A stretch of 37,426 bases of DNA from a virus. Both the position numbers and the translations under genes were made by a program. A model generated the notes under the pieces. The model searched no databases, was not told where the DNA came from, and saw only the letters and a program-made list of their open reading frames with translations. Below, one piece after another: positions 1 to 37,426 of the stretch. Position 1 is the first letter of the stretch. Every line of letters starts with the position of its first letter. The stretch spans positions 1 to 37,426 of IMG/VR virus record IMGVR_UViG_3300049846_000250, one strand, 5' to 3'.

Positions 1-20
1 AATGAGACGCCCTTAAGACA

Positions 21-50
21 GTTTAGGGCGGTTTAGCGGGGTTTAACTTA
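21..50. repeat. Three tandem 10-bp repeats upstream of terS
   Basis: Three units with an exact 10-base period lie at 21-30 (GTTTAGGGCG), 31-40 (GTTTAGCGGG) and 41-50 (GTTTAACTTA), ending 21 bases before the terminase small subunit start. An imperfect inverted repeat (GCCCT at 9-13 against AGGGC at 25-29) overlaps the first unit. Helically phased repeats next to terS are typical of sites bound by small terminase subunits (cos or pac). A promoter operator is the alternative. Confidence 0.5.
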
Positions 51-71
51 ACGCTAGATCGATTCAACTTT

Positions 72-605
72 GTGCTGGTCACGTTCGCTGAGTTTGCAGC
101 GATCAGAGGGTGCAGCAAGGGTGCTGTGACTCATGCGACGAAGAGCAGGATTGCTGGCGCCGTTGTTGTGAAAGATGGCAAGCGCTGGCTGGATCGTGAT
201 CTGGCGTTGGAACTATGGAACAAGAACACGGTTGCCAATGCGCAGAGCAAGGTGAGCAGGCCGGATCCGGTCGAAGAGCCTGTGAAGGATGCGGATGAGT
301 TGCGGCGTCGGGTGAATGGATTGCCGGATGATGCGATCCCGGACCTGAATGAATCACGCGCACGGCGTGAGCATTACCAGGCGGAGCTAGCGAAGCTGCA
401 GGTGGCGCAGCAGCGGGGTGAATTGGTGCCAGCTGATGAGGTGAAGAAAGAGGCGTTTAAGGTTGGCCGCGGCGTAAGGGAAGCATTGGCGAATCTGGCG
501 GATCGTTTGAGCCATCAGCTAGCGGGTGAGACCGATCCGACGGTGATTCATCAGGTGCTGACGCAGGAACACCGTGCTGCGCTGGTGGAGCTGTGTGATG
601 GCTAA
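72..605 (+). CDS. terS: Terminase small subunit
   Basis: 177 residues from a GTG start. The N-terminal part (about residues 4-55) reads as a winged helix-turn-helix of the Nu1/terS type that recognises phage DNA at the packaging start. The middle (about 95-125) is an Ala/Glu/Gln-rich helix with a RARREHYQAELAKLQVAQQR-like pattern, as in the oligomerisation helices of terS proteins (tagged phage DNA packaging proteins). It directly precedes and overlaps the large terminase subunit by 8 bases, the usual order. Phased repeats lie just upstream at 21-50 and could be its binding site. No clear ribosome binding site precedes the GTG, so a slightly different start is possible. The call rests on position plus fold-like features. 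Confidence 0.75.
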   Translation: MLVTFAEFAAIRGCSKGAVTHATKSRIAGAVVVKDGKRWLDRDLALELWNKNTVANAQSKVSRPDPVEEPVKDADELRRRVNGLPDDAIPDLNESRARREHYQAELAKLQVAQQRGELVPADEVKKEAFKVGRGVREALANLADRLSHQLAGETDPTVIHQVLTQEHRAALVELCDG

Positions 606-2457
606 CGCATGGCGCGATGGCTTCATGGACGGGTTGCGGCCTGAGCAACCGTTGACGGTTAGTGAGTGGGCGGATCGTTATCGGCGGCTGAGTAGCAAGG
701 CCAGTGCGGAGCCGGGGCCATGGCGGACGGATCGGACGCCGTATCTGCGAGAGCCGATGGATTGCCTGAGCAGCGAGAGCACGGTGCAGCGGGTGGTGAT
801 GATGTTTGCGGCGCAGACGGGCAAGACTGAGGCCGGCAGTAACTGGCTGGGCTATGTGATCGACCATGCGCCGGGGCCAATGTTGTGCGTGCAGCCAACG
901 GTGGAGATGGCGAAGCGGCTTAGCAAGCAGCGGCTGGAGAGCATGATCACGGAGACGCCGTGCTTGGCAGAGAAGATCGCGCCGGCACGGGCGCGGGACT
1001 CTGGCAACACGATGTTCAGCAAGGAGTATTCAGGCGGAATCATGTTGCTCACCGGGGCGAATTCCGCCACCGGGTTGCGATCAGCGCCGTGTCGGTATCT
1101 GTTCTGCGATGAGGTGGATGGATTCCCGAGTGATGTGGACGGGGAGGGCGATCCGGTTGCGTTGGCGGAGCGACGGACGACGACGTTTGCGCGGCGCAAG
1201 ATTCTGTTGACCAGCACGCCGACCGTGAAGGATTTCAGCCGTATTGAGGCGGAGTATTTGCGGAGCGATCAGCGGCGGTTCTATGTGCCGTGTCCGAGCT
1301 GTGGCGCGATGGAGTGGTTGAAGTGGGGCCAGTTGAAGTGGGACGACGGCAGGCCGGAGACTGCGCGATATCAGTGCGAGCACTGCGGCGAACGATTCGA
1401 GGAGCTGCATAAGCCGGCGATGTTGCGCCGTGGCGAATGGCGTGCAACGGCACCGGCAGGCAATGGCAGGACTGCTGGGTTCCAGCTAAGTGGGTTGTAT
1501 AGCCCGCTGGGTTGGTGCAGCTGGGAGCAGCTGGTGGAGGATTTCCTAAGGGCTAAGGGTGATGCGCCGGCGTTGAAGGCGTTTGTGAATACGCGGCTAG
1601 CGGAGACATGGGAAGAGGACTATGCGGCGAAGATCAGCGCCGATGGATTGATGGAACGGCGGCTTGATTACAGGAGTGGGCTGTGCCCTGCTGGCGTGGT
1701 CCTGCTGACTGCTGGCGTCGACGTGCAGGACAACCGGCTAGCGGTGAGCGTGTGGGGATGGGGCGAGGGCGAGACGGGGTGGCTGGTGTGGCACCAAGAA
1801 CTAATGGGCGATCCGACGATGACCGACGTGTGGAACCAGCTGGACACGGTGCTTGCGACTGAGTGGGAACACGAGAGCGGCAAGACTTTGAAGGTTGCTC
1901 AGATGGCGGTGGACTCTGGCGGCCATTGCACGCATGAGGTGTATCGGTATGTGCGCGACCGCGTGGGTCAGGGTGTGGTTGCGATTAAGGGCAGCAGCCG
2001 GCGCAATAGTGCGGCTGTGGGTAAGGGCAGCAAGCAGGATGTGAACTGGCGTGGCCGGGTGATTAAGCGCGGTGTGACGCTCTATCAGCTGGGTACCGAC
2101 ACGATCAAGACGACGCTGTTCGGCCGGCTGCGTCATAACGAGGCGACCGGCGGACTGCACTTCGGGATGGCCGCGGATGAGGATTACTTCAAGCAGGTCA
2201 CGAGCGAACGGCAGGCGTTGCGATATCACCGCGGCTTCCCCATCAGGGAGTGGGTGAAGAAAGCGGGTGATCGAAATGAAGCGTTGGATTGTCTGGTGTA
2301 TGGCTACGCGGCGATGTTGCTTTATGGGAGGCGGATGAATCAGGCAACGATGTGGGAACAGTTGAGAGTGCAGTTGGAAGAGGGCAAGAAAGCACCGCTA
2401 AGATCGAGGAAGCAACAGCCGGCAGCGGCTGGGCCTGGCTTTGTTGGCAACTGGTAG
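598..2457 (+). CDS. terL: Terminase large subunit, GpA family
   Basis: About 619 residues. This is the ATP-driven packaging motor and endonuclease that fills the prohead. A Walker A-like loop (AAQTGKTE) is followed by a Walker B segment (YLFCDEVD) and a coupling motif (LLTSTPT). A four-cysteine zinc-finger-like pair (CPSC and CEHC, roughly residues 230-270) and the C-terminal nuclease half with acidic motifs in LTAGVDVQDNRL, MAVDSGG and NEALDCLVYG follow, in GpA (PF05876) order. A longer reading from 574 exists. I prefer the ATG at 598 because a GGTGGAG ribosome binding site sits 7 bases upstream and the overlap with terS is then only 8 bases. Length matches the family. Confidence 0.93.
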   Translation: MANAWRDGFMDGLRPEQPLTVSEWADRYRRLSSKASAEPGPWRTDRTPYLREPMDCLSSESTVQRVVMMFAAQTGKTEAGSNWLGYVIDHAPGPMLCVQPTVEMAKRLSKQRLESMITETPCLAEKIAPARARDSGNTMFSKEYSGGIMLLTGANSATGLRSAPCRYLFCDEVDGFPSDVDGEGDPVALAERRTTTFARRKILLTSTPTVKDFSRIEAEYLRSDQRRFYVPCPSCGAMEWLKWGQLKWDDGRPETARYQCEHCGERFEELHKPAMLRRGEWRATAPAGNGRTAGFQLSGLYSPLGWCSWEQLVEDFLRAKGDAPALKAFVNTRLAETWEEDYAAKISADGLMERRLDYRSGLCPAGVVLLTAGVDVQDNRLAVSVWGWGEGETGWLVWHQELMGDPTMTDVWNQLDTVLATEWEHESGKTLKVAQMAVDSGGHCTHEVYRYVRDRVGQGVVAIKGSSRRNSAAVGKGSKQDVNWRGRVIKRGVTLYQLGTDTIKTTLFGRLRHNEATGGLHFGMAADEDYFKQVTSERQALRYHRGFPIREWVKKAGDRNEALDCLVYGYAAMLLYGRRMNQATMWEQLRVQLEEGKKAPLRSRKQQPAAAGPGFVGNW

Positions 2458-2459
2458 CC

Positions 2460-3026
2460 GTGAACATCCCCGCGACAATCAGGGCAGGCGACACGGTGAA
2501 GTGGCGTGATATTGCGGGCGTCGACAATCTCGGCAATGAGATCAGCAGCGGCACGTGGACGCTGACGTACTACCTGCGCACTAACACTGCAAGCGAGGGT
2601 GCCACGGTGGTGGGCACTGCCTATGGCACGGGGTGGGAGTTCACCATCGCGGCTAGCACGAGCGCCGGGTTTGATGCTGGGCAGTGGTATTGGCAGGCGA
2701 TTGCTACGGCCGGCAGTGAGAAGGTGACGCTGGGCGCTGGCCAGCTGACTGTGGATGCGGCGTTGTCATATGCCGGTTCGCCTGGTGCGTTTGATGGACG
2801 GTCACAAGCGCAGATTGATTTGGATGCCGTACAGGCTGCAATCCGCGCGATTGTTAGCGCTGGCGCTAAGCAATACACAATCGGCAGCCGGAGCTTTACC
2901 AAGCTGGATCTAGGTGAGCTGATGGAGCGCGAAAGTAAGCTGAAGGCTGAGGTGAAGCGCGAGCAAATGGCGGACCTGATCGCCAACGGCTTGGGCAATC
3001 CGCACAACCTATTCGTGAGGTTCTGA
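2460..3026 (+). CDS. gpW-like head-tail connector with Ig-like N-terminal domain
   Basis: 188 residues from a GTG placed 2 bases after the terL stop. The open frame extends back to 2289, but that part only shadows terL. The C-terminal 60 residues (AIRAIVSAGAKQYTIGSRSF followed by LDLGELMERESKLKAEVKRE) follow the pattern of lambda gpW and related connector proteins: a helix, a two-strand hairpin and a charged helix. The slot between terL and portal is also the gpW slot. The N-terminal 110 residues are Thr/Ser/Gly-rich and beta-like, with repeated W and Y residues (GTWTLTYYLR, QWYWQAIA), resembling an Ig-like surface domain. gpW alone is only about 68 residues, so this is an expanded form. The function is inferred from position and pattern. 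Confidence 0.6.
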   Translation: MNIPATIRAGDTVKWRDIAGVDNLGNEISSGTWTLTYYLRTNTASEGATVVGTAYGTGWEFTIAASTSAGFDAGQWYWQAIATAGSEKVTLGAGQLTVDAALSYAGSPGAFDGRSQAQIDLDAVQAAIRAIVSAGAKQYTIGSRSFTKLDLGELMERESKLKAEVKREQMADLIANGLGNPHNLFVRF

Positions 3027-4606
3027 TGGGATTGCGGACGCGGCTATTCAAGGCGATGGGTTTTGAGCCGATGCGGCCACGTGCGCGGGCGTATCAGGGC
3101 GCAAGGGTTAGCCGGCTCACGGCTGACTGGGTGACAAGCGGCACGAGTGCCGACAGCGAAATCAAGAGCAGCTTCAAGGCGCTGCGCAATCGTGCGCGTC
3201 AGCTGTGCCGTGACAACGACTATGCGCGGCAAGCGTTGCGGAGCATCCAGAACAATGTGATTGGGCACGGCATCAAGCACCAGTCGCAGGTGCGGATGCT
3301 GCGTGGCGGCCGGTTGGATGAGGCGATCAACGGCCAGATCCACGAGGCATGGGAACGGTGGATGCACAAGAGCCGCTGTGATGTGAGCGGGCTGCTGGGC
3401 TTCCATGATATGGAGCGCCTGCTATGCCGCAGCTTGGCGGAGAGCGGTGAGGTGTTCGTGCGGATGATCCGCAAGCCGTTTGGTGATTCGCGTGTGCCGT
3501 TCGCGCTGCAGGTGCTCGAGGCTGACTACCTGATCGACGACGACATTCCGCAGGCCAAGGAAGGCAACACGGTGCGGATGGGCATTGAGGTCGATAGCTA
3601 CCTGCGGCCGCAGGCGTACCACTTCTACGCCAACCACCCTGGCGACACGTATGCGGGCAACCCACGCACAAATGGGCGGCGTGTGCGTGTGCCTGCTGAT
3701 GAGTGCATACATCTTTTCCTGCCTGAGCGCCCCGGCCAGACACGAGGAGTCACTTGGTTCGCCTCGGCACTGATGCGGCTGCACATGCTGCAAGGTTATG
3801 AGGAGGCCGAGGTGGTGCGGGCCAGGGCGAGCAGTGCGCTGATGGGATTCATCCAATCGCCTGAGGGTGAGCTGATTGGTGATGAGGTGTATGAGAACGA
3901 GCGCGTGAGCGATTTCCAGCCTGGTGTGTTCAAGTATCTGGCGCCAGGCGAAAGCGTGACGGTGCCGGATCTGAATGCACCGGACGGCCAGCTGGAACCA
4001 TTCACGCGTTCGATGCTGCGTGCTGTGGCGGCTGGCGTTGGGGTGAGCTTCGAGAGCATTAGCAAGAACTTCTCAGAGAGCAACTACAGCAGCAGCCGGC
4101 TGAGCCTGCTTGAGGAGCGCGATACGTACAAGGTGCTGCAGCGGTTCTTCATCGAGAACTTCCACCAGACGGTGTTTGAGAACTGGCTCGAGATGGCGGT
4201 GCTGAGCGGTGAGCTGAACTTGCCTGCATATGAGACAAACCCGGACCGCTACCGCGCCAGCCGCTGGATTCCACGCAGCTGGGAGTGGGTGGACCCGCAG
4301 AAGGAAGTGAATGCCTACAAGGATGCGGTGCGATGTGGCTTCAAGACATTGGGCCAGGTGATCAGCGAGCAGGGTGGCGATCTCGATGATGTGCTGATGG
4401 CGCGTCAGGCTGAGCTGGCGATGTTGGATGAGATGGATATTGTTCTCGACACGGATCCCAGTGAGGTGAATGCTGGCGGTGGTTCGCAGCCTGCTGTGAC
4501 GATGGGCGGCCAGCCGGCGTTTGAGGATACGGAACCGCCGATGAATGAAGAGGAATACGAAGAGGAATCAGTTCTCGAGGATCCGCTCGAAGGGCCTGAG
4601 GACTGA
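3026..4606 (+). CDS. Portal protein, lambda gpB family
   Basis: 526 residues. It would form the dodecameric ring at the head vertex through which DNA enters and to which the tail connectors bind. Family signs are the N-terminal SSFKALRNRARQLCRDNDYA segment, the HMLQGYEEAEVVRARASSAL helix, and the GVSFESISKNFSESNYSSSR segment typical of lambda-type portals (PF05136). The C-terminus is acidic and low-complexity (many Glu), as in many portals. The start codon overlaps the preceding stop by one base (TGATG), and the stop overlaps the next start the same way. Length fits the family. Confidence 0.92.
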   Translation: MGLRTRLFKAMGFEPMRPRARAYQGARVSRLTADWVTSGTSADSEIKSSFKALRNRARQLCRDNDYARQALRSIQNNVIGHGIKHQSQVRMLRGGRLDEAINGQIHEAWERWMHKSRCDVSGLLGFHDMERLLCRSLAESGEVFVRMIRKPFGDSRVPFALQVLEADYLIDDDIPQAKEGNTVRMGIEVDSYLRPQAYHFYANHPGDTYAGNPRTNGRRVRVPADECIHLFLPERPGQTRGVTWFASALMRLHMLQGYEEAEVVRARASSALMGFIQSPEGELIGDEVYENERVSDFQPGVFKYLAPGESVTVPDLNAPDGQLEPFTRSMLRAVAAGVGVSFESISKNFSESNYSSSRLSLLEERDTYKVLQRFFIENFHQTVFENWLEMAVLSGELNLPAYETNPDRYRASRWIPRSWEWVDPQKEVNAYKDAVRCGFKTLGQVISEQGGDLDDVLMARQAELAMLDEMDIVLDTDPSEVNAGGGSQPAVTMGGQPAFEDTEPPMNEEEYEEESVLEDPLEGPED

Positions 4607-7236
4607 TGGCAACTGTTGCCGGCACTGAGGTTGACCTGATGCCTACTGAAGGCATGAGGGAAGAGGCGCAGCGGTATCGCGATTGGAAGGCTGATGGCAA
4701 AGCAGGTGGCACTGAGGTTGCCGCGGCCAGGTCGCGTCAGATCCTGAGCGGTGATGAGTTATCACCTGACACAGTGATCACGATGGCGGCATGGTTCGCC
4801 CGCCATGAGGTTGATAAGCAAGGCGAGGGATTCAGCCCCGGTGAGGATGGCTATCCATCAGCCGGTCGCGTTGCATGGGCCGCATGGGGCGGTGATGCTG
4901 GGCAGAGTTGGGCGAATGAGAAGGCGGATAGAATCAAGGCATTGCAGGATAGACAAATGGAAGAGGCGCGCCCTTATCCAAATGAACATGCCGCGAGGTT
5001 GACTGATCCCGATCAGTACGACGAACTGCGCCGGGAGAATGGCGCCGGCGGTGAAGGGATTGATTTCATCTACGGAATAAAGGAAGGCGAGAGCGAGATT
5101 CAGGCAGTGCGGTTTGACGCGCAGCAATTCACGCCATCCGAAGCGCGTGATTGGCTGAGTGAGCACGAGATGGATCCGATCATGTTTGAGGAGGCAACAG
5201 GCGAGCAGCGCGTGCTGCGTGCTGAACCTGATGAGCTTTCAGAGGGTGACTTTGTGCAGTGGGATTCGAGCGGTGGCACTGCCCGCGGCCGGATCGAGCA
5301 TGTAATGCGCGAGGGCACGCTGGGCGTACCCGGCACTGAGTTCAGCATTGAAGCCAGCGCTGATGATCCGGCTGCATTGATTCGGATCTACAGCGAGGGC
5401 GAGGATGGATGGGAAGCCACCGAGACACTGGTGGGCCATAAATTCTCGACGCTGCGCAAGATCGCTGAGCTGCGTGCGATGCCCGGCATCGGGCGGCACC
5501 AACGCGCTGAGATCACAACCTTCGATGAGGTTGAAGATCGCACCTATGAGTTTCCTTTCAGCTCTGAGTATCCCGTTGCCCGTTACTTCGGCAATGAGAT
5601 CCTGAGCCACGAGGGCAATGCCGCTGATCTCAGTCGCCTGAATGATGGCGCACCGCTGCTGTTCAACCACAACCCTGATCGTGTGATTGGTGTTGTGGAG
5701 CGTGCATACATCGATGGCAAACGTCGCCGCGGTTATGCACGTGTGCGGTTCAGCCGCAATCCATTCGCTCAGGAAGTCCTGAACGATGTAAAGGATGGCG
5801 TTCTTCGGAATGTCTCCTTTGGCTACTCCATCGACAAAATGGAGGAGCGCGGCAGCGGTGACTTTGTTGCCACTGCCTGGTCTCCTTATGAGGTTTCTGT
5901 TGTCTCGGTGCCGGCTGATCCCGGCGTCGGGATCGGCAGATCCTTAGAGGCCGAGCAAGCTGCCTCGGCAGCACCTACACCTGATCCCATTCCTGCAATG
6001 GAAAACACCACCCCTGATCTGGCAGTGGTGCGGGCCGAAGCCGCTGAGGCTGAGCGCTCCCGCATCGCTGGCATTTCTGCACTGACCGAAAAGCACGGTA
6101 TGGCCGATCTCGGCCGCCAGCTGATCGAGTCTGGTCGTTCTATCGACGAGGCCCGCGCTGCTGTGCTCGACAACCTCGACATCAAACAGGAGCCTGTGAA
6201 CATGAGCGCCGCTGAAATCGGCCTGACTGAGAAGGAGAGCCGCAGCTTCTCCTTCATGCGTGCCATTAACTATCTGGCCAACCCGACCGACCGCGCTGCC
6301 CGCGAGGCTGCTGCATTCGAGATCGAGGCATCTGAAGCTGCTGCTGCAAAGCTCGGCCGTCAGTCCCGCGGCATCACCATCCCCCAGGATGTGCTGCGCC
6401 GTGACCTGAACGTCGGTGCTGCAACCGCCGGCGGCAACCTGGTTGCCACTGAGCTGGATGCTGGCAGCTTCATCGATCTGCTGCGCAATGCCTCGGCTCT
6501 GGATCAGGCTGGCGCCACTGTGCTGACCGGCCTTACCGGCAACGTGGCCATTCCCCGTCAGTCGGGGGCGGGGACCGCTTATTGGGTTGCTGAATCCGGT
6601 GCTCCCACCGAGTCGCAGCAAACCGTGGATCAGGTGAGCCTGACTCCTAAGACCGTGGCTGCCTTCACTGACTACAGCCGCCGCCTGATGATCCAGTCCT
6701 CCATCGATGTGGAGAACATGGTGCGCACCGACTTGGCTCGTGTGCTGGCACTCAAGATCGATCTGGCTGGCCTCTATGGCACCGGCTCCAACGGTGAGCC
6801 CCTCGGCCTGAAGCTGACCACCGGCATCGGCACCGAAGACTTCGCCGCTGATACCCCTACCTTCGCTGAGGTGGTGGCACTTGAGAGCGACGTGGCAACC
6901 GCCAACGCACTGCTCGGCAACCCCGTCTACCTGATGAACGCTGCCATGCGCGGCGGCCTCAAGACCAAAGCCAAGGACGCAGGTTCCGGCATGTTCGTCA
7001 TGGAAGGCAATGAAGTGAACGGCTATCAGGGTGTGCTGTCCAACCAAGTCGCCTCTGGCGATCTGTGGTTTGGCAACTTCGCTGACCTGATCATTGGCTA
7101 CTTCTCCGGCCTGGATCTGATGGTGGATCCCTACACCAACAGCACCTCCGGCACCGTGCGCGTGGTGGCTATGCAGGATGTGGACATTGCCGTCCGTCAC
7201 CCTGAATCCTTCAGCCGCGGCAACAACACCCTCTGA
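4606..7236 (+). CDS. Prohead protease-scaffold-major capsid protein fusion
   Basis: 876 residues in at least four parts. Residues 1-200 hold two domains common at the front of phage protease genes (the segment WFARHEVDKQGEGFSPGEDG, then SEIQAVRFD.QQFTPSEARDWL). Residues about 210-285 look like a Tudor-like DUF2945 domain (EGDFVQWDSSGGTARGRI). Residues about 303-450 are a U35-type HK97 prohead protease with the expected His355 (LLFNHN) and Ser404 (RNVSFGYS). A scaffold-like helical stretch (about 465-530) leads to an HK97-fold major capsid protein (533-876, PF05065-like) with the ITIPQDVLRRDL and AYWVAESGAPTES segments. Fused protease-capsid genes are known; self-cleavage would release the mature shell protein. 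An internal start at 6202 is supported by an AGGAG. Confidence 0.9.
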   Translation: MATVAGTEVDLMPTEGMREEAQRYRDWKADGKAGGTEVAAARSRQILSGDELSPDTVITMAAWFARHEVDKQGEGFSPGEDGYPSAGRVAWAAWGGDAGQSWANEKADRIKALQDRQMEEARPYPNEHAARLTDPDQYDELRRENGAGGEGIDFIYGIKEGESEIQAVRFDAQQFTPSEARDWLSEHEMDPIMFEEATGEQRVLRAEPDELSEGDFVQWDSSGGTARGRIEHVMREGTLGVPGTEFSIEASADDPAALIRIYSEGEDGWEATETLVGHKFSTLRKIAELRAMPGIGRHQRAEITTFDEVEDRTYEFPFSSEYPVARYFGNEILSHEGNAADLSRLNDGAPLLFNHNPDRVIGVVERAYIDGKRRRGYARVRFSRNPFAQEVLNDVKDGVLRNVSFGYSIDKMEERGSGDFVATAWSPYEVSVVSVPADPGVGIGRSLEAEQAASAAPTPDPIPAMENTTPDLAVVRAEAAEAERSRIAGISALTEKHGMADLGRQLIESGRSIDEARAAVLDNLDIKQEPVNMSAAEIGLTEKESRSFSFMRAINYLANPTDRAAREAAAFEIEASEAAAAKLGRQSRGITIPQDVLRRDLNVGAATAGGNLVATELDAGSFIDLLRNASALDQAGATVLTGLTGNVAIPRQSGAGTAYWVAESGAPTESQQTVDQVSLTPKTVAAFTDYSRRLMIQSSIDVENMVRTDLARVLALKIDLAGLYGTGSNGEPLGLKLTTGIGTEDFAADTPTFAEVVALESDVATANALLGNPVYLMNAAMRGGLKTKAKDAGSGMFVMEGNEVNGYQGVLSNQVASGDLWFGNFADLIIGYFSGLDLMVDPYTNSTSGTVRVVAMQDVDIAVRHPESFSRGNNTL
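6188..6204 (+). promoter_or_regulatory. Internal ribosome binding site and ATG for separate capsid protein
   Basis: AGGAG at 6188-6192 lies 9 bases before an in-frame ATG at 6202 inside the fusion gene. Translation from here would give a 344-residue protein that begins MSAAEIGLTEKESRSF, exactly where the major capsid domain starts after the scaffold-like segment. This could supply extra shell protein without protease. An alternative is that the N-terminus is made only by cleavage near this point and the AGGAG is chance. Confidence 0.4.
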
Positions 7237-7238
7237 TC

Positions 7239-7445
7239 ATGTTGATCAAGGTCTTACGGCAAACGATGCTGGCGGGCCGGGTCGTCAAAACTGGGGAAGT
7301 CCTAGAGGCTTCCCCCTCTGACGCCAAACTCCTGATCGGTATCGGCAAAGCTGTTGAGGCTGTTGCCTCTGTAGTAGACGCAGTTGAGACCATTGCTCAA
7401 CCTGCACCTAAACCAACCACCCCCCGACGGAGGGCAAAATCATGA
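7239..7445 (+). CDS. Small hypothetical head-region protein
   Basis: 68 residues, starting 2 bases after the capsid gene stop. The first 45 residues read as a small beta-hairpin unit (MLIKVLRQTMLAGRVVKTGE, then LEASPSDAKLLIGIGKAVE), a pattern I associate with short proteins that follow capsid genes in many siphophages. The rest is an Ala/Val/Pro linker ending in a basic RRRAKS tail. Its stop overlaps the next start (ATGA). It is probably a virion or head-assembly accessory protein, but no function can be assigned. Confidence 0.65.
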   Translation: MLIKVLRQTMLAGRVVKTGEVLEASPSDAKLLIGIGKAVEAVASVVDAVETIAQPAPKPTTPRRRAKS

Positions 7446-7831
7446 CCATCCACAACCTCGGATCTAAAACCGATCTGCTCGAGCTGCATAACAACGCAGT
7501 CGTGGCATCCACCGGCGCTGGCACCCCCGCCAACGTTGATCTCGTGGATTATGAGGGCGACATTGCCTTCATCATCGATGCAGCTGCTGCAGGCTCTGGC
7601 GTCACCCTGACTGCCAAGATCCAGCACAGCAACACCACTACTTCCGGCGATTTCGTGGACGTGACCGGTGGCGGCTTCACCGCTGCTGCCGCTAACACTG
7701 CATTCCAAGAGAAGATCTACCTGAACAGCAACGATCTCCGTCGCTACGTTCGCGTGCTCTTCACTGTGACCGGCGGCACCGGCACCGGCGCCGTTTCCGT
7801 GGTGGCTCTCGGCTCTAAGAAGTACAGCTGA
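7442..7831 (+). CDS. Putative head decoration or structural protein
   Basis: 129 residues with a strong GGAGG ribosome binding site 9 bases upstream of the ATG at 7442, suggesting high expression. The sequence is beta-rich and Thr/Ala/Gly-rich, with segments VDLVDYEGDIAFIIDAAAAG, LTAKIQHSNTTTSGDFVDV and LRRYVRVLFTVTGGTG. This layout recurs in structural proteins encoded directly after HK97-type capsid genes. Position and predicted abundance suggest a capsid decoration or stabilising protein. It could instead be a minor head protein. Codons are the same C-rich set as the capsid region, unlike the G-rich terminase region. Confidence 0.6.
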   Translation: MTIHNLGSKTDLLELHNNAVVASTGAGTPANVDLVDYEGDIAFIIDAAAAGSGVTLTAKIQHSNTTTSGDFVDVTGGGFTAAAANTAFQEKIYLNSNDLRRYVRVLFTVTGGTGTGAVSVVALGSKKYS

Positions 7832-7833
7832 GC

Positions 7834-8112
7834 ATGGCGTTCACTGAGGATCTGGATGTGTTCCTCGCAGACTTCGGCGTCAGCTGCACCGCTGGCGCCG
7901 TTACTGCGAAAGGAATCCTGGACATGCCAAGCCAGGTGATCAGCAATGGGATGGTGCTCAGCACTGACTACACGCTGACGGCCAGATCCTCAAACTTCGG
8001 CAGTCTCATCCGCGGCGATTCGATCACTGTGGATGGGACTGCTTATACCGTCAGAGAGACCATGCTCATGGATGATGGCAAGTTCGTACAACTCGGATTG
8101 CAAAAGACATGA
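7834..8112 (+). CDS. Head-tail joining protein, gpFII-like
   Basis: 92 residues. The second half (MVLSTDYTLTARSSNFGSLI, then RGDSITVDGTAYTVRETMLMDDG) follows the lambda gpFII / Phage_attach pattern of strands around an RGD.(I/L)T(V/I).G..Y.V core ending in a DDG turn. These proteins cap the connector and provide the surface on which the preassembled tail docks. The place after the capsid genes and before the tail terminator fits this role. It overlaps the next gene by 4 bases (ATGA). Confidence 0.65.
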   Translation: MAFTEDLDVFLADFGVSCTAGAVTAKGILDMPSQVISNGMVLSTDYTLTARSSNFGSLIRGDSITVDGTAYTVRETMLMDDGKFVQLGLQKT

Positions 8113-8747
8113 GCGGTCCATTCAAGGTCAACACCAGAAGCCAATGGACAGCGCTGAATCCTGTGCTTATGGCAGGAGAGCCTGGCCTTGAGAGCGATAC
8201 GCAGAACCTCAAGATCGGCAATGGCCTGACGCCATGGAGCAAGCTGCCATATCACGGCTGCCCTGGTTACTGGGGATCGTTCTGGGATACGACTTCACAA
8301 GTTGCGGCGGCGATCAACACTGCCTATCCGATTTTTTTAGGACAGGTTGATCTGACAAGCCGTGGCGTAAGAATCGTCTCGGACAGCCGGATCACGGTTG
8401 ACCATCCCGGAATCTATAGCTTCACGTTCTCGATCCAGTTCAGCAATAGTGACGCGCAGATCCATGATGTGAACGTCTGGTTGCGCAAGAACGACAGCGG
8501 TAGCAGTGGTGATGTGCCTGCTAGCGACAGCAAGTTCAGTGTCATTTCCAGCCATGGAGGCGTGGAAGGCAACGTTATCGGCACCGTAAACTTTGTGCTG
8601 GGCTTGGTAGGTGGTGACTACATTGAGCTGATGTGGATGACCAGCAATGTGGCAGCCTATATAAATGCCGATCCGGCATCAAGTAGTCCGGCACATCCCA
8701 GCATCCCCGGCATCATCTGCACAGTGGTGCAGGTTGCCTCCGCATAA
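8109..8747 (+). CDS. Putative fibre with Mtd-type N-terminal repeat and C1q/TNF-like jelly roll
   Basis: 212 residues. Residues about 9-47 carry the short structural repeat seen at the N-termini of phage fibres such as Bordetella phage Mtd (WTALNPVLMAGEPGLESDTQ, then LKIGNGLTPWSKLPY). The same unit opens the tail fibre at 16401. The remainder (about 55-210) has the strand rhythm of a C1q/TNF-like trimeric jelly roll: ITVDHPGIYSFTFSIQFSNS, VNVWLRKN, then GDYIELMWMTSN. Such domains form host- or sugar-binding knobs. Its place among the connector genes rather than with the tail fibres suggests a head or collar fibre. Role inferred. Confidence 0.6.
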   Translation: MSGPFKVNTRSQWTALNPVLMAGEPGLESDTQNLKIGNGLTPWSKLPYHGCPGYWGSFWDTTSQVAAAINTAYPIFLGQVDLTSRGVRIVSDSRITVDHPGIYSFTFSIQFSNSDAQIHDVNVWLRKNDSGSSGDVPASDSKFSVISSHGGVEGNVIGTVNFVLGLVGGDYIELMWMTSNVAAYINADPASSSPAHPSIPGIICTVVQVASA

Positions 8748-8749
8748 CC

Positions 8750-9178
8750 ATGACTACCAAGCGCGAACAGGTACTGACGGCGATTCGCACGGCGCTCACC
8801 GGAACCACTGGCGTCAGCACCCGGATCTATCGCAGCAGGGTGGAACCACTGAGCCGCGGCGAAAGCCCGGCACTTGTGATCGAGCCGATCTCGGATACAG
8901 CGCAGCAGAACACCAGTTTGCCCACGCTGGATTGGAGCCTTACCGTGCGGATCGCGGTGATCGTGCGCGGCACGGTGCCGGATCAGACGGCTGATCCAAT
9001 CATCGAGAGCCTGCACGCCAAGATGATGGCCGATCTCACCCTGGGCGGATATGCCATTGATGTGCAACCGCAATCGGTGAGCTTCGAGATGGTGGAAGCT
9101 GATCAACCGGCTGGCGTGATTGGCTGTGAATATCTTGTGCGTTATCGCACCTCAGTCACCAATTTGACTATCAGCTGA
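8750..9178 (+). CDS. Tail terminator / minor tail protein (gpU-like)
   Basis: 142 residues. The opening REQVLTAIRTALTGTTGVST and the central LDWSLTVRIAVIVRGTVPDQ, with a C-terminal EYLVRYRTSVTNL strand, match the small alpha/beta tail-terminator fold (lambda gpU, phage Gp37-like). This protein closes the tail tube and joins it to the connector. The gene lies between the joining protein and the tail tube gene, the usual slot for the terminator. The assignment is by layout and pattern. Confidence 0.65.
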   Translation: MTTKREQVLTAIRTALTGTTGVSTRIYRSRVEPLSRGESPALVIEPISDTAQQNTSLPTLDWSLTVRIAVIVRGTVPDQTADPIIESLHAKMMADLTLGGYAIDVQPQSVSFEMVEADQPAGVIGCEYLVRYRTSVTNLTIS

Positions 9179-9218
9179 GCCGGCTACGATGGGTTGAAAG
9201 ATTCCATCCGGCCAAGCC

Positions 9219-10157
9219 ATGCCGCTGCTTTCCCGCCGCCAGCTGCTGCTGGCCGAAATTGAAACTACTTACGGTGTTGACCCTACGCCAACTGTTGGCG
9301 CCAACGCCATCCTGGTGCGCAATATCGAGGTGACGCCCCTCGAGGCTGACACCGTTAGCCGTGAGCTGATTCGCCCTTACCTCGGCCAATCCGAGCAGCT
9401 GCTGGCGCAAACCCGTGTGCTGGTGAACTTCGAGGTTGAACTGGCAGGTTCCGGCACTGCTGGCACTGCGCCGGCTTATGGTCCGCTGCTGAAAGCCTGT
9501 TCGTTCACTGAGACCGTATCGGCCAGCACGAGCGTGACCTATACGCCCAACAGCAATACCTCGCCCGGTTCGGTCACGATCTATTTCAACAACGATGGCG
9601 TGCTGCACAAGGCCACTGGCTGCCGCGGCACCTTCTCCCTGAACTGCACCGTGGGCGAAATCCCCACCATCGCCTTTGAGTTCACGGGCATCTACAACGC
9701 TCCGACTGCATCGGCCATCAGCAGCCCGACCTACGCCAATCAGGCTGATCCGGTGGTGTTCAAGCAGGGCAACACCACTGGCTTCGAGGTATTTAGCTAT
9801 GCAGGCTGCCTTCAGAGTTTCACGATGGAACTGGCCAATGAGCTGGTCTATCGCGAGCTGGTGGGCTGCACCAAGGAAGTGATCATCACCAACCGCGCCC
9901 CTGCTGGTGAAGTGATGATTGAAGCTGTCTCGGTCAGCGCTCACAACTTCTTCAACGATGCCACCGGCAGCAGCACTGGAAACCTGACCTTCCAGCACGG
10001 CCAGACCGCTGGCAACATCGTGACCTTCACCGCTGATCAGATCGATCTGGGCAACCCGTCCTACAGCGATGAAGACGGCATCCAGATGCTGACCCTGCCA
10101 TACATTGCCACTCCGACCGATTCGGGCAATGATGAGATGGAGATTGTCTTCACCTGA
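9219..10157 (+). CDS. Major tail tube protein
   Basis: 312 residues. It begins RRQLLLAEIETTYGVDPTPT, the typical opening of the Phage_tube_2-type tail tube family. A beta-rich core follows (VNFEVELAGSGTAG, GCRGTFSLNCTVGEIPTIAF) and a second similar half (CLQSFTMELANELVYRELVG, VMIEAVSVSAHNFFND). The protein would stack as rings to form the tube through which DNA passes. The position before the G/GT chaperone pair and the tape measure gene is the standard one. A 40-base gap (9179-9218) before it contains a small GATGG/CCATC hairpin and might hold a local signal. Confidence 0.88.
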   Translation: MPLLSRRQLLLAEIETTYGVDPTPTVGANAILVRNIEVTPLEADTVSRELIRPYLGQSEQLLAQTRVLVNFEVELAGSGTAGTAPAYGPLLKACSFTETVSASTSVTYTPNSNTSPGSVTIYFNNDGVLHKATGCRGTFSLNCTVGEIPTIAFEFTGIYNAPTASAISSPTYANQADPVVFKQGNTTGFEVFSYAGCLQSFTMELANELVYRELVGCTKEVIITNRAPAGEVMIEAVSVSAHNFFNDATGSSTGNLTFQHGQTAGNIVTFTADQIDLGNPSYSDEDGIQMLTLPYIATPTDSGNDEMEIVFT

Positions 10158-10162
10158 TCCGC

Positions 10163-10543
10163 GTGGCATTTGTCCTTAAGCAGTCGGACTCCTACACCTG
10201 GCCGGTGAGCATCAAGCTCCCGGCCAACGGTGGGAAACGAGAGCGGCAGACATTTGACGCTGAGTTCAAGCGGCTGGCACAGAGCCGCATCAATGAGATC
10301 CAGCGCGAAGTACAGCTGCGCGTTAAGGCGAACGAAAAGGGCGAAGACACTGGCGAGGGCGTCAGTGATCAGAGCATTGCCGATGAGATCCTGGTGGGCT
10401 GGGATGGCATCGTGGACGGCGATGGTGAGCCAGTGCCATTCAGCAATGCGGTGAAGGCGCAACTGCTGGATGTCCCGATGATGGCCGGTGCATTAGTTGC
10501 CGCCTACTTCGAGTCGCTGGTGGAGCAGAAGAGAAAAAACTGA
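10163..10543 (+). CDS. Tail assembly chaperone G
   Basis: 126 residues from a GTG start 5 bases after the tail tube stop. The protein is acidic, helical and without membrane segments (RQTFDAEFKRLAQSRINEIQ, EILVGWDGIVDGDGEPVPFS), in the manner of tail assembly chaperones that coat the tape measure before tube polymerisation. It sits between the tail tube and tape measure genes and ends on a slippery A AAA AAC heptamer in the correct reading register immediately before its stop codon, so a minor share of ribosomes would make a longer GT-type product (233 residues). Confidence 0.85.
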   Translation: MAFVLKQSDSYTWPVSIKLPANGGKRERQTFDAEFKRLAQSRINEIQREVQLRVKANEKGEDTGEGVSDQSIADEILVGWDGIVDGDGEPVPFSNAVKAQLLDVPMMAGALVAAYFESLVEQKRKN

Positions 10544-10572
10544 TCGGGGCCGCTGAGCATTGGCTAGGCGGC
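10534..10572 (+). promoter_or_regulatory. Programmed -1 ribosomal frameshift element
   Basis: The heptamer A AAA AAC (10534-10540) is read in frame as AAA AAC just before the TGA at 10541. After an 8-base spacer, 10549-10558 (GCCGCTGAGC) pairs with 10563-10572 (GCTAGGCGGC) around an ATTG loop: ten positions with one G-T wobble and one G-A mismatch. Slipping back one base leads straight into the frame of the next gene. Slippery site, spacer and hairpin match the standard arrangement for G/GT tail chaperones. Confidence 0.88.
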
Positions 10573-10863
10573 ATGGAGGTTGACGACACAGCAAAGGATG
10601 CAGCTGTGTTCGGCATCGAACCACCACCGAGCAAAGCGGCCGTCAACTTCGAGGTGGAGCCAGAGGCATGGGCAGCCGTGCGTGTGTTCCTAAAGGTGCA
10701 GACACAATGGCGTACTGATTCAGGTACCATGATCGGCCTCGACTATGGCGCCGTGCGCTGGGTGTTTGATCTGCTGCAGATCGATGATCCGGCCGAGGTT
10801 CTAGGTGATCTGCAGATCATCGAGGCTACAGTGGTTGCAGCAGTCAACAAGCGCAAGAAATAG
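10540..10863 (+). CDS. Tail assembly chaperone T extension (made by -1 frameshift)
   Basis: The frame reached after the -1 slip at 10540 continues for 107 residues (LIGAAEHWLGGMEVDD onward). An ATG at 10573 could start a 96-residue protein, but it has only a weak purine run upstream and lies inside the hairpin arm edge, so frameshifted expression is more likely. The sequence (AAVNFEVEPEAWAAVRVFLK, then GAVRWVFDLLQIDDP) fits the DUF1799-type proteins that occupy this slot. In the fusion it would recruit the tail tube protein to the chaperone-coated tape measure. Confidence 0.8.
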   Translation: MIGAAEHWLGGMEVDDTAKDAAVFGIEPPPSKAAVNFEVEPEAWAAVRVFLKVQTQWRTDSGTMIGLDYGAVRWVFDLLQIDDPAEVLGDLQIIEATVVAAVNKRKK

Positions 10864-10865
10864 CC

Positions 10866-12791
10866 ATGGCGCTGGACATGACAACCGCCCTGACGATCAG
10901 GGCCAAGGTTGACGGTCTGGCGCAGATTGATGGCTTGACCCGTTCGCTTGATAAGGCGAACAATCAAGCCAGCGGCTTGAGTGGTGCGTTCAGCAAGCTT
11001 GGCGGTGTGGCCAAGAATGCCGGCATCGCCATTGCCGGTCTCGGTGCTGCTGCAGTTGGCGGCCTTGCGGTGCTTGGCAAGAACGCGATTGATGCAGCAG
11101 ACAACCTCAACGATCTAAGCCAACGCACTGGTGTTGGCGTTGAAACGCTCAGCAAGTTTGGCGCAGCAGCAGAAGATAGCGGCAGCAGCATCGAGGAAGT
11201 CGCCAAGGCGATGGGCAAGCTGTCGAAGGGGATTGTTGATCCATCGTCAAAGGTCAATGAAGCCCTGAGATCGATTGGCGTCAGTTCAACTGATGCACAA
11301 GGCAAGATCCGCAGCGTCGATCAGGTGATGCTGGACATTGCCGACAAGTTCAGCAAGCTGCCAGATGGTGCGCAGAAGACTGCCTTGGCTATGGAGATCT
11401 TCGGCAAATCAGGTGCAAACCTGATCCCGATGCTGAACGGCGGCCGCGAAGCGATGAGTCAATACTCAGCAACCATCACCAAGGAGATGGCTGAAGCTGC
11501 CGACCGATTCAATGATGCGATCAACATGATCATGCGTGAACTGGCGGGGCCGTTTAATCAGGCGATTGCGGCCGCTTTGCCGTACATCACGCAACTGGCG
11601 CAACAGCTTGGCGCTGCCTTACCTGGCGCAATTGCTGCGCTAGTTCCAATCTTGACTGGCTTTGTCAGCACACTGGCTCAGATCGGCCAGTGGTTCGCCA
11701 CGCTTACGCCACAACAGCAGGGATTTGTGGCTGGTGCTGCTGCGCTCACAGTGGCTTTCATTGCATTGGCGCCTGCCATCACGGCAATCGTCACGGTGTT
11801 GACTGCGTTCGGCCCACTAGTTGCTGGCATTGCGGCAGCGATTGTTGGCATCCCTGCATTGATCGCCGGCTGGGCTGGTGCCATCGGTCCGCTAGTGGCT
11901 GGGCTTGGCAGTCTCGGTCAGATTCTGGTGGCGGTGTTCAGCGGCCCAGTTGGATGGGTGGCACTTGCTGTTGCCGCTGGCGTAGCGATCTATGCCTTCC
12001 GTGATCAGATCGGTGCAGCGTTTCAAGCGATTGGCGGATTCATTTCTGATGCAGCGATGGGATTCAAGACGGTCTTTATCGATCCCGTGATCCAGCTTGG
12101 GCAGCAGGTCATCGATTTCTATGCCAAGCCATGGATTCAGATTTTTGAATTTCTCAAACAACCATTTGAGCAAGGCTGGCAATGGATTCAGCAAAACTTC
12201 ATCACGCCACTGCAGAGTGCCTTCCAGCAATCGGTGCAGTTCATCAAAAACGCATGGGCCGGGATGCAAGAGATCATCTCAAGCCCATTCACCGCTGCCC
12301 TAAACATCGTGAAGGGTGCTCTCAATGGCATCATGGCTGCGATTGAAGGTGGGATTAATGGAGCTGTGGGTGCGATCAATGCATTGATCGCCGCAGCCAA
12401 CCGCGTTCCTGGCGTGAATATCCCGACTGTTAGCCCGGTCGCCCTGCCCCGCTTTGCCGAGGGTGGTGTGGTGAATGGTCCGACCGTTGCAATGGTTGGT
12501 GAAGGCGGCGAGCCGGAGTACATCGTGCCGCAGTCCAAAGCTGCAGGATTCGCCGCCAACTGGATGGCTGGCCGCCGCGGTGCTGCTGCGATTCCGCGCT
12601 TTGCTGAGGGTGGCGTGGTGATGCCTAGCACTGCCCAGGTAAGCATCCAGACCGGGCCTGTCACGCAGATGAATGGCACTAACTATGTCACCACGCAGGA
12701 TCTTGGCCGCGCTGTGCAGTTCGGTGTACAGCAGACGTTGGACTTGATCCGTAATGATATTGATGTGCGTAACGCACTGGGGATGGGCTAA
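10866..12791 (+). CDS. Tape measure protein
   Basis: 641 residues. Tape measure proteins fix tail length and help DNA cross the host envelope. The N-terminal 230 residues are helical with a segment common in this family (NLNDLSQRTGVGVETLSKFG). A strongly hydrophobic Ala/Ile/Val/Gly region (about residues 260-385) holds several possible membrane-spanning helices. The C-terminal part carries two copies of PRFAEGGVV (about residues 524 and 577), a repeat often seen at tape measure ends. At about 0.13 kb per 40 residues it implies a rather short tail. It starts 2 bases after the chaperone frame and overlaps the next gene by one base (TAATG). Confidence 0.93.
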   Translation: MALDMTTALTIRAKVDGLAQIDGLTRSLDKANNQASGLSGAFSKLGGVAKNAGIAIAGLGAAAVGGLAVLGKNAIDAADNLNDLSQRTGVGVETLSKFGAAAEDSGSSIEEVAKAMGKLSKGIVDPSSKVNEALRSIGVSSTDAQGKIRSVDQVMLDIADKFSKLPDGAQKTALAMEIFGKSGANLIPMLNGGREAMSQYSATITKEMAEAADRFNDAINMIMRELAGPFNQAIAAALPYITQLAQQLGAALPGAIAALVPILTGFVSTLAQIGQWFATLTPQQQGFVAGAAALTVAFIALAPAITAIVTVLTAFGPLVAGIAAAIVGIPALIAGWAGAIGPLVAGLGSLGQILVAVFSGPVGWVALAVAAGVAIYAFRDQIGAAFQAIGGFISDAAMGFKTVFIDPVIQLGQQVIDFYAKPWIQIFEFLKQPFEQGWQWIQQNFITPLQSAFQQSVQFIKNAWAGMQEIISSPFTAALNIVKGALNGIMAAIEGGINGAVGAINALIAAANRVPGVNIPTVSPVALPRFAEGGVVNGPTVAMVGEGGEPEYIVPQSKAAGFAANWMAGRRGAAAIPRFAEGGVVMPSTAQVSIQTGPVTQMNGTNYVTTQDLGRAVQFGVQQTLDLIRNDIDVRNALGMG

Positions 12792-13291
12792 TGGCTGCTT
12801 ACGACATCATGTGCTTCTTGGAGTATTACTCCGACCGCACCAATGTTGAATCGGGCGGCCTGCGCACACCGACAAGGCAGTGGCAGAACTTTTATCAAGA
12901 GGCGCAGACGCTGAGCATCGACGCTGGCGTGGCGGGTGTTTATACCTATTTGGCGTTTGATGTGAATGGCTTTGGCTCGACAGCCGCGGCCAGCATTAAC
13001 GACCTCAGTATCAATGCTGCTGCAACCGCCGATTTGGTGGACATCACGGATGCTGCGATTGCCGCTGACAATCTCGTGATCGCATCGCTGTATATCCAAG
13101 ATCCGGGCGAGGATTCCTTCGATGGCACCAGCGCCCAGCTGATCAGCCGCTACATCGGCAGCATTGAAGGCGCCAGCGTCACCGATGACCAGGTGAGTTG
13201 GAAGGTGAATCCTGCCATCAACAAGCTGAAGTCTCAGGTGCCAACTCGTAAAATCACGGCAGACATGCTGATTCGTCAGCAAGGGCAATGA
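12791..13291 (+). CDS. Minor tail protein (gpL/DUF1833-type slot)
   Basis: 166 residues, directly after the tape measure gene, where lambda-type phages keep minor tail proteins M and L. The sequence has a short helical start, a beta-rich centre (LIASLYIQDPGEDS-like strand, LISRYIGSIEGASV) and a basic end (INKLKSQVPTRKITADMLIR). This resembles the strand-rich ring proteins that link tape measure, tube end and tail tip. I cannot place it in one exact family from sequence alone. It overlaps the next gene by 4 bases (ATGA). Confidence 0.55.
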   Translation: MAAYDIMCFLEYYSDRTNVESGGLRTPTRQWQNFYQEAQTLSIDAGVAGVYTYLAFDVNGFGSTAAASINDLSINAAATADLVDITDAAIAADNLVIASLYIQDPGEDSFDGTSAQLISRYIGSIEGASVTDDQVSWKVNPAINKLKSQVPTRKITADMLIRQQGQ

Positions 13292-13518
13292 GTGAAGCCA
13301 TTCTTGCTATTGGTATCACTGCCACCTGCCTTGATGGCTCGGTCCATGATGATGTGATCATGCGGCTGGTGGATGGCATCGTGATTTATGAAACGCCAGC
13401 CGGCGAGCACCTTTGCGGTGATTGCTGCGTGAAGCTGCTTGATAACGCTCGCTTTGTTGCTCCGCCTAGCTTGATTGCTCAGGCGATTGAGCAATATCGC
13501 AAGCAGGAGGCAAGCTGA
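13288..13518 (+). CDS. Small hypothetical tail-region protein with Cys cluster
   Basis: 76 residues, coupled on both sides (ATGA upstream, TGATG downstream), so it is almost certainly expressed with the tail genes. It has a short strand-like start, a Cys cluster HLCGDCC near residue 45 that could bind a metal, and a helical C-terminus. It occupies the slot of lambda gpK but lacks any NlpC/P60 catalytic motif and is far too short for that enzyme. Function unknown. Confidence 0.6.
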   Translation: MSEAILAIGITATCLDGSVHDDVIMRLVDGIVIYETPAGEHLCGDCCVKLLDNARFVAPPSLIAQAIEQYRKQEAS

Positions 13519-15536
13519 TGGGCTATTACACAGGTTTGGAGCCAGGCACCTACACATATGGCTCAAACGCATCCATAAGAAGCGGCCTGCCTAAACAGCA
13601 GTCTGCAAAACCACAACCCGCCGCAGAGGTTGGTGCGACACCAGCAAGAAGTGATGCAGCTGTTCAGAAAAGCAAAAAGCCACAATCAGAAATTGCCAAA
13701 CAACAAATCGTTGCGCAAGCTGGCGATACCGTGCCGATTGTGTTTTGCAAGCGCAGCGGCAACGTTGGCGGAACCTGGGTGCAGCCGCCGTTGGTGAAGA
13801 CTGGCTCGATTGATTTCGTCGGCCAATTCTTGTATGCCATCAGCCAGGGGCAAATGGTTAGCAGCCCCGTGAAGCACTACGCCTGGGTGGGTTCTAACAA
13901 CATCAAGTTCCTAACCAATAGCGCATCTATCACGCTCACGCATTACTACTCCTCGGCCTCAGCGATGGAGGCGACGCCGAACGCCTGTCCAATCACGAGT
14001 GGCAAAATCTTCTGTGATCTTAACTCTTACTCCTATCTGCAGCCGGTTTGGACGACTAGTGGCTACATCGAGCGCGAGGCTGACTACAGCCAGTTCTACA
14101 ACGTCGTCAGCGTGATTACTCGTGGCACGGGTGATACAACTAATGCTGTCATTGAAATTCCCAATTCCAGCCTTGGCGTTTATGACAATAAAACTGGCAA
14201 CGATGTCACTGCGGGCTACTGGTCTTATTTAGGAGTCAATCCAGCCACAACAACAAGCCTTATTAACCCTGTTATTGCAGGTGGTGGTGCAATCACAGGT
14301 GGCTATGCAGTCGGATCTATCCGTCGATTCCCGACCACAGGATGGACTGCACCAGACCCAAACTATTTCACCAACTTCGGCGCAACGGGTCCAGTCACTT
14401 ACGTCTGGGGCAGTGGCACAGTCGACAATCAAGTAAATCCTGCAAATCCAGCCAGCACCGGCACTCTGACTGGCGTGCAATACGAAATCCAGCTCAGCCC
14501 ATACGCAGATCCGGCAGCACCACCGAGCACGGCTGACTACACCACTTTTGCCGACATTACGTTCCTGCAGATTACGGGCAATATTTACGATCCCCCGGAT
14601 TCGGGTTCCTACCCAACAACCACGCGGCAGATCTCGCTGTTCTATGAAAACGGCACCACCGTTGATCTTTACAGCGGTGGGTTAGTTGGTGGCGTATATG
14701 CCACAGGTGCCAGCAATCAGTTTGTCGACTTGGCAATGTACCTGTTCACGCTGATGAAGCGTGCCAGCGGTGCCAGCACTAACGCCTTGGCCGCGCCAAC
14801 CGACGTAAGCAACCTGCAGACGCTGGCGACGTTCTGCACCAACACCGGCCTGTTCTTCAACGGCATCATCGAGCAGTCGGTCAACACAATCGACTACATC
14901 AGCAAGACTGCGCCGTATTTCCTGCTGTCATTTGTTTCAAGCAATGGCCGCTACAGTCTGCAGCCGCTGCTGCCCCTAAACGCCAGCAACGGGATCAAGG
15001 TGACGGCGCTGACGCCTGTGCTCACCTTTACCGAAGACGACATCCTGCCTGGCAGTTTCCAAAAGGAATACATCGACGCTGATCAGCGCAGAGCTGTGAA
15101 CATCTCGCTGGTGTGGCGCGAGGCTGATCCTTTGACCATCGGCATCCAACGGACAACCACGGTGCGCTATCCCGGCACTGATGCCAACGCACCGACGCAG
15201 CAGTACGACATGACAGACTTCTGCACCTCAGCTGCTCATGCCACGACCTATGGCAAGTACGAGCTGGCACGGCGGAAGTATTCAGTCCACACGATCAGCT
15301 TCTCAACGGCTTTGCTCACCACCAGCTTGATCCCTACGCAGATCATCAAAGTGCAGCGCCAGCGCATCAACAGCCGCGGCGATAACCGCACCGAGATCGA
15401 GTGGTATCAAGTCACGAACGTGAAGCACAGCAGTGTAGGGATCACCAGCATCAGTGCCAGCCAGTTCCCGGTTGATGGCAGCGACATTGCCAGAATCAGC
15501 AACGAAGTAGTGAACGGCACGTTTGAGGTGATCTGA
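13518..15536 (+). CDS. Tail tip / central fibre hub protein (gpJ-like)
   Basis: 672 residues. After a low-complexity Pro/Gln/Lys start (residues 25-65) comes the typical front of J-like hub proteins: AQAGDTVPIVFCKRSGNVGG, then VGQFLYAISQGQM. A long middle with many aromatic strands and an LFFNGIIEQSVNTIDYISKT segment follows, then a RAVNISLVWREADPL-type core. These proteins form the trimeric hub at the tail end that plugs the tube and anchors fibres. It is shorter than lambda gpJ (about 1130 residues), and the receptor-binding part seems to be carried by separate downstream genes. It is coupled to both neighbours by TGATG. Confidence 0.75.
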   Translation: MGYYTGLEPGTYTYGSNASIRSGLPKQQSAKPQPAAEVGATPARSDAAVQKSKKPQSEIAKQQIVAQAGDTVPIVFCKRSGNVGGTWVQPPLVKTGSIDFVGQFLYAISQGQMVSSPVKHYAWVGSNNIKFLTNSASITLTHYYSSASAMEATPNACPITSGKIFCDLNSYSYLQPVWTTSGYIEREADYSQFYNVVSVITRGTGDTTNAVIEIPNSSLGVYDNKTGNDVTAGYWSYLGVNPATTTSLINPVIAGGGAITGGYAVGSIRRFPTTGWTAPDPNYFTNFGATGPVTYVWGSGTVDNQVNPANPASTGTLTGVQYEIQLSPYADPAAPPSTADYTTFADITFLQITGNIYDPPDSGSYPTTTRQISLFYENGTTVDLYSGGLVGGVYATGASNQFVDLAMYLFTLMKRASGASTNALAAPTDVSNLQTLATFCTNTGLFFNGIIEQSVNTIDYISKTAPYFLLSFVSSNGRYSLQPLLPLNASNGIKVTALTPVLTFTEDDILPGSFQKEYIDADQRRAVNISLVWREADPLTIGIQRTTTVRYPGTDANAPTQQYDMTDFCTSAAHATTYGKYELARRKYSVHTISFSTALLTTSLIPTQIIKVQRQRINSRGDNRTEIEWYQVTNVKHSSVGITSISASQFPVDGSDIARISNEVVNGTFEVI

Positions 15537-15907
15537 TGGCAACCTTCCCGAGCCTTGAACCTGCCAGCCGTCAGATCAGCTTCGGTGACTACCCACAGCT
15601 GGTCTACACCGGCACCAGTGGCGTCACGGTCAGATTCCTGCAAGGCACGGATCGAGTGAATCAGCTGCTCAAGCTGGGTTTCACTTACCTGAGCGAGACG
15701 CAGATGTATCTGATCCTCGACCACTACAACGGCCAGGAGGGGACACTGCTGCCGTTTGATCTGCCAGCTCAGGTCTGGGCAGGCTTTACCACTGTGCCGA
15801 TTGGCGTTGAATATGAGTGGCGTTACGCCAGCGAGATCAGCATTGATCAGGCCGCACCGCTCACCTACAACGTAGAGGTGGAGCTGATTTCGGAGATTGC
15901 GCCATGA
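15536..15907 (+). CDS. Minor tail protein, paralogue A (gpM-like)
   Basis: 123 residues. It shares a pattern with the next gene: a Phe-rich opening, a L.L.(F/Y).L.E...L....HY.(G/R).QGT core (LKLGFTYLSETQMYLILDHY here), then W.GF/M...P...Y.W.Y and a NVEVEL strand. This layout recalls the small lambda gpM-type tail tip proteins. The two genes overlap by 4 bases and probably arose by duplication. They may form hetero-rings at the tail tip. Confidence 0.6.
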   Translation: MATFPSLEPASRQISFGDYPQLVYTGTSGVTVRFLQGTDRVNQLLKLGFTYLSETQMYLILDHYNGQEGTLLPFDLPAQVWAGFTTVPIGVEYEWRYASEISIDQAAPLTYNVEVELISEIAP

Positions 15908-16404
15908 CATATCCGGCACTGATCCCATCAACGCGGGTCTTCAGCCCTGGCAACACGCCGCAGTCTCGACAGACATCACTGAGCGGGATGAGCGATGGCT
16001 TCAGGCGCGGCAACCGTCGCATCGGCCAGAGCCTAGAGCTGAGCTACCTGAACCTGGTCGAGGCTGACTTCCTGCTGCTCAAGGCGCATTACATCGACCG
16101 GCAGGGCACCTACGACATCTTCTTCCTGTCGACCGAGACATGGAACGGCATGACGACACCGCCGGTGCCGTTGCTGTCGGACTATGCGTGGAAATACAGC
16201 GCACCGCTGGTGGTCAGCCATGCATCTTGCGGCCGCTACAACGTCGAGGTGCAGCTTGAAACGCAGCCCATTGATCTGAGTGATCTGATCATTGATGGCG
16301 GACTGGCTGGCGCAACACCAGTCAGGGACTATATTGTCGATGGTGGCCTTGCCGCAGCTACGCCAGCTCGCACCTATGTGATCAGCCCTGGAGGCGCCGC
16401 ATGA
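15904..16404 (+). CDS. Minor tail protein, paralogue B with C-terminal repeats
   Basis: 166 residues. The first 120 are related to the preceding gene product (core LELSYLNLVEADFLLLKAHY, then TWNGM and a YNVEVQLE strand). The extra C-terminus carries a repeated unit: IIDGGLAGATPVRD, then YIVDGGLAAATPARTYVI. Such short Gly/Ala repeats at the end of a tip protein may serve as an attachment point for the fibre encoded next, whose gene overlaps by 4 bases (ATGA). The function is by position only. Confidence 0.6.
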   Translation: MTYPALIPSTRVFSPGNTPQSRQTSLSGMSDGFRRGNRRIGQSLELSYLNLVEADFLLLKAHYIDRQGTYDIFFLSTETWNGMTTPPVPLLSDYAWKYSAPLVVSHASCGRYNVEVQLETQPIDLSDLIIDGGLAGATPVRDYIVDGGLAAATPARTYVISPGGAA

Positions 16405-17975
16405 GTATCACCCTCTCAGCACTGCAGAAGCAGCGGCGTGATACGGCTGCTAACTGGACGACGCAGAACCCTACGCTGCTGGCGGGTGAGCTTGGTTACG
16501 AGTCTGATACCGGCTACTGGAAGGTCGGTGATGGCACCACCGCATGGGCTTCGCTCGCATATATCCCTGGCTCCAAGCTGAGCGCCTATCCGCTGGTCAA
16601 TGCTGATATCGCCAGCAACGCAGAGATCGCTGTCAGCAAGCTGGCTGATGGCACTGCACGGCAACTGCTGCAGACCGACGCAGCCGGCACTGGCGTTGAG
16701 TGGGCAAGCAACATCGACGTGCCCGGCACACTGGATGTAACCGGCGCCGCGACGTTTGATGCTGCTGTCACGATTCAAGGGGACTTAACGGTCAACGGCA
16801 CCGAGACGATCATCAACACGCAGACCTTGGATGTTGAAGACAAGAACATTGTCATCGGCAAGGTCGCCACACCATCGGATGTAACAGCTGACGGCGGCGG
16901 CATCACGCTCAAGGGCACCACCGACAAGACCATCAACTGGGTCGATGCCACCGATGCGTGGACGTTCAGCGAGCACGTCAACCTCGCAAGCGGCAAGGCG
17001 TATTACATCAACGGCACGCAGGTGCTCAGCGGCAGCGCCTTGGGTAGTGGCGTCACCAGCTCAAGCCTGACCAGTGTTGGCACCATCGGCACCGGCGTGT
17101 GGCAGGGCACCACGGTTGCAACGGGCTACGGCGGCACGGGCATTGCAGGCAGCTACACAAACGGTCAGCTCCTGATCGGCAAGACCGATGGCACGCTGGC
17201 CAAGGCAACGCTCACAGCCGGCAGCAACGTCAGCATCACCAACGGCGACGGCAGCATCAGCATTGCCAGCACGGATACGACCTACACCGCAGGCGATGGC
17301 CTGGATCTGGTTGGCACCACGTTCTCCGCTGACCTGAAGGCCAATGGCGGCTTGGTGATCGAATCAACGGAGCTGGCGGTTGATCTGGGCGCTAGCAGCA
17401 TCACCGGCACGCTTGGCGTCGCAGATGGCGGCACCGGCCAAACCACCTACACCGATGGTCAGCTCCTGATCGGCAACAGCACCGGCAACACGCTTGCCAA
17501 ATCGACGCTGACAGCTGGCAGTGGCATCAGCATCACCAACGGATCAGGCAGCATCACGATTGCATCCACGGTTAGCGGTGGCCTGCCGACTACAGGTGGC
17601 ACGCTGACTGGTGATCTGCTGATGGATAACCAGACTGATGTGCGGTTTGGCGAAGCCACGGCGAATGGCAGCAACTGGGTGGCTTTCCAAGGTCCGGCAA
17701 GCATCGCGGCCAATGTCACATGGACGCTGCCTAACGCAGATGCCACGGTTTCAGGCCATGCACTTAAGAGCGACGGCGCAGGAAATCTGAGCTGGGGCAC
17801 TGCCGGCGGGGCCACTGGCGGAGGCACGGATGATGTGTTCTACGAGAACGCTCAAACTGTCACCACCAATTACACTTTGACTGCCGGTAAAAATGCCATG
17901 AGTGCAGGACCAATCACGATTAACTCCGGGGTCACCGTCACTGTCGGCTCCGGCCAATCCTGGGTCATTGTTTGA
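16401..17975 (+). CDS. Tail fibre protein with Mtd-type N-terminal repeat
   Basis: 524 residues. The start carries the fibre N-terminal repeat (WTTQNPTLLAGELGYESDTG, then WKVGDGTTAWASLAYI), as in the gene at 8109. The rest is a Gly/Thr/Ser-rich fibre with beta-helix-like rhythm (TLDVTGAATFDAAVTIQGDL, NGTETIINTQTLDVEDKNIV). Two copies of a 45-residue unit occur, starting GGTGIAGSYTNGQLLIG and GGTGQTTYTDGQLLIGN, each ending SI.IAST. The C-terminal ITINSGVTVTVGSGQSWVIV is a common fibre end. It would form the adsorption fibre. No separate chaperone domain is visible. Confidence 0.85.
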   Translation: MSITLSALQKQRRDTAANWTTQNPTLLAGELGYESDTGYWKVGDGTTAWASLAYIPGSKLSAYPLVNADIASNAEIAVSKLADGTARQLLQTDAAGTGVEWASNIDVPGTLDVTGAATFDAAVTIQGDLTVNGTETIINTQTLDVEDKNIVIGKVATPSDVTADGGGITLKGTTDKTINWVDATDAWTFSEHVNLASGKAYYINGTQVLSGSALGSGVTSSSLTSVGTIGTGVWQGTTVATGYGGTGIAGSYTNGQLLIGKTDGTLAKATLTAGSNVSITNGDGSISIASTDTTYTAGDGLDLVGTTFSADLKANGGLVIESTELAVDLGASSITGTLGVADGGTGQTTYTDGQLLIGNSTGNTLAKSTLTAGSGISITNGSGSITIASTVSGGLPTTGGTLTGDLLMDNQTDVRFGEATANGSNWVAFQGPASIAANVTWTLPNADATVSGHALKSDGAGNLSWGTAGGATGGGTDDVFYENAQTVTTNYTLTAGKNAMSAGPITINSGVTVTVGSGQSWVIV

Positions 17976-17977
17976 TC

Positions 17978-18418
17978 ATGCCTATTACTATTGCTGGCTC
18001 TGGAACAATCACTGGCATCAGCGCAGGCGGTCTGCCCGATGGCGTGATCACCACGGATGACATTGCGGCCAACGCCGTCACCTACGCCAAGATCGGAACC
18101 ACTGAGCAGGGACAGCTCTGCAAGGCGTGGGTGAACTTCAACGGCACCGGCACCGTGGCGATCCGCGCCAGCTACAACGTGAGCAGCATTACGGATAACG
18201 GAACAGGGGACTATACGGTGAACTTCACGACGGCGTTGGCGGATGCAAATTATTCTGGTGTCGCAAGCGTTAGTGGATCAAGCATTGGCAGCACTTTCAG
18301 ATTTGTCACGGCACCATCCATAAGCAATCCGACAACATCGGCGTTTCGCATTACAACAGGAACTTGGAACGCTAACGCCGAAGATGCTTTGTATGCCAAC
18401 GTCGCCATCTTCCGCTAA
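17978..18418 (+). CDS. Fibre tip / receptor-binding candidate
   Basis: 146 residues from the ATG at 17978 (a TTG at 17972 would add two). It opens with a Gly-rich strand and a LPDGVITTDDIAANAVTYAK segment, a common hinge in phage fibres. Then comes a compact beta domain (GTVAIRASYNVSSITDNGTG, YTVNFTTALADANYSGVASV) found at the ends of tail fibres, where it contacts the host surface. It is probably a separate tip protein assembled on the fibre encoded just before. Base composition is slightly lower in GC after 18180. Confidence 0.7.
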   Translation: MPITIAGSGTITGISAGGLPDGVITTDDIAANAVTYAKIGTTEQGQLCKAWVNFNGTGTVAIRASYNVSSITDNGTGDYTVNFTTALADANYSGVASVSGSSIGSTFRFVTAPSISNPTTSAFRITTGTWNANAEDALYANVAIFR

Positions 18419-18422
18419 CACC

Positions 18423-18836
18423 ATGAAACGAATTATCTACCAAACTGAATCCGGCGGAGTCTCCATCATCATCCCAACCGAGTCCGTCGAACTGGCTCTC
18501 AAGGATGTCCCCGAAGGCGTGCCCTACGAGATCGTGGACGAAGCCGACATCCCCAGCGACCGCTACTTCCGCAATGCTTGGGTGATGGGCGACTGCTGCG
18601 TGGAGCACGACCTTGATAAGTGCAAAGAGATCGGCCACGACCGTCGCCGCCAGCAACGCGCTGAGGAGTTCAAGCCCTACGACGACATCATCGCCAAGCA
18701 GATCCCTGGTGCTGACGCTGCTGAAGCCGAAGCCAAGCGGCAAGAGATCCGCGATAAGCACGCCCTGATCCAAGACGTGATCGAAGCAGCGTCTACCCCT
18801 GACGAAATCAAGACCGCCCTGGAGGCAAACAAATGA
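18423..18836 (+). CDS. Tail-fibre-associated hypothetical protein
   Basis: 137 residues. The ATG at 18423 is chosen over an upstream in-frame ATG at 18384, which lies inside the previous gene. The N-terminus (MKRIIYQTESGGVSIIIPTE) forms short strands. The middle has YEIVDEADIPSDRYFRNAWV, and the C-terminal half is a long charged helix (RRRQQRAEEFKPYDDIIAKQ, AEAEAKRQEIRDKHALIQDV). I have the impression of similar proteins between fibre genes in other phages, where fibre-assembly chaperones also sit. Role inferred. It overlaps the next gene by 4 bases. Confidence 0.55.
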   Translation: MKRIIYQTESGGVSIIIPTESVELALKDVPEGVPYEIVDEADIPSDRYFRNAWVMGDCCVEHDLDKCKEIGHDRRRQQRAEEFKPYDDIIAKQIPGADAAEAEAKRQEIRDKHALIQDVIEAASTPDEIKTALEANK

Positions 18837-19468
18837 CACTTCGTCTTAACGGCAGCACATCGGGTTACACCGAGATCGACGCTCCGGCGGTGGCTGGGTC
18901 GAACACGCTGGTGCTTCCGACTGGCAATGGTTCAGCCGATCAAGCACTGGTCACGAACGGCAGCGGCAACCTGAGCTTTGCTGATCGCGGGCGGATGGTG
19001 CTGGTGACTGCTCAAGCAACCACTAGCGGCACGTTCAAGGACTTCACCAGCATCCCAAGTTGGGTCAAGCGGATAACGGTGATGTTCCAAGGCGTAAGCA
19101 CAAATGGGACTAGTCCTGTCCAAATGCAAATAGGCGATTCAGGCGGAATAGAAACATCGGGCTATTCTGGTGCTACACAAGTAGTAACTACGAATTCTTC
19201 TTTTTCTGCAGCTTTTCAAATTGATCCTACTGGACAAGGCAATGCTTCTGCTATTCGAGACGGTATTTTGCAATTATGTTTGCTAAATAGCACCACCAAT
19301 TTATGGGCATGTTCTGGGGTGCTTGGTGGAAACACGGCAAGTCCCTACATGATTTGGCTAGGTGGTTCAAAAGCCCTCTCCGGCACTTTAGATCGAGTCC
19401 GCATCACCACCGTCAACGGCACCGACACGTTTGACGCTGGCACCATCAACATTCTTTACGAGGGCTAA
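18833..19468 (+). CDS. Tail fibre / adhesin with low-GC tip
   Basis: 211 residues. The start MTLRLNGSTSGYTEIDAPAV, then NTLVLPTGNGSADQALVTNG, is a frequent fibre attachment module and echoes the LPNADATVSGHALKSDGAGN segment of the fibre at 16401. The rest (residues 80-211) is a beta-rich domain likely to be the receptor-binding tip. The DNA from about 19100 to 19330 is clearly poorer in GC (about 43-45% by eye, with runs such as TTCTTCTTTTTCTGC) than its neighbours, a sign of exchange of the tip by recombination. Confidence 0.65.
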   Translation: MTLRLNGSTSGYTEIDAPAVAGSNTLVLPTGNGSADQALVTNGSGNLSFADRGRMVLVTAQATTSGTFKDFTSIPSWVKRITVMFQGVSTNGTSPVQMQIGDSGGIETSGYSGATQVVTTNSSFSAAFQIDPTGQGNASAIRDGILQLCLLNSTTNLWACSGVLGGNTASPYMIWLGGSKALSGTLDRVRITTVNGTDTFDAGTINILYEG

Positions 19469-19471
19469 GCC

Positions 19472-19708
19472 ATGCACCGCATCGTTGTTGACGTACAAAC
19501 CGGCGAGCAGGAAATCGTCGAACTGACCGCCAAAGAAATCGCGGAGATTGAATCCCGCCCGCAACCTGAACCTGCGCCTGAACCAACCGCTGCCGAGAAA
19601 CTCGCTGCTGCTGGCCTGACCGTTGATGAGCTGAAGGAGCTGCTGGGTCTCGCACCTGCGCCTGTTGTTGAGACTGAGCCTGCACCTGCCGTTGAGCCTG
19701 AAGCCTGA
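19472..19708 (+). CDS. Small acidic Pro/Ala/Glu-rich protein
   Basis: 78 residues. A short strand start (MHRIVVDVQTGEQEIVELTA) leads to a helix, then PQPEPAPEPTAAEKLAAAGL, a predicted helix VDELKELLGL and a second acidic Pro/Ala/Glu tail. This resembles tail-region linker proteins in other phages, often next to fibre genes, but I cannot assign a function. It is coupled to the next gene by TGATG. Confidence 0.6.
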   Translation: MHRIVVDVQTGEQEIVELTAKEIAEIESRPQPEPAPEPTAAEKLAAAGLTVDELKELLGLAPAPVVETEPAPAVEPEA

Positions 19709-19947
19709 TGGCTGTCAAATCCAAAACCGGCACCGCTCGCATCGAGCATCAACCCGGTCCGCCGAAAACCACGCGCCAAGGCTACGGCCAGCAGTCCCGC
19801 CCCCGGCGCCGCGGCCGCAAGCCTCAATCGCTGAAAGATCAATCCATCGCCTTGCTCAATTTGATCCAAGGAAACAAGAAGGCTTGGCAGCTTGAAGACC
19901 TAGACGTAGTGCGCCGCGCCCTTGAACAACTTCCCGATCACGAGTAG
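19708..19947 (+). CDS. Small basic protein, paralogue of the 20572 peptide
   Basis: 79 residues. The first half is strongly basic (KTGTARIEHQPGPPKTTRQG, then SRPRRRGRKP), likely nucleic-acid-binding or disordered. The second half is a helical, more neutral unit (DQSIALLNLIQGNKKAWQLE, LDVVRRALEQLPDHE). The basic half is repeated, almost residue for residue, in a 45-residue gene 860 bases downstream. I associate this SRPRRRG type of small protein with phages of cyanobacteria, with low certainty. Function unknown. Confidence 0.65.
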   Translation: MAVKSKTGTARIEHQPGPPKTTRQGYGQQSRPRRRGRKPQSLKDQSIALLNLIQGNKKAWQLEDLDVVRRALEQLPDHE

Positions 19948-19961
19948 TCGCTTCCACTTTT

Positions 19962-20171
19962 ATGCCCAAAAGAATTGACCTCACGGACGAGTGGCGTCAC
20001 AGCGGTATCGACATCACTTGGACGCCTTCAGCTCAGCGTCTTGACTTTGGTGGATGGTACGGCTCATTTGTCGGGCTCGAAAGCCACAGTTTCAAACTGC
20101 GCGAGTTCTTCGATGCACTTGGCATTACAGAGAAAGATTGCGCCAAGGCGTTCAAGCCTCAAGCCCAGTAG
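19962..20171 (+). CDS. Small conserved-looking hypothetical protein
   Basis: 69 residues. The segments ITWTPSAQRLDFGGWYGSFV, GLESHSFKLREFFDALGITE and a final AKAF form a compact alpha/beta unit. I have the impression of similar short proteins in picocyanobacteria, but cannot confirm this. An overlapping reading frame at 19975 lacks such features and is rejected. There is no clear ribosome binding site. Function unknown. Confidence 0.55.
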   Translation: MPKRIDLTDEWRHSGIDITWTPSAQRLDFGGWYGSFVGLESHSFKLREFFDALGITEKDCAKAFKPQAQ

Positions 20172-20184
20172 TCACCTTCACTAG

Positions 20185-20215
20185 GCGGGCAACCGGCCTG
20201 TTCAACAGGTTGCAC
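20185..20215 (+). other. Inverted repeat in a 77-base gap
   Basis: Between 20172 and 20248 no gene is seen. The gap holds GGGCAACC pairing with GGTTGC(A)CCC, with an inner CCTGTT-C-AACAGG palindrome. There is no T-run after it, so it is more likely a regulatory or RNA-processing structure than a terminator. Confidence 0.3.
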
Positions 20216-20248
20216 CCACCAATAAGCTGGAACATCGCCACCTCATCC

Positions 20249-20581
20249 ATGGCTAAAGCCGCGCCTGCACCTGAACCGACCGTTACGGTTGCTTGGAACA
20301 TCGCCAACCTCGAGCGCGAAACCGCCGATGGCTATGTCTATACAGCGCACTACACCGTTGACGCGACAGACGGCACCTACTCAGCTGGTGCCTATGGCTC
20401 CATCGGGTTTGAGCGCCCCGAACAGCTGATCCCATTTAAGGATCTCACCAAGGATCAGGTAATTGAGTGGGTCAAGGAAGTCCTTGGTGATGACAAGGTG
20501 CTAGAGATCGGTCAGGCACTGCTTAGCCAGATCGAAGAACAGCGCCAGCCCACCAAGCAAGCTGGCGTACCGTGGCAGTAA
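20249..20581 (+). CDS. DUF7936-like hypothetical protein
   Basis: 110 residues from the ATG at 20249. The frame opens earlier at 20054 but that part only shadows the previous gene. The protein starts with a Lys/Ala/Pro linker, then VAWNIANLERETADGYVYTA, a YTVDATDGTYSAGAYGSIGF strand pair and a helical C-terminus (DQVIEWVKEVLGDDKVLEIG). This matches my memory of a small phage/cyanobacterial family (DUF7936) of unknown role, commonly near tail or lysis genes. It overlaps the next small gene by 10 bases. Confidence 0.65.
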   Translation: MAKAAPAPEPTVTVAWNIANLERETADGYVYTAHYTVDATDGTYSAGAYGSIGFERPEQLIPFKDLTKDQVIEWVKEVLGDDKVLEIGQALLSQIEEQRQPTKQAGVPWQ

Positions 20582-20709
20582 AAGCCAAAACCGGCACCGC
20601 GCGGATCGATCATCAGCCCGGACCGCCTAAGACGACACGCGCTGGATTCGGCCAGCACTCCCGGCCCCGGCGTCGCGGTAAAAAGCCCTTACGCGGTCAG
20701 GGTCGGTAA
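20572..20709 (+). CDS. 45-residue basic peptide, truncated paralogue of the 19708 gene
   Basis: A GTG start at 20572 gives 45 residues with VAVKAKTGTARIDHQPGPPK, then SRPRRRGKKP and an end in RGQGR. Compared with the basic half of the protein at 19708 (AVKSKTGTARIEHQPGPPKT), most positions are identical, while the DNA differs mainly at third codon positions. That pattern is expected of a protein under selection after duplication. It lacks the helical second half. It overlaps the preceding stop by 10 bases. Confidence 0.6.
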   Translation: MAVKAKTGTARIDHQPGPPKTTRAGFGQHSRPRRRGKKPLRGQGR

Positions 20710-20734
20710 GCTGAAGGGGTAGCCCCATGGCGCC

Positions 20735-20983
20735 ATGATCGAAGTCATCGCTGCCATCGCTGGCGCTTCAATATCAGTTGCAGCCATGGGTGCTGCTGGT
20801 TTCAGCCGCAAATCTGATGAAGCCCGCGAGGCCGTTATACGCCTCACCTCAGCTGTGGAGCACATCGCCTCACAGCTCGAGGTGCTTCATAGCGATATCA
20901 AGGAAGATCGCAAGGAGACATTCACCCGGCTATCGACGGTAGAGCAGCGGGTCTCTAGGTTGGAAGCATCGCCACCCCGTTAG
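20735..20983 (+). CDS. Small membrane protein with coiled coil
   Basis: 82 residues. An N-terminal hydrophobic segment (MIEVIAAIAGASISVAAMGA, one membrane helix) is followed by a basic SRKSDEAREAV stop and a long heptad-like helix (LTSAVEHIASQLEVLHSDIK, then TFTRLSTVEQRVSRLEAS). The layout fits holin-associated or lysis-accessory proteins, and it lies two genes before the endolysin. No lipobox or signal cleavage site is seen, so it is not an obvious spanin. Confidence 0.6.
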   Translation: MIEVIAAIAGASISVAAMGAAGFSRKSDEAREAVIRLTSAVEHIASQLEVLHSDIKEDRKETFTRLSTVEQRVSRLEASPPR

Positions 20984-20985
20984 CA

Positions 20986-21132
20986 ATGGAACAGGCAACC
21001 ACTCTCGCCATCATCGCCATCATCGTGGCTGCCGGCTCTGAGATCATCGCCGTCTCACCGCTGAAGTCCAACAGCTGGGTGCAGCTGATCTTTCAAGCGC
21101 TACGGATCGCCTTCCCAAAGCAGCGTCGCTGA
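20986..21132 (+). CDS. 48-residue membrane peptide, holin candidate
   Basis: An ATG two bases after the preceding stop opens 48 residues. An N-terminal hydrophobic helix (TTLAIIAIIVAAGSEIIAVS) is followed by PLKSNSWVQLIFQALRIAFP and a basic KQRR end. Such one- or two-helix peptides with a charged tail directly before the endolysin are typical class III/II holin candidates. I associate the SPLKSNS...QALR segment with small proteins of cyanophages. It ends 3 bases before the endolysin gene. Confidence 0.6.
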   Translation: MEQATTLAIIAIIVAAGSEIIAVSPLKSNSWVQLIFQALRIAFPKQRR

Positions 21133-21135
21133 ATC

Positions 21136-22215
21136 ATGGCCAACGACGCGCCAATCACCCTGCAGCAGCTCTTCAAGTATTTCAAGGGCCAGCCGCATCA
21201 GAGCGCCGCGATTCAGCAGCTCGATCAGGATCTCTCCGCCAACGGCTACGACGCCGCAATGCGTCGCGACCGCGAATGGTTCCAAACCTGGAGCCAAGAC
21301 GGCAAGCAAACCGATCTCGCCGGCGCCATCAAGCTCATTAAGGAGTTCGAGGGCTGTCACCTCAGCGCCTACCCCGATCCGCTCAGCGGTGGCGAGCCGT
21401 GGACCATCGGCTATGGCACCACGCGCTATAGCAATGGCACGCCCGTGAAACGTGGCGACATGATTAACGTGATCGAGGCCGATATGCTGCTGCGCCTTGA
21501 GATCGACCGCATCACTGACAAGCTGCGCACCACCGTGCCGCACTGGAATGTGATGGATGACAATCAGCGCAGTGCCCTGGTGAGCTTCGCCTACAACCTC
21601 GGCGCTGGCTTCTACGGATCAGCAGGATTCGAGACCATCAGCAAGCGTCTGCGAGAGCGCAACTGGGCAGCAGTGCCAGCAGCGCTCGAGCTCTACCGCA
21701 ACCCTGGCACCAATGTGGAGGCTGGCCTGCTGCGCCGCCGCCGTGCTGAAGGCAAATTATGGGGGCAGCATCAGGCTGCAGCACAGCCGGAGACCGCCAA
21801 GCTGCGCCCCGGCAGCCCCTTCACGGCCAGGATCACGCCGCACATCAGGTTGGGGGAATTTGCGCTGGATCAGGAGGCCCGCAGATTCCAGAATCAGGGT
21901 CAGCTCGATATTGCTGCAGAGCTAGCGGCGTTCTTGGAGCGGGTGCGCGTGCAATTCGGAGGGAAACCCATCGTGATCACATCGGGCTATCGCCCGGAAG
22001 CGATCAACCGCCAAGCGGGTGGCGCCAGCAACAGCGAGCACCTCTACAAACCTGGATGCGGTGCGGTCGATTTCGTGATTCAAGGCGCCGACATGATGGC
22101 GGTGCAACGCTGGTGCGATCAGAACTGGCCCTATTCGCTGGGCTACGCCGCTCCTCAGTTCATCCATCTAGGCATCCGCGCTGGCAGACCTAAAGTCCGC
22201 TGGGATTACAACTGA
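21136..22215 (+). CDS. Two-domain endolysin: GH24 lysozyme plus M15 peptidase
   Basis: 359 residues, no signal peptide, so it would need the holin to reach the wall. Residues about 60-215 form a GH24 lysozyme: catalytic Glu72 (KEFEGC), Asp81 and Thr90 in the DPLSGGEPWTIGYGTT segment, and an RSALVSFAYNLGAGFYGSAG helix. It cuts the glycan strand. Residues about 235-359 form an M15-type zinc peptidase: ITSGYRPEAINRQAGGAS, His302, Asp312 and His344 (FIHLG). It would cut peptide stems. The spacing from His302 to Asp312 is three residues longer than the classical SxHxxGxAxD motif. Two-enzyme endolysins like this suit a Gram-negative type wall. Confidence 0.88.
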   Translation: MANDAPITLQQLFKYFKGQPHQSAAIQQLDQDLSANGYDAAMRRDREWFQTWSQDGKQTDLAGAIKLIKEFEGCHLSAYPDPLSGGEPWTIGYGTTRYSNGTPVKRGDMINVIEADMLLRLEIDRITDKLRTTVPHWNVMDDNQRSALVSFAYNLGAGFYGSAGFETISKRLRERNWAAVPAALELYRNPGTNVEAGLLRRRRAEGKLWGQHQAAAQPETAKLRPGSPFTARITPHIRLGEFALDQEARRFQNQGQLDIAAELAAFLERVRVQFGGKPIVITSGYRPEAINRQAGGASNSEHLYKPGCGAVDFVIQGADMMAVQRWCDQNWPYSLGYAAPQFIHLGIRAGRPKVRWDYN

Positions 22216-22219
22216 GCCT

Positions 22220-22735
22220 GTGCTGCTACCTGACCACGAGATCCGCCGGCTGTGCCAACAGCATTCAATGCTGTCGCCATACAACGAAGAACAGCTCAAT
22301 CCAGCCAGCTATGACGTGACGCTCGGCACGCAGGTGATGATGGAGGTGGCCAGCACCGCCGAGCTGCAGAAGGTGCAGCTGCATGGCCATACACAACAGG
22401 ATCCGTTCTGGATTCAGCCTGGTGAGTTCTTTTTGGCTGAAACGCAGGAGATCTTCAACCTGCCCAACCACGTCGGCGCTCAGTTTGTGCTCAAGTCCAG
22501 CCGCGCACGTGAGGGCTGGGATCATGCTGAAGCCGGCTGGGCAGACCCCGGATGGTTTGGCAGCAGACTCACCATGGAGCTACGCAACCAACGGCGACTG
22601 CATCCGCTGCCGATCTGGCCTGGCTTGCGCATCGGTCAGATGAAGTTCCTGCTGGTCAGCGGCACCGTGGAGCGCAGCTACGCAGAAACTGGAAGATATA
22701 ACGCAGACCTAGGCGTCACTGGATCCAAGGGCTAG
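22220..22735 (+). CDS. dcd: dCTP deaminase / dUTPase-like enzyme
   Basis: 171 residues from a GTG 4 bases after the endolysin stop. Motifs of the dCTP deaminase/trimeric dUTPase fold are in order: LNPASYDVTLG, FFLAETQEIFNLP, KSSRAREG, the AGWADPGWFGSRLTMELRNQ segment with the catalytic Glu, GLRIGQMKF, and a C-terminal GRYNADLGVTGSKG. Such enzymes supply dUMP for dTTP synthesis and keep uracil out of phage DNA. Whether it deaminates dCTP or only cleaves dUTP cannot be told here. It is the last gene before a strong terminator. Confidence 0.85.
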   Translation: MLLPDHEIRRLCQQHSMLSPYNEEQLNPASYDVTLGTQVMMEVASTAELQKVQLHGHTQQDPFWIQPGEFFLAETQEIFNLPNHVGAQFVLKSSRAREGWDHAEAGWADPGWFGSRLTMELRNQRRLHPLPIWPGLRIGQMKFLLVSGTVERSYAETGRYNADLGVTGSKG

Positions 22736-22759
22736 CCTTCATTCGGAGAGTCAAGGCAC

Positions 22760-22972
22760 CTAGGCGCTGGCCTCAGCAACCGGCGCCTTTTTCATGGGGT
22801 GATCCAATGGCGCCATGCGTAGCCGATAGATCTTGCCGGGCGCCTCTGCCGGATCATCCATCGGCACCATCGTGTAGTCATCGCAGCCATGCGATTCAGC
22901 GAAGTGGCTGGCGGCTGTGTGGCTGAGGAACGGGCCAACGTGCCACGGGCCGATGCGGAGGATGTAGGTCAT
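22760..22972 (-). CDS. Small hypothetical protein (leftward)
   Basis: 70 residues from the ATG at 22972. The frame extends to 23011, but the added residues look like spillover. It opens MTYILRIGPWHVGPFLSHTA, then SHFAESHGCDDYTMVPMDDP, a pattern of short sensor-like alpha/beta units that I associate with small phage proteins. It is transcribed against the late operon and its 3' end forms the late terminator. Two direct repeats (ATGGGATT[AG]CAG on its strand) lie upstream at 23000-23030. Function unknown. Confidence 0.5.
   Translation of the reverse strand: MTYILRIGPWHVGPFLSHTAASHFAESHGCDDYTMVPMDDPAEAPGKIYRLRMAPLDHPMKKAPVAEASA
22762..22793 (+). terminator. Rho-independent terminator of the late operon
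   Basis: AGGCGCTGG (22762-22770) pairs with CCGGCGCCT (22780-22788), a nine-pair stem with one G-T wobble and a nine-base CCTCAGCAA loop, followed by TTTTT (22788-22792). It lies 27 bases after the dcd stop and ends the rightward structural-lysis transcript. The stem also encodes the last codons of the convergent gene at 22760. Confidence 0.85.
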
Positions 22973-22999
22973 GCGCGAGACCGTAGCGCGAATCCTGCG

Positions 23000-23030
23000 C
23001 TGCAATCCCATAGCAATTCTGTAATCCCAT
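23000..23030. repeat. Pair of 12-bp direct repeats upstream of the 22760 gene
   Basis: CTGCAATCCCAT (23000-23011) and CTGTAATCCCAT (23019-23030) differ at one base and are spaced 19 bases start to start, close to two helical turns. They lie 28-58 bases upstream of a leftward start and could be operator half-sites. Confidence 0.35.
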
Positions 23031-23076
23031 GAGACTCAGTGGCGACCGCTACCGTTAGCCAAGCGGCGGCCAGCCC

Positions 23077-23259
23077 ATGCGGGCGTTCTACCTAGAGATC
23101 TCCGCCAAGCTGATCATCCGCTCTGATACGGAGCCGGATGATTTGCCTGCTGATATCTATAGCCATCTGGCTGAGTTCATCCCATCCGATGAGGACATCA
23201 TCGATATCGAGGTGAATTGCGTTCCCCTGCCGCCAGACCTTGGATCGCCATCACATTGA
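23077..23259 (+). CDS. Small acidic hypothetical protein
   Basis: 60 residues. A strand start (MRAFYLEISAKLIIRSDTEP) is followed by an acidic helical region (DIYSHLAEFIPSDEDIIDIE) and a Pro-rich end. The shape recalls short acidic phage proteins of early regions, with no known function. It overlaps the HNH gene by 20 bases. Supported mainly by composition and fit between neighbours. Confidence 0.45.
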   Translation: MRAFYLEISAKLIIRSDTEPDDLPADIYSHLAEFIPSDEDIIDIEVNCVPLPPDLGSPSH

Positions 23260-23557
23260 AGAGACGCGCCTGATCACACGGCGGTCAGCACGCGATCAGA
23301 TTCTCTTGGCCTGGAACTATCGCTGCGCCTATTGCGGCGATCAGCTGGGCCGCTCGCCAACGCTCGATCACGTCATCCCGAAGGCACACGGCGGCCTGAC
23401 CGTCCGCAACAATCTGGTTGCCTGCTGCTGGGCGTGCAACAGTTCAAAGGGGCATAAGCCATGGGTCGATTGGTATCGCGCTCAGCCGTTCTGGTCTTCC
23501 CTCGGTGAATGGGCGCTAGCGCGATGGCTAGGGCAGGATGCGACTGCACACCCATAG
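23240..23557 (+). CDS. HNH endonuclease
   Basis: 105 residues from a TTG start overlapping the previous gene (a later start is possible because the conserved part begins near residue 15). The McrA-type HNH fold is clear: first zinc pair CAYCGD, then LDHVIPKAHGG with the catalytic His, then NLVACCWACNSSKG with the second zinc pair. It is a nicking or double-strand endonuclease. Free-standing HNH genes at module borders often act as homing enzymes, or help packaging when next to terminase. Here it sits between the late and early modules. Confidence 0.85.
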   Translation: MDRHHIEETRLITRRSARDQILLAWNYRCAYCGDQLGRSPTLDHVIPKAHGGLTVRNNLVACCWACNSSKGHKPWVDWYRAQPFWSSLGEWALARWLGQDATAHP

Positions 23558-23614
23558 CGCGATCAGGCACGTCGCCCAATACTCGACGATGAGGATCAGC
23601 ACATCGCGTAGCAT
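23528..23614 (-). CDS. 28-residue membrane peptide (TGATG-coupled)
   Basis: The stop of the gene at 23614 overlaps an ATG (TGATG) that opens 28 residues: MLRDVLILIVEYWATCLIAL followed by WVCSRILP. It is almost wholly one membrane helix. The coupling pattern matches the rest of the leftward operon. It runs 30 bases into the 3' end of the convergent HNH gene, which weakens the case. Confidence 0.4.
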   Translation of the reverse strand: MLRDVLILIVEYWATCLIALWVCSRILP

Positions 23615-23784
23615 CAGCGGGCCAGCAGATGATTGAGATACAGCTCGGCCTGCCATAGGTCGGAGCTATACCGGCAGACACCACCGACGCAGCTGCGGTA
23701 GTAGACCTCACCCTGCACTGGCATCAGGGTTTCGATGTAGCCGCCGTCTCGATCAGTGCGGCTGATGACTTCCGTGCCGAACAT
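23614..23784 (-). CDS. Small hypothetical protein
   Basis: 56 residues from the ATG at 23784 (a longer reading reaches 23841 but overlaps the previous gene by 89 bases). The content is MFGTEVISRTDRDGGYIETL, then VYYRSCVGGVCRYSSDLWQA, with a CVGGVC pair that might bind metal or form a disulfide. It is one of a train of small leftward genes with overlapping ends. Function unknown. Confidence 0.5.
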   Translation of the reverse strand: MFGTEVISRTDRDGGYIETLMPVQGEVYYRSCVGGVCRYSSDLWQAELYLNHLLAR

Positions 23785-24091
23785 ACAACTCGCACCTGGC
23801 CGCGTAACGGCCGCCGCTTCTCTTTGATTCTGGCAACTCAAAAGCGCAGCGCTGCCTGCCCATATCCCACTGCTGACAATCCCAGCACATCAATGGTTCA
23901 GCAGGCCGTAGCTTGCGCCTAGCAGCCTGATAGAACTGCTGGGCCTTCAACAGTGCTGGCTGTAGTTGGATGGCGCCGGTATCCATCTCGATCTGATGCT
24001 CTGGCTTGGGCCCCAGAATCACTCGAGCGTGCCAGGTGCGATCTGAGCGACTGCACAGCAGCAACAATCGGCCGCCGTGCAGGCTGATCAT
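23753..24091 (-). CDS. Small protein with a four-Cys C-terminal motif
   Basis: 112 residues. The start overlaps the upstream stop (ATGA) and has a GAGG nearby. The C-terminus carries CWDCQQWDMGRQRC, then PESKRSGGRYAARCELY: a probable zinc site of CxxC...C...C type. I have the impression of similar Cys-box proteins in the early regions of other siphophages. The first 60 residues are alpha/beta with no known motif. Function unknown, possibly a nucleic-acid or protein-binding early protein. Confidence 0.6.
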   Translation of the reverse strand: MISLHGGRLLLLCSRSDRTWHARVILGPKPEHQIEMDTGAIQLQPALLKAQQFYQAARRKLRPAEPLMCWDCQQWDMGRQRCAFELPESKRSGGRYAARCELYVRHGSHQPH

Positions 24092-24318
24092 TCCACCTCG
24101 CCTGCCGCTGGCTGGTGATAGATCCGCTCGAGCAGCATTGAAGCCGGCTCGCTTGGCGTATCGGTCACATACGCGGCAACCGGATCAGTGCCATCAGATG
24201 CCACATAGATGCAGGGGTAGCCGTATGGCTTCACCACCACTAGCCCGGTGTTACGGCTGCGCGTGAGAATCCGAAGCGCAAGGCGCTCGAGGATATTCAG
24301 GCCCGGCAGCTGTTGCAT
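24088..24318 (-). CDS. Small hypothetical early protein
   Basis: 76 residues. Two adjacent ATG codons (24321 and 24318) follow a GGAGG. I take the second because the first leaves almost no spacing; the first overlaps the upstream stop as ATGA. The sequence has a basic helix (NILERLALRILTRSRNTGLV), then VVKPYGYPCIYVASDGTDPV and a C-terminal LLERIYHQP helix. No domain recognised. Confidence 0.5.
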   Translation of the reverse strand: MQQLPGLNILERLALRILTRSRNTGLVVVKPYGYPCIYVASDGTDPVAAYVTDTPSEPASMLLERIYHQPAAGEVE

Positions 24319-24539
24319 CATCCCTCCAGTTTGGCAATCAATCGCTCGATATACCATCGGCACTTGCGGGCATCCTCGAGGGCGTTCCCTTTGCACCAGA
24401 TCCGCAGCAGATATTTCAGCGCCTGGCCCTGCAGATAAGCGGGCACCATGTGGGGCGCATCGCTCACCGCAGCCTCGATCACATCAATCGCCTCGACTGG
24501 GCCGCGGCGGTAGTGCGGTGGGTTAATCGGGTCGGTCAT
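24318..24539 (-). CDS. DUF3310-family protein
   Basis: 73 residues from the ATG at 24539 (ATGA overlap with the upstream stop). The sequence DPINPPHYRRGPVEAIDVIE, then QGQALKYLLRIWCKGNALED and ARKCRWYIERLI, is the DUF3310 signature: an HY.....E.ID front, an F/L..GN-like middle and a K...Y..RL end. The family is common in tailed phages and often described as nucleotide-kinase-like or of unknown role. This is one of the better-recognised genes of the leftward train. Confidence 0.8.
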   Translation of the reverse strand: MTDPINPPHYRRGPVEAIDVIEAAVSDAPHMVPAYLQGQALKYLLRIWCKGNALEDARKCRWYIERLIAKLEG

Positions 24540-24745
24540 GCCGCAACCTGCCGCTCGGCATTCTTCCAGCGCTTGCGGTTCACAATGTCGCAAACGTGCG
24601 CGGTACTGATGCCATAGGTCAGCGCGATATCGAGCATCGTCTGCCCCTTGGCGTACAGCTCGCGGATCTCGATGGCGTTCTGCGGCGTCAGCACGGCAGT
24701 GCCTGGGATGTGGCCGGCCTTGAAGCGGTGGGGGTTGCCGTTCAC
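24536..24745 (-). CDS. Helix-turn-helix DNA-binding protein
   Basis: 69 residues from a GTG at 24745 that overlaps the upstream stop (GTGA), consistent with the operon pattern. A GTG at 24778 is an alternative. The C-terminal half is a resolvase/homeodomain-like HTH: LTPQNAIEIRELYAKGQTML, then DIALTYGISTAHVCDIVNRK RWKN. This unit is shared by small phage regulators and the tails of homing endonucleases (IENR1-like). It might be a regulator of early genes or a relic of an endonuclease. Confidence 0.65.
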   Translation of the reverse strand: MNGNPHRFKAGHIPGTAVLTPQNAIEIRELYAKGQTMLDIALTYGISTAHVCDIVNRKRWKNAERQVAA

Positions 24746-25035
24746 TTCCACTTGTCTCTCAGGAGCTGCTGACGGCACGCCTCGATGGCCTGCTGCGCAT
24801 TCTTCTGTGTCATCACTGACTCGGTTGCATCCATGGCACGCACCACGCGATCCAGCAGATCGGGGTAATACGTGTCGCGGAAATTGGCGGCCAGGTCACG
24901 GGCAAACTCATCCCAGAGGCCGGTATAGGTGCAGCGCAATGGGTGACCGTATGGCAGGTCATCACGACCGCTGCGCTGATAGAGCGCCTCCATCATGTCG
25001 ACGCGTTGCTGATCCAATCGAATGCGGTCGTTCAT
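24742..25035 (-). CDS. Small hypothetical early protein
   Basis: 97 residues, mostly helical and charged: MNDRIRLDQQRVDMMEALYQ, then CTYTGLWDEFARDLAANFRD, and a C-terminal QKNAQQAIEACRQQLLRDKW. Coupled by ATGA upstream and GTGA downstream. It has no catalytic or metal motif that I recognise. Its size and composition fit host-interaction proteins of early phage operons, but that is only a guess. Confidence 0.55.
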   Translation of the reverse strand: MNDRIRLDQQRVDMMEALYQRSGRDDLPYGHPLRCTYTGLWDEFARDLAANFRDTYYPDLLDRVVRAMDATESVMTQKNAQQAIEACRQQLLRDKWK

Positions 25036-25220
25036 GGCTCAAGTAGCTGGGAGATGTGTTGCAGTTCAGCGCAGAGCTGCTGAGTTCGGGGTATGGCACG
25101 AAGCTGCTGGATTCTGATATCGATCAGATGCTGCAGGCGCTCACGCTCATCCTGCCTCCCCTGCTGGTATGCGCCGGAGTCTGTGATCAGCTGGTTGATG
25201 CGGTCTCGGATGGTACTCAC
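25032..25220 (-). CDS. Small coiled-coil-like early protein
   Basis: 62 residues from a GTG at 25220 (GTGA overlap, GGAGG 4-6 bases upstream). The frame opens at 25394 but the extra part overlaps the previous gene and has no coding character. The content is a single long amphipathic helix: VSTIRDRINQLITDSGAYQQ, RQDERERLQHLIDIRIQQLR, then a QLCAELQHISQLL end, likely a coiled coil. Confidence 0.6.
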   Translation of the reverse strand: MSTIRDRINQLITDSGAYQQGRQDERERLQHLIDIRIQQLRAIPRTQQLCAELQHISQLLEP

Positions 25221-25450
25221 ACCACCTCCACAGTGGCGCCTGGCCAGCGGTTCTGCGCGTATTTGGCGGCGGCCGTCTTGGACTCGGCGCGTGTGTACCA
25301 CTTCAGCGGTTGCGCACCACGTGGGCGCACCAGCACCGTGAAATCCTTCACGCGGGCATTGTGGCGTGGCCGGCTGACGCCTTCGCCATAGCAACCAGTC
25401 TCGTGTTCTTCAGTGCGCCAGTGCAGTAGTGCGCCTTTGATTTCAGCCAT
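25217..25450 (-). CDS. Small conserved-looking early protein
   Basis: 77 residues from the ATG at 25450. It shows short strands and a basic centre: MAEIKGALLHWRTEEHETGC, then ARVKDFTVLVRPRGAQPLKW and a helical TRAESKTAAAKYAQNRWPGA end. I have a vague memory of similar proteins in cyanophages. The start lies inside the last codons of the upstream 55-residue gene. Function unknown. Confidence 0.6.
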   Translation of the reverse strand: MAEIKGALLHWRTEEHETGCYGEGVSRPRHNARVKDFTVLVRPRGAQPLKWYTRAESKTAAAKYAQNRWPGATVEVV

Positions 25451-25610
25451 TGATGGGTTCCTGTTCAGAATTGAGCCATTCAATCTGCGACCACCATTCC
25501 AGCCACGTGTCAGCAGCGATCAGCTTGGCCTCGGTGAGGCTGGAGGCTGTGACGCACTCCAGCACGTTGGCGCTGGGGATCTTGAAGTAGAAGCGGCGGG
25601 GGTTAGTCAT
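25443..25610 (-). CDS. 55-residue hypothetical protein
   Basis: An ATG at 25610 opens 55 residues: MTNPRRFYFKIPSANVLECV, then TASSLTEAKLIAADTWLEWW and an acidic end. It overlaps the previous gene by 8 bases and the next by 8, filling what would otherwise be a gap in the leftward train. The alternation of strand, helix and Trp-rich end looks like a small alpha/beta protein. Too short for the usual gene callers. Confidence 0.55.
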   Translation of the reverse strand: MTNPRRFYFKIPSANVLECVTASSLTEAKLIAADTWLEWWSQIEWLNSEQEPING

Positions 25611-25878
25611 ACTTCAACTTGAGGTGTTCTTCATACTTCAACTTGAGGTGTTCTTCATAGCCTTCTTCAGATGCTTGCTTGATGGGACCGGGGAGTTCTA
25701 CCCAGTTGGCAAACTCGGTGATTTTCATGTTGTGATAAGCCCAAGCGGTCACAAGCTGGATGCTTGCAGCGTGGATGCGCTCTCTTTCAATTCTTGTTAG
25801 AAGCATCCCATTCAGCACGCTTAGCTCGTAAACGGCTTTGGCGAGTTCTTCCTTGGTCGGCTCAGGTTTGATAGTCAC
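25603..25878 (-). CDS. Helical early protein with a C-terminal octapeptide duplication
   Basis: 91 residues from a GTG at 25878 (GTGA overlap). A mostly helical protein: EPTKEELAKAVYELSVLNGM, LTRIERERIHAASIQLVTAW, then KITEFANWVELPGPIKQASE. It ends with an exact tandem repeat EEHLKLKY EEHLKLKY followed by D, made by a 24-bp duplication (25610-25657). The DNA here is lower in GC than its neighbours. No family recognised. Confidence 0.6.
   Translation of the reverse strand: MTIKPEPTKEELAKAVYELSVLNGMLLTRIERERIHAASIQLVTAWAYHNMKITEFANWVELPGPIKQASEEGYEEHLKLKYEEHLKLKYD
25610..25657. repeat. Exact 24-bp tandem duplication
   Basis: The 24-base unit TACTTCAACTTGAGGTGTTC followed by TTCA occurs twice back to back (25610-25633 and 25634-25657) with no mismatch. 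It encodes the repeated EEHLKLKY on the minus strand and ends at the start codon of the next gene, which suggests a recent slippage event that kept both frames open. Confidence 0.95.
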
Positions 25879-26003
25879 TTCCGCACCACCTGCTGCGTGC
25901 CGGAGTGAGTGGGGCTGTGATGTGCGCCGGACTCGATGCCGATCATGGCGAACACAGCCGCGGCAATCAGCAGACAAATGGCGTTGTTGATGCGGTTGAT
26001 CAT
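25875..26003 (-). CDS. 42-residue membrane peptide
   Basis: An ATG at 26003 opens 42 residues: a polar start MINRINN, one membrane helix (AICLLIAAAVFAMIGI) and a His/Ser-rich tail ending in VVRK. The stop overlaps the next start (GTGA). No ribosome binding site is obvious. A single-pass membrane protein of unknown role, first of the train after the hairpin at 26025. Confidence 0.5.
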   Translation of the reverse strand: MINRINNAICLLIAAAVFAMIGIESGAHHSPTHSGTQQVVRK

Positions 26004-26024
26004 GGCTTGGTGGAGTGAAGGGAA

Positions 26025-26040
26025 GAGCCCCGAAGGGCTC
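26025..26040 (-). terminator. UUCG-loop hairpin after the 26039 gene
   Basis: On the minus strand GAGCCC-TTCG-GGGCTC forms a perfect six-pair stem with a very stable UUCG loop, starting within the stop codon of the 26039 gene. Only a short TTCCCTTC follows, so it may be a weak terminator or an attenuator that lowers expression of the genes further left. Confidence 0.5.
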
Positions 26041-26248
26041 AGATCGAGCAGGCGATGACGAACTCGTTAGTGGTGGCCGAGCGATAGATCATCGAGTGCA
26101 GATCCTTACGCTGGCGGCCGGTGCGAGCGCTAAATCCTTCCCAGATGCTGCCATCGAAACCACGAGCGATCAGATCAGCGCGGAGGTTGCGCAGCTCAGC
26201 GGTGTTCTCAGTGAGCTGGAAGTTGCGGCCGTTGATGGTTGCGGTCAT
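26039..26248 (-). CDS. Small early protein, first gene after the 26300 promoter
   Basis: 69 residues: MTATINGRNFQLTENTAELR, then NLRADLIARGFDGSIWEGFS and KDLHSMIYRSATTNEFVIAC. A small alpha/beta fold seems likely. It is the first gene downstream of a near-consensus leftward promoter (26285-26313), with a leader of about 30 bases, and is followed by a UUCG hairpin, so it may be made in larger amounts than the genes after it. Function unknown; an early host-takeover protein is one option. Confidence 0.65.
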   Translation of the reverse strand: MTATINGRNFQLTENTAELRNLRADLIARGFDGSIWEGFSARTGRQRKDLHSMIYRSATTNEFVIACSI

Positions 26249-26284
26249 GGTCTGGAGAGCGGTGGCCTTGCTGGCCGTCCCCTA

Positions 26285-26313
26285 AGTATGCACCATCGGC
26301 GGTGCACGGTCAA
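26285..26313 (-). promoter_or_regulatory. Leftward promoter with dyad operator in the spacer
   Basis: On the minus strand TTGACC (26313-26308) and CATACT (26290-26285) are separated by exactly 17 bases, close to the sigma70 consensus. The spacer and the -10 edge contain a perfect inverted repeat TGCACC-N6-GGTGCA (26289-26306). It lies 21 bases after the zinc-ribbon gene and 37 bases before the start of the 26039 gene. Confidence 0.7.
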
Positions 26314-26333
26314 CCCCTCGTTGTCATGTTCCG

Positions 26334-26567
26334 TTACACCGCGTTGCTGCCAACGGCCAGCTCAACCGGAACACGCAACATCGGAACGCTTTTGCCCGTT
26401 TGTGGCGTCCGCTCCCATCCCACTACAGCCACGCTTACAGGCAGTTCTGCCGTATACCAGCGGTGCTGGCAGCCCGTGCACCGCCGCTGGCGGATCACAC
26501 GGTCAGGCTGGCTGCTATTGGTGAATGTCGCTCTGATCTCATCGCAACCACATCGGGGGCACTTCAC
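26334..26567 (-). CDS. Zinc-ribbon protein (NrdR-like N-terminal type)
   Basis: 77 residues from a GTG at 26567. The frame extends to 26711 but that part overlaps the opposite gene and shows no coding character. The N-terminal 40 residues form a four-Cys zinc ribbon: KCPRCGCDEIRATFTNSSQP, then RQRRCTGCQHRWYTAEL. This resembles the NrdR zinc ribbon without its ATP-cone, and small Zn-ribbon proteins of phages. It might bind nucleic acid and regulate early genes. The C-terminus is unremarkable. It is separated from the SSB-like gene by the opposing NblA-like gene. Confidence 0.6.
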   Translation of the reverse strand: MKCPRCGCDEIRATFTNSSQPDRVIRQRRCTGCQHRWYTAELPVSVAVVGWERTPQTGKSVPMLRVPVELAVGSNAV

Positions 26568-26608
26568 AGCTTCGCTAGCGTGCGTCTGTACACCACCACT
26601 ATGGCACC

Positions 26609-26812
26609 ATGAACTTCGGGCAGTGGATGGCGGTGGAGCTATCGCCAGAACAACAGTTTGAGATTGAAAAACAGGCCCGCACCCTGCTAACCAGCAAGGA
26701 TGCAGGCCCAATGGCTGCGGCGCTTCTGAAGCAAGCCTGCTACCAGCAGCAGCTGTTGCAGCAAGCCGTTAACGAGATCGCCCGGCTGGAATGTGAGCTG
26801 ATGGGCCGTTAG
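26609..26812 (+). CDS. NblA-like small helical protein
   Basis: 67 residues, rightward inside a leftward block. The front ELSPEQQFEIEKQARTLL and the spacing to ALLKQACYQQQLLQQAVNEI follow the NblA (Ycf18) pattern of L(S/T).EQ(E/Q)F, a first helix, a turn and a second helix starting with Q about 25 residues later. NblA proteins trigger breakdown of phycobilisomes, and some cyanophages carry nblA. The second helix lacks the Met-Met-Asn residues of typical NblA, so this is a distant relative at best, or just a two-helix small protein. It overlaps the convergent SSB-like gene by 4 bases. Confidence 0.4.
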   Translation: MNFGQWMAVELSPEQQFEIEKQARTLLTSKDAGPMAAALLKQACYQQQLLQQAVNEIARLECELMGR

Positions 26813-27177
26813 AAGAGGTCGGCGTCCACCACGTCGACCACCACGCCATCGGTGGCCTTGGCCAAGCTTTGAGCGGCACCCTTGGCCTCGATAGCCTGCT
26901 GCGTCTTCCAGTCCGGCTTAGCCACAACACTGAGATACTTCACGCCGCTGTTGGCAGTCTTGGCCCAACCACTAAGCCGCACAGGGATTTCGTTGCGGTC
27001 ACCCTGCGGATCGGCGTTCATCAAATACTGCGCCAAGGCATACGCCTGATCGGCAGGCACATTCAGCACACCATCAAACTCGGGGTAGTTTTTGCCCGCC
27101 TGGAACTTGTCACCCATCCGTTTTTGCCAGTCGGCCTCGGATTGCTTAAACAGTGCGCCGTTAACAGAAAAAGTCAT
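26809..27177 (-). CDS. Putative single-strand DNA-binding protein
   Basis: 122 residues from the ATG at 27177, which overlaps the upstream stop as ATGA (a reading from 27321 is rejected because it overlaps the HTH gene). The body is alpha/beta: MTFSVNGALFKQSEADWQKR, NYPEFDGVLNVPADQAYALA, IPVRLSGWAKTANSG. The C-terminus is acidic and ends VVDVVDADLF, like the acidic-hydrophobic tail of SSB proteins. The gene lies next to RecT and a RecE-like exonuclease, where phages place SSB. No OB-fold match can be confirmed by eye. Confidence 0.5.
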   Translation of the reverse strand: MTFSVNGALFKQSEADWQKRMGDKFQAGKNYPEFDGVLNVPADQAYALAQYLMNADPQGDRNEIPVRLSGWAKTANSGVKYLSVVAKPDWKTQQAIEAKGAAQSLAKATDGVVVDVVDADLF

Positions 27178-27365
27178 GGTTGCTCGTGGGTGATGGTGTT
27201 GGCCTGTTCGTATTGCTCCACCTCGGCCAGTGGGTAGAGCACAAATCCCGGCGTCCGGAAGTAAGCGGGCCCCTTGCCAGCCTTCCGCCAGCGGCTGAGC
27301 GTATCGGGGTGGAGCCCCCAACGCTGAGCTAACTGCGTGGCCGTTAAGTAATCAGAAGAGCTCAT
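27174..27365 (-). CDS. Excisionase-type helix-turn-helix protein
   Basis: 63 residues from the ATG at 27365, overlapping the recT end by 14 bases. A winged HTH of the MerR/excisionase type (HTH_17): YLTATQLAQRWGLHPDTLSR, then WRKAGKGPAYFRTPGFVLYP and LAEVEQYE. Proteins of this type bind DNA as Xis/AlpA-like factors or small regulators. No integrase is present in the window, so excision is not its likely job; control of early transcription or recombination is more plausible. Confidence 0.8.
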   Translation of the reverse strand: MSSSDYLTATQLAQRWGLHPDTLSRWRKAGKGPAYFRTPGFVLYPLAEVEQYEQANTITHEQP

Positions 27366-28008
27366 CAGACACTGGCTCCGGTTGCGGCTCAGCCTTGGCG
27401 GCAATGGTGGCATTGAGATCCGCCACGCTGGTCTCGGTCACCGTGACGGGTTGCACGTCGAGCACCTCCTCCTGCGTCTGGATGCCAACCAGCAGCTCGG
27501 GGATGTACAGGCGCCCCCAGAATGCTGCAGCCCGGTAACGGATCATTAGGTCGGGCATGGTGGCCCATTTGCTGCCGCTCTTGGTGGCCCATCCTTCACG
27601 CTTAGCCATCGCCATGGTCACCTCTGGGCCGCGCAGCTCCTCGCCAGTAGCCAGCTCAGTTGCCACAGCGGTGCAGGCCAGCGTGTCGCCCTTTCCGCTG
27701 ATCTCGTACCGCAGCGGGCTAAAACGGCCGCAACCATTGATTAGGCCGATGATGAATTGGCTCGACCAGCTTGGGCGGCCGTGAATGATGTGCAGGTTCT
27801 GCATCACCATCAGCGGATCCATACCCATCCGCCGGCTGATGTTCAGAGCAACTAAGCAGTTGGCAAAGCCCTGTTGCCCTTGGAACTGCGGGGGGATCAG
27901 CGTGCTGCTAGCGAGCGCTTTGGCGAAGCGTTGCGCTTCATCAAACGCTGCACCGCTGGAAAACACGCCGCCCGGCTGTGTTGTTGTAAGTGCTGTTGAC
28001 TGATCCAT
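27352..28008 (-). CDS. recT: RecT-family single-strand annealing protein
   Basis: 218 residues from the ATG at 28008 (TGATG overlap with the exonuclease gene). The core QGQQGFANCLVALNISRRMG, PLMVMQNLHIIHGRPSWSSQ, AMAKREGWATKSGSKWATMP, then LMIRYRAAAFWGRLYIPELL, is typical of RecT. It anneals complementary single strands in recombination-dependent repair and replication. The C-terminus is a disordered acidic tail ending SDELF, similar to the SSB-like neighbour. It pairs with the RecE-like exonuclease upstream. Confidence 0.9.
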   Translation of the reverse strand: MDQSTALTTTQPGGVFSSGAAFDEAQRFAKALASSTLIPPQFQGQQGFANCLVALNISRRMGMDPLMVMQNLHIIHGRPSWSSQFIIGLINGCGRFSPLRYEISGKGDTLACTAVATELATGEELRGPEVTMAMAKREGWATKSGSKWATMPDLMIRYRAAAFWGRLYIPELLVGIQTQEEVLDVQPVTVTETSVADLNATIAAKAEPQPEPVSDELF

Positions 28009-28847
28009 CAATAGGTCTCGATTTCAGTAGTTTGTTGTTGTTGGCCAGCCTGGCCCGTCATCCAGCCCGGCAGGCTGATCGTTTCGATCTGGTCGCTGTA
28101 GCTCGGCCAGCTATCAGCAGCGCGGCAGGTGGCCAGCGTGCCTAGATCTTTCATGGCCTGTTCATAGCCGCGCTCGATCATCTCGGCATCGGCGGCGTAC
28201 ACAGCAACCGCGTAAGGCGCTGTCGTTTCAACGCAGATAAAGATGAACTGATCGGGGCGCTTGCCGGTGGCAGCTTGGACCCCGTGCATGTACCAGCCAG
28301 CTTGCACGTGGTAGCGGTAATCGCCAATGCTTCGCCTGAAACCACGCGGGCTGGCGTCGCGGGTGGTTTTGAGATCAACCATGATGCTGCCGTCATCCGT
28401 GAGCCAGTCAGGACGACACTTGCAGTCGACCCCATAAGTGGCGTCTGTCCACATGTGCGTGGTTTCAGCCTTGCCGGTGAGTCCCAGCAGCATTGCTGCA
28501 CCGGGATGGCGCATGATGCTACGGCCCATCGCCATCACAACCTCGGCATCGTCGGCGGTGATCACGGTTTTGCGTTTGGCATCGGCCTCAAAAACAGCCC
28601 ATTGCTCGCGGCCTTCCTTGGTGCGACGGTTAATGTCGCCAGGCGCCACCGCGATCTGCTTGTCCCATTGATCCAGCTCAAGCACATGGGTGTGAAGGGC
28701 TGTGCCAAGGCGCATAGCAGCCGTGGGCTCTGGCCAGACGCGGTTTGGATCGAGATAGCGAGCCCAATAGTGGAGAGGGCTTTTGGCGATCTGATCCAGG
28801 CCGGACTTACTGACCGCATAGTGTCGGTGATAGTCGGCGTTTTGCAT
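28008..28847 (-). CDS. RecE-like exonuclease (PD-(D/E)XK, DUF3799)
   Basis: 279 residues from the ATG at 28847, which has an AGGAG 4-5 bases upstream; the longer frame to 28919 is not needed. YHRHYAVSKSGLDQIAKSPL and RLGTALHTHVLE open the fold. The catalytic PD-(D/E)XK part is CRPDWLTDDGSIMVDLKTTR with the key D, D and K. Then YRYHVQAGWYMHG gives the conserved Q..Y. This exonuclease resects double-strand ends to make 3' tails for RecT. It is the first gene of the leftward early operon. Confidence 0.9.
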   Translation of the reverse strand: MQNADYHRHYAVSKSGLDQIAKSPLHYWARYLDPNRVWPEPTAAMRLGTALHTHVLELDQWDKQIAVAPGDINRRTKEGREQWAVFEADAKRKTVITADDAEVVMAMGRSIMRHPGAAMLLGLTGKAETTHMWTDATYGVDCKCRPDWLTDDGSIMVDLKTTRDASPRGFRRSIGDYRYHVQAGWYMHGVQAATGKRPDQFIFICVETTAPYAVAVYAADAEMIERGYEQAMKDLGTLATCRAADSWPSYSDQIETISLPGWMTGQAGQQQQTTEIETY

Positions 28848-28924
28848 GGTCTCCTGCGGGTTGCCACCAAATACTAGCACTTGCGGCCAGATGCTGCTAG
28901 GTTTGGCTGGCCACGGCAAAGCCC
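28848..28924. promoter_or_regulatory. Divergent control region between recE-like and ibrA-like genes
   Basis: This 77-base gap must serve both the leftward recombination operon and the rightward module. It holds the inverted repeat CTAGCA (28874-28879) and TGCTAG (28895-28900) and, on the minus strand, a possible -10 TAGTAT. No good -35 is visible in either direction, so promoter positions are not assigned. The dyad is a candidate operator. Confidence 0.45.
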
Positions 28925-30241
28925 ATGCGCCACTACCTCGAACAATCCGTCTACGACGCCGCTATAGAGCGGTTGGACTTCATCTTTAAGCATTTCACCC
29001 GTGTCTACGTCTCCTTCTCTGGCGGTAAGGACAGCGGTGTTCTCCTCAATCTTGTTTGCGACTACGTGCGAGAGCGCAAACTGCCGATCAAGATTGGCGT
29101 TCAGATCATGGACAACGAGGCCAACTACACCCACAGCGAGGAGTTCATGCATCGCATCCTCCAAGCCAACCGGGACATCCTCGACATCTATTGGTGCTGC
29201 CTGCCTATCACGCTGCCCTGCACCGTCAGCTCTTACGAGATTGACTGGCAGTGCTGGGGTGAGCAGGATCGGCACCGCTGGATTCGCCCCATGCCGCAGC
29301 AGGATTACATCGTCAACCTGCAGAACCATCCCTTTGGCGACCTGTTCATCGAGAACATGGACTACGCCACCTTCTGGGACATGTTCGCGGAGTGGTACAG
29401 CCAAGGGCAGCCATGCGCCAACTTGATCGGCATTCGCACAGTTGAATCGCTTAACCGGTTCCGGGCCATCCTGAACCAGGACAAAGAGACCATGCTTGGC
29501 CGCATGTGGACCAAGAAGAACACCGATCACACCTACAACTGCTACCCCATCTACGACTGGCGCACGGAGGACATCTGGACTGCTAACGCGAAGTTCGGCT
29601 GGGATTACAACAAGCTCTATGACGTGTTCTATATGGCCGGCATCCCAATCAAAAAAATGCGGGTTGCCTCGCCGTTTATGTCAGAGTCCAAATCCAGCCT
29701 CGCCATGTATCGGGTAATCGACCCGCAGATCTGGGCCAGGCTTTGCGCCAGGGTTGGCGGTGCGAACTTCATGGCCACCTATGGCAAACAGCTTGACTAC
29801 AAGTCCTTCAAGCTGCCAGCCGGGCACACGTGGAAATCATTTGTGAAGTTCCTGCTGGCCACATTGCCAGATCAGTCAAGCGCAAATTTTAAGCAGCGCT
29901 TCATCCAATCAATCCGCTACTGGGGCAGGGTGGGGCGCGGTCTTCCTGAGTCGATCATTGACGCGCTCAGCCGTATTGGCATTCGCTTCTACATCAATGG
30001 CACCACACGCCACGGTGGAAACAATCTGCGCCGTGTCGTAATCAAGGTTCCGCCTGATCATCTCGATGATCTCCCGTGCCACAACAGCATGGTCACGTCG
30101 TGGAAGCGCTTCGCCATCACGGTTCTAAAGAACGACCACACCTGCAAATACTTGGGTTTGGCGCCAACGCAAGAGCAACAGCGCCGCCAAAAGTCAATCC
30201 AACGCAAGTACAGCCAAGTCCTTAACCGTTCCGCCAAATGA
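28925..30241 (+). CDS. ibrA: PAPS-reductase-like protein, IbrA/DUF3440 type
   Basis: 438 residues. The PP-loop of PAPS reductase/N-type ATP pyrophosphatases is intact (YVSFSGGKDSGVLLNL, loop residues 32-37) and a second site follows (LIGIRTVESLNRFRAI). The C-terminal half (about 290-438) is the DUF3440 extension with TSWKRFAITVLKNDHTCKYL. IbrA of E. coli, an activator of prophage genes with IbrB, has this build; related enzymes (DndC) activate sulfur for DNA phosphorothioation. Here the next gene is an IbrB-like ParB fused to an EctC domain, overlapping by 4 bases. The true reaction is unknown: sulfur transfer, adenylation of a substrate or DNA modification are all open. Confidence 0.85.
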   Translation: MRHYLEQSVYDAAIERLDFIFKHFTRVYVSFSGGKDSGVLLNLVCDYVRERKLPIKIGVQIMDNEANYTHSEEFMHRILQANRDILDIYWCCLPITLPCTVSSYEIDWQCWGEQDRHRWIRPMPQQDYIVNLQNHPFGDLFIENMDYATFWDMFAEWYSQGQPCANLIGIRTVESLNRFRAILNQDKETMLGRMWTKKNTDHTYNCYPIYDWRTEDIWTANAKFGWDYNKLYDVFYMAGIPIKKMRVASPFMSESKSSLAMYRVIDPQIWARLCARVGGANFMATYGKQLDYKSFKLPAGHTWKSFVKFLLATLPDQSSANFKQRFIQSIRYWGRVGRGLPESIIDALSRIGIRFYINGTTRHGGNNLRRVVIKVPPDHLDDLPCHNSMVTSWKRFAITVLKNDHTCKYLGLAPTQEQQRRQKSIQRKYSQVLNRSAK

Positions 30242-31179
30242 AGATCCTCAACGCCTCACAGCTTCCAGCTGATCGCATTGTCAATTGCCCAAAGGGCGGT
30301 TTCACCAGCCATCGCTTGCTTACGGAAGACGACGGCATGGGATACAGCATGACTAAAACCATCGTGCATCCTGGCAAGCCGCACCGCTGGCACTATCAGC
30401 ACCACCTCGAAACCTGCTACTGCGTCAGCGGCAAAGGGCTGCTGATCAATGAAGCAACGCAAGAAATCATCGCGGTTGGCCCTGATGTGACTTATGTGCT
30501 CGACAAGCACGATGCTCACACGTTTGAAGCCTTAGAGCCCACAACGCTGATCTGTGTTTTCAATCCACCCCTAAAAGGCGACGAACTCCACGATGAGAAC
30601 GACTCTTACCCTTGGCGATCCCCGGTCTACTCTGTCCGCAGTATTCCTATCGAGAAAGTTACCGCCAACGATTACAACCCAAACTCTGTGGCGCCGCCTG
30701 AAATGGCACTACTCGAAACATCAATTTGGGAAGATGGCTACACACAGCCTGTCGTTGTTGTGCATGACGCCGAACGTGACCTATATGTGGTCGTTGACGG
30801 TTTTCACCGATACCTGACGCTGAAGAACAGCCAGCGCATCCGCGAACGTGAAGGCGGCCGCTTGCCTGTGGTTGTGCTCCGCAAAGAGCTGCACGACCGC
30901 ATGGCATCAACCATCCGTCACAACCGCGCTCGTGGTTCGCACAACATCGAGCTGATGAGCGTGATCGTTGCCGAGCTGATCGAAATGGGCAAAGGCGACG
31001 CATGGATCTGCAAGCACATCGGCATGAGCCCTGATGAGCTGCTACGCCTCAAGCAAGTCACCGGACTGGCCTCGTTGTTTCTTGGGAAAGATTTCAGCAA
31101 GGCATGGGACGTGGATCAGATCGACAACATCACAGAGGATCTCGAACGTGAAGCTCAAGAGGATCTGGTTGCCCATTGA
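30238..31179 (+). CDS. ibrB: Ectoine synthase-like cupin fused to IbrB-like ParB domain
   Basis: 313 residues. Residues 1-125 are an EctC cupin. Aligned to EctC with a constant +1 offset, the metal ligands are present: Glu58 (HHLE), Tyr86 (TYVLD), His94 (HDAH). Substrate-side positions are also there: Arg26, Thr41, Cys106 and Phe108 (CVFNP), Glu116 and His118 (DELHDE). Only the family Trp21 is replaced by Phe22. EctC closes the ring of N-acetyl-diaminobutyrate to give ectoine. Residues about 130-313 are ParB/Srx-like, IbrB type: EKVTANDYNPNSVAPPEMAL, IWEDGYTQPVVVV, the DGFHRY motif (188-193), and RMASTIRHNRARGSHN, then an HTH (DAWICKHIGMSPDELLRLKQ). It is coupled to the PAPS-reductase-like gene. 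I know of no such fusion. Confidence 0.85.
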   Translation: MKILNASQLPADRIVNCPKGGFTSHRLLTEDDGMGYSMTKTIVHPGKPHRWHYQHHLETCYCVSGKGLLINEATQEIIAVGPDVTYVLDKHDAHTFEALEPTTLICVFNPPLKGDELHDENDSYPWRSPVYSVRSIPIEKVTANDYNPNSVAPPEMALLETSIWEDGYTQPVVVVHDAERDLYVVVDGFHRYLTLKNSQRIREREGGRLPVVVLRKELHDRMASTIRHNRARGSHNIELMSVIVAELIEMGKGDAWICKHIGMSPDELLRLKQVTGLASLFLGKDFSKAWDVDQIDNITEDLEREAQEDLVAH

Positions 31180-31573
31180 TACCTGGGAGGAGATCCACTT
31201 CAACATGTGGGGCGATGTGCCAAATCGACGCATTGCCCTGTATCGCGCACAGATCTTCACCGGCAATCACCGCCTCTACGGGCGCTACATGCAACGGGTC
31301 ACCGTGGAGTGGCCCAACAGCTGCATCAATGCACTAACCGACTACAACCTCAACCGCAAAGCCTGGATCGGCCACGCTGCCTGCGCCCTTGCCTTGCAAT
31401 GCCCTGAGGACATCACACGACAAGCATGGGGACTTCTGACTGATGAGCAACGGACATTGGCGAACCGACAAGCGGATCGAGCCATTCGCACCTGGGAGAT
31501 GTGCTACCGCCAGAGTCTCGGAATACGTGCGAACGTGGAAAGCCCGCTGTTATTCGCACGAGATCCCCGATGA
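31148..31573 (+). CDS. IbrAB-associated hypothetical protein
   Basis: 141 residues from a GTG at 31148, overlapping the fusion gene by 32 bases, with GAGG upstream. The frame opens earlier at 31034 but that part shadows the fusion gene. Features: PIDTWEEIHFNMWGDVPNRR, FTGNHRLYGRYMQRVTVEWP, NSCINALTDYNLNRKAWIGH and a WGLLTDEQRTLANRQADRAI helix. I have the impression of similar proteins next to IbrA/IbrB genes in other phages. The His/Cys-rich WIGHAACALALQCPEDI could be functional. Role unknown. Confidence 0.65.
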   Translation: MKLKRIWLPIDTWEEIHFNMWGDVPNRRIALYRAQIFTGNHRLYGRYMQRVTVEWPNSCINALTDYNLNRKAWIGHAACALALQCPEDITRQAWGLLTDEQRTLANRQADRAIRTWEMCYRQSLGIRANVESPLLFARDPR

Positions 31574-31775
31574 AGTGCCAGCCAAGGTTGCAGCATCCGG
31601 GCGGGCGCCGTCTTGGCGTGCAGTAGCAGTTGCATTGCTGCAGAACGATCTGCACCTCTATCAGCTCGGTTATGCACGCCCTGCATACGATCAGCAGCGC
31701 CGCGCTGTGACCATGGCGCAAATGGCAATGCATGGTGTCCCCGCAGATGAAACACAGCTGGAGTTGCCGCTGTGA
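31443..31775 (+). CDS. Stand-alone relative of the DUF3440 C-terminal module
   Basis: 110 residues. It overlaps the previous gene by 131 bases from the ATG at 31443; a GTG at 31524 would cut this to 50. The core RCYSHEIPDEVPAKV, then RAPSWRAVAVALLQNDLHLY QLGYARP...QQRR, matches the tail of the PAPS-reductase-like protein (VPPDHLDDL, TSWKRFAITVLKNDHTCKYL, then QQRR). It is thus a separate copy of that module, encoded three genes downstream in the same cassette. It could be an adaptor for the IbrA-like enzyme. It overlaps the helicase gene by 4 bases (GTGA). Confidence 0.7.
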   Translation: MSNGHWRTDKRIEPFAPGRCATARVSEYVRTWKARCYSHEIPDEVPAKVAASGRAPSWRAVAVALLQNDLHLYQLGYARPAYDQQRRAVTMAQMAMHGVPADETQLELPL

Positions 31776-33139
31776 ACCTCCGCGCCTATCAACAACGCGC
31801 CATAGCCGACACACGCGCTGCAATCGCTCGCGGCTCACGTGCACCGCTGCTAGTGCTACCAACCGGCGGGGGAAAGACGATCATCTTCTCTGTCATCGCC
31901 CAATCGGCCGCGGCCAAGGGCAATCGCGTCCTGATCTTGGTGCATCGCCGCGAGCTGATCCACCAAGCCAGCAGCAAACTGTCCTGGATCGGCCTGGAAC
32001 ACGGCATCATCGCCGCTGGTGTGCCCGCATTAGATGCACCTGTGCAGATCGCATCTGTGCAAACGCTTGCACGCAGGCTGCCCTGCATCGATTGGCAGCC
32101 AGCGCTGATCATCATCGATGAAGCGCATCACGCCACTGCCGGCCAGTGGGAGCGCACCCTGCAGCACTGGCCTGCCGCCTATCGCCTAGGTGTCACTGCC
32201 ACACCATGCCGCCTCGATGGCCGCGGCCTCCGTAGTGCGTTCGATCATCTGGTGCTTGGTCCATCCATGGCGGATCTGATCACTGCCGGCTACCTCACCT
32301 CGGCACGCATCTACGCGCCACCAGTCGTGGCTGATCTATCCGGCATCCGCACGCGAGCTGGTGACTATGCCAACGACCAGGCCGCGGCAGCCATGGATCG
32401 GCCCACAGTGACTGGCGATGCCATAGCGCATTACCAGCGCCTAGCAGCAGGTCAGCAGGCCATCGCGTTCTGCTGCAATGTCGCCCATGCTGTCTCAGTG
32501 TGCGACGCATTTAAGACAACTGGGATCAGCGCAGCTCTGCTCTTGGGTGGCACTGGCGACCGCGATCAGGTGGTGGCTAATTTCGCCGCTGGCATCGTGC
32601 GTGTGCTCGTGACCGTGGATGTGGTCTCGGAGGGCTTCGATGTGCCGGCAGCATCGTGCGCCATCCTGCTCAGGCCCACGCAATCACTCGGCCTCTACCT
32701 GCAGCAGGTGGGCCGTGTACTCCGCCCAGCGCCAGGCAAGCCTCATGCGCTGATCCTGGATCACGTTGGCAACGTGCCGCGCCATGGCTTCCCTGATGAT
32801 CTGCGCGAGTGGAGCCTGGCCGAGGGTGTGGTGAAGCGCAGCGGCACAGCAGCACCATCGGTGCGCACATGCCCCAGCTGCTTCGCAGCGTTCAAGCCGG
32901 CGCCGATCTGCCCCTGCTGCGGTGCAGCGTGCGCGCCACCGCCCCGCATGATCCGCCAGCAGGACGGTGAGCTGAAGGAGCTGGCTCGGCAGGCTGTGCA
33001 GCGCGCTCACCGCCGCGACCAAGGGCAAGCCCGCACTCTCCAACAGCTGATCCAGCTCGGCCAGCGGCGTGGGATGAAAAACCCCGTAGCCTGGGCGAAG
33101 CACGTTCACTTCGCCCGACAGCAGAGGGCGCACTCATGA
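31772..33139 (+). CDS. DEAH-box (SF2) DNA helicase
   Basis: 455 residues from a GTG (GTGA overlap). Motifs of the SSL2/type III restriction helicase group are in order: Walker A LPTGGGKTIIF (about 29-39), ASVQTLAR, the DEAH box ALIIIDEAHHATAGQW, LGVTATPCRLDG, the second RecA-like fold with VTVDVVSEGFDVPAA and the arginine finger QQVGRVLRPAPGK. A C-terminal zinc ribbon (CPSC...CPCC, about 370-390) follows. It would unwind or move along DNA for replication or recombination. Its position between the Ibr-like cassette and the methyltransferase fits either job. Confidence 0.9.
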   Translation: MNLRAYQQRAIADTRAAIARGSRAPLLVLPTGGGKTIIFSVIAQSAAAKGNRVLILVHRRELIHQASSKLSWIGLEHGIIAAGVPALDAPVQIASVQTLARRLPCIDWQPALIIIDEAHHATAGQWERTLQHWPAAYRLGVTATPCRLDGRGLRSAFDHLVLGPSMADLITAGYLTSARIYAPPVVADLSGIRTRAGDYANDQAAAAMDRPTVTGDAIAHYQRLAAGQQAIAFCCNVAHAVSVCDAFKTTGISAALLLGGTGDRDQVVANFAAGIVRVLVTVDVVSEGFDVPAASCAILLRPTQSLGLYLQQVGRVLRPAPGKPHALILDHVGNVPRHGFPDDLREWSLAEGVVKRSGTAAPSVRTCPSCFAAFKPAPICPCCGAACAPPPRMIRQQDGELKELARQAVQRAHRRDQGQARTLQQLIQLGQRRGMKNPVAWAKHVHFARQQRAHS

Positions 33140-34086
33140 CCCTCCGCATCATCGACACCTTCAGCGGCATCGGCGGCTTCTCCCTCGCTGCCCGCTGGCT
33201 CGGCGGCTTCCACACCGTGCAGTTTGTTGAATGGGAGCCCTACTGCCAGCGCATCCTTGCCCAACACTTCCCCGGTATCCCCATCCATGGAGACATCACC
33301 ACCTTCTTCCCCGCACCGGGAGCAGCTGACGTTGTTTGCGGTGGCTTCCCCTGCCAAGACATCAGCACCGCAGGCAAGCAAGCCGGCATCAAACAAGGCA
33401 CTCGGAGCGGTCTCTTTTACGAACTCATGCGAGTCGTTCGCACAGTTCGACCCCGCTACGTCGTCATGGAGAACGTCGCAGCGATCACTTCTAACGGACT
33501 GGGAACCGTTCTCGGTGAGCTGGCCGAGGCAGGGTTTGATGCGGAGTGGGCATGTATTCCGGCGAGTGCTGTGGGAGCCTGCCACCAACGAGATCGGTGG
33601 TGGCTTGTTGCCTACGCCCAGAGCGCAAGAGCCAGGCAGCACAAGCCACACTCACGGGGACAGCTTGAAAGAGGGTGTCTTTGTCAGGCTGGGAATACCG
33701 ACGAAGAAGTACCCGCTGCTCCCAACTCCCAAAGCAGCGGACGGCGAGCGCGGGCGGGACAAGGCGCGGGCGAGGCCGGACATGAAGAGCCGCGAGCTGG
33801 CGACCACAGTGCGGGATCGGATGCTGCCGACCCCAACGGTCAACGACAGCAAGAACAGCACTTTCCCGCCATCGCAGATCGACAGGGACGGCCTCGCTGG
33901 AGTGATGCTCCGCGACGACTCAATCCCGACTGGCGAAGCTACTTATCTGAACCCGTCCTTCGTCGAGGAGATGATGGGCTTTCCGGTCGGGTGGACCGTC
34001 TCAAAGCCCTAGGCAACGCCGTCGTGCCGCAGGTGGCGATGATACCCCTGCAGCGCGTGCTGGATCACCACTGTGCCCAACAATGA
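33136..34086 (+). CDS. C5-cytosine DNA methyltransferase (Dcm type)
   Basis: 316 residues. Motif I IDTFSGIGGFSLAAR, motif IV CGGFPCQDIS with catalytic Cys73, motif VI VMENV, motif VIII CHQRDRWW, and at the end motif IX/X RVDRLKALGNAVVPQV, all in order. The target-recognition region between VIII and IX (about 155-285) is unusually rich in Arg, Gln, Gly and Ala, which is explained by a second gene in the +1 frame across the same DNA. The enzyme would methylate cytosine in a short site, protecting phage DNA from host restriction. No partner restriction enzyme is seen. Confidence 0.9.
   Translation: MTLRIIDTFSGIGGFSLAARWLGGFHTVQFVEWEPYCQRILAQHFPGIPIHGDITTFFPAPGAADVVCGGFPCQDISTAGKQAGIKQGTRSGLFYELMRVVRTVRPRYVVMENVAAITSNGLGTVLGELAEAGFDAEWACIPASAVGACHQRDRWWLVAYAQSARARQHKPHSRGQLERGCLCQAGNTDEEVPAAPNSQSSGRRARAGQGAGEAGHEEPRAGDHSAGSDAADPNGQRQQEQHFPAIADRQGRPRWSDAPRRLNPDWRSYLSEPVLRRGDDGLSGRVDRLKALGNAVVPQVAMIPLQRVLDHHCAQQ
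33287..34012 (+). CDS. Gene nested in the methyltransferase gene, +1 frame
   Basis: 241 residues if started at the ATG at 33287; the open frame runs from 33224. It carries features of a protein I have seen next to or inside C5-methyltransferase genes of phages: EQLTLFAVASPAKTSA near the start, SVSWPRQGLMRSGHVFRRVL, three (L/M)LPTP motifs (GGGLLPTPRAQ, PLLPTPKAADG, RMLPTPTVNDS), and a C-terminal LNPSFVEEMMGFPVGWT. Such consistent motifs over 240 residues are not expected in a chance overlapping frame. The role is unknown; a partner or specificity factor of the methyltransferase is one possibility. Confidence 0.7.
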   Translation: METSPPSSPHREQLTLFAVASPAKTSAPQASKPASNKALGAVSFTNSCESFAQFDPATSSWRTSQRSLLTDWEPFSVSWPRQGLMRSGHVFRRVLWEPATNEIGGGLLPTPRAQEPGSTSHTHGDSLKEGVFVRLGIPTKKYPLLPTPKAADGERGRDKARARPDMKSRELATTVRDRMLPTPTVNDSKNSTFPPSQIDRDGLAGVMLRDDSIPTGEATYLNPSFVEEMMGFPVGWTVSKP

Positions 34087-34423
34087 GACCGATCTGCAGC
34101 AACGCATCCGCCTCGCGCTCGGCACCCGCCCCGATGCCCGGCTGTTCCGCAACCAAGTCGGCTCGCTGCCTGATCCCCGCACCGGCAGGCTCGTCACCTT
34201 CGGCCTTGCCCGCGGATCCGCTGACCTCATCGGCTGGCGCACCATCGTGGTGACGCCTGACATGGTTGGCCAGCAGCTGGCTGTGTTCACCAGCATTGAG
34301 GTCAAGACCCCCACCGGCCGCGTCCGCCCAGAGCAGCACGCATGGCAGCGCACCGTATCGGCCGCCGGTGGTATCGCAGGCATTGCCCGCTCAATCCAAG
34401 ACGCAAACGATCTACTGAGATAA
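34073..34423 (+). CDS. VRR-NUC domain nuclease
   Basis: 116 residues from a GTG, overlapping the methyltransferase end by 14 bases. The VRR-NUC (PD-(D/E)XK) fold is seen: an N-terminal E..LQQRIRLAL helix, RLFRNQVG, GLARGSADLIGW with the catalytic Asp, then SIEVKTPTGRVRPEQHAWQR with the Glu-X-Lys. Phage VRR-NUC proteins resolve branched DNA or act as structure-specific nucleases and often neighbour the primase-helicase gene, as here. Confidence 0.88.
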   Translation: MPNNETDLQQRIRLALGTRPDARLFRNQVGSLPDPRTGRLVTFGLARGSADLIGWRTIVVTPDMVGQQLAVFTSIEVKTPTGRVRPEQHAWQRTVSAAGGIAGIARSIQDANDLLR

Positions 34424-34424
34424 C

Positions 34425-34450
34425 TGGCAACCTGCCAACCTTCCTGCCAA
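34425..34450 (+). repeat. Iteron-like repeats upstream of the primase gene
   Basis: The 52-base gap before the primase holds TGGCAACCTGCCAACCTT (34425-34442) and two copies of CCTGCCAA at 34431 and 34443, a 12-base period. A 16/18 match to the longer word lies in reverse orientation at 36639-36656, after the primase gene. Possible binding sites for a replication protein. Confidence 0.5.
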
Positions 34451-34475
34451 ACTCTGCCGGCGTCTCTGTAGCCAT

Positions 34476-36512
34476 GTGGTAGCCGATCTCCTCAAGCAGC
34501 TCGCCAATATCCCCGACCATTGGGCGCTTGTTGCCGTCGGCAACGACAAGCGCCCATATCAGCCCGAATGGCAAAAGCACCCCATCTCTCGCGAGCAACT
34601 CACCGCTGAGATCACTGCAGGCCGTGCCGTAGCCATTGGCGTGATCGCTGGCCCGCAGTCCGGTGGTCTTCTCTTCGTCGATCACGATGGTCTCGGCGCA
34701 TCAGAGGTGCTCGAGCAGATCGGCGCACCACTCCGTGACCTGCCGAAATCATGGGCCGTTACCTCAGGCCGTGATGGCCGCGTTCAGATCATCTACCAAG
34801 TCCCAGAACCCTTCTGGGCCACCATCAAGACCACCAAGCTGCGCAGCAGCATCAAAGGCGAGCAGTTAGAGCTGAGATGGGCTGGCTGCCAATCCGTTAT
34901 TGCCGGTGCTCACCCGATGACCGGCGCCTACCGCTGGCTCAAAGGCCGCGCACCTGGTGATCTCACCATCGCAGAGGCACCATCGCTACTACTGCAGCAG
35001 ATGCAGCGCCAGAAGCCCGCGCCCGCCCCGCTTCTGCAGCTGCCAGACACCGATATTCAACGCGCACGCGCCTACCTCGCATCAGTGCCAGCAGCTGATG
35101 CCGACGACTACGACGCATGGCTACGTGTCGGCATGGCACTCCACAGCGTTGACGATGCTCTCCTCGCTGATTGGATCCAGTGGTCCACCATCTCCGGCAA
35201 GTTTGAGCCCGGCGCCTGCGAAGCCAAATGGCGCACATTCTCAGCCGCAGCTGGTGGCGTCTCCCTTGGCACCCTTGCTCACCTAGCAGGCCATCAGAAA
35301 AGCCGCACGTCTCCAGCCGCGCGGCCATCCGTCCATGCACCAGATGGCGCAACGAACCCTACGCCAAACCATGGCGGCAAACTCCTCAAGCTCGAATCCA
35401 ATGAGCTCCTCGCCCTGCTCCGTCAGCAGATGGCAGACCGCCTCCGCTGGAACGTCTTCACCAAGACCATCGAGCTCGATCAGCAACCCCTCGAACACAT
35501 TGAGCACTTCTACCTCGCGCTCTCACAGCAAGGCGTGAAGGTCACCAAAGACTTAGCAGCCGATGCCGTCCATGTCGTCGCACTTGAGAACCCATACGAT
35601 CCGGTCCGCGAATACCTCGAACACGTAGCGGATCACATCCCACCCATCACCATCGATCACCTGGCAAGCGCCTACCTGCGCCCCGGTGATCAACCCGGCA
35701 CCCTCTATGACGCCATGCTCAAGGCCACGCTCGTAGCAGCCGTGCGCCGCATCTTCGAGCCCGGCTGCAAGCACGACTCAGCCTGTGTGCTCATGGGTCC
35801 CCAGGGCTGCGGTAAGTCCACCTTCTGGCGCAACCTCGGCGGCCTCTGGTTCAGCGATGCCCTGCGTGACATCGGCTCCAAGGATGACCTCATGGTGCTG
35901 CATCGCTCATGGCTTATGGAATGGGCCGAGCTAGATCACATCACCGGCCGCAAGCACGCCGGCCAAGTGAAGGCATTCCTCACTCAACAGACGGATATGT
36001 TCCGCGCCCCATACCAACGCACCACGGAGGCATTCCCAAGGCGATCCATCATCGTTGGCTCCACCAACCGTGACACCGGCTTCCTAGTCGACGACACCGG
36101 CAATCGGCGGTTCTGGGTCATACCAGTCACAGCCGCCCCGCACATCCCCGTTGATGGCCTGCTGCTGGAGCGTGATGCCATCTGGAGCGCAGCGGTGGCG
36201 GCCTACCGCGCAGGCGAACCCAACCACCTATCACGCGAGCACAGCGCACAGGTTGATCACGAGAACGAGTCCTATCTCGTCGATAGCCCATGGAAGGCAG
36301 CCATTCAGGAATGGGTCAACGCACCCCGCAATGACGGTCGACCCATCACCAGCGAGCTGCTGCTGACCGAAGCGATCAGCAAACCAGTAGAGCGCCAAAG
36401 CCGCGCCGATCAAATGCAGGTGGCATCGATCATGCGCGAGCTCGGCTACCTCAAGCAACGCCAATGGGTCGCAGGGCGCTCTAAGTGGGTCTACTGCCAA
36501 CCTCTCGGCTGA
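34476..36512 (+). CDS. Primase-helicase: prim-pol, PriCT and VirE-type ATPase
   Basis: 678 residues from a GTG. Residues about 10-175 form a bifunctional primase/polymerase (PF09250-like): IGVIAGPQSGGLLFVDHDG with the metal-binding Asp-His-Asp, then SWAVTSGRDGRVQIIY. Residues about 190-275 are a PriCT-type linker (YLASVPAADADDYDAWLRVG). From about 370 a VirE-type helicase ATPase begins: VCVLMGPQGCGKSTFWRNL-like Walker A (about 437-449), WLMEWAELDHITG, and SIIVGSTNRDTGFLVDDTGN RRFWVI. It would start and drive phage DNA replication. Repeats flank the gene on both sides in opposite orientation. Confidence 0.9.
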   Translation: MVADLLKQLANIPDHWALVAVGNDKRPYQPEWQKHPISREQLTAEITAGRAVAIGVIAGPQSGGLLFVDHDGLGASEVLEQIGAPLRDLPKSWAVTSGRDGRVQIIYQVPEPFWATIKTTKLRSSIKGEQLELRWAGCQSVIAGAHPMTGAYRWLKGRAPGDLTIAEAPSLLLQQMQRQKPAPAPLLQLPDTDIQRARAYLASVPAADADDYDAWLRVGMALHSVDDALLADWIQWSTISGKFEPGACEAKWRTFSAAAGGVSLGTLAHLAGHQKSRTSPAARPSVHAPDGATNPTPNHGGKLLKLESNELLALLRQQMADRLRWNVFTKTIELDQQPLEHIEHFYLALSQQGVKVTKDLAADAVHVVALENPYDPVREYLEHVADHIPPITIDHLASAYLRPGDQPGTLYDAMLKATLVAAVRRIFEPGCKHDSACVLMGPQGCGKSTFWRNLGGLWFSDALRDIGSKDDLMVLHRSWLMEWAELDHITGRKHAGQVKAFLTQQTDMFRAPYQRTTEAFPRRSIIVGSTNRDTGFLVDDTGNRRFWVIPVTAAPHIPVDGLLLERDAIWSAAVAAYRAGEPNHLSREHSAQVDHENESYLVDSPWKAAIQEWVNAPRNDGRPITSELLLTEAISKPVERQSRADQMQVASIMRELGYLKQRQWVAGRSKWVYCQPLG

Positions 36513-36693
36513 GGTTGTCAGGCTGAGATCCCTTGCGCCCCAACCCCTCTGCTATCCTTACTAACCTTCTAACCTTAGTATTAAATATATAAAAGGGGAG
36601 GGGTAGGGGTAAAAAGGACCTATAGGGGCAACGTTGACAAGGTCGGCAGGTTGACAGGTGCCGGCCACCATCCGCTCCGCCTACCCTTGGGGC
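36513..36693. other. Candidate replication origin / late control region
   Basis: No gene is seen in this 181-base gap. It contains two tandem CTAACCTT units (36561-36576), an AT-rich stretch (36571-36594), four GGGG runs (36595, 36600, 36606, 36625) able to form a G-quadruplex with one long loop, and two TTGACA hexamers 17 bases apart (36634 and 36651). The second lies in an inverted copy of the word found before the primase gene. AT-rich unwinding DNA plus repeats beside the primase gene suggest an origin. The TTGACA pair could also belong to promoters of the late genes. Confidence 0.5.
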
Positions 36694-37386
36694 ATGGCCC
36701 TATCCATCACCGTTGACACCACCGGCCTGGAAGAGGCTGCAAGGCGGTCCAGCGTGCTTGCTAAGCAGTTGCCCTTTGCCACCTCCCTCGCCCTTAATGA
36801 AGTGGCCTTCAAGGCCCGCACAGCGCTCAATGGCAGCACGCGCCAATACTTCAACGCCCCCACCAAGTTCACTGAGACCGCCTTCCTGGTCCAGAAGTCC
36901 AAGAAGGCAGACCTAGAAGCCATCGTCTATGCCAACAACCAAGAAGGCCGCAACCGTGCTCGTTACCTGCGCTATGGCATCCAAGGCGGCCAACGTGTAG
37001 CCAAGGGCTTCGAGCGCTTCTTTGCTGGTGCTGATAACGACGGCACCCTGCCCCCTGGGGTAGCCCTCCTACCCACCTCCCTGGTCAAGACCACAGCCCA
37101 AGGGAACGTATCCATCGCCACGCTGCGCTCCATCAGCAAAGGACTGAGCACAACCAACAAACGCGGCGGCTTCTTTGTTGGCACACCACGTGGTGCGGGC
37201 AACAGGCCACCTGGTATCTACCGTCGATCACGTGAGCAGCTGTTCCCATACTTCATCGCAGCATCATCAGCACCGCGATACACAGGACGTTTCCCAATCC
37301 AAGACGTGGGCAGCAAGGTGATCAATCGCAACTGGGTCGCAGAACTTGAGGCCGCACTTGAACGTGCGCTGTCAACAGCAAAGTGA
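36694..37386 (+). CDS. Tail completion / minor tail protein (gpZ-like)
   Basis: 230 residues from the ATG at 36694 (a GTG at 36658 would add 12). The start LSITVDTTGLEEAARRSSVL, then LPFATSLALNEVAFKARTAL, is the pattern of lambda gpZ and related tail-completion proteins: an N-terminal strand, a helix of paired hydrophobics and a basic middle (KGFERFFAG, RYLRYGIQGGQR, RGAGNRPPGIYRRSREQLFP). Such a protein usually sits with the connector and terminator genes. Here it is at the right end, but if the genome is circular or permuted it would directly precede the terminase. Confidence 0.6.
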   Translation: MALSITVDTTGLEEAARRSSVLAKQLPFATSLALNEVAFKARTALNGSTRQYFNAPTKFTETAFLVQKSKKADLEAIVYANNQEGRNRARYLRYGIQGGQRVAKGFERFFAGADNDGTLPPGVALLPTSLVKTTAQGNVSIATLRSISKGLSTTNKRGGFFVGTPRGAGNRPPGIYRRSREQLFPYFIAASSAPRYTGRFPIQDVGSKVINRNWVAELEAALERALSTAK

Positions 37387-37395
37387 TTGACGACG

Positions 37396-37412
37396 CCACG
37401 CCGCGTGCGTGG
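37396..37412 (+). terminator. Hairpin after the gpZ-like gene
   Basis: CCACGC (37396-37401) and GCGTGG (37407-37412) form a perfect six-pair stem with a CGCGT loop, 10 bases after the stop, followed by GTCCTTCT. The weak T-run makes termination possible but not certain; it could also be part of the packaging site at the genome junction. Confidence 0.4.
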
Positions 37413-37426
37413 GTCCTTCTGCGGCT

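Follow-up and report, generated by a model that had tools for sequence, protein, structure and literature searches.

An iteron-bearing element behind the Prim-Pol/VapE gene of S-LBS1-like cyanophages as a predicted replication origin

Directly 3' of the vapE gene of the virus record IMGVR_UViG_3300049846_000250 lies a non-coding gap of 181 bases (36513-36693), which raises the question of what its unusual sequence does and to which of the neighbouring genes it belongs. The window analysed here is the whole record, 37,426 bases long with a GC content of 58.7%. The original prediction had read the gap as an origin-like element, and this is still the best-supported explanation, considering its conservation, its linkage to vapE, the concerted change of its repeat words and its likeness to SaPI origins. 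We therefore consider it probable, at roughly 0.85, that the gap holds the origin from which the adjacent Prim-Pol/VapE protein starts replication.

The predicted initiator gene (34476..36512, plus strand) encodes a 678 aa protein combining a Prim-Pol, a PriCT_2 and a VapE-like helicase domain (Pfam PF09250, PF08707 and PF05272) with a C-terminal winged helix, and the gene preceding it encodes a VRR_NUC protein. On the other side of the gap, the minor tail protein gene more likely starts at the ATG at 36694 (36694..37386, plus strand) than at the listed GTG at 36658; relatives align from this ATG, and the phrog_1924 match starts only at residue 16 if the longer reading is taken. With this start, the element lies wholly inside the gap. 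Terminase genes are reached across the record ends. Since tail and terminase genes are adjacent in relatives with 127-base end repeats (G003, G005, G012), the window probably represents an almost complete genome in circularly permuted form. Elsewhere in it, we observed a single gene fusing an ectoine-synthase/cupin-like domain (E 9e-36) with a ParB-like domain (30238-31179), a phage-borne PAPS-reductase/DUF3440 gene (28925-30241) and a perfect 24-base tandem repeat of 2.2 copies (25607-25659).

The motifs that had first singled out the gap are all present: the tandem unit CTAACCTT at 36561 and 36569, the AT-only stretch TATTAAATATATAAAA at 36579-36594, GGGG runs at 36595, 36600 and 36606 and, 15 bases beyond the end of the third, a fourth one at 36625, and TTGACA words at 36634 and 36651, 17 bases apart from start to start. 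In windows of 20, 24, 30 and 40 bases, the AT maximum of the record falls here; at 60 bases it lies at 19163, outside the element. Among 200 dinucleotide shuffles of the window, an AT-only run of 16 and a stretch with 31 AT in 40 bases each arose once, three GGGG runs seven times, a TTGACA pair eight times and four GGGG with loops of up to 20 bases nine times, while a single tandem 8-mer is ordinary (95/200). Taken singly, the motifs are modest; what gives the element weight is its conservation in relatives, along with repeats that the original prediction had missed. The word AGGTTGGCAGG, picked from the element family itself, has 6 matches with up to one mismatch in 37.4 kb, all 6 flanking vapE.

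Within the gap, the repeats form two iteron arrays in opposite orientations around the AT-only core. The left array (36552..36577, minus strand), detected as a TRF array, consists of the inverted repeats TATCCTTA-CTAACCTT-CTAACCTT and reads AAGGTTAG AAGGTTAG on the minus strand. It is followed by the core TATTAAATATATAAAA (36579..36594), marked by its composition, its rarity in shuffles and the AT-richness kept in relatives, which we presume to be the unwinding region, and by a purine tract with the three adjacent GGGG runs (36595..36618, plus strand). Between this tract and the right iterons stands a conserved block, AAAAAGGACCTATAGGGGCAACG (36611..36633, plus strand), with the palindrome CCTATAGG inside and with many of its columns reaching 0.9 or more across 52 relatives. 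The right array (36633..36658, plus strand) comprises three direct iterons, GTTGACAA-GGTCGGCA-GGTTGACA(GG), with a period of 8-9 bp; the TTGACA words are its outer members, and its GGTTGACA repeats run opposite to the inverted left array. Two further sites flank the gene itself, namely a facing iteron pair S over the vapE stop codon (36493..36522, ACTGCCAACCT ... AGGTTGTCAGG) and an inverted cluster U upstream of the vapE start (34423..34453, minus strand; ACTGGCAACCT, CCTGCCAACCT, CCTGCCAAACT), which probably sits in the vapE promoter.

Relatives were gathered by a tail-protein scan giving 56 viral loci, by a VapE scan from which the best 80 of 466 matches were used, and from 9 further genome contigs, including a Cyanobium MAG; the cultured relative is Synechococcus phage S-LBS1 (MG271909). 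Across 87 distinct cases, the DNA behind vapE follows a common design: after an iteron at the vapE stop comes a pyrimidine-rich inverted array, then the AT-rich core, the purine tract, the conserved AAAAAGGANCTATAGGGGCAACG block and finally the direct iterons. This design is plainest in S-LBS1, where GGTTGGGCA occurs four times on one side and the other side carries copies of CCTAACCTA. We also noticed that the S-LBS1 record (L147 34306-34641) carries a second copy of part of the origin region at its end, which is probably an assembly end effect. In three further loci (L009, L011, L077) the vapE frame runs on and stops within the element (stop in CTATAG), so that the protein tail would overlap the predicted origin; for this reason they were left out of the 52-relative conservation count, the 85-sequence survey and the first left-right word test described below.

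We found that the element (taken as 36549-36658) is on average 0.835 identical to the window in 52 distinct relatives whose vapE is 78-98% identical, against 0.573 at fourfold-degenerate vapE sites, and that it exceeds those sites in 52/52 relatives. This pattern indicates that the element is under strong purifying selection. Conservation is highest in the CTAACCTTCTAACC and GGTTGACAGG repeats and in parts of the CTATAGGGG block; the left-array columns 36561-36575 are mostly 0.9-1.0 identical, with a minimum of 0.54 at 36568, and the third GGGG run is poorly kept (0.42-0.67). In the survey of 85 distinct sequences, the AT core conserves composition over sequence (best 20-mer mean 0.83 AT), the purine bias of the tract is kept (mean 0.83) and tandem CTAACCT-like repeats occur in 60, while at least two TTGACA words are found in 10.

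The element also proved to travel with the Prim-Pol/VapE gene and not with the downstream tail gene, as its suggested pairing with the primase gene had implied. A profile built from 17 elements matched 123 loci, with one match each, 120 of them at the vapE 3' end and on the same strand. Where a vapE 3' end had room behind it, the element was present in 122 of 130 loci, which overlap, are redundant and include the 17 training sequences, so that these counts are not independent; the eight lacking it are L134, whose words differ in being GGAACA repeats, and seven remote loci at 33-40% identity. Conversely, it is absent from 24 of the 25 tail-gene loci without vapE within 600 bases, and in two loci where about 2 kb of other DNA separates it from the tail gene (L018, L024) it remains with vapE. 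The sequence CTACCCTTGGGGC (36681..36693, plus strand), immediately before the tail-gene ATG, goes with that gene and is separate from the predicted origin; it may be a late promoter or the start signal of the tail operon. Its TACCCTTGG-N3-ATG arrangement occurs once in the window, and TACCCTTGG is kept before the ATG in 17/25 tail loci without vapE nearby and in 81/93 with vapE near. Based on these findings, we count the element as part of the vapE locus and TACCCTTGG as a motif of the tail gene.

The iteron words were also compared within and between genomes. Among 25 genomes, the S word scored 10.44 against its own right array and 7.06 against those of other genomes (0/20000 permutations), and the U word 9.52 against 8.40 (26/20000), with 12591/20000 for the wrong-strand control. 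Comparing the left (inverted) and right arrays of 22 genomes, a first test gave a weak signal (905/20000) and a second, in which the arms were drawn more tightly and the genomes were more divergent, a clear one (own 7.86, cross 6.43, 0/20000; same-strand control 6349/20000), arm limits and genome list being our choice in both. In the window alone, left and right words are barely above the cross-genome level (own 7, cross 6.7). By these comparisons, iteron words do change together at separate sites of one genome.

The predicted initiator resembles PriRep1. A profile of 30 VapE proteins matched the PDB chain 7pds_A ('Similar to D. nodosus vapE') with E 5.4e-36, and the full-length model, of moderate quality (mean pLDDT 69.7, pTM 0.44), matched 7pds ('The structure of PriRep1 with dsDNA') with a Foldseek E of 4.8e-16 over 442 columns; the helicase core is therefore homologous to PriRep1 by sequence profile and by structure. 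We take PriRep1 to be the SaPI5 protein, consistent with 7ola ('Primase-Helicase in SaPI5'), an entry listed among the same matches. The C-terminal 70 or so residues were confidently modelled as a winged helix with the order helix-helix-strand-strand (block pLDDT 87-96, model residues 41-110). This model aligns with 7pds_B (Z 6.5, rmsd 3.0, 75 residues) no better than with unrelated winged helices, and structure searches otherwise gave uninformative matches to generic winged helices and methyltransferases with E above 0.02. The structure matches listed include no P4 alpha or ORF904 chain, which is not evidence of their absence. Across 39 proteins, when the remainder of the protein is accounted for, winged-helix distance still predicts the distance between iteron k-mers (partial Mantel r 0.38, p 2e-4), a correlation that could instead reflect the physical linkage of the vapE 3' end with the element.

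The origins of staphylococcal SaPI elements are located directly downstream of their initiator gene (PMC7581432), and their oppositely oriented repeats direct two head-to-head hexamers (PMC9894130). By analogy, the SaPI-like layout and the homologous protein suggest the same action here, with the fused Prim-Pol supplying primers. The C-terminal winged helix would bind the iterons, the oppositely facing arrays would load two VapE hexamers head to head, and these would melt the AT core, with the Prim-Pol domain synthesising primers for bidirectional forks. Binding to the iterons upstream of vapE could in addition repress the gene, i.e. autoregulate it.

These upstream copies, together with those at the vapE stop, also speak for a different interpretation, in which the iterons are mainly operators through which VapE or a phage repressor controls vapE, late transcription or copy number, with the origin located elsewhere. 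Iteron proteins often autoregulate. Against this, most iteron copies stand behind vapE, around an AT-only core that operators do not need. Scanning 12 genomes for iteron words with up to one mismatch gave 64 matches in the vapE flanks and 13 elsewhere, of which 3 belong to the repeated end of the S-LBS1 record and 2 lie just inside vapE; apart from that repeated end, no further iteron cluster was found in these genomes, a scan that speaks only to the absence of clusters elsewhere because its words were taken from the elements. The same scan found no distant crr-like cluster, the winged helix and crr both being features of phage P4 alpha replication. Finally, in two relatives (L023, L034; vapE 59%) the whole element is inverted relative to vapE, and so it is not a strand-bound signal of vapE or of the tail gene. 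We therefore regard the operator interpretation as unlikely.

The terminase small subunit gene would lie close by if the genome were closed into a circle, which is compatible with a packaging (pac) or attachment site. We consider this very improbable, since the element follows vapE even where other genes precede the tail gene (L018, L024), and since in S-LBS1 it is found at about 34.3-34.6 kb, some 9 kb from the published terminus at 25,643 (PMC6157547).

Equally, the four GGGG runs inside 34 bases and the strong purine/pyrimidine strand asymmetry, kept in relatives, could point to a switch on the purine strand that acts by a G-quadruplex or an R-loop. The runs, originally proposed as part of the origin, do exist in the window, but they are not conserved: a quadruplex motif (G3+ with loops up to 7) occurs in 6 of 85 relatives and three close GGGG runs in 2 of 85, the third run being the poorly kept one noted above. 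There is thus hardly any chance that such a switch explains the element. Just as small is the chance that the gap serves as a late tail-gene promoter whose -35 box is TTGACA. It does lie upstream of a structural gene, and TTGACA matches the sigma-70 -35 consensus, but no sigma-70-like pair with 16-18 base spacing was found on the plus strand in 34000-37426 (sigma-70 type only); the sole sigma-70-like match, on the minus strand, scores 9/12 and does not exceed the background rate (0.8 expected). Only 10 of 85 relatives have at least two TTGACA, and tail loci without vapE mostly lack the element yet often keep TACCCTTGG at the ATG (24/25 and 17/25). We accordingly rejected the TTGACA words as -35 boxes and read them as iterons.

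The strand-skew check proposed for the origin proved uninformative. The skew switches close to the element in many genomes, and its cumulative minimum fell at about -264 to +2899 bases from the vapE end in 12 genomes, of which G007, G010 and G014 (taken to 40000 bases) and S-LBS1 (with its repeated end sequence) gave imperfect circles. In G006 and G012, where element and tail gene are about 2 kb apart, positive skew begins with the tail and terminase genes; the skew thus follows gene composition and is not an origin signal.

Returning to the predicted origin, one further locus, L037, has at positions 4680-4960 an element that is inverted, scores weakly (E 0.003) and bears GTTACA words in each of its two arms. 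The genes in front of it match DNA-primase families, the first of them having a primase zinc ribbon, and a search for vapE gave no match at this locus. Together with the inversions in L023 and L034, L037, a single case, supports the view of the element as a modular origin cassette. The scaffold of this putative cassette would consist of the gene-end iteron pair, the pyrimidine arm, the AT core, the purine arm, the CCTATAGG block and the direct iterons, and it would persist both through inversion (L023, L034) and with a zinc-ribbon primase in place of Prim-Pol/VapE (L037). More tentatively, we propose that the cassette may be exchangeable, with a fixed scaffold on which the repeat word is rewritten along with the winged helix of the initiator, so that phages sharing a picocyanobacterial host avoid firing each other's origins; we hold this to be possible rather than likely.

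Our analysis offers a concrete, testable origin candidate for S-LBS1-like freshwater cyanosiphoviruses. A natural data set for deciphering the recognition code of the winged helix is at hand in the co-changing words and initiators, and vectors for picocyanobacteria could use the cassette as their replicon. An iteron origin directly behind a self-loading initiator would be of a known kind, and what appears new is its occurrence in cyanophages. The accessible text of the S-LBS1 paper names no origin and makes no mention of the terms iteron, skew, repeat or intergenic, and in the part of the literature covered we recognised no report of such an origin in these phages.

Among known systems, phage P4 alpha is likewise a primase-helicase whose DNA-binding domain recognises repeats at its origin, its primase being of the bacterial Toprim type (PMC4234260), whereas here we find Prim-Pol PF09250 with PriCT_2. 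ORF904 of pRN1 shares the order of archaeo-eukaryotic primase, SF3 helicase and winged helix, with a putative origin just behind the gene, but pRN1 uses a 100-nt stem-loop without iterons, and its authors extend the stem-loop origin to similar phage proteins (PMC4234260). In our case there are iterons and no conserved stem-loop. We rejected a stem-loop origin of this type, as the DNA folding z averages -0.05 over 34 sequences including the window, which itself has a z of +0.74; single relatives fold well (L133, z -3.95; L021, z -2.94). A Prim-Pol/helicase/winged-helix initiator would thus go with iterons and not with the stem-loop that pRN1 and phage BIP-1 had suggested for proteins of this class (PMC4234260).

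The helicase Cch2 of SCCmec attaches by its C-terminal domain to direct repeats between its gene and the next one, at a putative origin (PMC7581432), and the repeats here likewise stand behind the helicase gene. Cch2 differs in having five-base iterons and a separate polymerase-primase, and the part of that source available to us notes no oppositely oriented binding arrays (PMC7581432). The closest likeness is to the SaPI origins and their self-loading PriRep1/Rep helicases (SaPI5, SaPIbov1), which share the origin behind the initiator gene, the opposed iterons (PMC7581432, PMC9894130) and a homologous VapE-type helicase with a C-terminal DNA-binding domain, here a predicted one. The element described here differs from them in belonging to a cyanophage group, in having the Prim-Pol fused in the same protein, and in its own iteron words, its additional iterons over the vapE stop and ahead of the start, and its conserved CCTATAGG block.
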